A stretch of 64,000 nucleotides of DNA from a virus: IMG/VR virus record IMGVR_UViG_3300010883_000006, positions 42,992-106,991 of that record. The stretch is one strand, 5' to 3'. The notes beneath the pieces are model-generated. The model saw only the letters and a program-made list of their open reading frames with translations, was not told the DNA's origin and did not search any database. Shown in pieces: positions 1 through 64,000 of the stretch. A program made the position numbers and the translations under genes. Each line of letters begins with the position of its first letter. The first letter of the stretch is position 1.

Positions 1-2146
1 TTGGTTGACAAACGTTGATTAATACCTCTTCTTTAGTTAATGGTTCCATACATAACTCAATTGGGCTACCATCTAAAAAATTTGTACCTATTAGTGGGTA
101 GTCAGTTATATATTCACAAGACCCATCATCTATAATTGCGGTTGGGTCGTAGTTAATAGCGTTAGGGTCTGTACAACCATTAGTTGGGTATAGACAACTT
201 CCATCATCAGAGGTAGCAAATGGGTTATAGTTTAAAGCCATTGGGTCTGTGCATCCTGGACCTGTACCTAGGATATCGTAATCACATACTATCGCACTTG
301 GTACCACTGGGTCCCCTAAAATAAATGGTGCCCCAGAATCCGTAAATAAGTAGTTACTAGCTAATGGGTCAATACATCCAAAGTCATAAGTACACTGACT
401 TTGGTCATGCACAGTAACTAAATTAGCTAAATTAAAATTATTTGCGGGGAATCCTGGGTACAATGGGGAAGGCCAAGTACCACCCGCTAATTGTCCACCA
501 TCATCCATACAACCACTAGTAACATTTAAAGAACAACTTCCATCATCAACTAGTGTTATGTTTGCAACTGGAAAACCTCCAGTACAGTTACCACCATTAA
601 CCGAGTTACCCCCGTACCCACCTACATCATAAACATCATTAGGGTCAGTACTACACACAGCGTAATTGGTTGGGTCACAACAAAAATAATTGTTATTGCC
701 ATTTATAATGGCAGCTGGGTCTGTGCATCCATATACCGTCCACTCACAACAAGTTGTATCACCGAAAGAACCAACTGCTGGTTCTACACCTGCACAATCT
801 TGAGTATTTATAGGACTAAAATTATTTGCAAAAACATTAGCTATCTGACTTGAGTCCATACACCCAGCATTATTACACACACAAGGTGCGTTTGTAAGGT
901 TCCCTGGTGAACCAAACACAGGACTAGTTTCGTCACCACCCTCATAAATTTTAGATATGCTACACATAGAACCCTGTAAATTGTTAGTATCAGTAAATGT
1001 ACCATTTGTTAAACCACACGCATTAAATATTGCCGTTGTACAACCAGGATTAGTAGAGGTTTGTGGACACGCTCCTGGACTGGAACAAGGTATGGGAGGA
1101 ATGTTATTATCTATAACCATATTTCCTGTAGTAGGGTCAAGCACATACGTATATTGATAACACCTCATACAATCAATATCTGGTTCCCAGTTTGCATTTG
1201 CTCCAATATCAAATAAACCACCACTACTTACAGACCAAGTACCCTGATTTTGGTTGGGTGTTGGGTTAGTAACAGGGTTGTAGGCTAAATCATTTGGTAG
1301 TATATTATTGGTTGCTGGTTGGTTTAGATAGTTGTCAGACCCAATAAAGTTACCAGCACAATCTAGTGAGGCTCCGGCATTAAAACTTCCAAATTGGGGG
1401 TCTGGACATCCAAAACTTAGGTAACTACAACAAGCATCATAACCATTTTGACCTCTTGCCGCTGTTAAAGGTCCTTTTCTTCTCCAATAAGGTAACTTAG
1501 AAGTAGGATGGGTCCTACTATCACTAGTTGTACTGTTTTGAGTATAAGGTATTCCATTCCAAGTACTGGTCCATCCATCAGCGTACACTAATTTAGGACC
1601 ACTATTTTGTAATTGTCCACCACTATCTCCAGCTTGTGGTGGTTCACAATCAAAGTTTGCATTTCTATCAAAATTACTCATTTCTTGGTCACCCCCATAC
1701 CCTAAAGGTAAACTAGTTAGATAATCACCGTTTGTTTGTATACAATTTACTAAACATGCACCATTAGGTGAACCACCTAAATAGGAATTAGGGTTAGTAC
1801 ATCCCACTTTCACTTCAAACGCACAATAATGCCATAAGTCTCCCCAACCTCCCCAAATAGAACTACATGCACGAGTATCAGAATAAAAATTACCAGAGGT
1901 GTGTTCTTGATTACACTGTAAGTCTATAGGACATCCTTTACAAGTACCTTTTAACCCAAATACTGTTTGGAAAGTTCGGTAGTACTCCGACTCTGCCCAC
2001 GCACCAACATTTCCAACTCTACTCATCATGTCACAACACCACGCACCACCATTACTACATGAAGTAAAATCATCAGTCTTACTATTACTCATGCAATCAC
2101 GGTTATTAAAACCACAACAACTACCTGCTTCATTCCAATATGCCAT
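1..2146 (-). CDS. Large Cys-rich virion protein with GCTDP/DDGSC repeats (partial, C-terminus outside window)
   Basis: An open frame runs on the minus strand from ATG at 2146 to the window edge, about 715 codons without a stop, so the C-terminus is missing. The protein is rich in Cys, Gly, Asn and Thr, with many CC, CxC and DDGSC clusters. Near the end seen there are two clear tandem copies of a repeat of the form GCTDPxAxNYxPxA followed by DDGSC, with degenerate relatives upstream (GCIDPLASNY, GCTDPAAI). This repeat is known from secreted surface proteins of Bacteroidota; its presence here is seen directly. It follows four other large structural genes on the same strand with 24 nt spacing. 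The most likely role is a tail fibre or adhesin exposed on the virion; function is inferred from composition and context only. No signal peptide is visible. Confidence 0.8.
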   Translation of the reverse strand, partial: MAYWNEAGSCCGFNNRDCMSNSKTDDFTSCSNGGAWCCDMMSRVGNVGAWAESEYYRTFQTVFGLKGTCKGCPIDLQCNQEHTSGNFYSDTRACSSIWGGWGDLWHYCAFEVKVGCTNPNSYLGGSPNGACLVNCIQTNGDYLTSLPLGYGGDQEMSNFDRNANFDCEPPQAGDSGGQLQNSGPKLVYADGWTSTWNGIPYTQNSTTSDSRTHPTSKLPYWRRKGPLTAARGQNGYDACCSYLSFGCPDPQFGSFNAGASLDCAGNFIGSDNYLNQPATNNILPNDLAYNPVTNPTPNQNQGTWSVSSGGLFDIGANANWEPDIDCMRCYQYTYVLDPTTGNMVIDNNIPPIPCSSPGACPQTSTNPGCTTAIFNACGLTNGTFTDTNNLQGSMCSISKIYEGGDETSPVFGSPGNLTNAPCVCNNAGCMDSSQIANVFANNFSPINTQDCAGVEPAVGSFGDTTCCEWTVYGCTDPAAIINGNNNYFCCDPTNYAVCSTDPNDVYDVGGYGGNSVNGGNCTGGFPVANITLVDDGSCSLNVTSGCMDDGGQLAGGTWPSPLYPGFPANNFNLANLVTVHDQSQCTYDFGCIDPLASNYLFTDSGAPFILGDPVVPSAIVCDYDILGTGPGCTDPMALNYNPFATSDDGSCLYPTNGCTDPNAINYDPTAIIDDGSCEYITDYPLIGTNFLDGSPIELCMEPLTKEEVLINVCQP
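116..256 (-). repeat. Two tandem GCTDP...DDGSC protein repeats
   Basis: Two 63-bp coding repeats (194-256 and 116-178, minus strand) each encode 21 residues: GCTDP, then xAxNYxPxA, then DDGSC, separated by an LYPTN-type linker. The copies differ in about half of the variable positions, so they are old repeats and not a recent duplication. The Asp/Asn-rich pattern with paired Cys suggests a small disulfide- or calcium-stabilised module. Confidence 0.85.
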
Positions 2147-2170
2147 TTTGTTTTATTTTAAAGTATTTGT

Positions 2171-3811
2171 TTATAGTTCTTTCCATACCGTTACGTATCC
2201 GTTATACTCTGTTCCTGTTTTTATTTTCCAATCTTGTGGGTTAAATCCTGGTGGTGTCGCTAAACACAAACCATAAGGTTCATTTAAGTCATTTATATAG
2301 TTTAGTTGTATTTCTCCAGAATAGTACCTTAAATCTATATTATTTGAATTTTCATATGTTTTATTTAATGTACCGTAAGTACTTTTTCCATCATAACGAT
2401 AAAGTGCGTTTTGGTACGAAACCACGTCCGTAGTTGAGTATCCCACTCTTGCTGAATACATAGAATAATTATAGTTTTTGTTATTTGTCTCACCTAACCT
2501 CAAGTACAACCCACCACAATAAGCTTGACATTCTGCCTCAGTACAAAACGATGGACTACTCTGGTTACTGGTAACGTAAGTTTCTGGTTCTGTACCTACT
2601 GGAACCATATATGTTTGTAAATTTGTAAGATTTCCTGAATTAGCCGGGTAATTACCCTCACCACTATCCAAATAGTCTTGTATTGTCCTACAGTCTACCC
2701 CCTGATGACATATGTAGTACTCTAGTTGTGGGTTTTCGTCACTGTTACAACCACTCGGTGAATTATTGGATGGTACGTCAGTACAACATTCATAATCTAC
2801 ATTATCAGCATTTAAACCAAAACTCATTGATTCGAAATAAGTAGAACCTCCACCATAATCAATATAATTTATATAGTTAATCGTATATGCGGTATATTGG
2901 TCATTGACCTCAGTTACTGTCCCAATAGAATTATCTGGTAAAGATATCTGACTACCAATAGGTGGTAAGTAATTAACACCATATTGAGCAAATAACTGCA
3001 ATTGACTTGATTCACTATATCCTGTAACTGGGAATGGTGTGTCAACATACCTTAACGATAAGTGGTCATACACATCTGGGTTACTATCTCCACTAAAAAT
3101 GTAGTCTTGTTGGATATAGTCACAACCTATGGGGTCACCCATATTTGGGGGTGCGAATGTTATGGAACCAAATACGTTAGGTATTATTGGATTTTCATAA
3201 TAAGGTGTTTTAATTACCTTTTTCATCCTAGTAGTTCCCCAAGGATTTGTTTGACTTAAAGTTACGGTGTTACCTGTTATGTTTGTAGTTAAGTAATTAT
3301 GGCACACATTTGTTTGTGATGAATTAAGGTAGTCTGGTGGTGAACCATCACCCCAATCAAGTTTGTAGTCTGAAAAAGTTAGGAATCTTTTTAATTCTAT
3401 TTCTGAAGTATTAAAAACACATATGGTTTGATTGTACCCAGTATAAACAAAATTATTTATTACGTCTCTTTGCATAATTAAACCATCCCATGGTGTATAA
3501 ACACCTATATCGTTAAAATCTTGTGTAAGTAAGATTGGTAACGTATACCCGGTTAAACATGGTGGTGGTGGTGGTAGCTCATTAAAAGGTGTTAAGGTAC
3601 TACTCCATTTTTTACACCAAAAATCTTCTTTAATTGGTGCTTTCCAATAGTTACAAAAACCAGCATTATTAAAATAACAATTAGTACAATTTTGTGTTAA
3701 AGGGGCACCTCCTTGGTTTTGGTGGACATACCCATTAGGTAATGTAGGAGGTATAATTTCTTTACCTCCAGGGTAGAATTTTCTTCTTATTTTAAAATTA
3801 TATTTTTCCAT
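2171..3811 (-). CDS. Structural protein with HiPIP-like four-Cys motif
   Basis: This 546-residue protein is of unrecognised family. Its N-terminus has C42xxC45, then C53, then WC66xxW, in the order and style of a high-potential iron-sulfur protein signature (CxxC, C, GWCxxW); four Cys could also bind zinc. The rest is rich in Tyr, Asn, Thr and Cys, typical of beta-structured tail fibres or baseplate appendages, with a second Cys cluster around residues 340-375 (ECCTD, GCNSDE, ICHQGVDC). Its start overlaps the stop of the upstream 328-residue gene by one base, indicating translational coupling in one late operon. Assignment to the virion rests on neighbours and composition. Confidence 0.8.
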   Translation of the reverse strand: MEKYNFKIRRKFYPGGKEIIPPTLPNGYVHQNQGGAPLTQNCTNCYFNNAGFCNYWKAPIKEDFWCKKWSSTLTPFNELPPPPPCLTGYTLPILLTQDFNDIGVYTPWDGLIMQRDVINNFVYTGYNQTICVFNTSEIELKRFLTFSDYKLDWGDGSPPDYLNSSQTNVCHNYLTTNITGNTVTLSQTNPWGTTRMKKVIKTPYYENPIIPNVFGSITFAPPNMGDPIGCDYIQQDYIFSGDSNPDVYDHLSLRYVDTPFPVTGYSESSQLQLFAQYGVNYLPPIGSQISLPDNSIGTVTEVNDQYTAYTINYINYIDYGGGSTYFESMSFGLNADNVDYECCTDVPSNNSPSGCNSDENPQLEYYICHQGVDCRTIQDYLDSGEGNYPANSGNLTNLQTYMVPVGTEPETYVTSNQSSPSFCTEAECQAYCGGLYLRLGETNNKNYNYSMYSARVGYSTTDVVSYQNALYRYDGKSTYGTLNKTYENSNNIDLRYYSGEIQLNYINDLNEPYGLCLATPPGFNPQDWKIKTGTEYNGYVTVWKEL

Positions 3812-4797
3812 TATATATTATTATATTCATAGAACATTATTTCATTAGTCTCGTCCAATCCAACTCTAACACCTGAGTTATAATCATATACCTTATATGT
3901 GTAATTAATTTTTTCTAACTCTACTCTATAGTATAATCTTTTCTCTCTATCAAAATTATATTCGTTAGGTAGTGTGGGTGGTGGTGTATTAATCATTCTA
4001 TGTACCTTACCCGTTCTACCATTGTAAAATTTACAAGACATAAAAAAAGTATTAATATTTAAAAATGTATTTTCTTTTAACCAATAAATGAAATAACCAT
4101 CATTGTTGTCTAACATATCTAAATTAAATTTAGGTATTTGTATGAATTTTTCCCCATTTGGCCTACAATTATATATCCCATCCAATACCCCATCACAATT
4201 TAAATCAAACGTAGGTCTACTTATTTTAACCCCATTTATAGGGTTAAGAATTATAGACAAATATAGTTTTTGGGTGTCCCTATTAACGGTATCATAAAAA
4301 TCTAATTTAAAAAAACTTTTAACAAAATCTTTATTACTTTTATATAGTTCTGCTGGTGTATAATCCATAAAATCATAACCGTAATTAGTGTCGTCATATA
4401 CTGGGGTTGTAATAGGCCAGTTTTCTGGTATACATGGTGCTACATCAGACATTCCACTTCCAGTTGGGGATGGCACTCCAATCCCTGTTGGGTAATTTAA
4501 TATGTTGTTACTCCAAATTACATTGTTAGGGTCTGTTTTATCCGCAAATACAAAATTATAGAATATGTTTGGGCTTGGGTCGTCGCATCCAACAAGATTA
4601 TCGTCACCCAAACAATCACCATGACGATATTGTGTAGCCTCAAAATCTTTTGTTATATTAACTAGTTGAGCTACTTTTTCGTGCTCATATTCGTTAATTA
4701 GGTCTCCCCTTCCAGTCTCATCAAAACTAGTTTGGATAGGCACAATTATATTCCTATCTTTATCACTTATCTTTAGTCTTATCTTATTCACAGCCAT
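3811..4797 (-). CDS. Hypothetical tail/baseplate-associated protein
   Basis: This 328-residue soluble protein has no family I recognise. It contains a short Cys/Asp-rich stretch (GDCLGDDNLVGCDD) and a calcium-loop-like DLNCDGVLDG near residues 198-207, similar in style to dockerin or EF-hand loops (D-x-N-x-D-G). No membrane segment is seen. The gene overlaps the upstream 559-residue gene by 14 nt and the downstream gene by 1 nt, so it belongs to the tail operon starting near 9.9 kb. A structural or assembly role is inferred from position. Confidence 0.75.
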   Translation of the reverse strand: MAVNKIRLKISDKDRNIIVPIQTSFDETGRGDLINEYEHEKVAQLVNITKDFEATQYRHGDCLGDDNLVGCDDPSPNIFYNFVFADKTDPNNVIWSNNILNYPTGIGVPSPTGSGMSDVAPCIPENWPITTPVYDDTNYGYDFMDYTPAELYKSNKDFVKSFFKLDFYDTVNRDTQKLYLSIILNPINGVKISRPTFDLNCDGVLDGIYNCRPNGEKFIQIPKFNLDMLDNNDGYFIYWLKENTFLNINTFFMSCKFYNGRTGKVHRMINTPPPTLPNEYNFDREKRLYYRVELEKINYTYKVYDYNSGVRVGLDETNEIMFYEYNNI

Positions 4798-6463
4798 CTA
4801 CCACCATATTTTCTATTGTCGAGTCTGAACTCGTTATAGCACTTAAAGGAATTCCGTCAGCTAGTACTTGTCTTTGTAGGACAAAAGTAATGTCTTTTTT
4901 AGGGTAGTGTGCGTTATTTAAAAACGGATAGTCTACCCCAACACCACCCTCTATAAAACCAATTTCATATAAATCCCTCCATTTCCAAGTTTTTTCGTCT
5001 GTAAAATATGTAGAGTAATCCGGTACATCAACTACTTTATCTGGGTCTCCACTTTCTATGTAATTAGAAAATGACCTTATCTCCACTTCGTAATGTGGGG
5101 TGTACTGGAAACCTAAAGAATTTGAATTAAAAACCAGTGGGTTAAAATTCATGTGATGACGAATTTCACTAATCGTTCTTTCTTTTAATTCACTTTTATT
5201 GTACTCAGTAAAATTACCTCTTAATTTGTCTCCTGGTTTTAGTGGTATTCCACTTGTTAAATTATTTCCGAATAGTTGACTTATAGGCCCTGAAGGTTGT
5301 GGGTCTGTAACAGTGTTTGTAGATAGTGAAGAATCAACAAAATCATATGGGAAATTCCAATCCCACCCATATTTTGGTGGGTAATCAAAATAACCTTTAT
5401 TATTCCTTAAAAATACAGTTACATATAGTTTTGATAGAGGTCTTTGTAAGTAATCTTTGTATTGATTTACTTTAACATCTTTAGTGAAAGTGTAGACATA
5501 TTGTGAGTACGCATTTTTAGTTGAGGTTCTTTCAATGTAGTCTGGTGTGTTAGGTGCCTCTTCTAATTGTGAAACTTCATTAAAAACCCCTTCAGCAAAC
5601 CCGCATTTGGTCATAACGTTATCATCTATTCTTGTAATAATTTCATTTTGTACCACAAAGTAAGTAGATATTGCATCTATATTATTTAACGCAGTTTGTC
5701 TTCTCAACGTACCTAAACTTCCTTCTGTAATTGGGTTTAGTACCGTCGCTGGAACAACTATACTAACCACATTTTTATCTGACCCCCTTGTACCATCACC
5801 TAAACTATAAACTGGAAACACCACACTATTATTAGGAAAATTATATATTGGATTTTTGATGTTTACTTGGATATACTCTCCTTTACTTATTCCGTGGTCT
5901 ACAGGACAATGAAGTTCTATTAAGTCTCTTCCGTTTACGTTTGTATTTTTAATAACAAAAGGGATTCCGTCGGAGGCCATAAAATTCATAGATATCCCAC
6001 CATTTTCTGGTTGGAAGTACATCGGTTGGTTTTCTACACATTTTGATGGGTAACTTATATACACACCCCAATTAGTGGTGTGGGCAACACTTTCATCAAC
6101 ATCGTTTCTAATAAAATCAAATTCTTTTATCTGTGGGTACCCTACCCACCCTGTGACTGGACTAGCTGGTTCTCCGTTGGCACCTCTTAAATAAAATAAA
6201 TCAAAAAATAATGTTGAAGCGTTTGGGGGAGCAGTTCCAAAATAAGGGTTGTCTAATAGGGGTTCTATTTTACCATACACCCGATAAACATCTGAATCTT
6301 GCCTTTCTTTATTAAACCTTACTGCAATATCTAAAGGTACTGACCTATCACCCTCAATCAATGGTACCTGTGTAGATTCTAAAGTAATTTGTAAGGTATT
6401 ATCATTATCTGAATTACCTTTAAATTGTTTACTACCTGGTATGATTTTTATGTTATTACTCAT
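4784..6463 (-). CDS. Hypothetical structural protein
   Basis: This 559-residue protein of mixed beta-type composition has no recognised domain. It starts 8 nt inside the end of the upstream 1146-residue gene and overlaps the next gene by 14 nt, a tightly coupled arrangement typical of phage structural operons. It has few Cys compared with its neighbours and no membrane segments. A baseplate periphery or fibre-attachment role is possible, but nothing in the sequence proves it. Confidence 0.75.
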   Translation of the reverse strand: MSNNIKIIPGSKQFKGNSDNDNTLQITLESTQVPLIEGDRSVPLDIAVRFNKERQDSDVYRVYGKIEPLLDNPYFGTAPPNASTLFFDLFYLRGANGEPASPVTGWVGYPQIKEFDFIRNDVDESVAHTTNWGVYISYPSKCVENQPMYFQPENGGISMNFMASDGIPFVIKNTNVNGRDLIELHCPVDHGISKGEYIQVNIKNPIYNFPNNSVVFPVYSLGDGTRGSDKNVVSIVVPATVLNPITEGSLGTLRRQTALNNIDAISTYFVVQNEIITRIDDNVMTKCGFAEGVFNEVSQLEEAPNTPDYIERTSTKNAYSQYVYTFTKDVKVNQYKDYLQRPLSKLYVTVFLRNNKGYFDYPPKYGWDWNFPYDFVDSSLSTNTVTDPQPSGPISQLFGNNLTSGIPLKPGDKLRGNFTEYNKSELKERTISEIRHHMNFNPLVFNSNSLGFQYTPHYEVEIRSFSNYIESGDPDKVVDVPDYSTYFTDEKTWKWRDLYEIGFIEGGVGVDYPFLNNAHYPKKDITFVLQRQVLADGIPLSAITSSDSTIENMVVDGCE

Positions 6464-9400
6464 TACTTGCAGTTATATATTTGTTTAGGAAGATGTCATA
6501 CGCTGTAGCCCCTTGTCTTAGACCAAAATAAAAGTACTGATGAGTACCTAATTTTATAATAGCAGTTGGATTTGGTGCTAAAACTGTTCCACTGTTATCT
6601 ACAGTGTTAAGACCATTAGAGAAAACGTAACTCCCACTTGGTGTTTGAGGTACGGCTGTACTCCAATATACTGGTGCGGAAAGTGGGGATTGTAAACCAT
6701 TATTTAATGGTCCTTGTGTTATAGTCCCTTGTTGATTACCTGTGGTTAGAATAGTTGGGAAAGGTCCTCCAGCGGACCAATCACTACTCCATGCACCATA
6801 AGGTAATGCCCCTTGTTTAACCCAAGGGTAATAAGCTTTGATTTGGGTTTGGTCAATACCTAAGTTACCACCTTGTAGACAATTTATCAGTTCCCCATCA
6901 TTAACCACCAAATTTAGTGGTGTAGATACTGGGGTTACTAAACCAGAAAAAGTGGGTAGGCTGCTGTTGTACCTAGGGCTAGTAGGTGAAGGGAGATAAG
7001 GTTCTACACCTAGTTGGTTGTTAGTTGCGATTACCACACTCATGTCACCATCTAATAACCTTGCTGGTCTTGCTCTAAAATACCCCATATTTGCTACATC
7101 AGGTGAACCCCACCTTCTGTTACCAGCATTAAATACCCAAGCTTTAGATGGGTCCCCATCCGCACCAAAAAACTTATTAATACCAGACCAAATAAAATTA
7201 GTGAAATTTTGTATTACTATTTTTTGTTCTATTAACCCACCCAAAACATATTCAGCTTTTTGATAACTGGAAGGTCGTAATTTATTTACAAAATAACAAT
7301 CCTCTAACTTTTCATTACATAATTGGTTTGTACATTCATCTAGTGGGCCTAATTCAGTTATTGTTGTTGGGAAATTTATTCCTTGGTGGTCTCCAGATGA
7401 TGCTCCATCACCTGGTACTGATGGATTAGTAAGTTGAAATCCGGTACCTTCGGCAAATGGAGTACTTCTATAATAGAAAAACACATTACCTGACGGTGTT
7501 CCATCTTCTTCCAGTTCCACATGTCTATGGGTAGTTAAATCACAATAATCATCATTAGCACCACTAGGGTCCTTAACTCTTTGAAATTTAAAATGGTACA
7601 GGTTTCCGTTTATCCAGGAATTACTAAATTTCATATTAAATACTCCCTGGCACATACCATTATATATATTTTTCAGTACTCTCCATTGATTTAGAGTTAC
7701 AAACATTTTCCATAGGTTGTCTATTATCAAACCAAATTCTACCGTTGCTAGTACACCGGCGGCTATATTAAGAGCAATAGTACCACCCCAAGGTACCCAT
7801 GTAAACACACCAATAGCAGCTATAGAAACGTAAAAAATAATCCAAACACCGTTTCTAAATTGTAATTTATAACAACCACGTGGCATATCATTATTTTTAC
7901 CCCGCCAATAATATGCGTTATCATTAAAACCACCCATAGAACAAAGTGGTACAGTGTCCGGGGAATCACTAGTATCCTCAGTTATTTTATTATCATCACC
8001 AGTAAATAAAGTTATTATGGGTATTTTAAATTCGAATTGGTCTTCTTCACAAGTACAAGGTTCACAATCTGGATACCTAATTAATTTTAACATTATTTTA
8101 AAGTTATTAATTAACACATAAAATAATGGTGAATAAAAGAATATTATCATAATCGTTAAGGCAATAGCTGTAGCTAACCATGCTGCTAAGAATGATGCTC
8201 CCATGGCCGCAGCAATAACAGCATCCCATAACACCGGAACAATTGCAAATGCAGAAACAGACCAGGTAGAAGCGTTTGCACCTTGTAGACCCATATTGTA
8301 CGCGTTCATTAACATAGATAACGCATTAAACGCAACCAAAATACATGTTAACATTAAACTAATTTGGGTTATGATTAATTGTGCCTGAGTTATTCCAAAT
8401 AAAAATGACCCACCCCTAAAAACATCATTGGCTGGGTATTCTTTAGTAACGTCAGTACATCTATTTTCTGTAGGTGGATTAATCCCTTTAATTCCGATAA
8501 ATCTCCATCTATTGTTTGCTCTTTTATTAGTCCCTGTAGAAGATACTGATGCGGTTTTTCTATAATTGTCAATAAAAGACGAAACTGTATATACTCTGTT
8601 TGGCCTAAACTCATAAAAATAGTCCTCGGCATTAAATGCTGGTGTACTGTAATGGGGATTTGGTCCTGCCATTGGGTAGTCTTTGTAACTTGTACTAAAG
8701 GAATATGAGTTATTAAAATCAGGAGCTGTTGTGTACTCTCTTAAGTTTGGGACTAGGAAACTACCGTTTCTAATAGTAGAACCTTTATTGTCAAAACCAA
8801 TTCTAAATCTATATTTTGCTCTTGTAGGTATCCCAAAGTTTGGGTTATCTGAAATAACTTGTACTCCGTATTCATTTGTAACTAAAAAGTCTAGGTTCAT
8901 TGGTAGTTGTGTTACCCAAGCACCATTACCGTCTATAACTTTTCCACCGTTTTTTAGAGAAAATTTTTCTAGTTTCGGTGAGCAACCATCATCTTCAATT
9001 TCTATAGTTTCTCTAATTGTCTCGATTAAACCTGTACCTGTGGTTAAATTACATAGATTACCCATGTATTTACCAGGTAAACACTGACCATCGATATAGT
9101 TAGAGTCATCATCTGTTATTATAGAACCCATAAATGTAGAGGATGGAACAATCTCTACCGCAGAGTCACGTAAATCAAAATCTACACGTGTGATTCCAAC
9201 ATTACATAAATCATCATCACCCCAAAATGGTACCACCTCTAACGTTTTATTTTGTAAAATAATTTGTGGTAATGAATCTAAATTTTCTGAAGATTTAAAT
9301 TCTAAAGCACTAACAAATTCTTCTATTGGTTTTCCTTGATTGATAAAATCGTAAGGATGCATAGAGTAACAACCGATATCACTAACGTCCACTGAAGAGT

Positions 9401-9896
9401 GAATTGTTTGATTCCCTAATGGTACCCCCCAAATCATAAAATCACCACTTTCATTAGTTTTAGTGGTATATTTATAATACTTTTTATATACTTCTAGTAG
9501 GGTTGGGTTGTTTAATACTTCGTGAGGTAGTGGAAAGGTTCCCGTTGGTGTGTGGTTACAACTTTGTTTATCCTTAGGTAAAAGATTATATTTGTAACCT
9601 TCATCATCTTTATCTGTAACTTCTTTATAAGGGTAAAAGTCTCTAATGACTTCATCTTGTTCATCTTCTTCCGTTAAGGGTATAAAGATAGATACTTTTG
9701 CATTTGGCACACCAAAACCTCCGTTTGCAAGTACTCTACCCACAACAACACCGTAGTCACCACACATTCGTGAGTACACGTCATCTTGTGTCATTTTTAA
9801 ACTCAATACCTCTAATAAGTCAAAATCTTGCTCTAACTTTAAGTGGATATTTTGTTCTTTTCCCGGCTGTGTTCTTATTCTTATAGATTTTGGCAT
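6456..9896 (-). CDS. Large baseplate-region protein with carboxypeptidase-regulatory-like domain and hydrophobic membrane-type segments
   Basis: This 1146-residue protein starts downstream of a TATTTATAA motif and a purine-rich AGGAGAG, at ATG 9896. Residues about 50-170 look like a carboxypeptidase-regulatory (CNA-B-like) beta sandwich: a GRVLANG...VPNAKVSIF start and a TNESGDFMIWGVPLG end. The middle holds long hydrophobic runs at about residues 499-535, 544-595 and 682-732, enough for five or six membrane helices, with a Cys cluster (CEPCTCEED) between them. The C-terminal third returns to soluble, Gly/Pro/Asn-rich sequence. Such segments are unusual in a virion protein placed beside gp6 and gp25. 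It may be a membrane-interacting tail component used at infection, or a membrane protein made late in the cell. Family unknown. Confidence 0.8.
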   Translation of the reverse strand: MPKSIRIRTQPGKEQNIHLKLEQDFDLLEVLSLKMTQDDVYSRMCGDYGVVVGRVLANGGFGVPNAKVSIFIPLTEEDEQDEVIRDFYPYKEVTDKDDEGYKYNLLPKDKQSCNHTPTGTFPLPHEVLNNPTLLEVYKKYYKYTTKTNESGDFMIWGVPLGNQTIHSSVDVSDIGCYSMHPYDFINQGKPIEEFVSALEFKSSENLDSLPQIILQNKTLEVVPFWGDDDLCNVGITRVDFDLRDSAVEIVPSSTFMGSIITDDDSNYIDGQCLPGKYMGNLCNLTTGTGLIETIRETIEIEDDGCSPKLEKFSLKNGGKVIDGNGAWVTQLPMNLDFLVTNEYGVQVISDNPNFGIPTRAKYRFRIGFDNKGSTIRNGSFLVPNLREYTTAPDFNNSYSFSTSYKDYPMAGPNPHYSTPAFNAEDYFYEFRPNRVYTVSSFIDNYRKTASVSSTGTNKRANNRWRFIGIKGINPPTENRCTDVTKEYPANDVFRGGSFLFGITQAQLIITQISLMLTCILVAFNALSMLMNAYNMGLQGANASTWSVSAFAIVPVLWDAVIAAAMGASFLAAWLATAIALTIMIIFFYSPLFYVLINNFKIMLKLIRYPDCEPCTCEEDQFEFKIPIITLFTGDDNKITEDTSDSPDTVPLCSMGGFNDNAYYWRGKNNDMPRGCYKLQFRNGVWIIFYVSIAAIGVFTWVPWGGTIALNIAAGVLATVEFGLIIDNLWKMFVTLNQWRVLKNIYNGMCQGVFNMKFSNSWINGNLYHFKFQRVKDPSGANDDYCDLTTHRHVELEEDGTPSGNVFFYYRSTPFAEGTGFQLTNPSVPGDGASSGDHQGINFPTTITELGPLDECTNQLCNEKLEDCYFVNKLRPSSYQKAEYVLGGLIEQKIVIQNFTNFIWSGINKFFGADGDPSKAWVFNAGNRRWGSPDVANMGYFRARPARLLDGDMSVVIATNNQLGVEPYLPSPTSPRYNSSLPTFSGLVTPVSTPLNLVVNDGELINCLQGGNLGIDQTQIKAYYPWVKQGALPYGAWSSDWSAGGPFPTILTTGNQQGTITQGPLNNGLQSPLSAPVYWSTAVPQTPSGSYVFSNGLNTVDNSGTVLAPNPTAIIKLGTHQYFYFGLRQGATAYDIFLNKYITASNE

Positions 9897-9911
9897 TTCT
9901 CTCCTTTTAAA

Positions 9912-9920
9912 TTATAAATA
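9912..9920 (-). promoter_or_regulatory. Candidate late promoter element TATTTATAA
   Basis: TATTTATAA reads toward the 1146-residue tail gene, 15 nt before its ATG. The same directional motif recurs upstream of many genes in the window. No experimental support. Confidence 0.45.
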
Positions 9921-9972
9921 TTTAGGGTATTAAAACCAAAAATATCCAAAAAGTAATTTATGTAAATAAAAA

Positions 9973-11811
9973 TTAGGATATAGAAGTATGAGCATTACTC
10001 TTTATTCTTATACTAACATCTTTTTCAGGGAACTGCACTTGAAAACTTTGGTTTGGTTGTGCAAATATTACCCCGTCAATTAGTTCTACCTGTCTAGTAT
10101 CTGGATTACTATACCTTTGTGATACTTGATTGTCTGAATATTGTCCACCTACTTTATTAACCACCCTTAAGTCTATAAGGTTTATTACCCCTTGTTGTGT
10201 AGAAATAAGTTTAGACAATTGACCTACATAACAGTTTTGACCCATTTCTTTTTTATTAGGTGAGAAAAATTCATCTACTTGTGATACTATATTTGTAACT
10301 ATCTCTCCTTGATTGAAACTGGGGTCAGCCAATATGTCAACCTCTAAAGCTAAATCAACTACTTCTGCAGATTTTATAGTTATGTAATCATTCATCATCC
10401 TATAATCGGAGATATACTCAGCGATATTTGACATAAGAGAAGTGCTGACCTTAGAACTTAACTTACCAGAATCGGAATATGACAATAAATTAATTAATAT
10501 TTTATTTTCTTCTTCTACAATACCAACTTTAGCTGGTGCACCAAAAACACCAGGCATAGTATCTATGATAGCTTTATAATCTGAAACTGTAACAGCTCTT
10601 TGTTGTGACGCAAAATTAAAACTAACATAGTTTCTTATTTCTTCGACTGTTGGTTGGTTTGCACCACCTACGGCAGCAGTAATATTATTAACTTTTAAAG
10701 AATTTTTAACTTGTTGGTTTATCCCATCAACTGGACCAGTAACAATAAATTCAAGTTGGCCTAATGAGGTTATCGAGTTAGGCCCTACGTTTGTTGCTGT
10801 ACCACCACCTATCCTATATTGGATAAATAAAGTACTATTAGATTTTGCTGTCCTACCCAATGATAAATTATTTAAATATTTATTTAAATCCATAGCTAGA
10901 CCTTGACTGGCAAAATCATCTAAGGAGTCTTGTCCAGATGAGGTTCCACCACCTAATGTTAAATGAAAGAAACCTTCTGGTGTGTATTCTGTGGTAAATC
11001 TATTATCAACTTGTTTCCACTTACCCACTTTTAAACCTGGTGAATCACTATTTTTAGTTGGGTCTAGAGTAAACACTTTATCTTGTGCTAATGCATCTAC
11101 TTCATACCATTGACTTGGTGAATTTATAAATTCTGTAGATTTGGGTAGTGCTTGAATGTTGGTTCCGTCTTTCTCTATTACAGCTGTAACACCCAATATG
11201 TTTTTTTCAGGTAAGAACACTTTTAAAAAAGGTCTTACATCAGTATCTGTTAATACCCTTTTAAAAACTTTAGTTATACCATTTATAACAACTTCTCTCT
11301 TTGTCATAGTATAACTAACTATATTATTATTAGAATCGAAATTTGGTACCTTAGTACGGTTTGGGAAACCTGTTGCGTCAAATGGTGATGAAAAATCAAC
11401 ATCGTATCTGGTTTCAAAAACTTGTCCAGCCCCTTTAACTTGGGAGTTTCTTCTTAATAAACCAAGATAATTAAAGTTTTCTTTATCACCTAAAACTGGA
11501 ACTACAATAGAAAAATCCGCAACAGACACTGATGGTCTATTTCCTGGTATTTTTAAACCATAAGTTCTTGCTATGTTATAAAGAGACGACCTTTGGTTTG
11601 CAAATTGTAGTACGGTTTCTTGTAAACTCCTATCAATGTGATAGTGTAGGTTATCTGCTACCGCAGCGTTTAAATCTAAAAAAACTGAGAATATAGAAGC
11701 GTCGTTTGTATTTTTTATTAAGTCTGGATACTGTTGTTGGGTGTACCTTAATAATTCATTTCTAATACCAACAAAGTCTCTTTCTGTGTAGGATATTTTA
11801 TTGTTAGCCAT
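9973..11811 (-). CDS. 6: Baseplate wedge protein, T4 gp6 / Baseplate_J-like
   Basis: This 612-residue protein matches the T4 gp6 family. The N-terminus (YTERDFVGIRNELLRYTQQQYPD...DASIFSVFLDLNAAVADNLHYHIDR) is the typical wedge signature, followed by a central beta region and a C-terminal Baseplate_J-like part (EIRNYVSFNFASQQRAVTVSDYKAII). T4 gp6 is 660 residues and forms the ring of the inner baseplate wedge that controls sheath contraction. The gene follows gp25 with one base between them, the T4-like order 25-6. It ends the recognisable core wedge genes of this operon; the larger unknown structural genes follow. Confidence 0.9.
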   Translation of the reverse strand: MANNKISYTERDFVGIRNELLRYTQQQYPDLIKNTNDASIFSVFLDLNAAVADNLHYHIDRSLQETVLQFANQRSSLYNIARTYGLKIPGNRPSVSVADFSIVVPVLGDKENFNYLGLLRRNSQVKGAGQVFETRYDVDFSSPFDATGFPNRTKVPNFDSNNNIVSYTMTKREVVINGITKVFKRVLTDTDVRPFLKVFLPEKNILGVTAVIEKDGTNIQALPKSTEFINSPSQWYEVDALAQDKVFTLDPTKNSDSPGLKVGKWKQVDNRFTTEYTPEGFFHLTLGGGTSSGQDSLDDFASQGLAMDLNKYLNNLSLGRTAKSNSTLFIQYRIGGGTATNVGPNSITSLGQLEFIVTGPVDGINQQVKNSLKVNNITAAVGGANQPTVEEIRNYVSFNFASQQRAVTVSDYKAIIDTMPGVFGAPAKVGIVEEENKILINLLSYSDSGKLSSKVSTSLMSNIAEYISDYRMMNDYITIKSAEVVDLALEVDILADPSFNQGEIVTNIVSQVDEFFSPNKKEMGQNCYVGQLSKLISTQQGVINLIDLRVVNKVGGQYSDNQVSQRYSNPDTRQVELIDGVIFAQPNQSFQVQFPEKDVSIRIKSNAHTSIS

Positions 11812-11812
11812 A

Positions 11813-12271
11813 TTATATGTTTATTATTACGAAATCTCTAGTTTCGAAAGCTGAGTTAGTTATAGTATAATCTAATTTTACTACCGCAGTATGTTCTTTA
11901 GTTCCTTGACCTGCTATCCTATAAACTCTAGGGTCGTTATCAGCAACTAACGTACCTGGAGTTTCTTCTGTTTCCATAGCACCAGAAATATCTATATTGG
12001 TTATCTTTAAGTTTGGTATGTATTTAGCTACTTGTTCCCTTATTTCTGAATCTATAGCGTTAAATGTTGGTGAGTCTAGTGGTTCAAAAATAAATTCATA
12101 TAACCTTGTACCAAAATCAGGTAAAAAATATCTACTACCTTTTCTAGTTAACAATAAATGTATTAAATCTGATTTAATTTCATCTTCTGGGGTTTCAGTT
12201 AATTCTAAAAAATACCCTAGTCTACTCTTTCTAAAAGGAAAATCAATTCCATATGTTCCGTTTTCTGGCAT
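11813..12271 (-). CDS. 25: Baseplate wedge protein, gp25/GPW family
   Basis: This 152-residue protein has the gp25 pattern IKSDLIHLLLTRKGSRYFLPDFGTRLYEFIFEP, then SEIREQVAKYIPNLKITNIDI. The family (T4 gp25, 132 residues; P2 GpW) joins the inner wedge to the first sheath ring and has a lysozyme-like fold name but no proven lytic role. It heads a structural run (25, 6, then large tail genes) and has a TATTTATAT element 12 nt upstream of its ATG, suggesting independent late transcription from the replication genes upstream. Confidence 0.92.
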   Translation of the reverse strand: MPENGTYGIDFPFRKSRLGYFLELTETPEDEIKSDLIHLLLTRKGSRYFLPDFGTRLYEFIFEPLDSPTFNAIDSEIREQVAKYIPNLKITNIDISGAMETEETPGTLVADNDPRVYRIAGQGTKEHTAVVKLDYTITNSAFETRDFVIINI

Positions 12272-12283
12272 AACAAGTTTTAT

Positions 12284-12292
12284 ATATAAATA
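12284..12292 (-). promoter_or_regulatory. Candidate late promoter element TATTTATAT
   Basis: A one-base variant of the recurrent TATTTATAA motif, oriented toward the gp25-like gene and 12 nt before its ATG. It sits in the only gap between the RNR operon and the wedge genes. Confidence 0.4.
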
Positions 12293-12327
12293 TTAGATAC
12301 TTCGAATCTAGTATACATATAAGTATT

Positions 12328-12549
12328 TTAAATGGAAATTTTAAGTAGGGAAGGGTTATATGAACATTCTTTGTAGTTTAAACCATAATTTATAATGATT
12401 TGAGTTATTATTTCTTTTACTTCACTTTTTTGGGTTCTAGTTATTATTTCTAATTCTTTTCTTTGTAGTTTAATGTTTTCATATAGAAATTCATCCACAA
12501 TATTGTGGATATCATCTATTTTATAACCATATAAATCTAGTTTAGTCAT
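12328..12549 (-). CDS. Small hypothetical protein
   Basis: This 73-residue, mostly helical protein has no recognised domain. Its ATG overlaps the stop of the preceding 68-residue gene by 4 nt, so it is translationally coupled as the last member of the RNR operon. No Cys cluster or membrane segment except two Cys-poor hydrophobic stretches. Function unknown. Confidence 0.65.
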   Translation of the reverse strand: MTKLDLYGYKIDDIHNIVDEFLYENIKLQRKELEIITRTQKSEVKEIITQIIINYGLNYKECSYNPSLLKISI

Positions 12550-12752
12550 TTTAAAAATTTATTACCTTTTGTGTGTTGTGGGTGGTATGGACAGTGTTTA
12601 CATCCGTTACCACAACAATAACTTCTTTTTTTGTGGTAATGCTCTGTCATAACCATTTTTCCATTTTCCCAATAGAAGTCTTTCCCATCTAGTTTTGGTT
12701 TTATAAATTCTTTATAATGTAATTCACTAATCCAATCATCTCTTCTAATCAT
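12546..12752 (-). CDS. DUF5522-like small Cys-rich protein
   Basis: This 68-residue protein ends in YCCGNGCKHCPYHP after FYWENGKMVMTEHYHKKR. This closely resembles a small bacterial family (I recall it as DUF5522) with the pattern [24 protein letters not shown], common in Bacteroidota. Four Cys plus His could bind a metal. Biochemical role unknown. It overlaps both neighbours, so it is co-translated with the zinc-ribbon protein and the RNR. The homologue is normally chromosomal, so a host origin is plausible. Confidence 0.75.
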   Translation of the reverse strand: MIRRDDWISELHYKEFIKPKLDGKDFYWENGKMVMTEHYHKKRSYCCGNGCKHCPYHPQHTKGNKFLK

Positions 12753-12933
12753 TTTTTACTTCCTTTACTTCTTCTTTTTGCCCACAATGAGGACACATTA
12801 TTGAGTTGGGTATTATTTGTTCTTTTTCTATGGCATCATTAGAAAATAAATGGTAGTCAGCAATTGACCACCATTTATTACATTTACCACAATTAAAGTG
12901 GTATAAAACTTCTTTACTAATCCTGTGTTTCAC
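12745..12933 (-). CDS. Small zinc-ribbon protein
   Basis: This 62-residue protein has two CxxC knuckles (CGKC near residue 15 and CPHC near 48) separated by about 30 residues, the classic zinc-ribbon layout. Its start lies 17 nt inside the end of the ribonucleotide reductase gene and its end overlaps the next gene by 8 nt. Partner and function are unknown; zinc ribbons of this size often act as adaptor or nucleic-acid-binding pieces. Confidence 0.7.
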   Translation of the reverse strand: MKHRISKEVLYHFNCGKCNKWWSIADYHLFSNDAIEKEQIIPNSIMCPHCGQKEEVKEVKND

Positions 12934-14848
12934 CTATTTCTACTTTTTTACTTTCACCATTATCATCTGACTTTATTTGTGTTAGGTCCACATCTATCTC
13001 ACAACTACCACCCGCACAAGCTAATTCACCTGATAGGTTAGTGTTGTCGTCAAGTTCCACAACTCTAGTTAAATCTACATCCTTAAGTGATTCCAACATA
13101 ACATTATATTTTTCTTCATCTATGTCTTCAAATGGTGCTTGAATGTATGTCCCTCCATTGTATGGTAGTACGGATAACCCATTATAATGTTTTCTATTTT
13201 CCCACATCCATTCTCCAGCTGGGTCCCATTCGTGGTCCCTTAATGAAATTGTCGCTGAAACATTATGTGAGTTTGAACCTTTTCTATGCCCTGCTTTTAC
13301 CCATTCTATAGCTATTTTTTTAACTCTTTCTAGTAGTTGGAATGGTGATTCTGTTCTTAGAATAGAACCTGAAGGTGCTTTTTGTGGAATACTAATAACT
13401 GCTGTATCGTGAGGTCTAAAATATTCATCTTCAACTAGTTCTGGGTGATTAATCTTTAAGTAAGTGTAAATTGCCTCATTTTTACCAACTCTAAGTCTTC
13501 TAACATAATAATCATTATGCCATGCATGAATACCTGAAGAAGTCCCTAACGTTAATGAAGTTGTTCCTGCAGGTTTAACCGTGGTACATCTAGCTGACTG
13601 ATTTATATCAATTATTTTAGATACCCTTGTATTTTCTCTTTTGACTAGACTTGCCGCTTTTGATGTGTCGTAGTTTAATACTTTACCAGAACCTATTCCT
13701 GTCATCGAAACCCCTATTAAAGCATCTTTTTCTGTTGTTTCTTGCCAAATTTCCCTTAAATAATGAAATGAGGTGTACCCCGCTTGTAGAGTACCTATAA
13801 ACGCCGCTACTTTAACTCTTTCATTTAAATCCTCTTGTGATTCAATATTAGAAACGTTTACTTCACATAAGTTACAAAATTGGTTAGGTCTTAATGCAAT
13901 TTCACAACATGGATTAGTTCCCCAATCTTTATCATTGTTTAAATATATACCAGGTTCACCTGCTCCTGATAGCTCAACACGTTTCCATAAATCTAAAAAG
14001 AATTCTTTAGTTATTTTGTGTCTCATTAAACATGCAGAATTATTTGCTCTACCTCTTTGTGGGTTCAATTCCCACCAGTTTCCTGATTTACACGAAATCA
14101 TTTGGTCGTCATCAGCTGAAAATAAACTAATAAGAGCTGCTCTACGAATACCACCGGCCAAAACGGCATCTGCGATATAACAAACAATATCGTGAACTTC
14201 TAGAGTACTTAACTGTTCACCATTTTCTTTTGCTTCTAATATACCTTCAATCTTAACTAAACATTCTTTTAATGGTTGTGGTCCTGGAGCTTTACCACCT
14301 GATGTTACAAGTCTTGCACCTTTAGCTCTAATGTCTGAATAGTCAAACACGATTCTACTTCCACCACCGTTCATATAAGACTTCATTAAAACCTTAATTG
14401 CATCTGCCCATCCTTCAATAGAATCTCCTATTAGAAATCTCTTTTTTCTTTTTTGGTATGGTTTTTGAATTACAGGTAGTTTTTCTACATGGTGTTTTTG
14501 TACCGAATACCCAACCCCTGTACCACCTAGTAATAAGAACATTGTTTCTGAAAATGAATCTACGTGTTCAATTGGTAGGTATGCACAGTTATAAATTCTA
14601 TTTGGTGATATCTCAATCGGTTTACCACCGAATTGCATTGACCTCATAGACGGTAAAACTTTTTTATCATACACCAAAGAATATTTTTCTTCTATTTCGT
14701 CTTTTAACATTGGGTACTTTTTGATATGCATATTTTTGTTTCTAGTGACCAATTCCTCCCAGGTCTCTCTTCTATTTAATTCTGGTATATACTTAGCGTA
14801 CTTCATATACACTGTTATGTCCGATAATATTTTATTTGATACTTCCAT
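12917..14848 (-). CDS. nrdJ: Adenosylcobalamin-dependent (class II) ribonucleotide reductase
   Basis: This 643-residue enzyme reduces ribonucleotides to deoxyribonucleotides for phage DNA synthesis. It matches monomeric class II reductases: C88 in IYNCAYLP, the thiyl-radical Cys C314 in NPCxEI with E316, and C325 in FCNLCEVN, spaced 11 residues apart as C408/C419 are in the Lactobacillus enzyme. The phosphate-binding stretch GGTYIQAPFEDI is near residue 568, and a C-terminal redox pair CAGGSC is present. All catalytic residues appear intact. It needs vitamin B12 from the host and no oxygen or small subunit. No cobalamin riboswitch is visible in the 15 nt upstream, so it is co-transcribed with the helicase. 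Coupled by overlap to three small genes downstream. Confidence 0.93.
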   Translation of the reverse strand: MEVSNKILSDITVYMKYAKYIPELNRRETWEELVTRNKNMHIKKYPMLKDEIEEKYSLVYDKKVLPSMRSMQFGGKPIEISPNRIYNCAYLPIEHVDSFSETMFLLLGGTGVGYSVQKHHVEKLPVIQKPYQKRKKRFLIGDSIEGWADAIKVLMKSYMNGGGSRIVFDYSDIRAKGARLVTSGGKAPGPQPLKECLVKIEGILEAKENGEQLSTLEVHDIVCYIADAVLAGGIRRAALISLFSADDDQMISCKSGNWWELNPQRGRANNSACLMRHKITKEFFLDLWKRVELSGAGEPGIYLNNDKDWGTNPCCEIALRPNQFCNLCEVNVSNIESQEDLNERVKVAAFIGTLQAGYTSFHYLREIWQETTEKDALIGVSMTGIGSGKVLNYDTSKAASLVKRENTRVSKIIDINQSARCTTVKPAGTTSLTLGTSSGIHAWHNDYYVRRLRVGKNEAIYTYLKINHPELVEDEYFRPHDTAVISIPQKAPSGSILRTESPFQLLERVKKIAIEWVKAGHRKGSNSHNVSATISLRDHEWDPAGEWMWENRKHYNGLSVLPYNGGTYIQAPFEDIDEEKYNVMLESLKDVDLTRVVELDDNTNLSGELACAGGSCEIDVDLTQIKSDDNGESKKVEIGETQD

Positions 14849-14863
14849 ATTTAGCTTTTTATT

Positions 14864-16234
14864 TTATTGGTTTATGTTTTGACTTCTTCTTTCTAGAGCT
14901 TGCCTTACTCTATCTCTATTTCTTTCTTCTCTACTATGTTCTAAATCTAGTAATGTCTGTGATTGTTCAGTATCAATTACTAATGTCTCATTATCGAATT
15001 TACAATTTTCGAAAACAACACCGTCTTTACCTACTCTAGATTTAACCATAGCTATTGTTGCCAAACCTAAATCTTTTTGTTGTAATGTTTTGGCTATAGA
15101 CACTATTACGTGACCAACTTGGGCTTTCTTAATAGACCCTCCCATCATGTCTGTAGTTACAACTTCTGAACTTATAGAACTTCTATTACCTTGTGCTGCA
15201 GTCCAACCAACTAAATCAAACTCATTACACATTGTTTCAAATTGTCTCATTACAAGACCTTCACCTTTCCATTCGTCGGAAAACCCCCTATCTGGTACTA
15301 CACAATCAATATAATCTAATAAAATCATATCAAACTTGTTTCCTTCAGCTTGTAATTTTCTAATCTTATTTTTTATAACGTTGATGGTTATCCGGTCAGA
15401 TGGTAGTTTTTCTAATATTAGTTTACCTCTATCTCTATAAGGTATTATTTTTTCTAACACTTCATCTCTTCTTTCTACTTGTTCTCTTTGGGGTATTCCA
15501 GTCCAACAAGTAATATGTTTTCTTTGTATAACCTTTGGGTTGTCTTCAAAGAAAATTTGTAACACATTAAACCCTAGATTATATGCTGTGTTAGCCAACT
15601 TAGTTAGGATTGTAGTCTTACCTACACCTGTAGGTGCTAAGAACACACCAATTTCACCTTTAGCTAATCCACCATCTAGTAAATTATCAATCCCGTTAAT
15701 CCCTGTTGGTATTGGGTTCCTGTAGTCTTCTTCTAAGGCTTCCGCTATATCATCGAAAACGTCCAAACAACTATCAGTGTTTTCACCAACTCGTATAGCT
15801 TCCCTAATATACTCTTCACACTTATCATAAGACTCAAAATCACCCTGTTCTAAAATCTTATTAACTTTACCTATAGCTTTTTTTAATTCTTGTTGCTTAC
15901 AAAATTTTAATCCTTTTTCTTGTACCCATAAATAATCTTCTAAACTCGCGTTTTGAACCTCAGTAATCATATCAAAAATGGTCTTTTTTGCCATTTCACT
16001 ATCCACCTCTATTTTAGTTAATTGTGTTAGTGTTTCGAATGTTGGGGTTGTCTGATATTTTTCATGGTACTCTTTTGTCATTTGAGCAATTAATTTAAAA
16101 TACTGGTTATCAAAGTACTTTGCATCAATCACATCAATGATGTTTTGACAATATTTTTTGTCTGTTATAATTTGGTTAAGGAGTTTAATTTGGAAATTAT
16201 ACCCCAGATAACCGAAGTTACTACTACTATTCAT
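14864..16234 (-). CDS. 41: Replicative DNA helicase, DnaB/T4 gp41-like
   Basis: This 456-residue protein has an N-terminal helical domain (about 1-160), a linker and a RecA-fold motor with Walker A APTGVGKTT at 200-208, LQIFFEDNP after strand 2, Walker B FDMILLDYID near 280, and the TAAQGNR and KSRVGKDG motifs of DnaB helicases. It unwinds DNA 5' to 3' at the phage fork. T4 gp41 is 475 residues, so the length fits. A TATTTATAA-type motif lies 20 nt upstream, within the 33-nt gap after the upstream gene. No primase is fused, and none is recognised in the window. Confidence 0.92.
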   Translation of the reverse strand: MNSSSNFGYLGYNFQIKLLNQIITDKKYCQNIIDVIDAKYFDNQYFKLIAQMTKEYHEKYQTTPTFETLTQLTKIEVDSEMAKKTIFDMITEVQNASLEDYLWVQEKGLKFCKQQELKKAIGKVNKILEQGDFESYDKCEEYIREAIRVGENTDSCLDVFDDIAEALEEDYRNPIPTGINGIDNLLDGGLAKGEIGVFLAPTGVGKTTILTKLANTAYNLGFNVLQIFFEDNPKVIQRKHITCWTGIPQREQVERRDEVLEKIIPYRDRGKLILEKLPSDRITINVIKNKIRKLQAEGNKFDMILLDYIDCVVPDRGFSDEWKGEGLVMRQFETMCNEFDLVGWTAAQGNRSSISSEVVTTDMMGGSIKKAQVGHVIVSIAKTLQQKDLGLATIAMVKSRVGKDGVVFENCKFDNETLVIDTEQSQTLLDLEHSREERNRDRVRQALERRSQNINQ

Positions 16235-16254
16235 TTTTATAATTTTTTAGGCTA

Positions 16255-16263
16255 TTATAAATA
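16255..16263 (-). promoter_or_regulatory. TATTTATAA element upstream of the helicase
   Basis: Directional TATTTATAA lies 20 nt before the helicase ATG, in a 33-nt gap. It is a possible promoter, but here it sits inside a replication operon, which weakens a strictly late reading of the motif. Confidence 0.35.
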
Positions 16264-16267
16264 TCTT

Positions 16268-16744
16268 TTAGAGTTCTAAATTCAGATATTCTTTAACTAG
16301 TTTTTTTCTTGACAACGTGTCAGTTAGCTCACTTAAAAAATGTGGAACTAGCGGTCTTATGTCTACTGTGTATCTTATCCTTCCAGGATAAACATTAGAA
16401 GGAATAATTTTATGTATCAAAGTATCTGTGTTTTGTTTAACATACAAATGAAACACTTCATCATCACTCTTTTCTAGGTCTTGGTCTGACAAATTTACTT
16501 TACCAGAGTACTGATTATATTTGTCGTACATGTAATTAATAGCTTTGTTTTTTAAATTTTCTTCTAATTCTGTGGCAATATCTGAAATAGTATAGTATAG
16601 GTCTAGAGACTTTGATGCTTTAGGATTAAAGTTCCTCACATTAAAGTATCTTTGACACACTATATTATTATCTAACATCAGTAAAAATTCACATTTAACT
16701 ACTGATTTCTTGTCTTCAAATTTCCAATTAGCTTTTTCTTTCAT
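16268..16744 (-). CDS. Conserved-looking hypothetical protein of the replication block
   Basis: This 158-residue protein lies between RNase H and the helicase, overlapping the RNase H gene by 17 nt. It has a beta-rich N-terminus (CEFLLMLDNNIVCQRYFNV) and a C-terminal RYTVDIRPLVPHFLSELTDTLS stretch. I do not recognise the family with confidence. Position suggests a replication accessory factor (for example a helicase loader or SSB partner), but no motif proves this. Confidence 0.7.
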   Translation of the reverse strand: MKEKANWKFEDKKSVVKCEFLLMLDNNIVCQRYFNVRNFNPKASKSLDLYYTISDIATELEENLKNKAINYMYDKYNQYSGKVNLSDQDLEKSDDEVFHLYVKQNTDTLIHKIIPSNVYPGRIRYTVDIRPLVPHFLSELTDTLSRKKLVKEYLNLEL

Positions 16745-17735
16745 AATTTTTTATTTCTTTTTTTGTTAGTCTTATAAATGGTTTGTAAAATTCTGTCCAC
16801 CCATCATCTTTCTTAGGAAGTACGTTAAATATACCATCTTCTGACATCATTGTCACTATATTTTCGTAATTTCTTCCTTCTGGGTCAAGATTTTCATCAA
16901 TTAATGATAAAATATCTTCTTTTGCTTCTTTATTCAAAAAAACTTCAGTTAAGTCTACTAGTTTTTCGTTGATTTCAAAAAAGGTATCTCCTTTTCTACC
17001 GTCAGCACAAATACCTTCAACTAAGTTACTCAAACCTTTATTTTTTATTTTTTCTTCTTTAACTAGAACGTTAGCTTTATTTATAACATCCGTTAAAGTA
17101 ATTGTTTTTTCTTCTATTTCTGGAAAATAAGTTTTTATTGTTTTTTCACCTAAAAACTTAACCCCTTTAATGTTATCACTTTTGTCCCCAAGTAAAACCT
17201 TTAATAATGTAACGTTTGTAGTTGGTATTGTCAATTTTGCAATAGTTACTTTATCATCTAACTCTATTTTAGAACCATCATTAATAAAAAGTACTTGTGT
17301 GTGACTTGAAACTAACTGACTCAAATCTTTGTCATTAGTTAAAATTAATTTGTTTTCTTTGGGGGTGTTTTTACAATAGTACGCTATACAATCGTCTGCT
17401 TCACAATTATCAAATTCAGCTTGTCTTACAAATACTTCTTCTAGATATTGTGTGATTCTATTTTTTTGTCTAAATAGGTCTGTTCTTTGGTCGTCTGTTA
17501 ACCTTTTTCTTCTATTGATTTTATAGTTTTCGTATATTTCTTGTCTATAAGAGGCATTGTTTTTACCATCCCAGAAAACCACTACTTTATCGTAATCTTT
17601 TTCTATTAGGTACTTTCTTATTGTATTTAAAAAGTGATATATAGCTCCAAAATGTTTACCATTATGGAAATAATCCTTTACGCCGTGAAAGCCTGTTTGA
17701 AGTAAGCTATTACCATCAATCAATAAAGTGTTCAA
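16728..17735 (-). CDS. rnh: RNase H / 5'-3' exonuclease, T4 Rnh-like (FEN family)
   Basis: This 335-residue protein starts with the FEN-family motif LLIDGNSLL and carries VVFWDGKNNASYRQEIYENYKINRR, the acidic CEADDCIAYY near residue 115, LTNDKDLSQ, and the helix-hairpin region GDKSDNIKGVKFLGEKT. These are the metal-binding acidic residues and DNA-binding arch of flap nucleases. In T4, Rnh removes RNA primers from Okazaki fragments (305 residues). It sits between UvsX and the helicase, consistent with lagging-strand processing. The next gene overlaps its 3' end. Confidence 0.9.
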   Translation of the reverse strand: MNTLLIDGNSLLQTGFHGVKDYFHNGKHFGAIYHFLNTIRKYLIEKDYDKVVVFWDGKNNASYRQEIYENYKINRRKRLTDDQRTDLFRQKNRITQYLEEVFVRQAEFDNCEADDCIAYYCKNTPKENKLILTNDKDLSQLVSSHTQVLFINDGSKIELDDKVTIAKLTIPTTNVTLLKVLLGDKSDNIKGVKFLGEKTIKTYFPEIEEKTITLTDVINKANVLVKEEKIKNKGLSNLVEGICADGRKGDTFFEINEKLVDLTEVFLNKEAKEDILSLIDENLDPEGRNYENIVTMMSEDGIFNVLPKKDDGWTEFYKPFIRLTKKEIKNYERKS

Positions 17736-17760
17736 TTTTTTTGTGTTTAAAGGTTAATAA

Positions 17761-18756
17761 CTAAAACAATTCTCCTGCGTCTTCTACTGATAAATTATAA
17801 TCACCTTCTGACCCAATAATATTTTTCCAATATTCCGAGTTTTCAGACTTATATTTTTCAATAGATTTTTTTTCTTCTGCACTATCTTTTCCTTTTAAAA
17901 ATCCGTGTGGTGTTACTAAGATTTTTCCGTCTTCGTAACCTAAACCATTCACATGATTTTTCATAATAGATATTTTGGTTCTACTAGCAAATTTAACTTT
18001 TCTTTTATCTTTGGTTGCCGTTATTTTGGATATCCCAGCATTTTTTTGGTTACCGTATAAAAACACAATAGTAGAATTTAACCATAATGACTCACCTCCT
18101 TTAGCTTTGATTTTTGGTTGACTAAATGGATTGTCTGGTAACTCTACCCATGGTTGATTTACCGTAACTAGAGTATTTAAGAATTTACAACTTTGTTTTC
18201 TTGACCCAGTTATTCTTTGGTTGATACCCATACCTATTTTATCTGCCAAAGTACTAGCATTGTGTTGTTTACCACCTTTACCATCAAAAGTCATTTTACA
18301 AGGAACAGACCCTACAGAATCCCATAAAAACAATAAATCGTAATCTAATTCTCCTTTTTCTTGAGCGTCAAGTAATTCATTAATATAGTCTGTAATTTGT
18401 TCTATATAATTAAAGTCGTTATTAAATAAGAAAAATCCATCCCATTCTCCTTCTTCATTTAATTCACATTCAAAACCCATTAGTTTTGCGTGGTCAAAAT
18501 CCCATTTTTGTTCAGTTATTAAAAAAACTGGTAATATTTCTTTTCTTTGGGCGTCCACAGCTGTCTTAACTAAAGCTGTTGTTTTACCAGTATCACTATG
18601 TCCTAAAAACATATTAATATGTCCCATAGCTGGGCCTGGTAAACCTGTAGCGTCTAAGAAAGCTTCACCTAAATCTAGAAACCTATCTTTTTTAAATGCT
18701 GCTTTCTTAGAAAACTTTGACTTTATATCTTTAAAATTTTTCTTTTTTATAGCCAT
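17761..18756 (-). CDS. uvsX: RecA-like recombinase, T4 UvsX-like
   Basis: This 331-residue RecA-fold ATPase has Walker A GHSDTGKTT at 52-60, the acidic strand ITEQKWDFD after it, Walker B LLFLWDSVGSVP near 149, and the loop region TLVTVNQPW, then KAKGGESLWLNSTIVF. It forms filaments on single-stranded DNA for recombination-dependent replication and repair. T4 UvsX is 391 residues; this one is somewhat short. It lies 13 nt after the gp32-like gene, so SSB, recombinase and nuclease are one transcription unit. Confidence 0.9.
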   Translation of the reverse strand: MAIKKKNFKDIKSKFSKKAAFKKDRFLDLGEAFLDATGLPGPAMGHINMFLGHSDTGKTTALVKTAVDAQRKEILPVFLITEQKWDFDHAKLMGFECELNEEGEWDGFFLFNNDFNYIEQITDYINELLDAQEKGELDYDLLFLWDSVGSVPCKMTFDGKGGKQHNASTLADKIGMGINQRITGSRKQSCKFLNTLVTVNQPWVELPDNPFSQPKIKAKGGESLWLNSTIVFLYGNQKNAGISKITATKDKRKVKFASRTKISIMKNHVNGLGYEDGKILVTPHGFLKGKDSAEEKKSIEKYKSENSEYWKNIIGSEGDYNLSVEDAGELF

Positions 18757-18769
18757 TGGTTATTTTATA

Positions 18770-19636
18770 TTAAAATGGTAAATCTTCGTCTGTTGGTGTG
18801 TTAGCTTGTGGGTCAACAGTTGTTGAAGTTGTTGTTTGTGTCATTTGTATTGTTTCAACTGTACTATCACCAAACTGATACTTTTTAAGGTCGTTGTTCC
18901 ATCTTGGTGTCTCACCTTTTGATACAGCATCAAGATATTCTACCGGTTTTTGTGAATAAACGTCAGTCCAACCTTCTGCATTGTCTGTCCATTCTTTTAA
19001 CTTTTCTGTCTCTGTAGATAATGCACTTTGGTCATCTGCCATCACCATAGAAATTACTGTGTAGTTTCCTTTTCCGTTTGGTAGTGGTACTGATTTTAAC
19101 ATAAGGGTTAAATCTCTTCCTTCAGTAACATTAGTTATGTCACCTCTTTTTTGAAAGATAGGGATTATTTTATCTAAAGTTCCGTCACCTTTCCAGTTAT
19201 GTTTAAATCTCCAAAACTTAACACCATCCTCTTCTTTATCCCTATCAATTAGTTTAACGATATAAAACTTTTTCGAACGGTATTGTCTAGCTAGTTCTTT
19301 GTCTTTATCGTTACCAGTTAACCTTAGAGCATCTTCAACTTCATTAAGTGGGCTTCTTTCTCCTGTTGGAGAACCATCACCATTTTTACCTGGGTCCATT
19401 AACTTTACCCATTTACCGTCTACTTGTACTTCGTGGAAAAACACTTCTTTAAATGGAGAACTACCATCACTTGTAGGTAGAATCCTTATTGTTCTTTCAC
19501 CCTCTTTTTCACCTTTAGGTAAGAAAGTAGCAAAATATTTTTTTAATCTTTCCTCATTACTGATAAAAGGTTTGTCTGACGTACCATTTGATGTTTGTGT
19601 TTTTTCGTACTGTTTTAAGATTGCTTCTAAACTCAT
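18770..19636 (-). CDS. 32: Single-stranded DNA-binding protein, T4 gp32-like
   Basis: This 288-residue protein begins with a Lys/Asn-rich segment and a gp32-type core (RTIRILPTSDGSSPFKEVFFHEV, then FYIVKLIDRDKEEDGVKFWRFKHNWKG), and ends in an acidic tail finishing DEDLPF. T4 gp32 is 301 residues with a zinc site made by one His and three Cys; no Cys is present here, so that site is lost. The DEDLPF tip resembles bacterial SSB tails (DDDIPF), which dock partner proteins. It is first in the replication operon, after a rho-independent terminator and a 103-nt AT-rich gap that likely holds its promoter. Confidence 0.88.
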   Translation of the reverse strand: MSLEAILKQYEKTQTSNGTSDKPFISNEERLKKYFATFLPKGEKEGERTIRILPTSDGSSPFKEVFFHEVQVDGKWVKLMDPGKNGDGSPTGERSPLNEVEDALRLTGNDKDKELARQYRSKKFYIVKLIDRDKEEDGVKFWRFKHNWKGDGTLDKIIPIFQKRGDITNVTEGRDLTLMLKSVPLPNGKGNYTVISMVMADDQSALSTETEKLKEWTDNAEGWTDVYSQKPVEYLDAVSKGETPRWNNDLKKYQFGDSTVETIQMTQTTTSTTVDPQANTPTDEDLPF

Positions 19637-19680
19637 AATATTTTTTTTTTATTTTATAATTAATTTACATTAAAATATAA

Positions 19681-19716
19681 AACGAAAAAACGGGTAAGTC
19701 AATTGATTACCCGTTT
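19681..19716 (-). terminator. Rho-independent terminator after the 275-residue acidic protein gene
   Basis: A perfect 10-bp stem AAACGGGTAA / TTACCCGTTT (19688-19697 with 19707-19716) with a 9-nt loop is followed on the minus strand by a T-rich tract. It ends the tail/hub transcript and isolates the gp32 operon downstream. Confidence 0.85.
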
Positions 19717-19739
19717 AATTTATATTATTTATATTTTAA

Positions 19740-20567
19740 TTAAGATTTGTTCCCTAGTACACTGAATTTTTCGTCTTCAAGTTCCTCTTCATCGTCATCA
19801 TCATCAGCTAACCAACTATTCTTTATGTCGGCATCATTGTAATCACTAACATCGTCACTAGTTAAAACATATTCGTGTTTTTCTGGTTGTTTTTCTAACT
19901 CTTCACCTTTCTCATCCCAGAATTGTGATGGTGTTTGAGTAAATGGTCCACTATCTAAATACCTTAATTCTAATTTTTCTTGTGGGGTTTCTGGTTTTAA
20001 CTCTTCAAATTTATTTTCTAAACTATTCATCTGAGTAACTATTTTATCCATCCCACCTAGTTGAGTTTCTAGTGCGTCTAACTTACCAATTAAATCTTCA
20101 ATTCTTTTACTCTGAGAAGTTATCTCTTTTGATACCGTGTCAGCTTTTTCACCTGTTTCTTTAGTCATTGTAACAATATCAGTAACATCCAATTTCTCAA
20201 CATCCGATTCTTCAGTGTCCACATCTAAATCTAACTCATCATCACCTAAATCTAACTCATCATCACTACTTTCTAATTCATCATCACCACTTTCTAATTC
20301 ATCATCACCTAAATCTAACTCATCATCAGTACCTTCATCATCCAACTCTAGTTCAGCGTCGTCTGTTGTCTCCTCTTCTTGTTCTTCCATGTCTCTCTGA
20401 AACCTATTAAATTTTTCTAATCTGTCTGATTTTCCTTGTGTTTGAACAAATCCTGAAGAAGTAGCACCAAGTCCACCAACCGCATGTTGTTCTTCTAATG
20501 AATCTACATATCCATTAATATTAGCATAACGCTCTAACTCTTCTTGTATTAATTTGTTAACTCCCAT
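19740..20567 (-). CDS. Very acidic protein with heptad DDELDLG repeats and coiled coil
   Basis: This 275-residue protein has an N-terminal helix (MGVNKLIQEELERY) that resembles the leader peptides of enzymes elsewhere in the window. An acidic tract at about residues 75-120 has five 7-residue repeats of the type DDELDLG/DDELESG. A predicted coiled coil follows at about 130-190 (KRIEDLIGKLDALETQLGGMD), then an aromatic patch (SGPFTQTPSQFWDEKG) and a second Asp/Glu-rich tail. It is not a family I can name. High acidity with a coiled coil fits a scaffold, head-core or DNA-mimic role; none is proven. It follows the 68-residue gene by one base and ends at a terminator. Confidence 0.75.
   Translation of the reverse strand: MGVNKLIQEELERYANINGYVDSLEEQHAVGGLGATSSGFVQTQGKSDRLEKFNRFQRDMEEQEEETTDDAELELDDEGTDDELDLGDDELESGDDELESSDDELDLGDDELDLDVDTEESDVEKLDVTDIVTMTKETGEKADTVSKEITSQSKRIEDLIGKLDALETQLGGMDKIVTQMNSLENKFEELKPETPQEKLELRYLDSGPFTQTPSQFWDEKGEELEKQPEKHEYVLTSDDVSDYNDADIKNSWLADDDDDEEELEDEKFSVLGNKS
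20224..20328 (-). repeat. Five 21-bp tandem coding repeats (acidic heptads)
   Basis: Five consecutive 21-bp units, each containing TCTAAxTCATCATCA on the plus strand, encode the DDELxxx heptads of the acidic protein. Units 1, 2 and 5 are nearly identical and units 3 and 4 form a second subtype, suggesting slippage or unequal duplication. Confidence 0.9.
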
Positions 20568-20568
20568 C

Positions 20569-20775
20569 TTAATCCATTAATAGTGTTCTACCATCTTCAG
20601 TAATCATTTTTTTATTAACTCTTTCTATTAACCCGTCTTTTGTTTTAATAGTATAACATTCACCTGTTTTTAAATCACAAACTTCTTCATACCCTTCAGC
20701 TGACTCAGTTTTTGTTATTTTAGTTTTTGTTTGATTACCTAGGTACTTGTCTAATTTACCGTTTAAATTTTCCAT
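20569..20775 (-). CDS. Small hypothetical protein
   Basis: This 68-residue basic/acidic mixed protein has no named domain. It contains CDLKTGECYTIKTKDGLIERVNK, a beta-hairpin-like pattern with two Cys. It has its own TATTTATAA element 11 nt before the ATG and is one base from the acidic repeat protein gene, so both are probably expressed together late in infection. Function unknown. Confidence 0.65.
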   Translation of the reverse strand: MENLNGKLDKYLGNQTKTKITKTESAEGYEEVCDLKTGECYTIKTKDGLIERVNKKMITEDGRTLLMD

Positions 20776-20786
20776 AGTCTTTTTTA

Positions 20787-20795
20787 TTATAAATA
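20787..20795 (-). promoter_or_regulatory. Candidate late promoter element TATTTATAA
   Basis: Directional motif 11 nt before the ATG of the 68-residue gene, in the 50-nt gap after the hub gene. Same sequence and spacing as sites before tail genes. Confidence 0.45.
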
Positions 20796-20825
20796 TCTTA
20801 TAGTATAAGAAAGTTAACTATATTT

Positions 20826-23800
20826 CTAGTTACTATCAACATATTCCCCAACACCATCAAAATTATCCGTCCCACCATATGGACTAGGAACACTTGCTGG
20901 TTTTATTGCAGATAGAAACAAAGATGGTCTTAAGCTAACAAAACCGTCTCCTGGTTGAAAATCATCAAAGTTATTAGGGTCATACACAAGTGGAGCCACT
21001 AAAGGTTTTATTCTATCGTTTAATTTTTCATTTAGATTTTTACCAAGAGTACCAGTTAAAGCATTTTTCATTTTAAAACAAGGACATCTTTTGTTGGCAA
21101 ATTCATTATGACCATAAAAAATCATTCCCCAGTCTTGTGATGTTGGCCTTATTGGTACGTTGGTGTGGAACTTACCTATCATTTTAGGTCCAGCCGACCC
21201 ATTTACATATAAATCTACCTCTTGGGTCCCCATACTCTTTCTGACTTCCAATAAACCAAATTTAAATGCTAAGTACAAAATTAAATCCTCTAAAGAATCT
21301 TTTTGCATTAAGGTAGAGTACCCTCCGTTTGAATCTGAGTTGTAGGTTCCCATTTTTGAACAGTTGGCAACTATGGACACACCGACACTATAAGCATTTG
21401 CCCCTCTAGTGTGTGCTCCTTTATACTTTGTTGGTCTGGCTTCTAATATTGTCCCATCTGATGGGCTACCACCAGTCCCCCTAGAAATTAGATAATGGTA
21501 CCCTATACCAGAAAAATCTCTAGTTTTATGTTGTCTATTTATCTCACCCACTGGGTTATTACCATAATCAAGTCCAGCCGTAACGTGTATTATAATTGCT
21601 TTTACTTCTGATGGACCACTAAACTGAGGAGCTTTAGAAAACCCTTTTGTGTTTTGTTCATTACCTTCTGGATTAAACCCACCCTGGTTTAAGTTTTTTT
21701 CTTGGTTTTTTTGTTTTTCTCTTACTTTTTTAACAAATGACTTAGCTAATTTAGCTACAAAATTTTCTACATTAGGTAATCTGTGAAATGGTACTCTAAC
21801 ACCAGTAAAAGTTGTTGTCATTGTGTTAGGTTGTATTGTGTGTTCCACACCCTGTATAAGATATGGTCCGGTAAACATAGGGACGTTTCTTAATGAAAAA
21901 TACATAGTTGGTTGGATACAAACATTACCCATACAGGTAACTTTACAACTATAAGACCTGGTTCTGTATACATTAAATAAACTTAGACCTTGTGTGGAAA
22001 TACTTCTATCATTTGCACTTTGTGCTAGTTGTTCTTCTATAATAAAACTTTCAGCTGTTGGTTTTGTATCTGAGGTATCTAAGTTAATTCCTTTGAATAT
22101 GTTTTGATTCTCAATACCAAAGTCCACAGCAAAAGACATTACTTTATTACATTTTTTAGGGTCATTACAATTAGAAAATAGTGGGTTATCCGCTGTTCTT
22201 CCCATTAAAAAAGAATCACTATTATATCTATTAATTGGATTCTTTACGTCTGGTAGTGATGAAGTTTCACCAATATACTGACATAAGAATTTCGGTGATG
22301 AGTCTATGTAGTCCACTTCCAAATGGGTACCAAAAAGAGAATTAGCCTCTTCTGTTGTACTGTATTTAGAGTATTCTTGACCATCATTGGTCGAACCATA
22401 AAAATTAATGTAAGATGGTAATGGTAGAAAATTAAAGTTTTGATTATCTAGTATTGAACCTATTAAACCTAACAAATTTAAACTACCGTTTGCTGGGTTG
22501 GTTAGGGATTTAAACGCATCTAAACCTATAATTGCAGTATCACCAATGTCCCTATTAGCTATATCTAAAAATAAAAAATCTTCAAACAATAACTTTCTTT
22601 CTATTTCTTCACCAGAAATCCATTTATCGTTTATTACCCTAAAAGTATTATATAAATCTAATTTTAACTCATCACTTTGTATCGCTGAATCTTTTTTAAA
22701 GTCATCTACTTGTCCCGCGTCTGGTATTGTAGGTAGGTCTTGTTTTAAATCATAAAAAAGTTGATTTAAATGTTTAAATTGTCCATCATCTAACTTTTCT
22801 ACAATTTCAGTTTTTATTTTTTGTATAAAGTCGGCATTAAAATTACCAGTGGATGGTACTGGGGTAAAAGCGTTGGCAACATTTGTATAGTTTAAACTAT
22901 TGGCTGTCGAACCATTTTTTACTCTTTCTGTAACATATATCTTAATTATTTTTCTAAGTAATTTTATATTATCAACAGTAAAGTCTATATTCATTTCTCG
23001 GAAAAAATCAGTTATCTCAGAACCTTGGTCACTATATATTAAACTTAAGTGTTCTGGGTCACCTAATTGACCAACCTCTAGTTGTAGTGCTTTCCAAGCT
23101 GCCCCATTGTTTAATTGTGATGTGGCTAGTGGTATTTCTGGGGGTAAATTACTACTATATTCCCCAAAAGTGTAATAGTTTTGGTCACCAACAAATGTTC
23201 TTAATGCTTTAACATTAATATCTTTAGGGTTGTAGAAGTTAAAAGCTACAGACTCAGAAAGAAATAAAGCTAGTGTTCGGTTGGTTTTATTTAATTGTGC
23301 TTTGGCTAGATTATAACCAAATTGTGTGTCAGTATCCGCATCTTCAACATTACTTTGATTTACAGTCATAATGTTTCTCATAACCGATTGGAATGTTTTT
23401 AAATTAGTTTGACCTATTTTACTACCAGTTACATCCTCTGTTACCGTACCAGCACTAAAAGCATTTACTGTGGGGTTAAACTCTTCTTCTTTTTGTGAAA
23501 AGTTTAAAAAGTATTCTTCGAAACTATCTAGAATTTCAGGGGAAAAAACATCAAAAATTTCTTCAATTGTACTGTAGTCACCACCTGTTGATATGTGGAA
23601 TGCTCTTTGTTCTTTTTCTAGGTTATTTACTTTTTTAAGATATTGTCCTGGTGTTGGTTTACTTAATGGTGTATGTTCAAAATACCCGTAGTTTGACATA
23701 CCCCAACAAAATCTTGCGTTACCATTATGTGTAACAGGGTTATTTGTTAAATTAAAAGGGTCCACCTCAAAACTTAACTGTTCTTTTTTAATTGCAGCAC

Positions 23801-26800
23801 TAGGGTATAAAATATATTGTGATTCTGTGTACCCAGTAGTAAAAGCTTCTTTGCTAGTGTCGTAGTATGTATACCAGAATTGGCAATTAACATCTCCATT
23901 GGTTGGTGACTGTGGTGGTGAAATGTCTAAGTCGTCTGAGTGTTTAACATTTAAAGCGTCTATATTTATAAAATTATTTATTTCTGTACTTGTTAATGGT
24001 ACACCGGTTACTGGTACAGAATTATATAGTAATTCACTAGTAACAAAATAATGCATTAAATTATTTAGTTCTGGGTAGAACCCAACATTTATTTTTCTAA
24101 AATTACCCCCTATATTCCAATCTCCAGAAAAAATTATTTGACTGTAGTTCTCACCTATGTTAAGGTTGTATTGGTTGATTAGTCCACTGGTATCGTTAAA
24201 GTTTTTGTTAGCGTCAAAGTCAGTCCACACAGAATCTAAAATATCCACCCCAGTCTCAATAAAATTCTTATAACGATGCCAAATACTACCATATTTTAAA
24301 ATCCAAGCGTACGGTAATGGGTGGACTGCTGATAACTGGTTAAGTGTACTAAATACATAATCACCGAATTCAGGCATCTTAGCGTCGGGTTTTAATTGTT
24401 TAATTGTTAATTCCCTTAAACTCGCTAAAGGCAATGAATTTAAAAATAAGTATGAAGCTTTAGTATATGGGTTTGGTACTTTATTTATTTCGTTTAACAC
24501 ACCTTCCGACATAGCATTAGTAAAGTATGGTGTGTTTAACATAGAAGTTAATTGTCTATCAAATGTTTCACCATTTACATATGTTTCGGTATAATCTACA
24601 GTACCTTCAGTTAAAAATAGTCCGTTGTTTATGGACTTATGTTCTGCATTATTAGACTGATTGTATATTGTTTTTTCTCTTGTATTTATTTCTTCAAAAA
24701 AGTTTTTCCAACTGTTAGCGGTGTTTAATATATTTATAGTTCTTTTTTCTAAATAATCCCTATATGTCTCAATCATTGTACTAGTTGTCCACCAAGCGTC
24801 ACAGAAAAAATGTGGTGGTGTAATACAGATTGTATCTTCAACACCTTCTGCTGTGGACAATAATGAAGTAAATGATTTTATTGAGTCACCATAAACTAAA
24901 GAATTAGTTAAACTTATTAATTCTTGTCTAGAACTAATATATTTACCGTTAGCTAAGTTTATTTTTGTCCATGGACCGTATAGAATCTCACTTGTTGAAC
25001 TGTCAATTTCTTCACCTTGTGTTAGATTAAAATCAGCTAGAGGGTAGGTGTCTAATATGTTATCTGTTTCTGGTTGTGTTAATAAAGCCTCCTTCATTCT
25101 AACCACTTGGTCTTGTATGTCTAATTCTGTGGATTGGTATTGTGCGCTAACCAATAAAGAATAAGGGTATATTTTAAATCTACTATTATTTATTTTTTCT
25201 CTAACGTATGGGGTAACGTATTCGTCCCTCACTAATAGTTGGTAGTCCGTTAATGGTGCTATAGTTCTTAAATACAATAAGAAAGTATTGTAGTCCCATG
25301 TTTGGTTTTTTAGTAGTTCTTGTAAATCAAAAAATCCATTTGATTTTTCTAATATCGTTGCAGTTTCAAATTTAGCAATATTTTTTAATAGCAAGTCAGA
25401 TGTGTTCTGTTTGTATCTAAATTGTATTCCAGAAAAGAATCCGTGGATTGTAGACCTATCCCATATTTCATATGTAAAGTCCACTTCATTAGAATTTTGA
25501 TAACTGTTAGTCCCGAACACGTCAAATGATGTTGTTGGTACCCAATTCTCCCCTATCATAGACCCACCAAAATTAAAAGTATTTTGTCCAGTATCTTTAA
25601 TTGTTGAAGCTTTTAAGAATTCCTCCACAAATTCTACTTCAGGCCAAGATTCATTTTTATAGGCTTTAGTTTGTGATACAACTTTAACAGCTCCTGGATA
25701 TGTTGTAACAAAAGATGTACCACCATCATCATTTTCTTCTCTAACATAATAATGAGGCCAAGGATAAATAAAATTATCTTCTGGTAACTCAGAACTAGTA
25801 GCTCCTTTTCCACTTCCTTTTACAGCGTTTAATCTATCTGGATTATTTCTTTGACCCATAGAATTTAAATGAACATCATTAAGTAATCTAAGGAATGTGT
25901 CTGCATTAGCTATAACCATCCCCAGTAAATTTCTAACTGTTGGTCTAAACCCTAAACCTTGTTCACTTTCGATTACTTGGTTAACTAAATCTGTTAGGTT
26001 TTTTTCAACTGCTTGTCTTTTTTCGTTAAATTTAGTAAATATGTTACTTATCTTAGTTTCAAAAGAAGATGGTGTACCTTCAAATATAAACCACTCTAAC
26101 CCATTATTTTCCCTACCTTCTGGAGCAAGTGTGGTAAAGTCTTGATATCTTATATCTATGGGTATAGCTTTTGGTCCTGCTTTACCAAATGTAGGGTTTT
26201 CTGTTAATTGTTCATTATGTTCAGCTATTACCTTTTTTAGTTTATCTCTTCCTGCTTCACGTTTAGGTAGGTCGTCTTGGTAACTTTTTTTCCAACTATA
26301 TACGGTAATGTCTCTTACGTCGTCATGGTATTCGTTTAAACCCCCAACATCCATAAATGTCCTTCTCCAACCACCACTATCCATAACCTTAGCAGTGTAA
26401 GATTCCAATATTCTTTCATATTTGTCTATATCGTCTAAAGATTTTAAATTTTGTTTTTTTAATTCTTTTTCTATAGTTTCTTCTAGTGTTTTAGCTTTAC
26501 CAGCTAACTCTCTAAGTGTTAAGTGTGGTACTGAATCACCTAATAAATCATTTCTTTTATAGTTTTCGTAAACTTCGTTTAGGGTTTGCATCCCTTTTGT
26601 GGTTGTAAAACTATCTACATCATCATTTTCTACGTTTGTAACAGAGTAACTCCTAGCATACATGTATGGTGCATTAAGTAATTGTGAAACATTTATATCA
26701 GCTAATAGTGCTGCCACCCTACCAATAAAATCACAAGTAACGGTATAGTTACCAGTTTCAGGGTCAAAATTAGCGTTAAATTTTCTAAGCATTAGGTGGT

Positions 26801-27407
26801 ATTGTACCGCTTTACCATAATACCCTTTTAAAGTTAGTAAGAAAAGTGGGTATGGTAGATTAAAAAACACAGCATAAGCAGAATTGTTACCCTGTTCAAA
26901 TAGTGTTTTACCTCTAACGTCAATAAATGTCATATTTACTTGTGGTATGTATGACCTATCATAAGTAACACTTATATTAGATATACCAAAAGACTCACTA
27001 TCTAATCTGTTTTTAATACTTTCTGACGTATAGTCTAGTCCAGAAAATGGGTCTTTTTTTGTTGTAAACATCTTTTGGTTTACTGGACCTCCTTGGTTGG
27101 CACCACCCGTTTCAGTGTCTGTCCAATCAGATGTCATATAGTCCTTACCCCCTGGTTTTAAAAAATTAATCTTACCTTCGAACACATCAACTAAAGATTC
27201 TGTTTCCATACCAGAACCAGTAATAACTTTACTTCTAGGTACTACCCTAGCTTGTAAATTTGCGTATATTGTTAACTCCTCCTGATTAACTAGTCTATCT
27301 TGTGGGTTACCGTTATTATCCACTACCTTATTAGGGTCAACTAAAACTATATTGTTTTCAGCAAATTCGACAAGTATGTTGTCGCTATTATAAATTTCAT
27401 TAGCCAT
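20826..27407 (-). CDS. Giant baseplate hub/tail-lysin protein with C-terminal N-acetylmuramoyl-L-alanine amidase
   Basis: This protein has 2193 residues. The N-terminal part (about 100-260: ISNISVTYDRSYIPQVNMTF, then FFNLPYPLFLLTLKGYYGKAV) resembles hub or tube-adaptor proteins of T4-like phages. A long central region is unassigned. Residues about 1930-2110 form an Amidase_2/T7-lysozyme domain: IIIHVTAG (zinc His), GIGYHYLISRG (catalytic Tyr region), GAHTRGANAYSVGVSI, and GHNEFANKRC, in which His, Lys (+6) and Cys (+8) match the spacing of T7 lysozyme H122, K128 and C130. The lytic domain should cut peptidoglycan during tail penetration, replacing the muramidase of T4 gp5. A short Pro/Gly-rich tail follows. 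Located between gp53-like and the acidic protein gene. Confidence 0.87.
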   Translation of the reverse strand: MANEIYNSDNILVEFAENNIVLVDPNKVVDNNGNPQDRLVNQEELTIYANLQARVVPRSKVITGSGMETESLVDVFEGKINFLKPGGKDYMTSDWTDTETGGANQGGPVNQKMFTTKKDPFSGLDYTSESIKNRLDSESFGISNISVTYDRSYIPQVNMTFIDVRGKTLFEQGNNSAYAVFFNLPYPLFLLTLKGYYGKAVQYHLMLRKFNANFDPETGNYTVTCDFIGRVAALLADINVSQLLNAPYMYARSYSVTNVENDDVDSFTTTKGMQTLNEVYENYKRNDLLGDSVPHLTLRELAGKAKTLEETIEKELKKQNLKSLDDIDKYERILESYTAKVMDSGGWRRTFMDVGGLNEYHDDVRDITVYSWKKSYQDDLPKREAGRDKLKKVIAEHNEQLTENPTFGKAGPKAIPIDIRYQDFTTLAPEGRENNGLEWFIFEGTPSSFETKISNIFTKFNEKRQAVEKNLTDLVNQVIESEQGLGFRPTVRNLLGMVIANADTFLRLLNDVHLNSMGQRNNPDRLNAVKGSGKGATSSELPEDNFIYPWPHYYVREENDDGGTSFVTTYPGAVKVVSQTKAYKNESWPEVEFVEEFLKASTIKDTGQNTFNFGGSMIGENWVPTTSFDVFGTNSYQNSNEVDFTYEIWDRSTIHGFFSGIQFRYKQNTSDLLLKNIAKFETATILEKSNGFFDLQELLKNQTWDYNTFLLYLRTIAPLTDYQLLVRDEYVTPYVREKINNSRFKIYPYSLLVSAQYQSTELDIQDQVVRMKEALLTQPETDNILDTYPLADFNLTQGEEIDSSTSEILYGPWTKINLANGKYISSRQELISLTNSLVYGDSIKSFTSLLSTAEGVEDTICITPPHFFCDAWWTTSTMIETYRDYLEKRTINILNTANSWKNFFEEINTREKTIYNQSNNAEHKSINNGLFLTEGTVDYTETYVNGETFDRQLTSMLNTPYFTNAMSEGVLNEINKVPNPYTKASYLFLNSLPLASLRELTIKQLKPDAKMPEFGDYVFSTLNQLSAVHPLPYAWILKYGSIWHRYKNFIETGVDILDSVWTDFDANKNFNDTSGLINQYNLNIGENYSQIIFSGDWNIGGNFRKINVGFYPELNNLMHYFVTSELLYNSVPVTGVPLTSTEINNFINIDALNVKHSDDLDISPPQSPTNGDVNCQFWYTYYDTSKEAFTTGYTESQYILYPSAAIKKEQLSFEVDPFNLTNNPVTHNGNARFCWGMSNYGYFEHTPLSKPTPGQYLKKVNNLEKEQRAFHISTGGDYSTIEEIFDVFSPEILDSFEEYFLNFSQKEEEFNPTVNAFSAGTVTEDVTGSKIGQTNLKTFQSVMRNIMTVNQSNVEDADTDTQFGYNLAKAQLNKTNRTLALFLSESVAFNFYNPKDINVKALRTFVGDQNYYTFGEYSSNLPPEIPLATSQLNNGAAWKALQLEVGQLGDPEHLSLIYSDQGSEITDFFREMNIDFTVDNIKLLRKIIKIYVTERVKNGSTANSLNYTNVANAFTPVPSTGNFNADFIQKIKTEIVEKLDDGQFKHLNQLFYDLKQDLPTIPDAGQVDDFKKDSAIQSDELKLDLYNTFRVINDKWISGEEIERKLLFEDFLFLDIANRDIGDTAIIGLDAFKSLTNPANGSLNLLGLIGSILDNQNFNFLPLPSYINFYGSTNDGQEYSKYSTTEEANSLFGTHLEVDYIDSSPKFLCQYIGETSSLPDVKNPINRYNSDSFLMGRTADNPLFSNCNDPKKCNKVMSFAVDFGIENQNIFKGINLDTSDTKPTAESFIIEEQLAQSANDRSISTQGLSLFNVYRTRSYSCKVTCMGNVCIQPTMYFSLRNVPMFTGPYLIQGVEHTIQPNTMTTTFTGVRVPFHRLPNVENFVAKLAKSFVKKVREKQKNQEKNLNQGGFNPEGNEQNTKGFSKAPQFSGPSEVKAIIIHVTAGLDYGNNPVGEINRQHKTRDFSGIGYHYLISRGTGGSPSDGTILEARPTKYKGAHTRGANAYSVGVSIVANCSKMGTYNSDSNGGYSTLMQKDSLEDLILYLAFKFGLLEVRKSMGTQEVDLYVNGSAGPKMIGKFHTNVPIRPTSQDWGMIFYGHNEFANKRCPCFKMKNALTGTLGKNLNEKLNDRIKPLVAPLVYDPNNFDDFQPGDGFVSLRPSLFLSAIKPASVPSPYGGTDNFDGVGEYVDSN

Positions 27408-27416
27408 ATAGTTTTA

Positions 27417-27779
27417 CTAGTAGGTGTTTGTTGTGTTAGGGTTATTTAAGTCCTCATCGGATTTACCATAATAAAAATAATAATCATCAACAGATTGTTT
27501 ATACTGTTGTAACGAAGCTACTAAAGGATAAGGAACAGTCAATACTCTACCGTCTTTTATATTCCACTCTAACCCACCAGCGTCTGGGTTACCCTGTAGG
27601 ATTAGCCAACCAAAATATGGAGAACCATAATACTCTTGGCTTATTTTATCCAATCTAGATTTGCCCACCTTATAAATAACTTTTTTATCTGATGGTTTTG
27701 GGGTTATCCTTATAAACGGTACGCTTTTTGGTTTACCGTTTATAGTGAATTGTTGGTACCTATTATAGTAATCTGACAT
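27417..27779 (-). CDS. 53: Baseplate wedge protein gp53-like with LysM-like fold
   Basis: This 120-residue protein contains VGKSRLDKISQEYYGSPYFGWLILQGNPDAGGLEWNIKDGRVLTVPYP, the pattern of LysM-like baseplate proteins (T4 gp53, phage tail protein X): a short beta-alpha-alpha-beta module ending in a Pro-rich strand. In T4, gp53 joins wedges into the closed ring. It is shorter than T4 gp53 (196). It lies between two giant tail genes with 1-9 nt spacing. Confidence 0.8.
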   Translation of the reverse strand: MSDYYNRYQQFTINGKPKSVPFIRITPKPSDKKVIYKVGKSRLDKISQEYYGSPYFGWLILQGNPDAGGLEWNIKDGRVLTVPYPLVASLQQYKQSVDDYYFYYGKSDEDLNNPNTTNTY

Positions 27780-27780
27780 T

Positions 27781-30700
27781 TTATTTAAATTTTAAATTAA
27801 AGGTTGTGTTAGTTTCATTTTCTAATGTGTTAACTCTTCTTATTATTTCTTCATAACTAGCATCTTCTACTTTTACATACGATAATTTTCTTTCTTTATC
27901 TGTTTTTACGTCACATATAGTAGTAGCATCACCATTAACTGGTAACCCTTCAACTATATTACTTTGTCCCTCAGGTGCAAATCTTTGTGATACTTGTTGT
28001 TTAGCTGTTACCATATTACCTAAGAAATAATCTTCGTTTATAGATATACAATCACCAAATGACTTTATAGTTTCCTCCAACCATGTTGGGTCAGACGAAC
28101 CAATTTCTAAAGCTTCCCGGATTCCATCCCATAAAGAACCATTATTATTAATATATGGTTTGTAATTTTGTTTAAAGTATTGTAGGTTGGTTGTCATAAC
28201 ACTATCTGTAATTGATTTATCAATAGCGACATGTGAAAAAGCAAACACTGAGGATGCGTCAGCACTTAATCTATTACTTTGTGTTGGGGCTATTTCTATT
28301 TGACTTACGAACGGTAGTACCGTCCCACTAGAAAATGCTACCATCCTACCTGGTTTGGTTAATGTAAATGGTGTCGACAATGACGAGGTGGATGAAGTAC
28401 ACAGACCACCTTGTTCATAACAAGACACACTTATATCACCATTAAACACAGCGGAATAATACGTCATAACATTAGTTAAATATTCATAATCTAAACCTAA
28501 CTCAATTAATGTGTTTGCAGCTTGTGTTGGTTGGTTTGGTGGGGAGGATGATGAATGTACGTCACCACTACTCCCAGATAAACTAAACACCGTAGTTTTA
28601 CCATCAGTAATATAACCATCACACCCTCTACCAATGGCATTCATCCTATTCACGTTATGTATATAATCTAAAGCTTTATTTCTCATACCACTTTCAGTAG
28701 ATACTAAAACATCAGCCATTTCTCCTTGTACTTCTTCTGCTTTTTCTTTTAAGAAATTTCTAAGTCTTCTTTTTTGTTTATTACTAGGCCCAGTAGTTTG
28801 TTGTTGTTGTTGGATGTATGTTAGGTCGTTATCGATATCTTTTATGAATGAATCGAAGAACGTATTTAATTTAGCTTGTGGGTCTAGTGGTATTCCAACA
28901 AAATTTGCTGGTATTGTGGTATATGTGCCCACACCAGTTGTTTTATAATATTCCCCATTTGCCCAGTCTTTTTCAGTGTATAGTAATTGGACCCACCCAT
29001 TACCATAATTAGACATTATTTTTTCTACTTGGTTTGTGGTAAATGTCATATACTCATAAGCTGAAGAATTAAAATCATTAAATGTTGTTTTGTATATTAT
29101 GTTTCCAGACTCTCCACTTGCTGACACTGTTGGGTTGTCTCTGTCTCCAATTGTTAACCCGTCATTTTCTGACGTATCTAATTCCTCTATTATAGCAGCG
29201 TCATCTTCAGGGTTACCAGCCCCACTACCTTGTGTTTGACCAATTAAATCTTGGTTTGCGGCTAACCAAGCTTGTTCATCAATATCGTCATCTGTAACAG
29301 TTAGGAATGCTCTATCATCAAACATCTCTGTATTTGCATAATAATTAAACGAAAGAGCATTTTGTAACCTATTAACCGGTTCTTTCAACCCTTGTCCCCC
29401 AATATAGTTAAATGTAATGTTAACAGATGCTATCATGGGTTGTACACCAATACCTTCTGGATTTAAATCAAATAAATTATCGTCATAAGTAATAGATAGT
29501 TGTTGTATAGCTATTTTTGTGTGGTAAAAATCACCCACCCTTAATACACAGATTGGTGGTGCTCCAAAAGCTGTGTTTCTTGCGGCGTCTTCAGTAGATA
29601 AAATCCCATCCCCTGTTTTTGTAGGAATGGTAGCACCTGGTCTAACACACTGATTTAGGAATGTTAATCTACTATTTAAACCTTCTGGAGTCATTGAATG
29701 AAAAGCTGGGTGAAAAAACTTGAATTTTTCTTTAAGTGTATCAAATATAAATTCATTTTCTTCTTGTAGTAAATCAAAGTAGTCACACTCGGTAACCATT
29801 TTCATTAAAACTTTATTAGCTATTTCTCTTCTTGTGTTTTTTTGTCTCTGTTGTTTTATTTTTTCTTCTGGTGGTGTAGGTCTTTCTACCCTACGTGGTG
29901 GTTTAGGTGGTTTAGGTGGTTCAGGGTCTTTAAGTATTTCAACACCAGTAATTCTAACCGCTCTACAGTCTGCAGCACCTGCAGTATACACTGAATTTGG
30001 ACCTGTCTCTGCGGTATTACAAAAACTCTCACCTAAAGCTTGTGGACCGGGAAACTGTAATCTTCCATTATCCATATAACTTTTAAAAGCTAATCCCCCA
30101 TCTAACAGATACGCTTTAAACATTTTTTCTACCGAATTTAATCTTCTTTTTGATAGGTTATTATTGTAACTAGCTGAAGCTATTGAACTGGCAGACCCTT
30201 CCATATTTAATATTACAGTGTAAAGTCCGGTGTCTAAAACTTCTTTAAGAGCTTTAGCAAAAGCTGGCCATCTAGTTAGCCACTGATTTTTCGCACCGTC
30301 TGAGTCATCAAAGAAGTTTTGTAAAGCTGATTTAGATTCTTCATTTGGTGCTCTATTAACGTGTTCTGTAACTGAGTTGTCTGTAGCTAAATAACCACCA
30401 AATTTAGATTCACTTCCTGCGGCACACTCAACGTAACTTACCGAAGACGTAGTTTGTGTTGTATTAGGGTCGGGATAGTCATTATCAAAGAAAAAAGACA
30501 GTGGTGGTTGTATAAAAGATTGTAAATCTGGAATATCTGTGGTTGGTACTATCGTTCCCGGTTCACCATCATTAGTCTCAACTAATAGTTCCTGTATGGA
30601 ATCGTTATCCATACCTGGTGTATTAAGCATTTCTTGTATTTGAGTTAGTTCGTTTACTGAGAATTGTTGCCATTTTCTAGCTAAATCATATATATCGTAT

Positions 30701-32868
30701 TTTTTACACCCAGCGAAAAAAGAATCAAGAATTTCATCCGTTTCTTTAGGTCCTAATTTTTGTAATTCTTTTCTAACAAGTAAGTTTAAAATACTGGGAT
30801 GGTCAACTACTATCTTAAATTTTAAATTACCACTTCTATCTGTGTGGTTATATGTGTATATTGGTTCTGGTCTACCAACAAACTGATTGGATGTCCAATT
30901 AGGTTGACTTGCTTCATCTACAGATAGGTCATAAGGGGGAAACCACATAATCCTACCACCATTTGGTCCTCTTTCACAAGCTGGTAAATCGTTATACGTT
31001 AACCCTTTTTGTGTGCTTGTTCTCCAAGCTAAATTTTCTAAAGAGAACATATATTTTTTAACTTTAGAATCGACTATATTAGTGGACCCTTTTCCACTTT
31101 CGTCTGTTCTCCAAGGAGCAATATTTAAATTATAAGGACTATCTAACACAGAATAAGTTTCAAATCTATGATTCATAGATTTTTTCTGTAGTTTACTATA
31201 ATTGTAGTAAGGGACATCTTTAGTCCATATTCTACAATATTCTCTAGGTTGTTCAATACCTTTAGAATCTACTGGGTCAGAATTAACAAATCTTCTAATT
31301 CTAGAACCTTTAGTTAATTCTTTATACCCATCATTAAACACCTTGCTTACTTGATTCATAGCATGGGAAACCGACTTAAGTCTAGCTCCACCTTTTGGGA
31401 TGGAATCTATAATTTGTTGGGTAACGTCCATTATGGAATCCTCTCTAAAGTCATAATTTGTAGACCTTGTATTATCGTAACCACTTGGTGTATCATAAGT
31501 AGGGGTGTCATCTGTTGACCCTTCAAACCCTTGTGTTGTACCAGGTACTTGTGGCCCTGGTGGTTTATCCCCAAACCCTAAGAAATTACCTACTTGTTGT
31601 AAGAAACCACCTTTAGGGGTATCTTCAGTGTACCAAGTAAATCCTCCAGGTACATTTCCTTGGTTGGCATAGGCTAATCCTTTCATACCAAAATTATAAT
31701 CGTTAGAATCAAATTCTTTGGCTACAACATCTGGTCCATATATAGGTACGTAATTTTTACCAGCGTATGTGTTATTTGGTGGACTAACCATGTCAGCTAT
31801 TCTATTCCTTGGGCCACCAACATATTCCGGCATGTTTGGTGGTTGATTCCCAAACCCAAGTATTCCACCACCAATAAAATCAATCGCTTCACCTATTGCT
31901 GCTCCCACCGCTGTTTGTGCTTGTGCTCCTTCACCATAATTTGGACCATATTTGTTGTATCTAATATGTTTAAACAATGATGATTTTGTTCCACCAGCAG
32001 TGTATTCTAAAAATCTTTGTGACGCGGATTGTCTTCTACGTGGTATACCAACTAAACTACCTAATATTCCTGTTATATCAGAAACTATTTTACCCGCGGT
32101 AGACAATCCACGAGCTGGTTCTAATTCAAAATAATCACCAGGAATATAAGAAAATGGTATATAAACACCAGTTAGTCTAGATACAAAATCTAGTCCTTTA
32201 CCAATTAATCCTTTTGGTACTGTTATTGTGTTGTCTCTTTCTATTAGAGATTCTCTACCAGTAACAATATCTAAAGCCATAAATGGGTCTTTCATAGCAT
32301 CAACAAAATTAAGTCTTCCTACTGTCTCTTGGTATAGTTCAAAAGCAATCCTAGTTTCAAACTCTTTTCTAAGTTGTTGTGCACCATATTGTTGTAGTAA
32401 ACTATCATCTAAAACCTTACCAGACAGTAAACCGGATGAATCTACACTACTTAATATTTGTAATGGAGAATAATATTGGGCAACAGTCATAAATGGATTA
32501 GCTCCAAATAGACCAGCTCCAGTTTCAGGTGGTGAAAATGATGGGTAATACCCTTCGTTTACTCTTGCTATATTTTGAGAGGCTGTATATATTTGTACCC
32601 AATTTTGGTATCCACCTGGGGGACCGTAAATATTTGCTAGATAGGATTTGTCAATAAAAAATTCACCAGCTAAGTCTACGGATGGTTGGTCAACAACCGA
32701 CATATCTCTAGTACCTTCCAAGAAATAAGTACCAGGTGTTACAGAAGATATTATACCAGCAGAACCCGCTGGGTCTTCTAGATTTTTAACCATCATTTGT
32801 TGTCTTAGGTATTCTGTTCCGTTAAAACTAAGTAAATTTAGTGGTGTATTTTGTGGTATTATTGCCAT
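27781..32868 (-). CDS. Giant tail/baseplate protein with internal OmpA-like domain
   Basis: This 1695-residue protein lies between the tape measure and gp53-like genes, so a tail-tube/baseplate role is inferred. Around residues 840-970 it has an OmpA/MotB-like pattern: VILNMEGSASS, then NNNLSKRRLNSVEKMFKAYL, then GES and a closing strand AVRITGVEIL. OmpA-C domains bind peptidoglycan. A Pro/Lys/Arg-rich linker (PEPPKPPKPPRRVERP) follows directly. The C-terminal 700 residues are beta-rich and include a Gln-rich run (QQQQQ). No membrane segment. Family of the remainder not recognised. Confidence 0.8.
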   Translation of the reverse strand: MAIIPQNTPLNLLSFNGTEYLRQQMMVKNLEDPAGSAGIISSVTPGTYFLEGTRDMSVVDQPSVDLAGEFFIDKSYLANIYGPPGGYQNWVQIYTASQNIARVNEGYYPSFSPPETGAGLFGANPFMTVAQYYSPLQILSSVDSSGLLSGKVLDDSLLQQYGAQQLRKEFETRIAFELYQETVGRLNFVDAMKDPFMALDIVTGRESLIERDNTITVPKGLIGKGLDFVSRLTGVYIPFSYIPGDYFELEPARGLSTAGKIVSDITGILGSLVGIPRRRQSASQRFLEYTAGGTKSSLFKHIRYNKYGPNYGEGAQAQTAVGAAIGEAIDFIGGGILGFGNQPPNMPEYVGGPRNRIADMVSPPNNTYAGKNYVPIYGPDVVAKEFDSNDYNFGMKGLAYANQGNVPGGFTWYTEDTPKGGFLQQVGNFLGFGDKPPGPQVPGTTQGFEGSTDDTPTYDTPSGYDNTRSTNYDFREDSIMDVTQQIIDSIPKGGARLKSVSHAMNQVSKVFNDGYKELTKGSRIRRFVNSDPVDSKGIEQPREYCRIWTKDVPYYNYSKLQKKSMNHRFETYSVLDSPYNLNIAPWRTDESGKGSTNIVDSKVKKYMFSLENLAWRTSTQKGLTYNDLPACERGPNGGRIMWFPPYDLSVDEASQPNWTSNQFVGRPEPIYTYNHTDRSGNLKFKIVVDHPSILNLLVRKELQKLGPKETDEILDSFFAGCKKYDIYDLARKWQQFSVNELTQIQEMLNTPGMDNDSIQELLVETNDGEPGTIVPTTDIPDLQSFIQPPLSFFFDNDYPDPNTTQTTSSVSYVECAAGSESKFGGYLATDNSVTEHVNRAPNEESKSALQNFFDDSDGAKNQWLTRWPAFAKALKEVLDTGLYTVILNMEGSASSIASASYNNNLSKRRLNSVEKMFKAYLLDGGLAFKSYMDNGRLQFPGPQALGESFCNTAETGPNSVYTAGAADCRAVRITGVEILKDPEPPKPPKPPRRVERPTPPEEKIKQQRQKNTRREIANKVLMKMVTECDYFDLLQEENEFIFDTLKEKFKFFHPAFHSMTPEGLNSRLTFLNQCVRPGATIPTKTGDGILSTEDAARNTAFGAPPICVLRVGDFYHTKIAIQQLSITYDDNLFDLNPEGIGVQPMIASVNITFNYIGGQGLKEPVNRLQNALSFNYYANTEMFDDRAFLTVTDDDIDEQAWLAANQDLIGQTQGSGAGNPEDDAAIIEELDTSENDGLTIGDRDNPTVSASGESGNIIYKTTFNDFNSSAYEYMTFTTNQVEKIMSNYGNGWVQLLYTEKDWANGEYYKTTGVGTYTTIPANFVGIPLDPQAKLNTFFDSFIKDIDNDLTYIQQQQQTTGPSNKQKRRLRNFLKEKAEEVQGEMADVLVSTESGMRNKALDYIHNVNRMNAIGRGCDGYITDGKTTVFSLSGSSGDVHSSSSPPNQPTQAANTLIELGLDYEYLTNVMTYYSAVFNGDISVSCYEQGGLCTSSTSSLSTPFTLTKPGRMVAFSSGTVLPFVSQIEIAPTQSNRLSADASSVFAFSHVAIDKSITDSVMTTNLQYFKQNYKPYINNNGSLWDGIREALEIGSSDPTWLEETIKSFGDCISINEDYFLGNMVTAKQQVSQRFAPEGQSNIVEGLPVNGDATTICDVKTDKERKLSYVKVEDASYEEIIRRVNTLENETNTTFNLKFK

Positions 32869-32880
32869 TTATCTTCTTTT

Positions 32881-34926
32881 TTAATTTAAAACATATCCCT
32901 TGCCCAACTCAACAAAGTCAGGTTTACCTGTCATCGAAACTTGTTGGAATCTTGATTTTAGGATTTGTATGTATTGGTCATTGTTTAATATTTTCATAGG
33001 GTCTAAATTACCTAAGTTTTTACCATCTAAAACAATTTTTATTGTACCACTAGTTTCTTGTTTAACATTAATGTTATCCATACCACTAACCACATTACCT
33101 CCATTTACATTAGTTTGTTCAAAAGAAGTGCTGTAGTCACCACCAGCGATTGTACTAGCTAAATCTCCAGCCCCCAAATTAGTTTGACCAACTTTACCCA
33201 TATCCACAGCAAAAACTGTGTCATCATTAGATACCGTAGCTACACCTTGATTGGATAGTATAGAGGCGGGTCCTTCGGTAGCATAATCATTAACCGAAAA
33301 ATGTCCAGCAAATTTTTCTATTCCAGTATTAAAATATAATAACCCTCTGTTAGCCATTTCATCAAAAGTACTTTGTTTTCCAAAATAAGGTTCTAGGTTT
33401 TCTTGTTCACCAGGACTACCCATAACAACGTTACTTAGACCACTTACAATTCCTTGGGATAATTTATCAGTTAAAAGTTGTACTGTTTCTGTATCTATAG
33501 TTACGGCCGCTCCAGCCATACTTTCATTTAGGTCAGCAAACGGGAAATTTTTAATTAAGGAGGCCTCCAACGCTTTTCCTGGTGTTTCCATTGTTCCCGC
33601 TATAACCTCAAGAGCGTTTAGTTGTTGAATCATCAGTTCTCTTTCGTCCATACCAGCAAACTTATCATCTTGCATTTTCTGGTCTTCCATTTGTTTTCTT
33701 AAAGCTTCAACTTGTTCTACCCCTAAGTCTTGTAACTTAACCATTTTATCATCAACAGCAATTTCGAACTGTCCACCTTCACCCATAGTAGCCATACCTT
33801 CTACAAAACTTTGTAATTCAGCAGCATCATCAGACTGTAAAAAGTCTAAACTAAACTGATTCTGCATCATATCAAACTTATGTTGTTGTTCCATCATTCT
33901 AACAAACTCCTCTCTAGTCATATCTAACTCAGACGCTAAAGCTCCTATTTGTCTTATTGATGTTGGTGGTATTTCTAATCTGTTGGTTTCTTCATTAAAC
34001 ACAGCTAAATCTCTACCTGCTCCAACTAAACTTTTTTGTAGACCTTCTAAGTCATTAGTGGCCATATACATTAACTTAAATGGGTCAGCTAGGTCACCAG
34101 CAGCACCACCTAAAACTTGTAGGTTAGCAGCTAATTCTATAGCACCTTCTGGACTCATAACTTTTTCAGCTAGATTTACGACTTTACCCATGTCCAACCC
34201 TAATTTCTGAGCTTGTGCTGCCATTCTAGCAAACCCTTTAACACCATCCGCAAAGTTATAACTGTTAAGGGTATCCATTCTACCAGCGATATCACCCATG
34301 AATTTGTCAACATTAATACCTTGCATTCTGGCTACTTCAGCCATTTCCATGGTCTTATCTACGGCATCACCCATGGATAGTCCCATTTGTTCAAACCCTT
34401 TAACTACTTCAGCAGACTCTTGTGCTGTCATATTTAAAGAAACTGACATAAGTGTTAATCTTTCTAGGTCTTCACTACTAATAGATAGATTTTTACCTAC
34501 TTCATCACTTATTTCCGCTAGGGTTTCGAATGTTCTTGTGGTGTCAATTCCAAATTTATGAAGTTGTACAGCTGCGTCTAATACACTAGCTGATGTTTGT
34601 TGTTGTAAACTACCTACCTGACCAAGTTGTGTAACTACTTGTTTTCTTAGTGTTAATTCTTGGTCTATTAAGCTATTAATTTGTTCTCTAGCGACCACCC
34701 CAGCTTCGTCTGTTTTACCTATTTGGGTCATCAAACCTAAGTTCTCAACCTGTTTACTGACTGTCTGTGATATTAGCCCTAAATAATCTTTAGCTCCTGT
34801 TGTGTCTGGTTTGGGTGTGTTAACGTTACTGGATTTGTTTTGACTTGTAATTTTAGCTCGACTATTAGCGTCAATATTCATCCACTCACTTTTACTTAAA
34901 CCGTAATTATCCCATATCTGTGCCAT
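32881..34926 (-). CDS. Tail tape measure protein-like
   Basis: This 681-residue, mostly alpha-helical protein has long repeating amphipathic helices rich in Met, Ala, Leu and Gln (EISDEVGKNLSISSEDLERL, MSPEGAIELAANLQVLGGAAG), typical of tape measure proteins that set tail length. At about 1.5 angstrom per residue it would fit a tail of roughly 100 nm, near T4 (gp29, 590 residues); this is an estimate. It follows the hub assembly gene pair and precedes the giant tail proteins, the usual position. A TATTTATAA element lies 15 nt before the ATG. Confidence 0.8.
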   Translation of the reverse strand: MAQIWDNYGLSKSEWMNIDANSRAKITSQNKSSNVNTPKPDTTGAKDYLGLISQTVSKQVENLGLMTQIGKTDEAGVVAREQINSLIDQELTLRKQVVTQLGQVGSLQQQTSASVLDAAVQLHKFGIDTTRTFETLAEISDEVGKNLSISSEDLERLTLMSVSLNMTAQESAEVVKGFEQMGLSMGDAVDKTMEMAEVARMQGINVDKFMGDIAGRMDTLNSYNFADGVKGFARMAAQAQKLGLDMGKVVNLAEKVMSPEGAIELAANLQVLGGAAGDLADPFKLMYMATNDLEGLQKSLVGAGRDLAVFNEETNRLEIPPTSIRQIGALASELDMTREEFVRMMEQQHKFDMMQNQFSLDFLQSDDAAELQSFVEGMATMGEGGQFEIAVDDKMVKLQDLGVEQVEALRKQMEDQKMQDDKFAGMDERELMIQQLNALEVIAGTMETPGKALEASLIKNFPFADLNESMAGAAVTIDTETVQLLTDKLSQGIVSGLSNVVMGSPGEQENLEPYFGKQSTFDEMANRGLLYFNTGIEKFAGHFSVNDYATEGPASILSNQGVATVSNDDTVFAVDMGKVGQTNLGAGDLASTIAGGDYSTSFEQTNVNGGNVVSGMDNINVKQETSGTIKIVLDGKNLGNLDPMKILNNDQYIQILKSRFQQVSMTGKPDFVELGKGYVLN

Positions 34927-34941
34927 AGCATTGTTTTATAG

Positions 34942-34950
34942 TTATAAATA
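34942..34950 (-). promoter_or_regulatory. Candidate late promoter element TATTTATAA
   Basis: Directional motif 15 nt before the tape measure ATG, in a 39-nt gap after the 75-residue gene. Confidence 0.45.
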
Positions 34951-34965
34951 GTGGGGTTTAAATTT

Positions 34966-35193
34966 CTAACGCGATTTGTTTTGGGCTTTGTTTTTTGCCT
35001 GTTCCCTAGCTTCGTTCCTTTTTTCAAACTCACCGATTAACTTTCCTAAATAATAACGTCTTTCAAAAATTGGCATGTTATATACCGATTCATGCGAAAA
35101 ATTACCGTATTTTACGAGGTAATAGACCTCATCAAGCACAGCTTGCCTATACTCCGAAGAAAGGACGAAAAAACTCCGCCCCAAATGCCACAC
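34966..35193 (-). CDS. Small tail-assembly protein overlapping the gp26-like gene (possible frameshift extension)
   Basis: This 75-residue frame overlaps the end of the gp26-like gene by 47 nt and could start at GTG 35193. Its conserved-looking part is LDEVYYLVKYGNFSHESVYNMPIFERRYYLGKLIGEFEKRN, the style of the short second frame that follows tail chaperones in many phages. It may be translated from the GTG by coupling, or as a C-terminal extension through a +1 (or -2) shift at GAG TTT TTT CGT within the overlap. The basic C-terminus (KNKAQNKSR) is notable. A separate short product is the conservative call. Confidence 0.7.
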   Translation of the reverse strand: MWHLGRSFFVLSSEYRQAVLDEVYYLVKYGNFSHESVYNMPIFERRYYLGKLIGEFEKRNEAREQAKNKAQNKSR

Positions 35194-35911
35194 GGGATGT
35201 GACCTTTTCTCCTGACGGGGCTGTTGTTGAAATTGTTAAATCGAGACCTGGTTTATTACCAGTTATGAATTTTCTAAGTGATTGTGAATCTTTAATTGGC
35301 ATGGCTTGAATCCATATGGATAGTTGTTCTGGACTTCGTTCACCGTCAATCTCTTTTATTAACAGTTCTAATCTCTTAGTTACTGCGGGTACCACTTGTG
35401 ACCCTTTGTATTGGTCTTGTAGTGTTTCTAAAACTTTTTCTTCATCGGCACTTAAGAATTTAAATTTAGCTCTTTTTTGGGATACTGGGAATATGTACTC
35501 AAATTCCCCCTTCTCATCAGGTTTTAAATCAAATTCTTTAAAAGATACAGCTCCTAAGTCAACAACATAATCAAAAGATTCTTGTGTTTTAGGGTCAACT
35601 AACTTTAGATTGTAATCACTACCATAAGCCGTATTTCTTAAAAATATTAAAATAGCTTCTTTGTCACAATCTAATAAGTCTTCTACTTTAATGTCAGACG
35701 CTACTAATTTTCTACGTAGTAATTCGTTTATTAAATTTCCTTCTTTAACTAAATTTTGTGAAGTTAGTACATTTTCATCAGATGCTGTTAAATAGGTTAC
35801 CTTTACTGAACTAATCTTGTTTTTGTAAAATATACCTTTAGAAGGTAAGGTAACCACATCATAAGGAACATTGATTTCGTGTTGTGGTTGATATGTTTGT
35901 GTTGGGTCCAT
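35147..35911 (-). CDS. 26: Baseplate hub assembly protein, T4 gp26-like
   Basis: This 254-residue protein shows the T4 gp26 (T4_baseplate) family pattern: LPSKGIFYKNKISSVKVTYLTASDENVLTS, LLRRKLVASDIKVEDLLDCDKEAILIFLRNTAYG, then a P-x-C-like central hairpin lacking Cys. In T4 the protein (208 residues) helps build the central hub. It lies between tail tube and tape measure, the place of tail assembly chaperones. Its stop is inside the following 75-residue frame. A terminator precedes it (after the tube gene), so it needs its own promoter in the 70 nt upstream, where CATATTTAATA resembles the recurrent motif. Confidence 0.82.
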   Translation of the reverse strand: MDPTQTYQPQHEINVPYDVVTLPSKGIFYKNKISSVKVTYLTASDENVLTSQNLVKEGNLINELLRRKLVASDIKVEDLLDCDKEAILIFLRNTAYGSDYNLKLVDPKTQESFDYVVDLGAVSFKEFDLKPDEKGEFEYIFPVSQKRAKFKFLSADEEKVLETLQDQYKGSQVVPAVTKRLELLIKEIDGERSPEQLSIWIQAMPIKDSQSLRKFITGNKPGLDLTISTTAPSGEKVTSRVAFGAEFFRPFFGV

Positions 35912-35983
35912 AATATTTTTTCTTGTGAAAAACTTAAAGTTATTTTAATTAAAGTAAACTACTTCTTTATATTAAATATGAAT

Positions 35984-36015
35984 AAAAAAAAATCCATACC
36001 TATAAGATATGGATT
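35984..36015 (-). terminator. Rho-independent terminator after the tail tube gene
   Basis: An 8-bp perfect stem AATCCATA / TATGGATT (35991-35998 with 36008-36015) with a 9-nt loop is followed on the minus strand by an A/T run giving seven or more T residues. It ends the tail tube transcript, which is usually needed at far higher levels than the genes that follow. Confidence 0.85.
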
Positions 36016-36037
36016 AATTAATTTTTTGTAAACTATA

Positions 36038-36526
36038 TTAGTAAACCAATATACATCTGTCTGGTCTTAAAGTAGCTGATATATTAGCTAACCCCTCATC
36101 ACTATATGATAGGTCGTTGAAGTTTACGTCGGTTAAGAATGTCCCTTGTAAAATCCACTTTTCCACTACAACCCCAGTAGGGTCTAGCATTTCCAAGTCA
36201 ATGTCTTTTTTATATCCAGCAGCGTACCCCATTCTACCTGTTACTGATTCTGCGTGTAGTCTAGTCCACTCCATTAACGCTTGTGCAGCTGAAGGCCCTA
36301 TCGGGTCCCTGAAGGTTACGTTTATTGTGTTCCAAACAAATCTACCAGCAACGTACGTTGAGGTGTTTAAAAAAGGAATCTCTACGGACCCTATTGATAT
36401 GTTCGGTCTTGATGTACTTTCCACATACCACTCATTAATACCCAAAGAAGAAGGGAATCTTAAAATAAACCGATTTTTCTTTTTCGGTTCATAGGGTATG
36501 GGCATTTTCATTAATAAATCAGCCAT
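36038..36526 (-). CDS. 19: Tail tube protein, T4 gp19-like
   Basis: This 162-residue protein matches T4 gp19 (163 residues) in length and pattern: KKKNRFILRFPSSLGINEWYVESTSRP, a central WNTINVTFRDPIGPSAAQALMEW and a C-terminal beta region ending RPDRCILVY. Hexameric rings of this protein build the inner tube through which DNA passes. It is a single-gene unit with its own terminator and a TATTTATTA element 33 nt upstream. Notably it is not next to the sheath gene, which lies about 6 kb away. Confidence 0.93.
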   Translation of the reverse strand: MADLLMKMPIPYEPKKKNRFILRFPSSLGINEWYVESTSRPNISIGSVEIPFLNTSTYVAGRFVWNTINVTFRDPIGPSAAQALMEWTRLHAESVTGRMGYAAGYKKDIDLEMLDPTGVVVEKWILQGTFLTDVNFNDLSYSDEGLANISATLRPDRCILVY

Positions 36527-36559
36527 GTCTTATTTTTTTGTTTTAAAGTCTTTATTTAC

Positions 36560-36568
36560 TAATAAATA
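36560..36568 (-). promoter_or_regulatory. Candidate late promoter element TATTTATTA (tail tube)
   Basis: Variant of the recurrent motif, 33 nt before the tail tube ATG in a 137-nt gap; a second similar element (TATTTATTT) lies further upstream near 36645. Confidence 0.35.
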
Positions 36569-36663
36569 TACAGTTTGTTAAAAATAGTTAGGTTTTAAAC
36601 CTTTACTTGCAAAATATATATTATAGTGTTATATGCATAAATAAATATATGCTTTTTAATTAT

Positions 36664-37314
36664 TTAATATAAAGCATGCTTTATAAAAAGCTTGCTATTT
36701 AATTCTTTAGGCAATCTAGCTTTAAGCTTCCTCATTTCTTTAATGTTCTTTATATCGTCATCTATAAACAATATTTCATTATAGACGTGTAACAAGGATT
36801 CCATCACCTCCGCTTTTTTCTCGTAGTCAGTAACCCCTTTTAACCCCTTTACTCTTTTAGAGTCATTTATAGCGTATACGTTTTCTCTAGTCAATTTATC
36901 ACCAATAGGTATTAACTCACCTTCTTTATTTTTATACATCAACCAATCTTTTAACCCTTTAAATACTACATCCTCTGAAGACCTTGCTGTTAATATTCCT
37001 AACTGGTAACCCCTAGATAACAAGTCATCCATAATCTCTAGATTAGATACTATAGGTTCTGCTTGGGATATTGACCTTTTTATTTTTATCGGGTCTAAAA
37101 AGTCTCTATAGTCGTAATAGTTCTTATTTTCCTCTGTAACATCTTCATGAGCATAGTCTGATGGTGTTAATTTAACTTCACTACTATCTGTAGGTAAATT
37201 TCTATATATGTAAATTTGTGAGGGTTTTAAAATAGTATCGTCAACATCTAATAATATTAATCTATTTTGATTAACACTTTCACTAATAATATTTTTTTTA
37301 ACTATGTAAGGCAT
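36664..37314 (-). CDS. HAD-family phosphatase with possible N-terminal leader
   Basis: This 216-residue HAD-fold enzyme has LILLDVDDTIL with nucleophile D23 and D25, TARSSEDV as motif II near residue 113, and ILFIDDDIKNIKEM as motif IV near 178. The substrate cannot be read from the sequence; nucleotide or polynucleotide 3'-phosphates (as in T4 PNK phosphatase) or a sugar phosphate fit the context. The first residues MPYIVKKNIISE resemble the leader seen on neighbouring enzymes. It is third in an operon with DeoC and the deoxyribosyltransferase-like gene, 3 nt after the latter. Confidence 0.82.
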   Translation of the reverse strand: MPYIVKKNIISESVNQNRLILLDVDDTILKPSQIYIYRNLPTDSSEVKLTPSDYAHEDVTEENKNYYDYRDFLDPIKIKRSISQAEPIVSNLEIMDDLLSRGYQLGILTARSSEDVVFKGLKDWLMYKNKEGELIPIGDKLTRENVYAINDSKRVKGLKGVTDYEKKAEVMESLLHVYNEILFIDDDIKNIKEMRKLKARLPKELNSKLFIKHALY

Positions 37315-37317
37315 GTT

Positions 37318-38202
37318 TTATTTAAAATTAGATAGAAATGGGTATAACTCATCTTCTTGTAGTATCTTAGTTATAGAAGGCATCATCCACGGAGATATGT
37401 TAGATATTTTCATTCCATTAGTTAACCAGATAAAAACTTGTGAGTTTTTTAATGCACTTACTTGAGCCTCTCCGAAAGTACCAGCACCAGCAGTACCATC
37501 AAAATTAATTAGATTTGTATCACACACTTTTAACATATACAAATCTTGAACCACTATTTGGTCTCTAATTTTTTCTCTAAATACAGCAAATTCTTCATCG
37601 TTTAGTTGGTTAGATTTCCAGGCTTTAAATAACTTTTGGAACTCTTCGTCCTCATCTCTTACTGTTTCAGCTCTAAGAGGGTTTAATATAGCTGGTGTTT
37701 CTATCCCTTTAAAATCCATAGTACCGTTAGTTACCAAATCAAGTAACCTATCACCCTTAACCACATGTCCTTCTCCGAAAAAATCCTCTATTTGTGTTCT
37801 CCAAGACATAGCGTCTGTAGCAAAATCTATTCCACCACCTAAATACATTGCTCTGGGAGTAAAAATTCCATTCATGTCCTTAGGGTCAAGAACCTTTAAC
37901 ATTTTTATAGTATCTTCCATTTCTTTAGCACTAGCGTTAATTAAGTAATCGGATGCTTTATCGGTTAAGTATCTTTTAAACCACTTACTTATTTGGTTAA
38001 ATACATTTCCAGAAGATTTTAATTCTGGTATACCACCATATTCTATTTCTTCTAATTCCATAGATTGGTCTGAAGAAACTAACATTTCTAATTGATTTTG
38101 TAATTGACTTCTTAAATTGTATGGTAGTGAATAAATCTCATCGTATGTTGTAGTTTTATCTTCTTCATATTCCCTTAAAAGATTTTTAATTCTATTTCTC
38201 AT
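37318..38202 (-). CDS. Nucleoside 2-deoxyribosyltransferase-like protein
   Basis: This 294-residue protein has an N-terminal leader-like helix (MRNRIKNLLRE) and a helical region to about 110, then a deoxyribosyltransferase-type Rossmann-like domain: MYLGGGIDFATDAMSWR at 119-135, ILNPLR at 172-177, and DTNLINFDGTAGAGTFGEA at 228-246, with candidate nucleophile E245. Such enzymes cleave the bond between base and deoxyribose or swap bases. The N-terminal 110 residues are additional to the family. Its ATG shares one base with the stop of deoC, so the two are translationally coupled. Substrate is not established. Confidence 0.75.
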   Translation of the reverse strand: MRNRIKNLLREYEEDKTTTYDEIYSLPYNLRSQLQNQLEMLVSSDQSMELEEIEYGGIPELKSSGNVFNQISKWFKRYLTDKASDYLINASAKEMEDTIKMLKVLDPKDMNGIFTPRAMYLGGGIDFATDAMSWRTQIEDFFGEGHVVKGDRLLDLVTNGTMDFKGIETPAILNPLRAETVRDEDEEFQKLFKAWKSNQLNDEEFAVFREKIRDQIVVQDLYMLKVCDTNLINFDGTAGAGTFGEAQVSALKNSQVFIWLTNGMKISNISPWMMPSITKILQEDELYPFLSNFK

Positions 38203-39008
38203 TAGTATTCCGTATTATCTATTTTATTACCGACCATTATGTCTTTAGCTGCTGAAGTACCTAATCTAGTAGCTCCAGCATCAATCATTGCCCTGGCGTC
38301 ATCTTTACTATAAATACCACCAGATGCTTTAACTTGTAGTGGTCCTGAATTTGATTTCATAATACTTACGGCTTCTGGTGTCGCTCCTACTGGTCTACCA
38401 TCATCAGTTTTATAAAACCCGGTTGAGGTCTTAACAAAAACATTCTTGGCATTTTGTACACCCACAGTCTCTATTACTATTTTACTAATTAACCTTGTAA
38501 GTTCAGATATTTCCTCATTGTTTAAAGCTGCAGACTCTATAATCCATTTAACCACTTTTCCGTCTTCTACACCAATAGCTGTGCCTTCACTAACCTCTTT
38601 CATTACTGTATCTAGGTCACCACCCTTAAAAGCTTTATAATCCACAACAAAATCTAATTCATCCACACCATCCTCTATAGCTTTTATAGCTTCATCCATT
38701 TTTGTACCCTGTCCAGTATCACCATTAGGAAACCCTATAACGGTACCAACTAACACATTAGCCCCCTTACTATCTATGAACTCACGAGCTGATTTAACGT
38801 ACTCTGGTCTTAACATAACTAACTTCATGTTATGGTCTATCGCATCTTTAATTGTATTAAAAACTATATCGTCGGTTTCTTCCTCCCCTATACCTGCCTG
38901 TTCTGGGGTTTTTAAATAAGTAGAATCTAAGTAAGACGATAAATTATCCTCTTCTTGTTCCTTTATTACCATTAAAGACTTAATTCTTTTTATTTCTTCA
39001 TTTAACAT
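38202..39008 (-). CDS. deoC: Deoxyribose-phosphate aldolase
   Basis: This 268-residue enzyme cleaves 2-deoxyribose-5-phosphate to glyceraldehyde-3-phosphate and acetaldehyde. Schiff-base lysine K193 lies in FVKTSTGF, the second lysine K227 in VKASGGI (34 residues apart, the same as K167/K201 in E. coli) and the acidic residue D119 in ELDFVVD. GFPNGDT and GATRLGTSA are also family motifs, so it looks fully active. Compared with bacterial DeoC it has about 45 extra N-terminal residues that start MLNEEIKRIKSLMVIKE, a leader-like helix. It is the first gene of a three-gene operon and diverges from the superoxide dismutase gene, with a TATTTATAT motif 15 nt before its ATG. Confidence 0.93.
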   Translation of the reverse strand: MLNEEIKRIKSLMVIKEQEEDNLSSYLDSTYLKTPEQAGIGEEETDDIVFNTIKDAIDHNMKLVMLRPEYVKSAREFIDSKGANVLVGTVIGFPNGDTGQGTKMDEAIKAIEDGVDELDFVVDYKAFKGGDLDTVMKEVSEGTAIGVEDGKVVKWIIESAALNNEEISELTRLISKIVIETVGVQNAKNVFVKTSTGFYKTDDGRPVGATPEAVSIMKSNSGPLQVKASGGIYSKDDARAMIDAGATRLGTSAAKDIMVGNKIDNTEY

Positions 39009-39023
39009 GTGGTTCTTGTTTGT

Positions 39024-39032
39024 ATATAAATA
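39024..39032 (-). promoter_or_regulatory. Candidate promoter element TATTTATAT for the deoC operon
   Basis: Lies in the 56-nt divergent gap between deoC and sod, 15 nt before the deoC ATG, directly abutting an oppositely oriented copy for sod. Confidence 0.4.
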
Positions 39033-39041
39033 TATTTATAA
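39033..39041 (+). promoter_or_regulatory. Candidate promoter element TATTTATAA for sod
   Basis: Plus-strand copy of the recurrent motif, 23 nt before the sod ATG; back-to-back with the deoC element, so one short gap may drive both operons. Confidence 0.4.
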
Positions 39042-39064
39042 TATATAAAATGTCATAGGAAACA

Positions 39065-39718
39065 ATGAGAGAGTTAATTAAAAAAATATTAAAGGAGGGG
39101 TTTTTGTCTGAGGCAAAAAAAACATTCTTCAAACGGGTCACTTTACCATATGATTATAATTCAGTTAAGGGTTTTGTTGGGTATGAGACAATGTGGGAAC
39201 ACTACAATAAACACTATAAAGGTTACACCACCAAGTTAAACGAAGCTTTATCTAAAAGAAAAAACCCAAATACTGACATAGAAAAGATAATTAGGGGAAT
39301 TAAAAACTACGATACATTTACAAGAAATAACGCTGGTGGGTATTATAACCATAGTTTATTTTTTAGAGATTACATAACACCTAAAAAAACAGAACTATCA
39401 AAAGAACTAAAAACTAAAATAAATAAGGACTTTGGTTCATTGGATAATTTTAAAAGACAGTTTGACGAAGAGTCAACAAAAGTATTTGGTTCTGGTTGGT
39501 GCTGGTTGGTGATTAAAAATGGGAGACTAAAAATTGTTAGTACCCCAAACCAAGATAACCCACTAATGGATAATATGGGTGAGCCTTTATTAGGTTTAGA
39601 TGTTTGGGAACATGCATACTACTTAAACTACATGTCCGATAGAAAAAAATATATAAAGAACTTTTGGGGTGTGGTTAATTGGGCTAAGGTATCTAAAAAA
39701 TATGTAGAACTAAAATAA
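39065..39718 (+). CDS. sod: Mn/Fe superoxide dismutase with N-terminal leader
   Basis: This 217-residue enzyme converts superoxide to peroxide and oxygen. All four metal ligands are seen: H46 (MWEHYNKHY), H96 (NNAGGYYNHSLFF), D179 and H183 (DVWEHAYY). NNAGG and the Gln in STPNQDNP (Q163) are of the Mn-SOD type, so Mn or cambialistic use is likelier than Fe. Typical SOD starts near residue 22 here; the first 16 residues MRELIKKILKEGFLSE are extra and nearly identical to the start of the kinase at 40451. No secretion signal is present. Phage-borne SOD is rare. AGGA lies 5 nt before the ATG (TCATAGGAAACA). Confidence 0.93.
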   Translation: MRELIKKILKEGFLSEAKKTFFKRVTLPYDYNSVKGFVGYETMWEHYNKHYKGYTTKLNEALSKRKNPNTDIEKIIRGIKNYDTFTRNNAGGYYNHSLFFRDYITPKKTELSKELKTKINKDFGSLDNFKRQFDEESTKVFGSGWCWLVIKNGRLKIVSTPNQDNPLMDNMGEPLLGLDVWEHAYYLNYMSDRKKYIKNFWGVVNWAKVSKKYVELK

Positions 39719-39749
39719 AATAAATAAACTAAAATCTATATTTATTAGT

Positions 39750-40451
39750 ATGAAGATAAGACTCACGGAATCACAAGTAAAAAAATTGATGATGTTCCAA
39801 CCAGGTAATGAAATTAACTTGGACGAAAAGAAAAAGGATGATAGGTGTACTAGAATAGCTAAACAAAAATACGATGTTTGGCCATCAGCTTATGCTTCTG
39901 GGGCAGTGGTTAGATGTAGAGCTGGTAAGATTTGGAAAAAGTTAAAAGAGGAAGATGTTTTAGAAAAAACCGATTTCACAAAAGAAAAGGATAAAGGGTT
40001 ACACGGTTGGTTTGAACGACAAGGAGCACCTGGAAAGACTGGTGGGTGGGTTGACTGTAATACTTGTAATAACGGTAAGTGTAAACCTTGTGGTAGGGGT
40101 GAAGGTGAAAAAAGAAAGAAACCTAGGTGTAGACCCACTCCAGCTGCTTGTAAGGGGTTTAAAAATGAAAGTATTATAGAAGAAGCTGAATATAGGGGTA
40201 GAAAAGTAAAATTAAATAAACCCACAAGAGGAGATGTTAAAAAGTTCAAGGTGTATGTTAAGAACGAAAAAGGAAATGTGGTTAAAGTTAATTTTGGTCA
40301 CGGAGGAACTTCAGCTAAAAAGAAGGGTGAAAAAACCATGAGAATTAAAAAATCTAACCCAGCTAGAAGAAAATCGTTCAGAGCTAGACATAAATGTGAT
40401 ACCCCAGGTCCTAAATGGAAAGCAAGGTATTGGTCTTGTAGAGCTTGGTAG
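39750..40451 (+). CDS. Basic Cys-rich phage protein (two-domain, unknown function)
   Basis: This 233-residue, Lys/Arg-rich protein starts MKIRLTESQVKKLM, a leader-like amphipathic helix. Around residues 32-55 lies CTRIAKQKYDVWPSAYASGAVVRC; around 90-135 lies GLHGWFERQGAPGKTGGWVDCNTC followed by further Cys (CKPCGRG, CRPTPAAC). The C-terminal 70 residues (KVYVKNEKGNVVKVNFG, RARHKCDTPGPKWKARYWSCRAW) form a second module that I recall as widespread in large phages without a known role. Cys pairs could bind zinc and the charge suits nucleic-acid contact. Its TAG overlaps the kinase GTG. Confidence 0.78.
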   Translation: MKIRLTESQVKKLMMFQPGNEINLDEKKKDDRCTRIAKQKYDVWPSAYASGAVVRCRAGKIWKKLKEEDVLEKTDFTKEKDKGLHGWFERQGAPGKTGGWVDCNTCNNGKCKPCGRGEGEKRKKPRCRPTPAACKGFKNESIIEEAEYRGRKVKLNKPTRGDVKKFKVYVKNEKGNVVKVNFGHGGTSAKKKGEKTMRIKKSNPARRKSFRARHKCDTPGPKWKARYWSCRAW

Positions 40452-41104
40452 TGAGGGAATTAATTAAAAAAATACTAAGGGAAGAATTTCTGTCGGAGGA
40501 AAAGGTAATTGGGTTTGGACAACCAAATAATAACTTTGTTGTTATTGCTGGTGGACCAGGAGCTGGTAAAAGTTTTATAAGTGGTAACCTAATCAACCTA
40601 AATAATGTTAAGAATTTTAATGTTGACCAAGTAAGGGTTATGACAGCAAAAAAATTATGGGGTGACGAGTGGGAAGAAAAAATATCCACACCAGAAGGGT
40701 ATCAACAAATACTAGATATGACGTACACCACCTCAAACCCAAAAAACCTAACAGTAAAATTTTTAAAACAATTTTTACAACATGAAAGAAACCAACAAGT
40801 TAATGTGGTATATGATGCTGGTGGTGGTCAAGAACAAGTAATGAAAGACATACATAACCTAGCTAAAGAAAATGGTTTTAATACTACACTAGTGTATGTA
40901 AGAACACCTTTAGAGTTAGCTCAACTTAGAAATGACGATAGACCTAGAAGTTTACCACCGGAAATGGTGGCACAATACCATGAACAAGTTAAAGATAATA
41001 TGAGGAATATGATTCCTGTATTTGACAATGTGTGGACAGTAGATAATAAAGAATTGATTAACTTATCAGATAGACCATCTGATAATATAGAAAAAATTAA
41101 ATAA
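40451..41104 (+). CDS. P-loop kinase, zeta-toxin-like, with N-terminal leader
   Basis: The start is GTG 40451, overlapping the upstream stop (TAGTG); a TTG six bases earlier is also in frame, but the GTG gives MRELIKKILREEFLSE, matching the SOD leader at 14 of 16 residues. The 217-residue product has Walker A GGPGAGKS at about residues 34-41, NVDQVR after strand 2, a DAGGG loop and TPLELAQLRNDDRPRSLPPEMV, the lid Arg-rich pattern of zeta-toxin/AAA_33 kinases. The substrate (nucleotide, sugar nucleotide or polynucleotide) is unknown. Its 3' end overlaps the convergent HAD gene by 8 nt. Confidence 0.82.
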   Translation: MRELIKKILREEFLSEEKVIGFGQPNNNFVVIAGGPGAGKSFISGNLINLNNVKNFNVDQVRVMTAKKLWGDEWEEKISTPEGYQQILDMTYTTSNPKNLTVKFLKQFLQHERNQQVNVVYDAGGGQEQVMKDIHNLAKENGFNTTLVYVRTPLELAQLRNDDRPRSLPPEMVAQYHEQVKDNMRNMIPVFDNVWTVDNKELINLSDRPSDNIEKIK

Positions 41105-41534
41105 CTTTATTTATTTTTAATTTAATTTTTGGGTATTTCATACAATAACTAATCACATCATCAATATGTTTATCCTTATCCTCCCAGTACTCTATTTCAG
41201 TAGTTTCAGGGTATTTTTTTATTAAACTCTCTACTCTTTTCCCTTTAGACCTATTACCATCTTTACCTACTATAAATAATTTTTCATTAAAATTAATGTT
41301 TTTAGTTTTTAATATGGACATAACCTCATCCTCAACACTACCTATTCTATTTGTTAAAAGAACAGTAATTACTTTTTTTTCATTAGACTCACTAAAGTAT
41401 TTTTTTAGTGTTTCTTTATTAAATGTAAAGTCCCATTTTTTTGGGTCTAGGCTGTCTTTAGTGTCAAGATAAGTGCTGTCTTCATAAGGGGTTTCGACTA
41501 AGGTATTGTCAAAATCGAACATAGATAATTTCAT
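41097..41534 (-). CDS. Small HAD-superfamily hydrolase
   Basis: This 145-residue protein has MFDFDNTLVETP (D7, D9), LLTNRIG as motif II near residue 60, and EYWEDKDKHIDD as motif IV near 114. The compact form with WEDKxxH resembles the HAD domain of Swiss-army-knife RNA repair proteins and T4-type PNK phosphatases, so nucleic-acid end processing is possible. A near-perfect Bacteroidota promoter (TTTG-N19-TATCTTTG) lies upstream, suggesting early, host-polymerase transcription, unlike the neighbouring leader-tagged enzymes. It has no leader peptide. Confidence 0.78.
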   Translation of the reverse strand: MKLSMFDFDNTLVETPYEDSTYLDTKDSLDPKKWDFTFNKETLKKYFSESNEKKVITVLLTNRIGSVEDEVMSILKTKNINFNEKLFIVGKDGNRSKGKRVESLIKKYPETTEIEYWEDKDKHIDDVISYCMKYPKIKLKINKVI

Positions 41535-41556
41535 ATAGTTGTTTTTAAATTCTAAA

Positions 41557-41587
41557 CAAAGATACGAAAAATACTTTAAGATACAAA
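41557..41587 (-). promoter_or_regulatory. Bacteroidota-type promoter (minus)
   Basis: The minus strand has TTTG (41584-41587), 19 nt, then TATCTTTG (41557-41564), matching the -33/-7 consensus TTTG-N19-21-TAnnTTTG. The start of transcription should fall about 15 nt before the small HAD gene. Confidence 0.8.
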
Positions 41588-41606
41588 GAAAAACTATGTA
41601 AATTTG

Positions 41607-41638
41607 TTTGGTGCTTACGTAACTTTTTATTATCTTTG
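41607..41638 (+). promoter_or_regulatory. Bacteroidota-type promoter (plus)
   Basis: The plus strand has TTTG (41607-41610), 20 nt, then TATCTTTG (41631-41638). It diverges from the minus-strand promoter and drives the small membrane protein gene, leaving a leader of about 40 nt. Confidence 0.8.
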
Positions 41639-41685
41639 TCGTATAATATAACAGGAATTAATACTAATTATAAAATAAAAAGAAT

Positions 41686-41922
41686 ATGATAGAATACATT
41701 TTAGGGTACTTAACAGTTTCAATGGTAGTGATGATTGGGTTCATCTTAATTAACCAAAAACAACTACAAGAAAACTATTTAAAAATAGAGGAGGAAAGGA
41801 ATGGCATACCAACTAACGGGTGGTACAACTTTTATATATTAACTCACTTTTTAAAAGCACCATTATTGTGTCCTATGATTCTTATAGTAATCTTATTTAA
41901 CGGAGGTAAGTTAATAAAATAA
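41686..41922 (+). CDS. Small membrane protein
   Basis: This 78-residue protein has two hydrophobic helices, about residues 3-22 (ILGYLTVSMVVMIGFILI) and 57-72 (APLLCPMILIVILF), with a charged loop between. No family recognised. It is a single-gene unit with a strong host-type promoter and a terminator right after it, the profile of an early gene that modifies the host membrane; superinfection exclusion or lysis control are options but unproven. Confidence 0.75.
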   Translation: MIEYILGYLTVSMVVMIGFILINQKQLQENYLKIEEERNGIPTNGWYNFYILTHFLKAPLLCPMILIVILFNGGKLIK

Positions 41923-41931
41923 TTACCAAAT

Positions 41932-41961
41932 AAAAAAACCACCTATTAAGTGGTTTTTTTT
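41932..41961. terminator. Bidirectional rho-independent terminator
   Basis: Stem AAAAAACCAC / GTGGTTTTTT (41933-41942 with 41950-41959) with a 7-nt loop and T runs on both strands. It sits between the convergent membrane-protein and 270-residue genes and can end both. Confidence 0.88.
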
Positions 41962-41985
41962 GTAAATATATGTTCTATTTTATTA

Positions 41986-42798
41986 TTAGTTCATGTTTAA
42001 GTCATCATCTAAATCCTCTAACTCCTCTGGTTCATCTAAATCTGGATAAGGTATTGGTTTAGCTATAGAATCGTAACTTCTTGGTCTTTTTTGTGATTGT
42101 CCAGACCCCATAAGTTCAGCAGTATAAGTCATAAAGTTACTTAATTTAACCAAAGTATTCTCTATTTGTTTTCTAGTCTTAGGGTCTTTAACAAACTCGT
42201 AACCTTTTTTAATGCTATTAATAATGTTTTCTAGGCCTGATGCAGCAGACTCACCTGGGTGATTTCTATTACTACCACTACCGTAGAACGATTCAGCTAT
42301 TATTTTAGAATTGTAATTTGATAATTTTAAACCACTTCCTTTTCTGGCTTTTATTGATTCTCTTATTACTTTGTAAGATTTATTTAATGATTTAACTAAA
42401 TTGTTTTTTTCTTCTAGGTACTTATCAACAACTTTTTCACCAGCTGTAGCTCCCATAGCTCCCGCAGCAATCTTTGCTAAATTAGCCCACATTTCATCTA
42501 AATCTTCTTCAGGTTCATCAACTTCATCTAATTCACTAGGTGATTCACTATCCATGTAATAATCGTCACCAGACTGAGTTACCATACCTTGAGCGTCTGA
42601 ATCCCCAATCGACAGGTCCCCATCACCAAAGTTCTCACCCATCTCGAACTCTTCGTAATCCATATAGTTTTCTAATAAATTATCAAACTGAGCTGGTGTT
42701 AATTTTATGTCACTAGGTTTTTTACCTGAATGTTCTCTTAATGATAGTCTTAACCCTAACCTATCTACTATTTCTGATTTTTTAATATTCCGTTCCAT
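41986..42798 (-). CDS. Acidic hypothetical protein downstream of the tail sheath
   Basis: This 270-residue protein has an acidic central part (about 45-105) and an acidic C-terminus (DLDEPEELEDLDDDLNMN), with a small Ala/Gly-rich helix (LAKIAAGAMGATAG) near 110. Helical stretches YKVIRESIKAR and NSKIIAESFYG resemble the leader-type or protease-site patterns found elsewhere in the window. It follows the sheath gene by 11 nt and ends at a terminator. Function unknown; a virion or assembly role is inferred. Confidence 0.7.
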   Translation of the reverse strand: MERNIKKSEIVDRLGLRLSLREHSGKKPSDIKLTPAQFDNLLENYMDYEEFEMGENFGDGDLSIGDSDAQGMVTQSGDDYYMDSESPSELDEVDEPEEDLDEMWANLAKIAAGAMGATAGEKVVDKYLEEKNNLVKSLNKSYKVIRESIKARKGSGLKLSNYNSKIIAESFYGSGSNRNHPGESAASGLENIINSIKKGYEFVKDPKTRKQIENTLVKLSNFMTYTAELMGSGQSQKRPRSYDSIAKPIPYPDLDEPEELEDLDDDLNMN

Positions 42799-42809
42799 TT
42801 TTAATTATT

Positions 42810-45800
42810 TTATATGTTCTCAAATGATGCTCCTGTTGGTGTAATCAAGAACTCCACACTAATAAACTCAAGAGAACGAGTTGGTTTTATGTAAATTTTA
42901 CCTTCTAACGTATTTTGGTCAATCAATTGAGGGTCATCAGAAACTACAACTCTAAAGTCAGTTAAACCCCTTTCTCTTCTAATAGAGTCCAATATTGGGT
43001 TAACTAAGTCTAAAAATTCATTTCTAACTTGTTCATCATTTTGTTCAAATACTAATTTTACAGACACTGAAGAAATAAGTTTTCTAGCTTGTAATAGTAA
43101 TCTTCTTACGTTAATTCTATCTAAAGCTGATTCTCTAGCTTGAAGTGTTTTGTTACCCCAAATAATCGTACCTACATCCGAGAACGTAGCGATTGGGTTA
43201 ATCCTACCAGCGTAAAGAGTGTCTCTTTCATCTAAAGTAAGTTTCTTTCTAGCTTTTACAGCGTTTACAATACCACGAGTATAACCTGCTGAAGCGAACC
43301 AAGGGAATGAAATGTTATCCGTTAGTGCGATATTTCTCATAACATCGTACGTTGGTGGTAACCAAATTCTAGTATTATTTTCAGTGTCGTTATGTAATAC
43401 CCAAGGGTAGTAAGTTGCTGTGTAGTTAGAGTCAATCCCTGTGTTATCTAAATTATCCACAGCCTCTGTAGGTTGTATGATGTTAGAAGGGTCACTAGGT
43501 GATGAAACAAACACATTAAAGTCAGGTGTTGTACACACATATAATGAATCGGCTCTTTCACCAACAACCATCTCAATACTTTCCTCAACTAAGTTACTAT
43601 TATTTACATAATCAATACCTGGTGTTGAGAATACGTTAATATTAACAGCTTCTGGATTTCTAAATGTTCTTATACCAAATAGGTAAGCGTAATAGTCAGT
43701 AGTTGCAAAATAACCAGCTTCACCCCAAGGTGTTTTTGTAAGGAACTTAAACGAACCATCACCAGTTGCTCCTGGGAATTGTGTTGTACTACAAGCCCCA
43801 TTTAAGAACCCTGATTTTCCTCTAATGTAACTGTCACCATTAGTTCTAAACTTTCTATAAATGTCCCAACCATCAAAACCACCATAAGGCATGAATGTGA
43901 ACTTTCTAGATTGTAGTTTATAATACGGACTACCAATATTTGTAGGTTCTTGTGTGAAAGGTGCGTCACCTACAGCGAACTGGTCTGTCGTTGCTGAAGA
44001 AGCCGTTGACCCGTATGGACAACCACATAGGATGTGTGCACATAATTCACTGTGTTGTGAACAAGTTGCTCCACTATCTAAGTGGAATCCTTGTGTTAAA
44101 CAAGCCCAATCATCTCCACTTGAGTCGTTACAAGCGTTAGTTGGTGCTTGTTTTCCTTTGTATTGGAAAAAGTCATCGTCATACGCTCCAGGTGCTACAT
44201 CTGAAATACCTAAATAAGTTGTTCTTATTTTATCACCAGAACTTAAACTTCTATTAGTTAAACCAGCAGTAGTTCCAAATGGTGGGTCATAAATGACATC
44301 ACCAGGTGCGTCGTATTTGGTTTTATAGTATAGTGTAGGACTTCTCATAGAATCATAAGACCTACTAATATACCCTTCAAAACCACAAGGAACCGCATCC
44401 CATAGGTTATTATCCATTTCTAACTCTGGGTCCATATCTAACATGATGTACCTACTCTTCAATTCGTAATCACCATTAACAGTACCAATCTTTTGACCTA
44501 CGTAACTGTTAAGTGATGGGTTCATACTACATCTAGTGTATTTTTCTAACACTGTAGGTGAAGAATCTGTATCGTAGTAACTTCTAACTATTAAATCAAA
44601 TTCAGCTCTTTCTAGACTTATATTAATAATTGAAATTTTAATAGCTGTATTTGCTGCGTTTCCATCAGCTACCGAAACAGCTCTAAATAATTTATAAACT
44701 TTACTACCTCTTAATTCCGAAACAACATAAGGTGTTACCGGTGTTTGCCATTGTTCTTGGTAAAAACCAATAGTGTTTGTGTTGTTAGCGTTTCTAAATT
44801 CAGGTAAATTTAATAATGTACATTGTAATCCTCTTACATAACCTTTTTTGTATGCGTGAGTCAACATATTTGGGTATGATTCCTCAACAAAAATAGGTAC
44901 CTCTAACATGTCTTTATCAAAAGGTTGAACACCAAATACTTTCTTAAGGAATTTTTTGTCAGTTGGTGCCATATTAGTATCAAACCTAAACCCTCTATTT
45001 TCTCTATCTGTTACATCTATTGCAAATGTTGAGAATGGGTTAGTTAATACGTCGTCATAAGTACTTCCAGTACAAACAAAAGTAACATTTGTAGTTCCAG
45101 TAACTCTATATTCTGGACCACCAGAACCTAATGTACTAACACCCCTAGACCTAAACGTCGCTACTACTTGATTATCAAAATCACAATAAGTAGCTGCACT
45201 CCAGTAGGTGAATGTCATTGAAGTACTTCCAGTGTAAAGGTTGGTTGCACTTACTGTACTAGCATCTTGTACCGCTCCATTAGCTAAATCCACACCAATG
45301 GTCATTGATACACCAGTATATGCCCCATCTACATAATCAAAGAACGTATATTCCCAACTATCATTTTGGTTTGTATTACTACCAGCGTCACAGAAAGGTG
45401 AGTCAGCGTAACCATTTGGATTGTATTGTGAATTTAATCTATTAGATGTAACACCAGAAAACGCTGCCCAAAAAGTATCATCTATAAAACCACCAGATGA
45501 ATTTATTACAGGTGCAGGCCAAGTATTACCCGAAGACGGATTACCAACATCAAAGTTACTCACACCATATTGATAAGCTAGTGAGGTACCAGTTAAATTA
45601 GTAAGACATGGTGTTGTTCCAGTAGCACATGTTGCACTTGGGTGTGAAAAGTTATTATATAGTGCGTAAAAGAAAGAATTTAAATCTTGACGTAGTGTAG
45701 TTGTTGAACCATCGTATTTTGTTATTAATTCATCTATTGTTGGTACAATTACTGATGGTAAGTGAGTAGAGTACCAATCGTTACCCAGTGGTTGCATTGA

Positions 45801-46442
45801 CCCATTAGCGAAAGTAGTTAATGGACCGGAAGTTATTGATGTTCCAGACCAATAAGTTGGTACATTAGTTACCAAATAAGAAACTGGAGTTTTACCACTT
45901 GCTCCATAACAAGAAGTTTGTCCAGAACCTTTGTAGTAATAACCTTGTTGGTCTACAATATCATATTGTGTATCACCTGTTTGGTAATATCCTTGACCTG
46001 GGAAAACCCTTGTCTCTCCAGATAGTGTTGAGAAACCTGGTACGTACGCATTATTCCATGAGGTACATTGTGATTGTATTGTATCACAATTTACATTACC
46101 CCTAGTCAATATAGACCACGAAGGCCCAGCATCAAAACCAGAATAACCAAGTACCCTAGTAACAAATAGTTGATTTGATTGTTGTAAATATGCTTTCGCA
46201 ATATATGATAGTTCATATTTTGGTATTTGTGTTTCAACGTACTTTTCAGTACTAGTAGTACCGAAGTAAGTTTGAAACTCACCATATGAACTTATTAAAA
46301 TAGGTTCAAACGCTGGACCTTGTAAAGTCTCACCCGCTAAACCTAATGTTGTAACACCTACACTTTGTGCTACGAAACTTAAATCTTTCTCCGACGTGTA
46401 AACACCCGGAGAAACAAATACTTTGTTAGAATTACTCGCCAT
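42810..46442 (-). CDS. 18: Tail sheath protein, gp18-like, with very large insertion
   Basis: The N-terminus (VFVSPGVYTSEKDLSFVAQSVGVTTLGLAGETLQGPAF) and C-terminus (AGRINPIATFSDVGTIIWGNKTLQ, INVRRLLLQARKLISSVSVKLVFEQND, then KIYIKPTRSLEFISVEFLITPTG) are typical of T4 gp18. The protein is 1210 residues against 659 in T4. The extra sequence lies between about residues 100 and 850 and is Thr/Ser/Gly/Asn-rich with several Cys (CATGTTPC, CSQHSELCAHILCGCPYG), like a surface-exposed decoration. The sheath contracts to drive the tube into the cell. A TATTTATTT element lies about 40 nt upstream. Confidence 0.92.
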   Translation of the reverse strand: MASNSNKVFVSPGVYTSEKDLSFVAQSVGVTTLGLAGETLQGPAFEPILISSYGEFQTYFGTTSTEKYVETQIPKYELSYIAKAYLQQSNQLFVTRVLGYSGFDAGPSWSILTRGNVNCDTIQSQCTSWNNAYVPGFSTLSGETRVFPGQGYYQTGDTQYDIVDQQGYYYKGSGQTSCYGASGKTPVSYLVTNVPTYWSGTSITSGPLTTFANGSMQPLGNDWYSTHLPSVIVPTIDELITKYDGSTTTLRQDLNSFFYALYNNFSHPSATCATGTTPCLTNLTGTSLAYQYGVSNFDVGNPSSGNTWPAPVINSSGGFIDDTFWAAFSGVTSNRLNSQYNPNGYADSPFCDAGSNTNQNDSWEYTFFDYVDGAYTGVSMTIGVDLANGAVQDASTVSATNLYTGSTSMTFTYWSAATYCDFDNQVVATFRSRGVSTLGSGGPEYRVTGTTNVTFVCTGSTYDDVLTNPFSTFAIDVTDRENRGFRFDTNMAPTDKKFLKKVFGVQPFDKDMLEVPIFVEESYPNMLTHAYKKGYVRGLQCTLLNLPEFRNANNTNTIGFYQEQWQTPVTPYVVSELRGSKVYKLFRAVSVADGNAANTAIKISIINISLERAEFDLIVRSYYDTDSSPTVLEKYTRCSMNPSLNSYVGQKIGTVNGDYELKSRYIMLDMDPELEMDNNLWDAVPCGFEGYISRSYDSMRSPTLYYKTKYDAPGDVIYDPPFGTTAGLTNRSLSSGDKIRTTYLGISDVAPGAYDDDFFQYKGKQAPTNACNDSSGDDWACLTQGFHLDSGATCSQHSELCAHILCGCPYGSTASSATTDQFAVGDAPFTQEPTNIGSPYYKLQSRKFTFMPYGGFDGWDIYRKFRTNGDSYIRGKSGFLNGACSTTQFPGATGDGSFKFLTKTPWGEAGYFATTDYYAYLFGIRTFRNPEAVNINVFSTPGIDYVNNSNLVEESIEMVVGERADSLYVCTTPDFNVFVSSPSDPSNIIQPTEAVDNLDNTGIDSNYTATYYPWVLHNDTENNTRIWLPPTYDVMRNIALTDNISFPWFASAGYTRGIVNAVKARKKLTLDERDTLYAGRINPIATFSDVGTIIWGNKTLQARESALDRINVRRLLLQARKLISSVSVKLVFEQNDEQVRNEFLDLVNPILDSIRRERGLTDFRVVVSDDPQLIDQNTLEGKIYIKPTRSLEFISVEFLITPTGASFENI

Positions 46443-46482
46443 TTCTCTTATTATTTTTAGTTATTATTATTATTCGATTTTT

Positions 46483-46491
46483 AAATAAATA
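46483..46491 (-). promoter_or_regulatory. Candidate late promoter element TATTTATTT (tail sheath)
   Basis: Variant motif 40 nt before the sheath ATG in the divergent gap between the sheath and the ribbon-helix-helix-like gene. The remaining leader is A/T-rich. Confidence 0.3.
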
Positions 46492-46555
46492 TTATGACCA
46501 GACTCAAAAGCATTAACTAAAATAACTAAATAATTAATGTGTGGGAAAAAAGTCA

Positions 46556-46563
46556 TACTTTTG
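46556..46563 (+). promoter_or_regulatory. Bacteroidota-type -7 element TACTTTTG
   Basis: TACTTTTG fits TAnnTTTG and lies 14 nt before ATG 46578. No clear TTTG is found 19-21 nt upstream, so the promoter is weaker or needs an activator. It would leave a very short leader. Confidence 0.45.
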
Positions 46564-46577
46564 TCATACTTATTGGT

Positions 46578-46739
46578 ATGGAACACCCCAAAAGAGTAAA
46601 AAATATCAAGATAACGCCAAAAACCCATAATATTTTAAAATCGTATTGTGATAAAAATGCTTTAAAGATGTTTGCTTTTGTTGAGAAGTTAATAATGGAT
46701 AAGTGTAAACCTAAACCAGACATATACGGTGATAGTTAA
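46578..46739 (+). CDS. Small ribbon-helix-helix-like protein
   Basis: ATG 46578 gives a 53-residue protein, MEHPKRVKNIKITPKTHNIL..., with a beta strand (VKNIKIT) followed by two helices (KTHNILKSYCDKN and FAFVEKLIMDKC), the Arc/MetJ ribbon-helix-helix layout. A longer frame from GTG 46539 would translate through the -7 promoter element, so the ATG is preferred. It would bind DNA as a dimer and may regulate phage or host genes; its own divergent gap with the sheath gene is an obvious candidate site. Its stop overlaps the convergent 442-residue gene. Confidence 0.68.
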   Translation: MEHPKRVKNIKITPKTHNILKSYCDKNALKMFAFVEKLIMDKCKPKPDIYGDS

Positions 46740-48064
46740 TTAAAGTCAACCGAGAAGGTCAAGCACGACTCTTTATATGGGTCTATCTTAACAATGTTAA
46801 ACGCAAGTGTTTGTCCTTTTAAAACATAATATACTGTAAATTTAGCGGCCGGTGTGTTAACACCGTCTATAGTTATAGAACAAGAAGTTATGTTAGTCAT
46901 CTCTATAATTTGTAAATTACCATTATACATAAACACTTTACTACCATCTGTTTCTTGTGGTGGACCAATCTCTACAGTAGGTGTACTAGTATAACCTGAG
47001 CCCATAAATGTAACATCTATAGAAGTAACTGACTTATTAGTAACCACAGCTGTAGCTGTTGCTGCTGATATAGCTGGAATACCACCACCCAATAAAGTAA
47101 CAGACGGTACACTTGAATACCCTGAACCAGTAATGTCTACAGTTATACCAGTAACCGAACCTCCGGAAATTATCGCTGTAGCACTCGCGGTAGTTCCAGA
47201 AGCAAAACAAACTACCTCTGTAAAAGGACCTTCTGGATTTTCTTCTGTTGGTGGGGACTTTCTTTTTTTTGTTCTGGTGTCTACTTCTGTTAAAACTATA
47301 GACCTAGAGATTGCCGGTGTAACTTCAAACTCTTCACCGTCTATTAAAAATCCCTGTAATTGTAAATTGTAATTTTGGTTATAGAATCTTCTTTTTTCAA
47401 GATTACTTAATTGGCTTTCATCACTTATAGTCTGCATTATTATAGGAATGTAGTGTCCCTTAACAAAAGTATATGCCTGTCTAGAGGTGAAAGTTTGCAA
47501 CATTACCTTATTAAAGTGATTTAACTCCCTCATTCGGTTACAAACAATTTTTATATCATAACTAATATCGATAGGTACCGGTTGTGGTATTTTATATAAA
47601 TCCATTCCTTTTCTTTGCCCGTCCCAAGTTGGTACTTTGGCATAATGGAAAGCCCTCCTATCTGGTATAGTGTAATTTAAAGCTGGGTTTGTACCATACT
47701 GTGGGTCCGGTTGTCTAACTACCACTAAAAACGGAAGGTCTACCTGCCTGTCATCATCAACAAAACTCCAAGTATTTGAAAACTCTGCCCACCTCTGAAC
47801 TGTAAGTATTTGGTCTATAAAATTTATACTTTTACCATCAATTTGTATTCTTAGTCGTTCCTTAACAAAATCTAACATACCTAAATCCAAATCTTCATGT
47901 AATACACTTTTAGGTAAAAAGGTACCATCTTTACTAATAAATTCTTCTAATTGTTTTCTTCTTTTAGGTGTGGACATGCCATCATATCCAGAGGGGTAAT
48001 GAGGTTGATTCCTAACTACCGGATACATGTTTAGTGTTTTTTTAACTTTTTTAGGTAGAGCCAT
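46736..48064 (-). CDS. Tail/neck structural protein with GSGYxSxPxV repeats
   Basis: This 442-residue protein is not firmly assigned. Residues 1-270 are a soluble domain (LEEFISKDGTFLPKSVLHEDLDLGMLDFVKERL; GMDLYKIPQPVPIDISYDIKIVCNRMRELNHFN) of the kind found in T4-like tail-completion or sheath-terminator proteins. Two tandem beta units, GSGYSSVPSVTLLGGG and GSGYTSTPTVEIGPP, follow at about 310-370, a module seen in many phage structural proteins. It lies 1 nt after the 171-residue neck candidate and upstream of the sheath, matching the position of gp15 in T4. That identity is inferred. Confidence 0.72.
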   Translation of the reverse strand: MALPKKVKKTLNMYPVVRNQPHYPSGYDGMSTPKRRKQLEEFISKDGTFLPKSVLHEDLDLGMLDFVKERLRIQIDGKSINFIDQILTVQRWAEFSNTWSFVDDDRQVDLPFLVVVRQPDPQYGTNPALNYTIPDRRAFHYAKVPTWDGQRKGMDLYKIPQPVPIDISYDIKIVCNRMRELNHFNKVMLQTFTSRQAYTFVKGHYIPIIMQTISDESQLSNLEKRRFYNQNYNLQLQGFLIDGEEFEVTPAISRSIVLTEVDTRTKKRKSPPTEENPEGPFTEVVCFASGTTASATAIISGGSVTGITVDITGSGYSSVPSVTLLGGGIPAISAATATAVVTNKSVTSIDVTFMGSGYTSTPTVEIGPPQETDGSKVFMYNGNLQIIEMTNITSCSITIDGVNTPAAKFTVYYVLKGQTLAFNIVKIDPYKESCLTFSVDFN

Positions 48065-48065
48065 A

Positions 48066-48581
48066 TTAGATTCCTTTAAATTCGTTTTCTGAAGTTGGGG
48101 TACACACTACAGTTCTATAAAATGGTTTATATCCACCAATGGTATGTGAATTATCATTTGCTATTTTACCATCATTAGCAACAACAAAGTATCTTGTTTT
48201 GTCTTCTGTTTCTGGGTAACCAATATAATCACCATAACTTATATCTACCCCTAGTTCTTTTAAATGTTTAATATAGACACTTAAGGTTAAGTTGCCACTC
48301 TCTATATATCTCATAATTCCACCAGCATAACTATCATTCACTGGTTGTTCTATTTTTACTAATGCCTTAATCTCTACAGGTGGATAATAACGTATTTCCT
48401 CTGGTAAAGCTTCACCGTAGACCCTATCACCTACAGTCTTTTCTCTATCTACCCTAAATAAAACTAAAGTAAAATTAAGGTTACCATGTAAGTATTCCAT
48501 GCCTATTCGTTCATGAAGATTCATATCCTCACTTCCGAAAAACTTATTTATTCTTGTTATTGGTACCCTATTTTTTGCCAT
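48066..48581 (-). CDS. Neck/head-completion protein candidate (gp14-like)
   Basis: This 171-residue protein includes DREKTVGDRVYGEALPEEIRYYPPVEIKALVKIEQP and LKELGVDISYGDYIGYPETEDKTRYFVV, resembling the pattern of T4-like neck proteins such as gp14 (a VYGE motif, then a 'GDxI.y' beta region). T4 gp14 is longer (256). It precedes the 442-residue protein in one unit, and the gp13-like gene lies close by on the other strand. A TATTTATAA element lies 16 nt upstream. Assignment is tentative. Confidence 0.68.
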   Translation of the reverse strand: MAKNRVPITRINKFFGSEDMNLHERIGMEYLHGNLNFTLVLFRVDREKTVGDRVYGEALPEEIRYYPPVEIKALVKIEQPVNDSYAGGIMRYIESGNLTLSVYIKHLKELGVDISYGDYIGYPETEDKTRYFVVANDGKIANDNSHTIGGYKPFYRTVVCTPTSENEFKGI

Positions 48582-48597
48582 AAAACGTCTTTATACT

Positions 48598-48606
48598 TTA
48601 TAAATA
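48598..48606 (-). promoter_or_regulatory. Candidate late promoter element TATTTATAA
   Basis: Directional motif 16 nt before the ATG of the gp14-like gene, in the 64-nt divergent gap with the SNF2 helicase gene. Confidence 0.45.
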
Positions 48607-48645
48607 CTTAGATAATGGTTATAATTATTTGTTAAATTATTTAGT

Positions 48646-50379
48646 TTGGATATACAGATACCAGAAAAGAAAGCTATGAATATTTTGGCCTCATATAATG
48701 GAGCCAACAATTATATATTGGATATAAGGGAAAAAAGTAATAGTAAATACTATAAATTAGGTCGCTCTCAATCAGAGTACATAATAAAGTATTTTAATGA
48801 TGTGCCCAAAATAGCCAGAAAATGGGTGGATATCGACACATATTACGGAGACCAACTACAAGAACAAAAAATATTACCAAAAAAACCTAATAAGATTTGG
48901 GTGGAAAAGATATTGGTACAAAAAGACAAGTCTTTCCATATCTGGGGAAGGGTGATTGAATCTGAAAAACTTTATGCCTTCTGGGTACCAAAATCCCAAC
49001 TTATACCAGACAATAAAGAAAAAATAGAAGTTAACTATCAAGAATTTTCTCATCGTCCACCACTAGAACACCAAAAAGAAGCCATAGAAAAGTTAATAAG
49101 TAACAAAAAATTTATATTGGCTGACGATATGGGGTTAGGCAAAACTACCGCTGCTGTTATAGCGGCCATAGTTACTAAATCAAAAAAAATACTAGTTATT
49201 TGTCCAGCTTCATTAAAACTTAACTGGAAAAGAGAGATTGAGAACTATAGTAAAGAAAAAATAAGTATTATAGAGGGTAAAAAATGGGAGGATGGAAAAT
49301 ATGTGATAATAAACTATGACATATTAAAAAACTTTCACTCACCTAAAGATAAAAATAACACAATAATAAATTCGGGGTTTGATTTGATAATTGTGGATGA
49401 AGCACACTACATATCAAACAGTAAAGCACAAAGAACAAAAATAGCTAATGGAATAATCGATGTCTCAGAAAGAGCGTGGTTACTGTCTGGAACACCAATG
49501 ACATCAAGACCAATTAATTATTATAACTTACTTAAGTTAGTTGAGAGTAGGGTTTCGGTAAATTGGATTGGTTACGTTACCAGGTATTGTGATGGAAAAC
49601 AATTTAGGGGTCCTGGTGGTAGAAAAATATGGAATGTAAGTGGTTCTTCTAACTTAGAAGAATTAAGAGACAGAACAAAAAATAAAGTACTTAGGAGGTT
49701 AAAAGAAGATGTAATTGATTTACCGGATAAAATAATCACACCAATATACCTAGAACTTAGTTCTTATGAGTATAAAAAAGAAATGGGGGATTATTTAAGT
49801 TGGTCTGATGATAGTCAAGAACAAAACCTGGCGATTCATTTAGCTAAACTAATGAAAGTTAGACAAATTATTGCTAATGAAAAAATAAAAATAACTTGTG
49901 ACCTAATAGAACAGTCTCTAGACCAAGAAAAAAAAGTAATTGTATTTACAAATTTTACTAAACCTTTAATGGATATGTACGAAAAATTTAAAGATGTTTC
50001 AGTTGTATTACATGGGTCAATGAAAAAAGAAGATAGACAAGAAAGTGTGGATAAGTTCCAAACAGACCCAAACACCAAAGTGTTTATATCAAATTTAAAA
50101 TCTGGTGGTGTGGGGATTACCTTGACTGAGGCTGAAGTGGTAATTATGAACGATTTAAGTTTTGTACCTTCCGACCACTCACAGGCTGAAGACAGGGCTT
50201 TTAGAATAGGTCAAAAGAAAAATGTTTCTTGTATCTACCCTATTTATGAAAACACTATAGAACAAACCATATATACTATTTTACAAAATAAAAAGAATAT
50301 TATCGATACGGTAATGGGAGACAACATAAATGACGAGGATATTCTTTCTGCTATACTTAACGAGTTAAACATTAATTAA
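48646..50379 (+). CDS. SNF2-family DNA translocase/helicase
   Basis: This 577-residue SF2 motor has LEHQKEAIEKL (Q-like), Walker A DDMGLGKTT near 160-168, CPASLKLNW (Ia), DEAHYI near 250 (II), LSGTPMTSRP (III), VIVFTNFT (IV), GGVGITLTEA (V) and QAEDRAFRIGQ (VI), all intact. N-terminal 140 residues are a small accessory domain. It resembles SMARCAL1-type annealing helicases more than T4 UvsW, though it could do the same job: branch migration and fork remodelling. The start is TTG 48646, with ATG 48676 a possible alternative. It stands alone between neck genes on either side. Confidence 0.9.
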   Translation: MDIQIPEKKAMNILASYNGANNYILDIREKSNSKYYKLGRSQSEYIIKYFNDVPKIARKWVDIDTYYGDQLQEQKILPKKPNKIWVEKILVQKDKSFHIWGRVIESEKLYAFWVPKSQLIPDNKEKIEVNYQEFSHRPPLEHQKEAIEKLISNKKFILADDMGLGKTTAAVIAAIVTKSKKILVICPASLKLNWKREIENYSKEKISIIEGKKWEDGKYVIINYDILKNFHSPKDKNNTIINSGFDLIIVDEAHYISNSKAQRTKIANGIIDVSERAWLLSGTPMTSRPINYYNLLKLVESRVSVNWIGYVTRYCDGKQFRGPGGRKIWNVSGSSNLEELRDRTKNKVLRRLKEDVIDLPDKIITPIYLELSSYEYKKEMGDYLSWSDDSQEQNLAIHLAKLMKVRQIIANEKIKITCDLIEQSLDQEKKVIVFTNFTKPLMDMYEKFKDVSVVLHGSMKKEDRQESVDKFQTDPNTKVFISNLKSGGVGITLTEAEVVIMNDLSFVPSDHSQAEDRAFRIGQKKNVSCIYPIYENTIEQTIYTILQNKKNIIDTVMGDNINDEDILSAILNELNIN

Positions 50380-50409
50380 AATATTTATGGGTATATAGTT
50401 ATTAAAATA

Positions 50410-50418
50410 TATTTATAA
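50410..50418 (+). promoter_or_regulatory. Candidate late promoter element TATTTATAA
   Basis: Directional motif 10 nt before ATG 50429 of the neck protein gene, in a 49-nt gap. Confidence 0.45.
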
Positions 50419-50428
50419 ATAAAAACGT

Positions 50429-51541
50429 ATGTCATCAGGAATAGACCCAACAGAAAGAAATAAATTATTTACCCAACTAAGACACCAGTTAGGGGCACCT
50501 ATTATTGGTGTGGAATTAGAAGATGAGATGTTAGACTCTCTTTTAGAGCTTGCAATTCAAGATTACGCTATGTATGTCCAAGATTGGTTAATTGAGAACC
50601 AGTGGTCTTCTTTATATGGGATAAATGTAGATGAGGCTGATTTAGCTAGAGCATTTACAACTAGGAGTTTAGATTGGGAAACTTCATTCACTTACGCATA
50701 TTCTAAAATTGTTGGTTTACAAGCTGGAGGTCCTTGGCAATTAAAAAAGGATTTTATTACTCTGGTAAAAGACCAACAGATATACCAAATACCAGCCGGT
50801 AGAGAAATAAACGAAGTTTTATGGTACACCAGACCTGAATTAGACCAATCATTTATCGACCCATTTATGGGTGGTGCTGGTGGAATGGGTGGAATGGGAG
50901 GTGGAATGGGAATGGCTCAAATGGGTATTGTTGGGTCTTACTATATGATGCCTGCTTATGATATACTACTTAGAATGGGTGATAGGAACCTTAAAAATAG
51001 ATTGATTGGTGGTGAATTAACCTATAGAATTACTGCTGGACCTGAAGGGTCAAAGTTTCTTCACTTATATAATGTACCTGGTGGTAATTTTGATTTTAGT
51101 AATAAATTAATGAAAAGTGATAGAGTTTGGTATTGGTATTACGATATAGATGGTGATGTTGACGATTGTTATAGACAAAACCCTGACATTATTAGGTTAC
51201 CTTCTGATGTTCCTTTACAAGATATAGAATGGTACGAATTAAATTCAGCTGCGAAAGCGTGGGCTAGAAGATATTTTACCGCATTAGCCAAAGAAACCTT
51301 GGGTAGGGTTAGGGGTAAATTTAGTGGTGCATTAAAAATACCAGATAGTGAGTTAACAATGGATTACTCAAGTCTGTCTTCGGAGGCTATAGACGAAAAA
51401 TCTAGATTAATAGAAGAATTAACCGGTAGATTAGAAAGGTTACGTCAAGATAAGATGATGGAAAGGAAAGCTAACGAAGCTGAAAACCTAAATAAATCAT
51501 TACAGTATCGTCCATTTCAGGACCCTTATAACGTAATTTAA
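50429..51541 (+). CDS. 13: Neck protein, T4 gp13-like
   Basis: This 370-residue protein starts with RHQLGAPIIGVELEDEMLDSLLELAIQDYAMYVQDWL, the typical opening of T4-like gp13 neck proteins, which join the filled head to the tail. At about 148-170 a Gly/Met-rich loop (GGAGGMGGMGGGMGMAQMG) interrupts the domain. The C-terminal part (LNSAAKAWARRYFTALAKETLGRVRGKFSG) is helical and ends in a charged coiled coil. T4 gp13 is 309 residues. Followed by the S74 fibre gene after 1 nt. Confidence 0.82.
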   Translation: MSSGIDPTERNKLFTQLRHQLGAPIIGVELEDEMLDSLLELAIQDYAMYVQDWLIENQWSSLYGINVDEADLARAFTTRSLDWETSFTYAYSKIVGLQAGGPWQLKKDFITLVKDQQIYQIPAGREINEVLWYTRPELDQSFIDPFMGGAGGMGGMGGGMGMAQMGIVGSYYMMPAYDILLRMGDRNLKNRLIGGELTYRITAGPEGSKFLHLYNVPGGNFDFSNKLMKSDRVWYWYYDIDGDVDDCYRQNPDIIRLPSDVPLQDIEWYELNSAAKAWARRYFTALAKETLGRVRGKFSGALKIPDSELTMDYSSLSSEAIDEKSRLIEELTGRLERLRQDKMMERKANEAENLNKSLQYRPFQDPYNVI

Positions 51542-51542
51542 A

Positions 51543-52418
51543 ATGGGATATGATTATTTAGGACAAAGTGGTCTAAGAACAAGAACTGACTTTTCTAGGC
51601 AAATTTACCAAAACAGGTGTACTACAGCTACAATGTCTGGGTCAACTAACATAGGTGATAATTTAAGAGCTAACTGGTATAGTGCTGACACATATAACTT
51701 TACTGTAAGTGCAACTACTGGTTCAACAGTGGTATTCGCGTTAAATCAACAACCTAATTTAAATACCTGGGCATCTTCTGTACAGATAAACCCAAACCAA
51801 ATACCCACAGCAGACAATTTAGATTTACAAATTGACCCCGCAACTGGTGAGGTAACAAAACACTCCTCATCATTAAGGTACAAATATGATGTGGAAGTTT
51901 TGCCTTTTTCATCGTACTCTAAATTACTACAATTAGAACCTAAGAAATTTAAATGGACACATAACGGCCAAGAAAGTATTGGTTTGATTGCTGAGGAAGT
52001 AGATTCTTTGGGGTTAAAAGATTTTGTTCATTACGATTCTGAAGGTAAACCAGATGGTGTTAAATACAAACTTTTAGCTGTTGGGTTAATGGGTGTGTTA
52101 AAAAATGGGTTACTTGACGGACTAATAAACTCTGATGAGTCAGATAAAAAATCAATTAAAATTATCAATGAAGACTATACGACCAATAAAGAAGATTATC
52201 TAATAGTTAAAGGTGAGAATAGTAAAATAACTTTAATAGGTGAAGAAGGGTATAAAGTTTATATAAAATCTATGGTAGAATGTTTAGTTAAAACTTCAGT
52301 AGGTTTAATAGATGACAATTGGGGGTCATTACAACTAGGTTCAGAAAGTTGTATAGAACTTATTTTCACAGAAGGTTCTTGGTACATATTATCATCAGAC
52401 GGTATTAAGAATTCCTAA
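51543..52418 (+). CDS. Fibre-like protein with S74 intramolecular chaperone domain
   Basis: This 291-residue protein has a Thr/Asn-rich fibre-like N-terminus (1-100), then a peptidase S74 (intramolecular chaperone) domain at about 105-190: SSSLRYKYDVEVLPF (S108-S110 and K114 region), LQLEPKKFKWTHNGQESIGLIAEEV, and VKYKLLAVGLMGVL. S74 domains trimerise fibres and cut themselves off. Usually this domain ends the protein; here about 100 more beta-rich residues follow. The last 24 nt overlap the convergent DNA polymerase gene. Confidence 0.8.
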   Translation: MGYDYLGQSGLRTRTDFSRQIYQNRCTTATMSGSTNIGDNLRANWYSADTYNFTVSATTGSTVVFALNQQPNLNTWASSVQINPNQIPTADNLDLQIDPATGEVTKHSSSLRYKYDVEVLPFSSYSKLLQLEPKKFKWTHNGQESIGLIAEEVDSLGLKDFVHYDSEGKPDGVKYKLLAVGLMGVLKNGLLDGLINSDESDKKSIKIINEDYTTNKEDYLIVKGENSKITLIGEEGYKVYIKSMVECLVKTSVGLIDDNWGSLQLGSESCIELIFTEGSWYILSSDGIKNS

Positions 52419-55115
52419 CTCTTCTAGGAATTTATCTTTGTCCTCACCCATCTTATTCCAAAAAACCATTTCTTCAGGTGAAGCTGTTAATACCTCTTCT
52501 AACGTATCTTGGTCCCCAGGCTTTCTAGACAACCCATTTATTAGGTTACATTGTTTGGTGGTAAAAAATTCTCTGTCCTTTGGGTGTTTCACTATTATAG
52601 AATCTCTAACTTCGTGACCAAAAACAACCAGTAAAGGTTCTACTCTTTTATTAAAAACATTAATATATCTAGCTACATTATAATCACCTAACATACCTGG
52701 GTTGTTTTTCATGTCAGATTCTTTCACCATATAACACCTTAAAATAGTTTGTTTTGTACCATCTTTATTTCTTTTGGACTGTACGTCACCATGGGATAAA
52801 GCTGTACCATTATTGACATAGTATATTGTATCCCCTAAATTAACACTTAAATTATCTTTAATGACTAATTCCATGTGAGCCATTCTAGACATAGGGTTAC
52901 CAGCTTTATTTACTTTTTTTGCCCTTTTATGGTACTCATCTAAAGTTAATTTAACTCTAGATTTGTTAGCAATTTTAGCCAAAGGTATTTCTCTATTAAA
53001 TATTTTAGTATGGTACTCGTAATAGTATTCAACAAACTCCTTACCTTTTCCATTTAACAATAAAGTTAGTGCGGTATCCATAAAGTCTACCAGGTATTCC
53101 TGTAATGTTTTAGATTTAATGGTGTTACCAGTTAATTTTATTTTTCCTTTGTCTGTTAAAAGAGCGTAATTTTTACGAGAAACGTTAATACAGGATGGCC
53201 ATTGTCCATCAGTATCTAAACCCATTTCGTTTATCATAAACAAATCATTATATTCTGCAACATGTGCTTCAGAACCCACATACTCCTTATCCTTAACAAC
53301 CAACTCGTTATTACCTAGACCAACATATGTATGTTCGTTTAACCCCTTTGGACATGAAAAGTTAACACCATCCGTATCTAACACCAAAGGTGAATAATCT
53401 CTAACTATAAACCAAGAAATCATGTGTCTTAGATATTGCCTTCCTGTACAAGTAACTTTTTCTCCCATATCCATATCTCCCCAAGGGAAAACATGTGGTG
53501 CTGACAAAGAACCAAACATAGAATTAATAAAAATCTTAATAGGTAATTGTTTTCTACCGAAGGACTCTGATTTTTTATCATCTACCCCGTAATATTCAGA
53601 GGCTAATTTTTTATACTTTATTCTAGTATCTCTAAAATACTTTAACATGCTCTCCATTGCTCCTGACACATCACATTCAGGAAAAACGTTATGTACCAAT
53701 TGTATAGATGGGTATAGTGAACTAAAATCTAACTTTAACACATCTTCTGAATATCCAGTTTTAATTAACCTAGACAACCCACCAACAAAAGGACGCTTTT
53801 CCTCCTTTTCTGGTATTGCTAACCCTTGGTGGTAAGACCAAGCCAACATTAACATTTTCCATAAAGTAGCTGTACCCATTGTTGATACTCTTTCATATGT
53901 TGTTGGTACCATTGTCGACAATAGAAATGAAGCTTGGTTGAACTGTTCATCAACCCTTAGAGTTTCATCTATATCGTCCTCTAAGTATTTTTTAACCACT
54001 CCTTGTCCATTTAAAATCTCATACGTATTAGGATGTTTATGTATTAAATCCTCTAACCCTGGTGTGTCTACTGACTTATACTTACCTGTTCTCGGGTTAA
54101 AAAAGAAATCCTTGTTTTCTGAGTAGGTTGAAGCAATTTTATCACCGTCAACATATACCCTACTTTCTCTATTAGCACTAATAAATTCTGTTATATACTT
54201 AAGACCCCAAGATTTAATGTCTGAATTAATTGTTTGAGCTCGTCTAACAGAGTGTGCAACATCTATAACATTGTAACCCCACATTTGTGTGCTTTTATAT
54301 TCCTCTACTTCAGCACCTAATTTTAATAATGAATCTTTTCTTTTAAATGGACTATTCGGGTTTAGAGTTGTAACCACATCTCGTATGTTCATCCCTAATA
54401 TTTCAGCTCTTTTTTCTAACCAGTCCCAGTCAAAAGACGAAGAGTTGTACCCACCTATGATTGTTGGTTTTATTTGGTGTATGGCATCAAAAAAGTCTCT
54501 AATTAACTGTCTTTCTGATTCATCATCATGAGCATAAAATATTTTACTGTTGCCTCTATTATCTAACATACCCAACAAAAACATCATACCGTCTTGAGGT
54601 CTTAAAGACGTTGTCTCAATATCAAACATTAACCTATGAACTTCTTCATATTCTGTAAATCCCTTGAATAGTCTTTTTTGTGTTTGTGTTAAATATTGTT
54701 CTACTGGACTTAAAATGGTTATTAGGTGTCTAGTTTCCATAGCCCATGGATTTAATCCACCTTCCCTAAAAAAACTAACTAAATTTCTGTATGTTTTGGT
54801 TGTTTTAACTAAATAAGTTAGACCATTTTCTAGCCTTTCATTATCTTCAGTTTTTAACTTCTCAATAAGAATACCATGTTTACTCATAGCTTCTTGTTGT
54901 CTAATTCTACTATTTGAATAAAAATTAGTTTGTTTTAAGTTTCCCACCCAAGCAAAAGGGATAAACTTATCCTTCTGAATTGATTTTCCGTTTATTGGGT
55001 CTTCTTTTATTTTAAAAATGGAGTTACTTCTGTAGTCATATTCTACCGCTACAATGTATTTTTCTGGGTCAGTCCCTTCTAGGAACTTTTGGATTACTTC
55101 TTGATTGATTTTCAT
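52395..55115 (-). CDS. 43: DNA polymerase, family B, T4 gp43-like
   Basis: This 906-residue replicative polymerase has exonuclease motif I DIETT with D165 and E167, exo II GGYNSSSFDWDWL near 222, polymerase motif A LDFSSLYPSI near 460, motif B KIFINSMFGSLSA near 526, and motif C VLDTDGV near 577. All catalytic acidic residues are present; motif C DTDG replaces the more common DTDS, as in T4 gp43 relatives. Length matches T4 (898). It stands alone, far from the other replication genes, with a 16-bp palindrome 30 nt before its ATG. Its end overlaps the S74 fibre gene by 24 nt. Confidence 0.95.
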   Translation of the reverse strand: MKINQEVIQKFLEGTDPEKYIVAVEYDYRSNSIFKIKEDPINGKSIQKDKFIPFAWVGNLKQTNFYSNSRIRQQEAMSKHGILIEKLKTEDNERLENGLTYLVKTTKTYRNLVSFFREGGLNPWAMETRHLITILSPVEQYLTQTQKRLFKGFTEYEEVHRLMFDIETTSLRPQDGMMFLLGMLDNRGNSKIFYAHDDESERQLIRDFFDAIHQIKPTIIGGYNSSSFDWDWLEKRAEILGMNIRDVVTTLNPNSPFKRKDSLLKLGAEVEEYKSTQMWGYNVIDVAHSVRRAQTINSDIKSWGLKYITEFISANRESRVYVDGDKIASTYSENKDFFFNPRTGKYKSVDTPGLEDLIHKHPNTYEILNGQGVVKKYLEDDIDETLRVDEQFNQASFLLSTMVPTTYERVSTMGTATLWKMLMLAWSYHQGLAIPEKEEKRPFVGGLSRLIKTGYSEDVLKLDFSSLYPSIQLVHNVFPECDVSGAMESMLKYFRDTRIKYKKLASEYYGVDDKKSESFGRKQLPIKIFINSMFGSLSAPHVFPWGDMDMGEKVTCTGRQYLRHMISWFIVRDYSPLVLDTDGVNFSCPKGLNEHTYVGLGNNELVVKDKEYVGSEAHVAEYNDLFMINEMGLDTDGQWPSCINVSRKNYALLTDKGKIKLTGNTIKSKTLQEYLVDFMDTALTLLLNGKGKEFVEYYYEYHTKIFNREIPLAKIANKSRVKLTLDEYHKRAKKVNKAGNPMSRMAHMELVIKDNLSVNLGDTIYYVNNGTALSHGDVQSKRNKDGTKQTILRCYMVKESDMKNNPGMLGDYNVARYINVFNKRVEPLLVVFGHEVRDSIIVKHPKDREFFTTKQCNLINGLSRKPGDQDTLEEVLTASPEEMVFWNKMGEDKDKFLEELGILNTV

Positions 55116-55145
55116 ATGTTTAATTTTAACGTTTGTAATATTGGC

Positions 55146-55161
55146 TTCGTGAGTTCACGAA
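55146..55161. promoter_or_regulatory. Perfect 16-bp palindrome upstream of DNA polymerase
   Basis: TTCGTGA-GT-TCACGAA, two perfect 7-bp arms with a 2-bp centre, lies 30 nt before the polymerase ATG in an otherwise A/T-rich 98-nt gap. It suits a dimeric DNA-binding regulator, or an RNA hairpin (6-bp stem, 4-nt loop) acting on translation. The rest of the gap holds AATTAAATT repeats and nothing else I can identify. Confidence 0.6.
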
Positions 55162-55213
55162 TTCTACTTAACACTAAATTAAATATATGAATTAAATTAA
55201 ATTAAATCAAATA

Positions 55214-55603
55214 TTAAAATGATTTACATTGACTTCTAACAAAACTATCATTTATATTAATAAATAAATCGTCTCTAACTGGAACAATTAACTCAGAACC
55301 ATCATCAATAAAAGTTATATCGAACTGTGCTTGGTACCTACCGACTTCCGAAGTGTCCGAGGACTGCCAACGATAATATATGTAGTATTCGACCGGTGCA
55401 TTAGGTTCAATACTAGTCTTAGATACTATACCTGCTGACTTATTAAGGATGACAAATTCACCAGTATCTTCTCTTCTCATAGAAAACCCTATAGAAGAAT
55501 TTGCTAACTTATCATGGAAACTCATATAGTCATTTCTCCCATCTTGGATGAGTTGCATTTTAAGTATTGGTTCGGTAGCATCTTTTCTAATAAAAAATTC
55601 CAT
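55214..55603 (-). CDS. BppU-like baseplate/fibre attachment protein
   Basis: This 129-residue beta-rich protein reads MQLIQDGRNDYMSFHDKLANSSIGFSMRREDTGEFVILNKSAGIV, then YYIYYRWQSSDTSEVGRYQAQFDITF and SELIVPVRDDLFININ. This matches the style of the BppU N-terminal/Ig-like domain of phage baseplate upper proteins, which hold receptor-binding proteins. Followed upstream by a fibre-like gene. Assignment from pattern only. Confidence 0.7.
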   Translation of the reverse strand: MEFFIRKDATEPILKMQLIQDGRNDYMSFHDKLANSSIGFSMRREDTGEFVILNKSAGIVSKTSIEPNAPVEYYIYYRWQSSDTSEVGRYQAQFDITFIDDGSELIVPVRDDLFININDSFVRSQCKSF

Positions 55604-55610
55604 ATCTTAT

Positions 55611-56846
55611 TTAGAATTGGGTTTTTCTATAAACAACATTTATAGCAAAATTATCGTAGTTTGCAACTGGAGACCCCTGTCCGTCTGGTTTCCCTTGAGT
55701 GGCAATCATGATTGGTTGTCCTAACCCCATATTAGTTAAATTGGTGGCCTTATCTGTACTGATAGATTGGAAAGAAGTTAATGGTGGTTGTATAAATTTA
55801 CTATATACGGTACCATTACCAGTTTGACCACTTAAAAATGTTGGGGAATAAAACATAGCTCCTTCATGCATGTACGTTGTAGCTGTCGTACCAGAAGACA
55901 CTAAGTAAACATTAGTGTTAGCTGAATATGGTTGGTCACCAGTTAAATTACCTAAATAATTAAATTTACCAGTTACTGTTATAACGTCTAATAATTCGTT
56001 AGCTCCTGGAGCTTCAATTAACGTTATTCTATTGTGGTATGAATCTAACACAGCTGTTTGTGCTGAGGTTACCTGTACTGTTTGAGTTAAAATTTCACTA
56101 GATGGTCCGGTAAATCCACCTGTAGTTCCAGATGGTGATGATATACTTTGTAAAGTAATCCCACTAGAACTAACGCTACCAAAAGACCCGGTTGAGGAAG
56201 TACCTATTAAACCTTCAGTAGAAGATAGTTGTAGGACTGATGTTCCAGAAACCTCAATAGTCATTCCTGTTGGTGTAATTATTATTTGGTGTGAGTTACT
56301 AGGGTCGTGCATTCTAAACTGATATTCGTTACTATCTGGTAACGAACCAATACTAGCTGTATCTCCAGACCCGTTAGATAGGTTAAAGTATGTATTTGCA
56401 TAACACGATGTAGGTAAACTACCAGTGGTAAAACAAACACCCGTAGTACTAATTACAACATTATCTTCTAAAAGATTATTGTAAGCTGCAAATGATAAAG
56501 CGTCTGTTGCTTGTGTAGTTGTTGTATTGTAGTTAGCGGTTTGTGTCGTACCAGTAGACGCTAAATATATCCTACCCATTACTGACGCAGTCATAGATGT
56601 AAGGGTTAGTAATGCATTCATATCTACATCAGCTTTAAAGGCTAATCCCCTATCGTTGGTTAATTCCTCGTCTAAATAAGGTATGACCAATTGGTTACCC
56701 GACGAATCTATTGCTGTTAAGTGGTTTAAATTTCCAGACCCGTCTGGAATTAAGGCATCTGACCCAGCAAAAAACGTCACATATGGACTTGCTGGTGTTG
56801 TTATACCTGATTTAGCTTCTTTATAAAATCTAATTTTTGCTGGCAT
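55611..56846 (-). CDS. Tail fibre-like protein
   Basis: This 411-residue protein is rich in Ser, Thr, Gly and Asn, with repeating short beta segments (SSTGSFGSVSSSGITLQSISSPSGTTGGF), typical of trimeric fibres. The C-terminus FAINVVYRKTQF is a plausible tip domain. No chaperone or enzyme domain is seen. It precedes the BppU-like gene by 7 nt and follows the 106-residue gene, so these form a fibre operon. Receptor not predictable. Confidence 0.72.
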   Translation of the reverse strand: MPAKIRFYKEAKSGITTPASPYVTFFAGSDALIPDGSGNLNHLTAIDSSGNQLVIPYLDEELTNDRGLAFKADVDMNALLTLTSMTASVMGRIYLASTGTTQTANYNTTTTQATDALSFAAYNNLLEDNVVISTTGVCFTTGSLPTSCYANTYFNLSNGSGDTASIGSLPDSNEYQFRMHDPSNSHQIIITPTGMTIEVSGTSVLQLSSTEGLIGTSSTGSFGSVSSSGITLQSISSPSGTTGGFTGPSSEILTQTVQVTSAQTAVLDSYHNRITLIEAPGANELLDVITVTGKFNYLGNLTGDQPYSANTNVYLVSSGTTATTYMHEGAMFYSPTFLSGQTGNGTVYSKFIQPPLTSFQSISTDKATNLTNMGLGQPIMIATQGKPDGQGSPVANYDNFAINVVYRKTQF

Positions 56847-56889
56847 CTTTTATTTATTTATTTCTTTTTTATTCAACTACGTTATATTC

Positions 56890-57210
56890 TTAAGGGTTTA
56901 ACATCAATTCACCATCTAATTCCATTGTGCCCTGTATTACATAAGTATCTGCATGGTTAACTTGGGAATTAACTAAAATCCTAAATTTATCTCCAAAAGG
57001 AAGAGGACTAGGGTGTGACCCCAAAGTCATTAAAGTAAGTGCATCATTTATTTGAGTCACACCATTAAATCTTTGTGGTGAATGATTTAAATAAATAATG
57101 TCGTTAAATCTACTATCTGCACTAAATTGTGCTACGTCTAGAAAGGTGGTAGTTAACGGTATGTCCCCACCCTGGAAGTTCTCAACAATATTTTTACACT
57201 TACACGACAT
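56890..57210 (-). CDS. Small hypothetical virion-region protein
   Basis: This 106-residue protein begins MSCKCKNIVENFQGGD, with an N-terminal CKC pair, followed by a beta-rich body (FRILVNSQVNHADTYVIQGTMELDGEL). It lies between the 880-residue Cys-rich protein and the fibre gene. Size and composition suit a fibre connector or cap. No recognised family. Confidence 0.65.
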   Translation of the reverse strand: MSCKCKNIVENFQGGDIPLTTTFLDVAQFSADSRFNDIIYLNHSPQRFNGVTQINDALTLMTLGSHPSPLPFGDKFRILVNSQVNHADTYVIQGTMELDGELMLNP

Positions 57211-57237
57211 ATATTCTCTTTATTATTAAATATCTTT

Positions 57238-59880
57238 TTATTTATACAAATTTCCCATTAAAGTAACTTTTGCTGGATTTGTACAGACAATTCTTTGAGT
57301 TATGTACACATTTACCACATCAGTAGCTAATAATGTGAATGGGAATGTAACTAATTCAGCTGCGTACGCAGTAGATTTACTATGTCTATAAATAACATAA
57401 CTTTGTACATTATCCAATACAGCATTCTTTATTTTTACACCACTATAACCTGGGTCCACATATAGGTTTAGTCTATCTACCGCCACATTATTCATATGGT
57501 TTATACACACAGGTGGTATGTCTGTGGTGTAAGTCACATCTGTGTTATTGTATTCTATTATTATATCTAAAGAATCCCCATCTCTAATGTATATAGCCCT
57601 TCCTGGTATACAAGTAGTACTTAAACAACTACAATCTATAAGGTTATATCTGTCTTTATTAACCAAATAATTGTGTATTATTTCGTCTGCTCCTAAAGGT
57701 TCTAAATAATACCTCATTTGTGATATCCCACCATCCCAAGTCCCAGCAAAGTACTCTTCTATTAATAAATTTAAATCAGTCGGGTCTTGTGTGTAAGGTT
57801 CACAAGTTCTGGCAGGTGGTCCCGCTGAATTTCCAGTACAACCAGACATAAAGGTTAAGTTATCTATAAGTCCTTGAGACCCTCCACCCCAACTCATATT
57901 ATATGGTACTCCAACTTGTTTTTGTGGTTCAGTATTTAACCTTCTTGGGATTATTTCTTCAAAATCGTCGTCAACAAAAACTGGTCTACCATTAACAAAA
58001 ATTGTTAGTACCCCTGTCCTTAACCATCTATTGTCTGTCCACTTTTTAGAAAAATGTATTTCTTTTTTTATCGGTGTGGGGAATAAAACCCCATAGTCTG
58101 GTGTTGATGTGTCAGCGTAGGTTATGTTGTTTGGTGTTACGGGTTCTAATAAATCATTAACCCCTCCTTCATTCGACAAATCACATTTATTATCATAACA
58201 ATAATTTCTTCTAAATCTTGCCGTAATTAACACCCAGGGTTCCGACTGGGTCGTACCAGTTAATTGGCATATTACATTATCGGAATACTTTTCAACTACG
58301 GTAAAACCACTACTGTAGGTTAGCCCTGTTATGCAAGTACCACTAGTCATACATGTACCAGTATAGTATATGGCTCGATAACCAACCCTATAATCGTCTG
58401 TTAGTCTTAAACCTAAAGAATTACTCCAAACATCAATCCCGGAATCGTATGTGGTACCTGTGATGTAACTTCTTCTAGTTTGACAATGGTCGTCAACTAT
58501 AGTGCTTGCCGACGAAGTTAGGTATACTGATGTACCAGTACAACTATAGTCTAATTGAGCACAAGTGGTTAAACCACATTCCCCAGAATAAACATTATGA
58601 AATTTATTTTCTGCCCTAGTGCCTATATACCAAAAGAACCCCTTATTGTTCGGGTATTTTTCGTTTAATGTGTTATTATATGATGTGCAAATTGTGGAAC
58701 CCGTTCTTATCTTTAATAAACATTCCGTAGTCCACCCACATTCCGGCCTTTGGGGTAAAACTTCATACGGGTGACCGTCTAGTTTCCAAAACCCTTGATA
58801 AAAACCCCCATATAGTTCATTATAATAACCAGATGTTCCACTAACACTGACAATATTGTAATTATACTCGTTATTAGTGTATCCCGTTACCGCATGCATT
58901 TTAAACCTTCTATCGTAATGTAATGGGTCGTATTTGTATTTGTCAGGCATACTTTTCCATAACTTTATAGTCTCTAATTTACACGGTGCGGTAATAACAC
59001 CTATCTTAACATCGGTCTTAGCTACAAAAGTTGATGAGCTCGAACTTAGGTATTCAGCCTTACTTAAAGTAACTTTGTAGACCCATCCTTCTGTGTAGGG
59101 TTGGGAAGTGGGTGTCATAAACACACAACAAGAATCCAGGTGAAAATCACTACAGTCATCGTAATCCTCAAAATTATCGTTTACACTAATAGATGTACTA
59201 TTTAATGTCCCACCACTATTTGGAAAGGTGAGTCCATTGGTTATGGTGTTAACTATTCCCGGTGTCCCAACCGACCAAGAACCAACAGTAAATTTCGTAG
59301 TACTACCAACGGTAGTTCCAGTAATAAACCCACCAAACGAAGTACTTGCAGAAAAACCTGATAAACACAAATCACATGGTCCACCCTCAGACAACTCACC
59401 TATAGTCATACTAGATGGGTCGGTGGTATTGCCACTCATAAATCTAGTCAACCCATTATCTATACCAGTTAAACCAATATCACAAATAGATTCCACAAAC
59501 GAACCTTTAGAACCAAAACCTTTAGTTTCACATTTAAGGCACCTACAGTCCACATCGTGTTGGTTGGGTCTTGCCTCGTCCCAGTAAGATAAACTTAGAA
59601 GGGTATTGGTCGGAATATAGTCGTTACAGAATATTGTAGGTTGGTATGTCGTCCCTGTACTGTTAAGGTCCATATAGACCCCCAATTTATTTGACGGGAA
59701 ATTCCCACCGGTAGATGTAAATATTGCATTTCCGTTAACACCAATAATGTCATTAGAATATACAACTTCCCTATTATAGCCTCTTTCATCCGCGACTAAA
59801 TAGAAGTCATGGTAAGAGCTAAAACTCAATTTTGCGTCTAATCTGTTGAAATAATAATTATTTAAATTCTGTGGTCCCAT
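57238..59880 (-). CDS. Large Cys-rich adhesin-like structural protein
   Basis: This 880-residue, Thr/Gly/Asn-rich protein has about three dozen Cys in short motifs (CRCLKC, CDLCLSG, CSDFHLDSCC, GECGLTTCAQLDYSC, CSCLSTTC). The pattern is close in style to the Cys-rich proteins at 1-3.8 kb, so a shared module family is likely. A jelly-roll or concanavalin-type stretch may lie around 620-720 (ILTIFVNGRPVFVDDDFEEIIPR, SWGGGSQGLIDNLTFMSG, SQMRYYLEPLGADEI), resembling LamG-like domains that bind sugars. A receptor-binding or adhesin role is inferred. It is first in the fibre operon. Confidence 0.78.
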   Translation of the reverse strand: MGPQNLNNYYFNRLDAKLSFSSYHDFYLVADERGYNREVVYSNDIIGVNGNAIFTSTGGNFPSNKLGVYMDLNSTGTTYQPTIFCNDYIPTNTLLSLSYWDEARPNQHDVDCRCLKCETKGFGSKGSFVESICDIGLTGIDNGLTRFMSGNTTDPSSMTIGELSEGGPCDLCLSGFSASTSFGGFITGTTVGSTTKFTVGSWSVGTPGIVNTITNGLTFPNSGGTLNSTSISVNDNFEDYDDCSDFHLDSCCVFMTPTSQPYTEGWVYKVTLSKAEYLSSSSSTFVAKTDVKIGVITAPCKLETIKLWKSMPDKYKYDPLHYDRRFKMHAVTGYTNNEYNYNIVSVSGTSGYYNELYGGFYQGFWKLDGHPYEVLPQRPECGWTTECLLKIRTGSTICTSYNNTLNEKYPNNKGFFWYIGTRAENKFHNVYSGECGLTTCAQLDYSCTGTSVYLTSSASTIVDDHCQTRRSYITGTTYDSGIDVWSNSLGLRLTDDYRVGYRAIYYTGTCMTSGTCITGLTYSSGFTVVEKYSDNVICQLTGTTQSEPWVLITARFRRNYCYDNKCDLSNEGGVNDLLEPVTPNNITYADTSTPDYGVLFPTPIKKEIHFSKKWTDNRWLRTGVLTIFVNGRPVFVDDDFEEIIPRRLNTEPQKQVGVPYNMSWGGGSQGLIDNLTFMSGCTGNSAGPPARTCEPYTQDPTDLNLLIEEYFAGTWDGGISQMRYYLEPLGADEIIHNYLVNKDRYNLIDCSCLSTTCIPGRAIYIRDGDSLDIIIEYNNTDVTYTTDIPPVCINHMNNVAVDRLNLYVDPGYSGVKIKNAVLDNVQSYVIYRHSKSTAYAAELVTFPFTLLATDVVNVYITQRIVCTNPAKVTLMGNLYK

Positions 59881-59909
59881 AGTTTATAAATATTTATGTA
59901 TGTGAATAA

Positions 59910-59918
59910 TATTTATAA
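59910..59918 (+). promoter_or_regulatory. Candidate late promoter element TATTTATAA
   Basis: Directional motif 12 nt before ATG 59931. An oppositely oriented copy (59884-59892) faces the 880-residue gene but is only 3 nt from its ATG, too close for a simple -10 role. Confidence 0.4.
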
Positions 59919-59930
59919 TAAAAAGAAAAG

Positions 59931-60566
59931 ATGAAAAAGTTAAAACATAAAGGCTCGTGTGATGATGTTCATGAAGATATCACCCACGAAGAATGGGAGG
60001 AAGTACAACGCAACCAAGAAGAGGAAGATTTAGATGAATTAGTTGACTTTGATGGTTCGCTTTTAAGTTCTAAAATACCATTAGGCATTAATAAAATGAA
60101 CAAGGTTAGTAGAAGTACAACTGATGATGTTGTTAAGACTAGTAAACAGAAAGGTAATGGTTTTGGTTATTACTATAAAAGGTACTGGGGTGAAGCATAT
60201 GTTGGTCCTGCCGTTGGTGAGGTGGAAGATTTTGATTTAATGACCGCTGACGAAGTTGTGGACGATTTAAAAGATAGGGGGTATTCTGACGATAAAGCTA
60301 AACACAAAGCTTCCGTAGATTACGGTAAAGATTTGGAGAATCCGGACAACGAAGAATTTTTAATTAAAGACAGTTCAAAACAAAAAATGAAAGACGTTTT
60401 AGAGGTCATAGTAAATAAAAAAAATAAAGACAATGGTCTACAACCAGACAGTGAAGTAGACCTATATAGTGATAACCCAATCTTGCAAAAAATGGGTAAA
60501 AAATTTAAAGAAGCTTGTCAAGCTGACGGTATAAACCCAATAGATTACTTTAAAAACATTAGTTAA
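59931..60566 (+). CDS. Hypothetical protein, possibly head-associated
   Basis: This 211-residue acidic protein contains DELVDFDGSLLSSKIPLGINKMNKVSRSTTDDVV and KGNGFGYYYKRYWGEAYVG. I do not recognise a named family. It has a Lys-rich start and a charged helical C-terminus. It heads a tight five-gene plus-strand cluster and its stop shares one base with the next ATG (TAATG). No membrane or enzyme motif. Confidence 0.7.
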   Translation: MKKLKHKGSCDDVHEDITHEEWEEVQRNQEEEDLDELVDFDGSLLSSKIPLGINKMNKVSRSTTDDVVKTSKQKGNGFGYYYKRYWGEAYVGPAVGEVEDFDLMTADEVVDDLKDRGYSDDKAKHKASVDYGKDLENPDNEEFLIKDSSKQKMKDVLEVIVNKKNKDNGLQPDSEVDLYSDNPILQKMGKKFKEACQADGINPIDYFKNIS

Positions 60567-61009
60567 TGCCAGATATAAATTTAAAAGGTAAGGAGTTTAG
60601 AGTCCCAACAAAGTGTGTTGAGAAGATAAAGTTAGCGTTAAATAAGTTTACAGGTCCAAAAACAACTGAAGGTTACGAACGGGCAATTAATATCGTTAAA
60701 GAACCAAATATAAGTTTAGAACTCCTAAAAAAAATAAACAATTTTTTTAGGAATACGGAGGAAGGGTCTTGGCCTTACAAATTAACAGGTGGGGACTACG
60801 GTAAAAAAATATTTAGTAAGATGGAAGAACAAACTAGGAGTGGTGAGGCATCTAGTAAAAAAAATAAAATGAGAGGGGGGTTAGCTAATACTCACTACAA
60901 AGAACATGAAAAAACTGGGTCAAACCCAACAAAAGTAAATGTACCCAACCCAAATGTGGATTTAACGGAACAAATAGATAAAATAAATCATATCATAAAC
61001 TATTTATAA
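60566..61009 (+). CDS. Hypothetical protein with KLTGGDYGKK motif
   Basis: This 147-residue basic protein has a helical body (CVEKIKLALNKFTGPKTTEGYERAINIVKEPNISLELLKKINNFF) followed by YKLTGGDYGKKIFSK and a flexible tail ending DLTEQIDKINHIINYL. The pattern 'GYxRAxNIL...YKLNGG' seems to recur in large T4-like phages, without assigned function as far as I know. Coupled to the upstream gene by TAATG. Confidence 0.7.
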   Translation: MPDINLKGKEFRVPTKCVEKIKLALNKFTGPKTTEGYERAINIVKEPNISLELLKKINNFFRNTEEGSWPYKLTGGDYGKKIFSKMEEQTRSGEASSKKNKMRGGLANTHYKEHEKTGSNPTKVNVPNPNVDLTEQIDKINHIINYL

Positions 61010-61020
61010 AATAAAAAGAA

Positions 61021-61332
61021 ATGGCACAACAAGAACAAGCTGGTCAAAGACTAACAGATATCGCTCAAAGTGAAAGAGATAAACTTTTTCCTAGGAACAC
61101 GTACGCTCCCGATAAAGACGTATATGGACCACAACATCCTAATGCTATGACTGATGGTGATGAAAAAGGAAGAGGAACGTCAAATTTTTTAGGTGTACAT
61201 AACCAAGAAACTGGTACAAAAACTGATAATTTTACTAGGAAAGACTTAATTAAAGTTAATACTTTTAATTTTAAAGAACAGTATATTAGTGTATCTGACG
61301 ACAATACTAACTCTGTAGGTCTTACACCTTAA
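61021..61332 (+). CDS. Small hypothetical structural protein
   Basis: This 103-residue polar protein, rich in Asn, Asp, Gly and Thr, starts MAQQEQAGQRLTDIAQSERDKL and contains no hydrophobic segment or known motif. TATTTATAA ends 11 nt before its ATG, although that sequence also encodes the last codons of the upstream gene. It lies 11 nt from the upstream stop in the cluster. Function unknown. Confidence 0.65.
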   Translation: MAQQEQAGQRLTDIAQSERDKLFPRNTYAPDKDVYGPQHPNAMTDGDEKGRGTSNFLGVHNQETGTKTDNFTRKDLIKVNTFNFKEQYISVSDDNTNSVGLTP

Positions 61333-61346
61333 TAAAAAAAGTTATT

Positions 61347-61715
61347 GTGAAATTAAATGATACTTTAAAAACGTTATTATTGGAGGTCGCTAACAGAGAC
61401 GACGCCTGCAAAAGTGTCAAAGGTAGATTTGTAACTAGTATTTATTATCAAGGTGACACTACTCTAGACCCAGGTTGGCGAACTATCGAACCAGTTGCTG
61501 CTGGTACTACTAAAAGAAATAACCCTGTTTTACGTGCATGGCAAAGAGAAGGTGCCTCAGACACCCCACAAAGAATTCCTGGGTGGAGATTTTTTAGATT
61601 AGATAGAATAACAAATTTTGACCAAACACTAGATACTTTCGATGATGTTAGACCTAACTTTAATCCGAATGGCGATAAAAGCATGAACCAAGTATGGTGT
61701 ATAGCAAAATTTTAA
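61347..61715 (+). CDS. WYL-like domain protein with leader-type N-terminus
   Basis: GTG 61347 starts a 122-residue protein, MKLNDTLKTLLLE followed by VANRDDACKS. The body matches the WYL-type SH3 fold: RTIEPVAAG, NNPVLRAWQREG, WRFFRLDRITNF. WYL domains sense ligands or nucleic acids in bacterial regulators and defence systems; here the domain stands alone without a helix-turn-helix. The first 13 residues look like the leader on the phage enzymes. It is in a late-type cluster, so delivery with the virion is possible. Ligand unknown. Confidence 0.7.
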   Translation: MKLNDTLKTLLLEVANRDDACKSVKGRFVTSIYYQGDTTLDPGWRTIEPVAAGTTKRNNPVLRAWQREGASDTPQRIPGWRFFRLDRITNFDQTLDTFDDVRPNFNPNGDKSMNQVWCIAKF

Positions 61716-61718
61716 AAT

Positions 61719-62456
61719 ATGGATTCTAATAAATTACAAAACTCATTATTAAACGCAAAGCGTTTTATGACTCATGACAAATTAAACTTATCTAAAGGTA
61801 CAGTACAGTCAACAGACACTATGGATATGAGAGCGATGATGGACAAACAGGAGGGCAAAAAAAACCCAGTACAGGAATTTAAAACACCTAAGGCAACCTA
61901 TAACATACCAGATGAACTTACAAGTGCACCATCAAGTGCACCACCCACTACTTCTGTTCCCAGACCAGTTAACATGAAACCGCACGCTGGATTAAATTCA
62001 GAAAGAATAAATAAATCTAACTTACCAGATGACATTAAAAGACTTATGATTGAGAACCCTATTCAGGACCCAGCTGGTACTGGTGCTGTTCTATCTAACG
62101 ACTTTATTGACAAGGTTAGTGAGAAGATGAATTCTGGTGAATTTAGTGTTGACCAAATGAGGTCCACTTCTAATAACAGTGTTTCAACACCCCCACCCCC
62201 ACCAAACAATACAACTTACTCAGAACCTAAACAAATAAATGACTCTTCACCTATACCATTAATTAACGAAGACTTTTCCACAGGATTAGATTATGGTTCA
62301 TTAAAAAAAGTTATAAAAGAATGTGTTAGAGAAGTAATCACTGAAAACGGTCTTCATATAGAAGAAAATAATATTAATGAGAATTTACAACTTCGTGTTG
62401 GTAACAAAATATTTTTAGGTAATATTAAAAAAGTTAAAACTGTTAAAAAGAAATAA
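61719..62456 (+). CDS. Pro-rich protein with leader-like helix near the C-terminus
   Basis: This 245-residue protein is mostly disordered (Pro/Ser/Asn-rich, with PPPPP near 162), with a helix SLKKVIKECVREVITENG at about 198-215 that has the same hydrophobic-basic-Glu pattern as the N-terminal leaders of enzymes elsewhere. The C-terminus is Lys-rich (NIKKVKTVKKK). It ends the cluster, before a strong terminator. Possibly an assembly or packaging adaptor; inferred only. Confidence 0.7.
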   Translation: MDSNKLQNSLLNAKRFMTHDKLNLSKGTVQSTDTMDMRAMMDKQEGKKNPVQEFKTPKATYNIPDELTSAPSSAPPTTSVPRPVNMKPHAGLNSERINKSNLPDDIKRLMIENPIQDPAGTGAVLSNDFIDKVSEKMNSGEFSVDQMRSTSNNSVSTPPPPPNNTTYSEPKQINDSSPIPLINEDFSTGLDYGSLKKVIKECVREVITENGLHIEENNINENLQLRVGNKIFLGNIKKVKTVKKK

Positions 62457-62478
62457 AAAAATTATAGGGTATTTTATC

Positions 62479-62508
62479 AAAAGGGGAGCATTGTCTCCCC
62501 TTTTTTAA
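62479..62508 (+). terminator. Rho-independent terminator
   Basis: A perfect 10-bp stem AAAAGGGGAG / CTCCCCTTTT (62479-62488 with 62495-62504), 6-nt loop, then TTAATT. It closes the five-gene cluster before the glycosyltransferase. Confidence 0.9.
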
Positions 62509-62558
62509 TTGACTAATTCCATTATTCTTTGTACTTTTTCATAAAAGAAATTAATTTT

Positions 62559-63782
62559 ATGGCTAAATACAAAATACTAGTAATACCGAGTGACAGAACC
62601 GGTGTTTCCAAATTCCGTTCAGTAGACCCACATTTATGTTTACAAAAATTATACCCTAAAGAGTTTTGGGTGGATATTGATTACGAACCTAAATTAGACA
62701 ACCCAGAATGGTTAAAACAATACGATTTAATACACTACCACAGGAGTTTACATCCAGACTATAATTTAGCACAGAAATTTTCAGAAAAAATTAATAAGTT
62801 AGGTATTCCAGCAATTATGGACCTGGACGATTATTGGTTACCCAATAAAGAACACCCTGCTTATATGTTAGTTAAAGGTAGAAAAATGGATGAATTAATC
62901 CTTGAGAATTTAAAAAGAGCTCAACACGTGACTACCACAACACCTATATTTGCCAAAGAAATAGAGAAATTTTGTAAAAGTGTGTTTGTTTTAGAAAATG
63001 CGATAGACCCAAAAGAAAAACAATTTATTCACAAACCAGAACCTAGTGATAGGGTTAGGGTTGGTTGGTTAGGTGGTTCATCACATATGGCAGATTTAGA
63101 AATTTTAAATGGTGTTTCACAGAAACTAACACCCTTTAAAGATGTATCACAATTTGTGCTGTGTGGTTTCGATACTCGTGGTAATGTAACCATGATTGAC
63201 GAAAAAACCGGTAAACAAACAACAAGGGACATAACACCTAAAGAATCAGTTTGGTTTAAGTACGAACAATTATTTACCGATAACCATAATTGGTTGACTG
63301 AAGAACAGAAAAAAGTTTTAATGAAATTTAAGTTTGGTGAAGAATATGTTGACACAGATACTTCCTATAGGAGAGTTTGGACCAAACCAATAACCACTTA
63401 CGCTTCCAACTATAATAAATTTGACATTAGTCTTGCACCACTTAAACACCATATGTTTAATAAAGTTAAGTCACAGTTAAAAGTTATTGAGGCTGGTTTC
63501 CATAAAAAAGCCCTTATAGCTCAGGATTTTGGTCCTTACCAAATAGATTGTATTAACGCATATGAAAGAGGTGGCACCATAAACGATAAGGGAAATGCTC
63601 TACTAGTTCCTGAATCTAAAAATCACAAATTATGGTACCAACACATAAAAAGGTTAATCACCAACCCCGAATTAGTTAAAGATTTAGGTGAAAGATTATA
63701 CGAGACGGTTCAGAAGTACCATATTGACCGAGTAACAGAAAGAAGGGCAGAAATATATAGAGAATTAATAAGAAAAGCATAA
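62559..63782 (+). CDS. GT-B glycosyltransferase
   Basis: From ATG 62559 the product is 407 residues starting MAKYKILVIPSDRTGVSKFRS. It has a two-lobe layout: N-lobe with YDLIHYHRSL and IPAIMDLDDYW, C-lobe with RVGWLGGSSHMADLEIL and FDISLAPLKHHMFNKVKSQLKVIEAGFHKKALI, the Glu-containing donor-binding region of GT4-like enzymes. A frame from TTG 62529 would add 10 residues; the ATG fits the first beta strand better. Acceptor may be a virion protein, phage DNA or host envelope glycan; not determinable. It follows a terminator; AT-rich TATTCTTTG upstream is only a rough -7 match. Confidence 0.85.
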   Translation: MAKYKILVIPSDRTGVSKFRSVDPHLCLQKLYPKEFWVDIDYEPKLDNPEWLKQYDLIHYHRSLHPDYNLAQKFSEKINKLGIPAIMDLDDYWLPNKEHPAYMLVKGRKMDELILENLKRAQHVTTTTPIFAKEIEKFCKSVFVLENAIDPKEKQFIHKPEPSDRVRVGWLGGSSHMADLEILNGVSQKLTPFKDVSQFVLCGFDTRGNVTMIDEKTGKQTTRDITPKESVWFKYEQLFTDNHNWLTEEQKKVLMKFKFGEEYVDTDTSYRRVWTKPITTYASNYNKFDISLAPLKHHMFNKVKSQLKVIEAGFHKKALIAQDFGPYQIDCINAYERGGTINDKGNALLVPESKNHKLWYQHIKRLITNPELVKDLGERLYETVQKYHIDRVTERRAEIYRELIRKA

Positions 63783-63809
63783 ACAATTAAAAATTAAAAA
63801 TTAAAAAAA

Positions 63810-64000
63810 TGGCAGAAGTAGTAATTAACGACAAAGTAAAGACCCACGAAGAGGGCAACCACATATATGTTGGAACCTATAAAGGGAAAAAATTCCGTAC
63901 AAGTATGGAAGATATGAATGAAGATAGAAAACTTGTTTACCAAGAAGGTGAGGAAAACTTTGACGAGGAGGAAAAGAAGGTAATATACCAACAGTTAGAT
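63810..64000 (+). CDS. Hypothetical protein (partial, C-terminus outside window)
   Basis: ATG 63810 opens a frame to the window end, 63 full codons, starting MAEVVINDKVKTHEEGNHIYVGTYKGKKFR and continuing with an acidic stretch (EEENFDEEEKK-type). No stop is seen. It lies 27 nt after the glycosyltransferase, with an A-rich leader. Too short to classify. Confidence 0.6.

Follow-up and report, generated by a model that had tools for sequence, protein, structure and literature searches.

Short N-terminal leaders on unrelated enzymes of a T4-type phage as putative capsid-targeting propeptides

Several proteins of one viral genome begin with a short leader that ends in hydrophobic-x-Glu. Why should mutually unrelated enzymes share such a start? 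The question was investigated in a window of 64,000 nucleotides, the whole stretch of DNA that was analysed. The initial annotation had compared the leaders with T4 capsid-targeting sequences and had proposed that the enzymes were packaged in the head and injected. We consider it probable (about 0.8) that the leaders are divergent capsid-targeting propeptides of a T4-type head, cut by gp21, and that the enzymes are ejected with the DNA. Capsid targeting and gp21 cleavage were strongly supported by comparative sequences and by virion proteomics of two T4-like cyanophages. Packaging and cleavage in the window virus itself, and injection, are what we infer from them. The principle is known already; the leader families and the cargo are new.

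Leaders and predicted cleavage sites

Seven window proteins carried leaders of 11-26 residues, all ending in hydrophobic-x-Glu, and every N-terminus quoted in the initial annotation was located in the window. The Fe/Mn superoxide dismutase (SOD; 39065..39718, plus strand; Pfam Sod_Fe_C 8.9e-41, Sod_Fe_N 2.9e-14) begins with MRELIKKILKEGFLSE (39065..39112, plus), and the cut is predicted after Glu16 (FLSE/AKKTFF, the slash marking the cut). The P-loop kinase (AAA_33/zeta-toxin-like; 40451..41104, plus; Pfam AAA_33 2.1e-10) carries the leader (M)RELIKKILREEFLSE (40451..40498, plus), also with a predicted cut after Glu16. Its leader was present as described, but the start is the GTG at 40451 and not the TTG at 40445. 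In the PDB, the kinase matched nothing but L-seryl-tRNA(Sec) kinases, and these weakly (1e-5).

The Cys-rich basic protein (39750..40451, plus) has two parts, with phrog_7595 at residues 144-233. Its leader extends to residue 26 (MKIRLTESQVKKLMMFQPGNEINLDE; 39750..39827, plus) and therefore has an LxE end too (NLDE/KKKDD; the leader of KNV73_gp084, its homologue in Flavobacterium phage immuto, a cultured relative with gp21, ends ILSE/KKADRC). A second cleavage site is predicted at codons 143-145 (I-E-E of SIIEE; 40176..40184, plus), before AEYRGRKV (residue 146). The DeoC-family aldolase (38202..39008, minus strand; Pfam 1.2e-07; PDB deoxyribose-phosphate aldolases 4.5e-24) begins with MLNEEIKRIKSLMVIKE (38958..39008, minus), predicted to be cut after Glu17 (VIKE/QEED). 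A HAD-type phosphatase/PNK-like protein (36664..37314, minus; DUF2608 3e-05; phrog_415 polynucleotide kinase 4.9e-08) begins with MPYIVKKNIISE (37279..37314, minus), with the predicted cut after Glu12. The leader MRNRIKNLLRE (38170..38202, minus; predicted cut after Glu11) belongs to a conserved protein without assigned function (37318..38202, minus). This protein had been called deoxyribosyltransferase-like, for which no significant Pfam or PDB match was obtained; its AF2 model had a pLDDT of 40. PDB searches with the 37318 and HAD proteins yielded no enzyme identity. A small protein (61347..61715, plus) begins with MKLNDTLKTLLLE (61347..61385, plus; predicted cut after Glu13), and the label WYL-like was not upheld at E=0.017, under the cut-off. 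The cargo identities form a mixed set. An internal contrast was given by a HAD/Swiss-Army-Knife protein of the same cluster (41097..41534, minus; HAD_SAK_1 2e-09), which has no leader and begins directly at the fold with MKLSMFDFDNTL.

A leader common to all had been proposed. SOD and the kinase do share one, but the five further proteins carry other leaders; the hydrophobic-x-Glu end was seen in all seven. The description as basic and amphipathic was not borne out: net charge was 0 to +3, and the helical moment exceeded that of shuffles at p<0.05 in 0/7. SOD and the kinase formed the best-scoring of 6670 N-terminal pairs in the window virus (BLOSUM score 64); the runner-up, with epimerase-like starts as judged by eye, scored 52. 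The similarity was limited to the leader, where 42/54 bases of the codons were identical. The 12 differences, compared by eye, were 7 synonymous, 4 non-synonymous and 1 in the start codon.

We compared the leaders with those of relatives. The SOD alignment held the window sequence and 9 of 15 loci; L002, L006, L009, L011, L013 and L015 were omitted because they were truncated or nearly repeated other loci, and each of them had the same kind of site. Glu16 was the only invariant residue between positions 2 and 26 of the ten aligned SODs, while the leaders differed. The P3 residue ahead of it was L/I in eight and V in two. In these 2/10 SOD leaders, and in one kinase leader with M (LMTE), the strict L/I-x-E was broken. 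H46, H96, D179 and H183, which we take to be metal-ligand candidates, were invariant in the ten sequences. SOD residues 1-25 had AF2 pLDDT<50, and the leader lay outside the AF2 fold.

The other leaders behaved alike. Orthologues ended in LLLE or LMTE (kinase), in TLSE, NLSE, VLNE or ILKE (HAD), and in IIRE, LIRE or LVNE (DeoC). In the DeoC of relative G002, TLKE/QEED was kept at residue 121, so that 121 residues stood ahead of the cut versus 17 in the window virus. R10-E11 of the 37318 protein was invariant in 5/5 aligned sequences, with ILKE in relative G003. Orthologues of the 61347 protein ended in LILE (G002) and IILE (G003). The Glu site was thus conserved while the leader diverged in SOD, the kinase, HAD, DeoC and the 37318 protein.

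The head-maturation genes were found in a second record of the same virus (99.98-100% identity across the window). It encodes an S77 gp21-type prohead protease (PF03420, 2.2e-27) and a T4-type gp23 (PF07068, 4e-63). The gp23 has a LINE/A maturation site at E60, the aligned place of T4 FLTE/A, E65. According to PMC9026906, the T4 gp21 motif is L/I-X-E, the gp23 propeptide has 65 residues, and propeptides range from ~7 to 65 residues. The same paper reports that in T4 IPIII an Asp in place of the site's Glu inhibits processing, whereas targeting is still possible. The leader ends were of the same hydrophobic-x-E/A type as the site in gp23.

For the second site of the Cys-rich protein, 16 of 20 phage records with the Cys-rich domain were among those compared, the other four being further records of immuto and HTVC008M. 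Among T4-like-phage homologues, 11/12 had L/I-x-E/A/G-E-Y/F (cut after E) ahead of the C-terminal domain; the exception was L014, with LxE shifted by one residue. The domain was bare in 11/13 phages without detectable gp21, and in seven of these phages a Met exactly at the junction was its start. The two exceptions were CRP-6, with LPLEE before the domain, and CRP-2, with a short unrelated extension.

Virion cargo in other viruses

Virion proteomics was available for T4-like cyanophages; none was found for the window virus or near relatives. The S-CREM2 report lists, by mass spectrometry, a SAM hydrolase, an APH/ChoK-like kinase, a cytidylyltransferase and a Cas9-like nuclease as virion enzymes. 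These four, neither structural nor lytic, all (4/4) had a T4-like targeting motif near the N-terminus, in the T4 register in three and at residues 22-25 in the Cas9-like enzyme. The strict pattern was found in 5/27 detected non-structural proteins versus 3/167 undetected ones (p=0.0015), in a scan of 217/219 CDS that omitted ORFs 85 and 130 (virion-detected, crossing locus borders). Three of the eight strict-pattern proteins were undetected, and most detected hypothetical proteins were without the pattern; the authors also caution that abundant proteins may have co-purified. The single virion enzyme of S-SZBM1, a cytidylyltransferase, begins MRFRQFIIE/A, and the detected hypothetical proteins 139 and 195 had no strict pattern (16 proteins read). 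Both cyanophages resemble the window virus in that virion enzyme genes begin with targeting motifs, T4-like in their case and with candidate cuts after FLTE, FLEE and FIIE, but they differ in cargo and in leaders mostly in the T4 register. Neither paper was among those found using the phrase 'capsid targeting sequence'. No literature linking capsid targeting to marine-phage metabolic enzymes was found in a search that lacked most subscription papers and all preprints.

The closest known system is T4. There, IPI, IPII, IPIII and Alt, proteins of the head interior that are unrelated to one another, likewise begin with a short propeptide that an S77 protease removes by cutting after L/I-X-E, and gp21 and gp23 occur in one virus (PMC9026906). 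In contrast, the targeting half of the window virus differs and occurs in several families, and the predicted cargo ranges from SOD and a DeoC-family aldolase to a kinase and HAD proteins. The T4 register M-x(4-6)-aromatic-hydrophobic-x-E fitted 0/7 window leaders, which were read directly, the pattern being scanned in S-CREM2. We therefore filed the leaders as working like the T4 system but outside the T4 IP family proper. The pattern can be compared with the IPIII sequence.

Ejection and head proteins of SPN3US and phiKZ also have N-terminal propeptides, which gp245/gp175 remove at a short Glu-terminated motif (PMC10052503, PMC9026906). The SPN3US propeptides have 20, 24 and 111-254 residues. 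Unlike in the window virus, the protease and motif are diverged there and the propeptides described are mostly long. Particles of the chlorovirus PBCV-1 also contain a superoxide dismutase (PMC7019647), but this is a eukaryotic virus and the enzyme a Cu/Zn SOD.

Proposed mechanism and alternatives

The N-terminal half of the leader would dock the freshly synthesised enzyme into the core of the prohead. The gp21-type protease would then cut behind the Glu that closes the hydrophobic-x-Glu motif, a predicted site strongly supported by comparison; in the Cys-rich basic protein it would cut at two places. The mature enzyme would remain in the head alongside the DNA and, by analogy with T4 internal proteins and Alt, be ejected into the next cell. 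The likely use would be immediate protection and metabolic help before phage gene expression, for example by removing superoxide or acting on nucleotides or RNA ends. By reasoning, one point stands against ejection: enzymes the size of SOD could pass the tail tube only after unfolding.

The leaders could instead be a sorting or interaction tag for a target other than the head (a phage compartment, the membrane, the baseplate or a host complex), with the Glu as a binding motif and not a cut site. Several classes of non-Glu half unlike the T4 targeting sequence would suit such a tag, and an M23/lysozyme protein of G002 could act from the tail too. We consider this unlikely, because gp23 matures at the same hydrophobic-x-E/A end, the bare Cys-rich domain starts exactly at the site in the seven phages noted above, and in S-CREM2 a T4-like start goes together with detection of an enzyme in the virion. 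It is also conceivable that the enzymes are packaged and their leaders cut, but that they serve as assembly core or are leftovers, with no useful injection. T4 gp22, gp67 and gp68 (printed as gp6 in PMC9026906) offer a precedent as core proteins fragmented by gp21. In the window virus, however, the predicted cuts keep the folds whole. With conserved cores in SOD and DeoC and invariant candidate ligand positions in SOD, such a role is quite improbable.

Two further explanations concern the origin of the leaders. The similar leader DNA of SOD and the kinase could reflect a functionless spread of 5' ends by recombination or duplication, or chance similarity. This is very hard to reconcile with the surplus of synonymous over non-synonymous differences, with a Glu that stays while leaders change, and with the pooled test reported below, in which both sets of controls were far exceeded. 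The leaders might otherwise be normal N-termini inherited from bacterial ancestors. In a survey of bacterial SODs (80 loci kept of 586; 17 without an anchored N-terminus), 32/80 did have an extension of at least 13 residues before LPY, many of them signal-peptide-like. On the other side, 31/80 had no room for a leader, [ILV]xE stood near the leader place in just 2/32 extended proteins, both inside long extensions, and no phage-like leader was seen among the extensions printed. Among PDB SODs, the best 60 of 161 alignments began at query residue 20 or later. The leader was not seen on any of the bacterial homologues inspected, and a bacterial origin is scarcely credible.

If the capsid-targeting reading is true, a large class of T4-like-phage genes now labelled hypothetical or auxiliary metabolic would become predicted virion cargo, recognisable from the first 10-30 residues, and part of the phage metabolic takeover would be delivered at time zero in the form of protein. 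One simple falsifiable prediction follows for many proteins: a mature N-terminus directly after hydrophobic-x-Glu. The way in which prohead cores select their cargo would also become easier to understand from leaders of several classes whose targeting half is distinct from the cleavage half.

Extent across genomes

A broader reading is tentative, and we give it somewhat less than even odds. A large T4-like phage lineage, perhaps of Bacteroidota, may have widened capsid targeting to a general cargo system with tens of proteins per genome, at least three leader codes, gp21 release and a starter enzyme set per virion. The cargo would include SOD, the DeoC-family aldolase, kinases, HAD phosphatases, a DHH-like protein and wall-degrading enzymes.

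A gapless EM motif search on N-termini picked up an unspecific KKL pattern together with signal peptides. The pairwise test used instead left out short proteins and those with a signal-peptide-like start. For single viruses, proteins of at least 100 residues were taken (116/134, 196/234, 176/192 and 132/158 kept). The window virus alone gave 4 N-terminal pairs versus 1 internal and 1 shuffled at a score of at least 40, 10 versus 12 and 5 at 35 or more, and 46 versus 36 and 30 at 30 or more. The excess of similar N-termini in this virus by itself was small. Five records (four viruses) were then pooled, with 653/760 proteins of at least 90 residues and downstream-related proteins excluded. At a score of at least 46, 104 N-terminal pairs of unrelated proteins were obtained versus 2 and 1 in the internal and shuffled controls, part of the 104 being residual non-leader families. 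Components at a score of at least 44 held 16, 11 and 10 proteins.

Within the N-terminal 8-40 residues, an aligned [ILV]xE was found in 78/299 ortholog pairs versus 549/3305 internal windows, an excess that is only modest because any chance LxE is counted. Short-peptide tblastn gave no match beyond four records of the source phage. The loose pattern hxxhhxE was marginal in the window virus record G000 (7/77, p=0.067), and thus weak for this virus alone; it was clear in G002 (31/263, p=3e-5) and immuto (29/182, p=2e-7). Leader-bearing proteins of immuto include gp083 and gp087 besides KNV73_gp084. The non-Glu halves fell into several classes, such as LIKKILKE, LTESxLxxLI and EEKNRIRxLH. In G002, 31 leader-bearing proteins were picked by eye.

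Virus, host and leaders

The IMG/VR virus record holding the window (106,991 bases) was matched by a second record, G001 (136,768 bases), with 99.98-100% identity over window 1-64000, so both were taken as the same virus. Head genes absent from the first record were found in G001, all on the minus strand. The major capsid protein gp23 (102527-104389) and the prohead protease gp21 (105873-106661) were identified with Pfam profiles. An acidic gene between them (104424-105773) was named gp22-like by position alone. With gp23 and gp21, the virus is, on gene content, a T4-type myovirus. We infer a Bacteroidota host, because many proteins of related viruses carried signal peptides that look, by eye, like those of Bacteroidota, and because Flavobacterium is the host of a cultured relative that encodes homologues of the Cys-rich protein.

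Seven window proteins carried an N-terminal leader of 11-26 residues. The initial annotation described these leaders as mostly ending in hydrophobic-x-Glu, and this ending was read in all seven. On the plus strand, the SOD (39065-39718) started with MRELIKKILKEGFLSE/AKKTFFKR and the kinase (GTG start at 40451) with (M)RELIKKILREEFLSE/EKV, where the slash marks the predicted or known cut. The other leaders were on a DeoC-family aldolase, the 37318 protein (37318..38202), a HAD protein, the Cys-rich protein (39750..40451) and a protein at 61347..61715. The HAD_SAK protein (41097-41534, minus strand) gave an internal contrast, since it had no leader and its N-terminus was the start of the fold. 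The SOD and kinase leader codons were identical at 42 of 54 bases, and the likeness ended where the leader ended. Compared by eye, the 12 differences were 7 synonymous, 4 non-synonymous and 1 start codon. Mostly synonymous differences point to a kept peptide and not to a recent copy.

A protein at 41986-42798 (minus strand) had an internal class-A-like leader, IKLTPAQFDNLLE/NYMDY; its counterpart in G002, a related virus, had VVTESQFERLME at the aligned place, and one pair from G002 and G003, another related virus, was aligned at VVTE and TITE. It adjoined a sheath-like gene (42810-46442, minus strand) for a 1210-residue protein with a tail-sheath-like start (by eye). T4 gp18 (98536-100515) was much shorter, and the window protein may hold large inserted domains.

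Cleavage site, conserved Glu and chance

According to passages of PMC9026906, T4 gp21 cleaves after L/I-X-E, the propeptides it takes off are 7 to 65 residues long, and for IPIII the ten N-terminal residues are enough for packaging in T4. The T4 gp23 site is FGSFLTE/AEIGG. The gp23 of the window virus had HLINE/ATSADASG (E60), and those of G002 and G003 were identical through the following Ala-Thr. In immuto, a cultured gp21-carrying Flavobacterium phage, gp23 had IVSE/A at E59. In the comparison with the phage's own prohead protease sites that the initial annotation proposed, LINE/A of gp23 had the same hydrophobic-x-Glu end. In the remaining G001 reading frames (42,411 residues), [IL]xE followed by Ala occurred only 23 times.

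Ten SODs were aligned: that of the window together with nine relatives 47-89% identical to it. Their leaders differed in length and class, and from position 2 to 26 no residue other than Glu16 was invariant. The leader-end triplets were LSE, LVE, LTE, VTE, LTE, IAE, ILE, ILE, LLE and VLE, and six SOD loci outside this alignment had the same kind of site. Orthologue leaders ended in FLSE, LLLE and LMTE (kinase), in IISE, TLSE, NLSE, VLNE and ILKE (HAD), and in VIKE, IIRE, LIRE and LVNE (DeoC). The 37318 family had R-E in five aligned members and ILKE in G003. In the G002 DeoC (L021:7190-8290, minus), the conserved junction TLKE/QEED was at residue 121 instead of 17; the stretch ahead of it may be a fused domain or a propeptide of greater length.

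The leader could also be the normal N-terminus of bacterial SODs. It was not seen on the best 60 of 161 PDB SOD sequences, all of which aligned from query residue 20 onward. Among 80 bacterial SOD loci, 31 had no room for a leader, 30 were extended without [ILV]xE there, 17 were not anchorable, and 2 had [ILV]xE inside long extensions. This explanation was rejected, since none of the bacterial SODs examined had such a leader. In the AlphaFold model of the SOD, residues 1-25 stayed below pLDDT 50, residues 2-11 forming a helix of low confidence, and the fold came after them.

Chance likeness was weighed with N-terminal pair scores. SOD and kinase were the top-scoring of 6670 pairs in the window virus. 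At a score of at least 40, the window virus alone showed a small excess (4 pairs versus 1 and 1 in controls). In the relatives the excess was clear, with counts of 41 in G003 (versus 1 internal, 3 shuffled), 10 in immuto (0 and 1) and 14 in G002 (4 and 4). These four viruses were pooled, after removal of starts resembling signal peptides and of pairs that were also related beyond residue 40. At a score of at least 46, there were 104 N-terminal pairs, whereas internal segments gave 2 and shuffled N-termini 1. At score 44, the three largest families had 16, 11 and 10 members, of which a few, such as two MPRPKKK proteins, may be non-leaders, and several small families were plainly non-leader (tail, epimerase and glutaredoxin-like starts). 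The largest were the LTESxLxxLIxKV, EEKNRIRxLH and LIKKILKE classes, the last including the window SOD and kinase.

The Cys-rich protein with and without gp21

The basic C-terminal domain of the Cys-rich protein was present in many phages. L/I-x-E/A/G-E-Y/F (cut after Glu, then Ala or Gly) stood directly ahead of it in 11 of 12 T4-like homologues, which include two near-identical pairs. Examples were SIIEE/AEYRGRKV (window), PLEE/AEFQ (HTVC008M) and ELTE/AEYQ (C48C1); in the twelfth, L014, LxE was shifted by one residue. Eight of the twelve came from records with a gp21 match, and the other four were fragments without a match. PF03420 was not found in 13 other phages with the domain, although the same model matched HTVC008M, and in 11 of these the domain was bare. 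Kolga, Aegir, CRP-901, CRP-902, HTVC111P, HTVC026P and HTVC202P (n=7) had M/A[KT]Y[QK]G, with Met exactly at the place of the Glu. CRP-3, CRP-738, CRP-235 and HTVC106P started with M-A-[IV]-D-K, too divergent for residue-level placement. Two were exceptions: CRP-2 had a short unrelated extension, and in CRP-6 (L177:345-1034) NLPLEE preceded the domain.

In CRP-6, a Roseobacter phage, the domain was fused to the N-terminus of an HK97-type prohead protease-like sequence (by eye), another hint that it belongs to the head interior. In immuto, the two halves of the Cys-rich protein were separate genes, gp099 and gp084 (L051:21270-21827 and 31184-31654), which fits the window protein being cut in two.

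Virion enzymes and interpretation

In the T4-like cyanophage S-CREM2, 52 proteins were reported in purified virions, with co-purification of abundant proteins considered possible by the authors (passages of PMC10665884). Four were non-structural, non-lysis enzymes, and three fitted the T4-like motif at the start: SAM hydrolase (MKDFDSFLEE), APH/ChoK-like kinase (MKRFDAFLTE/E) and cytidylyltransferase (MKNFSSFLTE/A). The Cas9-like protein had FASFMAE/A at residues 22-25 after a longer start. A strict pattern matched 8 of 217 proteins: 5/27 detected non-structural, 0/23 detected structural and 3/167 undetected (p=0.0015 for detected non-structural versus undetected; p=0.017 for all detected versus undetected). 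A looser pattern matched 6/27, 1/23 and 5/167. Thus, most detected hypothetical proteins lacked the motif, and many of these sat among tail genes. The undetected matches to the strict pattern, ORFs 30, 175 and 199 (L084, L085), may be low-abundance cargo or false positives. In S-SZBM1 virions, cytidylyltransferase was the sole enzyme detected, according to PMC9146016; it starts with MRFRQFIIE/A. The kinase homologue of the gp21-carrying Aeromonas phage AS-zj starts with MKMKFSEFVQLEE. These leaders are T4-like, whereas the window leaders match the cleavage half and not the register.

The leaders and their families, the conserved Glu, the virus's own protease and capsid protein, the gp23-site match and the bare-domain junction were established at the sequence level. 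We consider packaging with cleavage probable (about 0.8). The leader would dock the protein into the prohead core, gp21 would cut it, and the protein would be present in the mature head. It might then be ejected to the phage's benefit; ejection and subsequent function in the next cell are rated below packaging, as somewhat favoured. The principle is that of T4, and capsid targeting was already suggested in PMC9026906 as a way for T4-like phages to package various proteins. New are leader families unlike those of T4, several per genome, and predicted cargo such as SOD and DeoC-family aldolase. The apparent tie between targeting motifs and published cyanophage virion enzymes is also new, as no such link was found in the literature searched. 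Chlorovirus PBCV-1, with SOD in its virion (passages of PMC7019647), is a precedent.

Further leader-like starts were observed in G002. A protein with M23 peptidase, peptidoglycan-binding and phage tail lysozyme domains (L020:2878-4254, minus) started with IKVLSE/AVLG and is a possible head-carried wall-degrading enzyme. At L022:12115-14160 (minus), a DHH-like protein (DHH match below its cut-off) started with ILLKE/SGIRN and adjoined a lysozyme with an LLVEE start, both leader-like.
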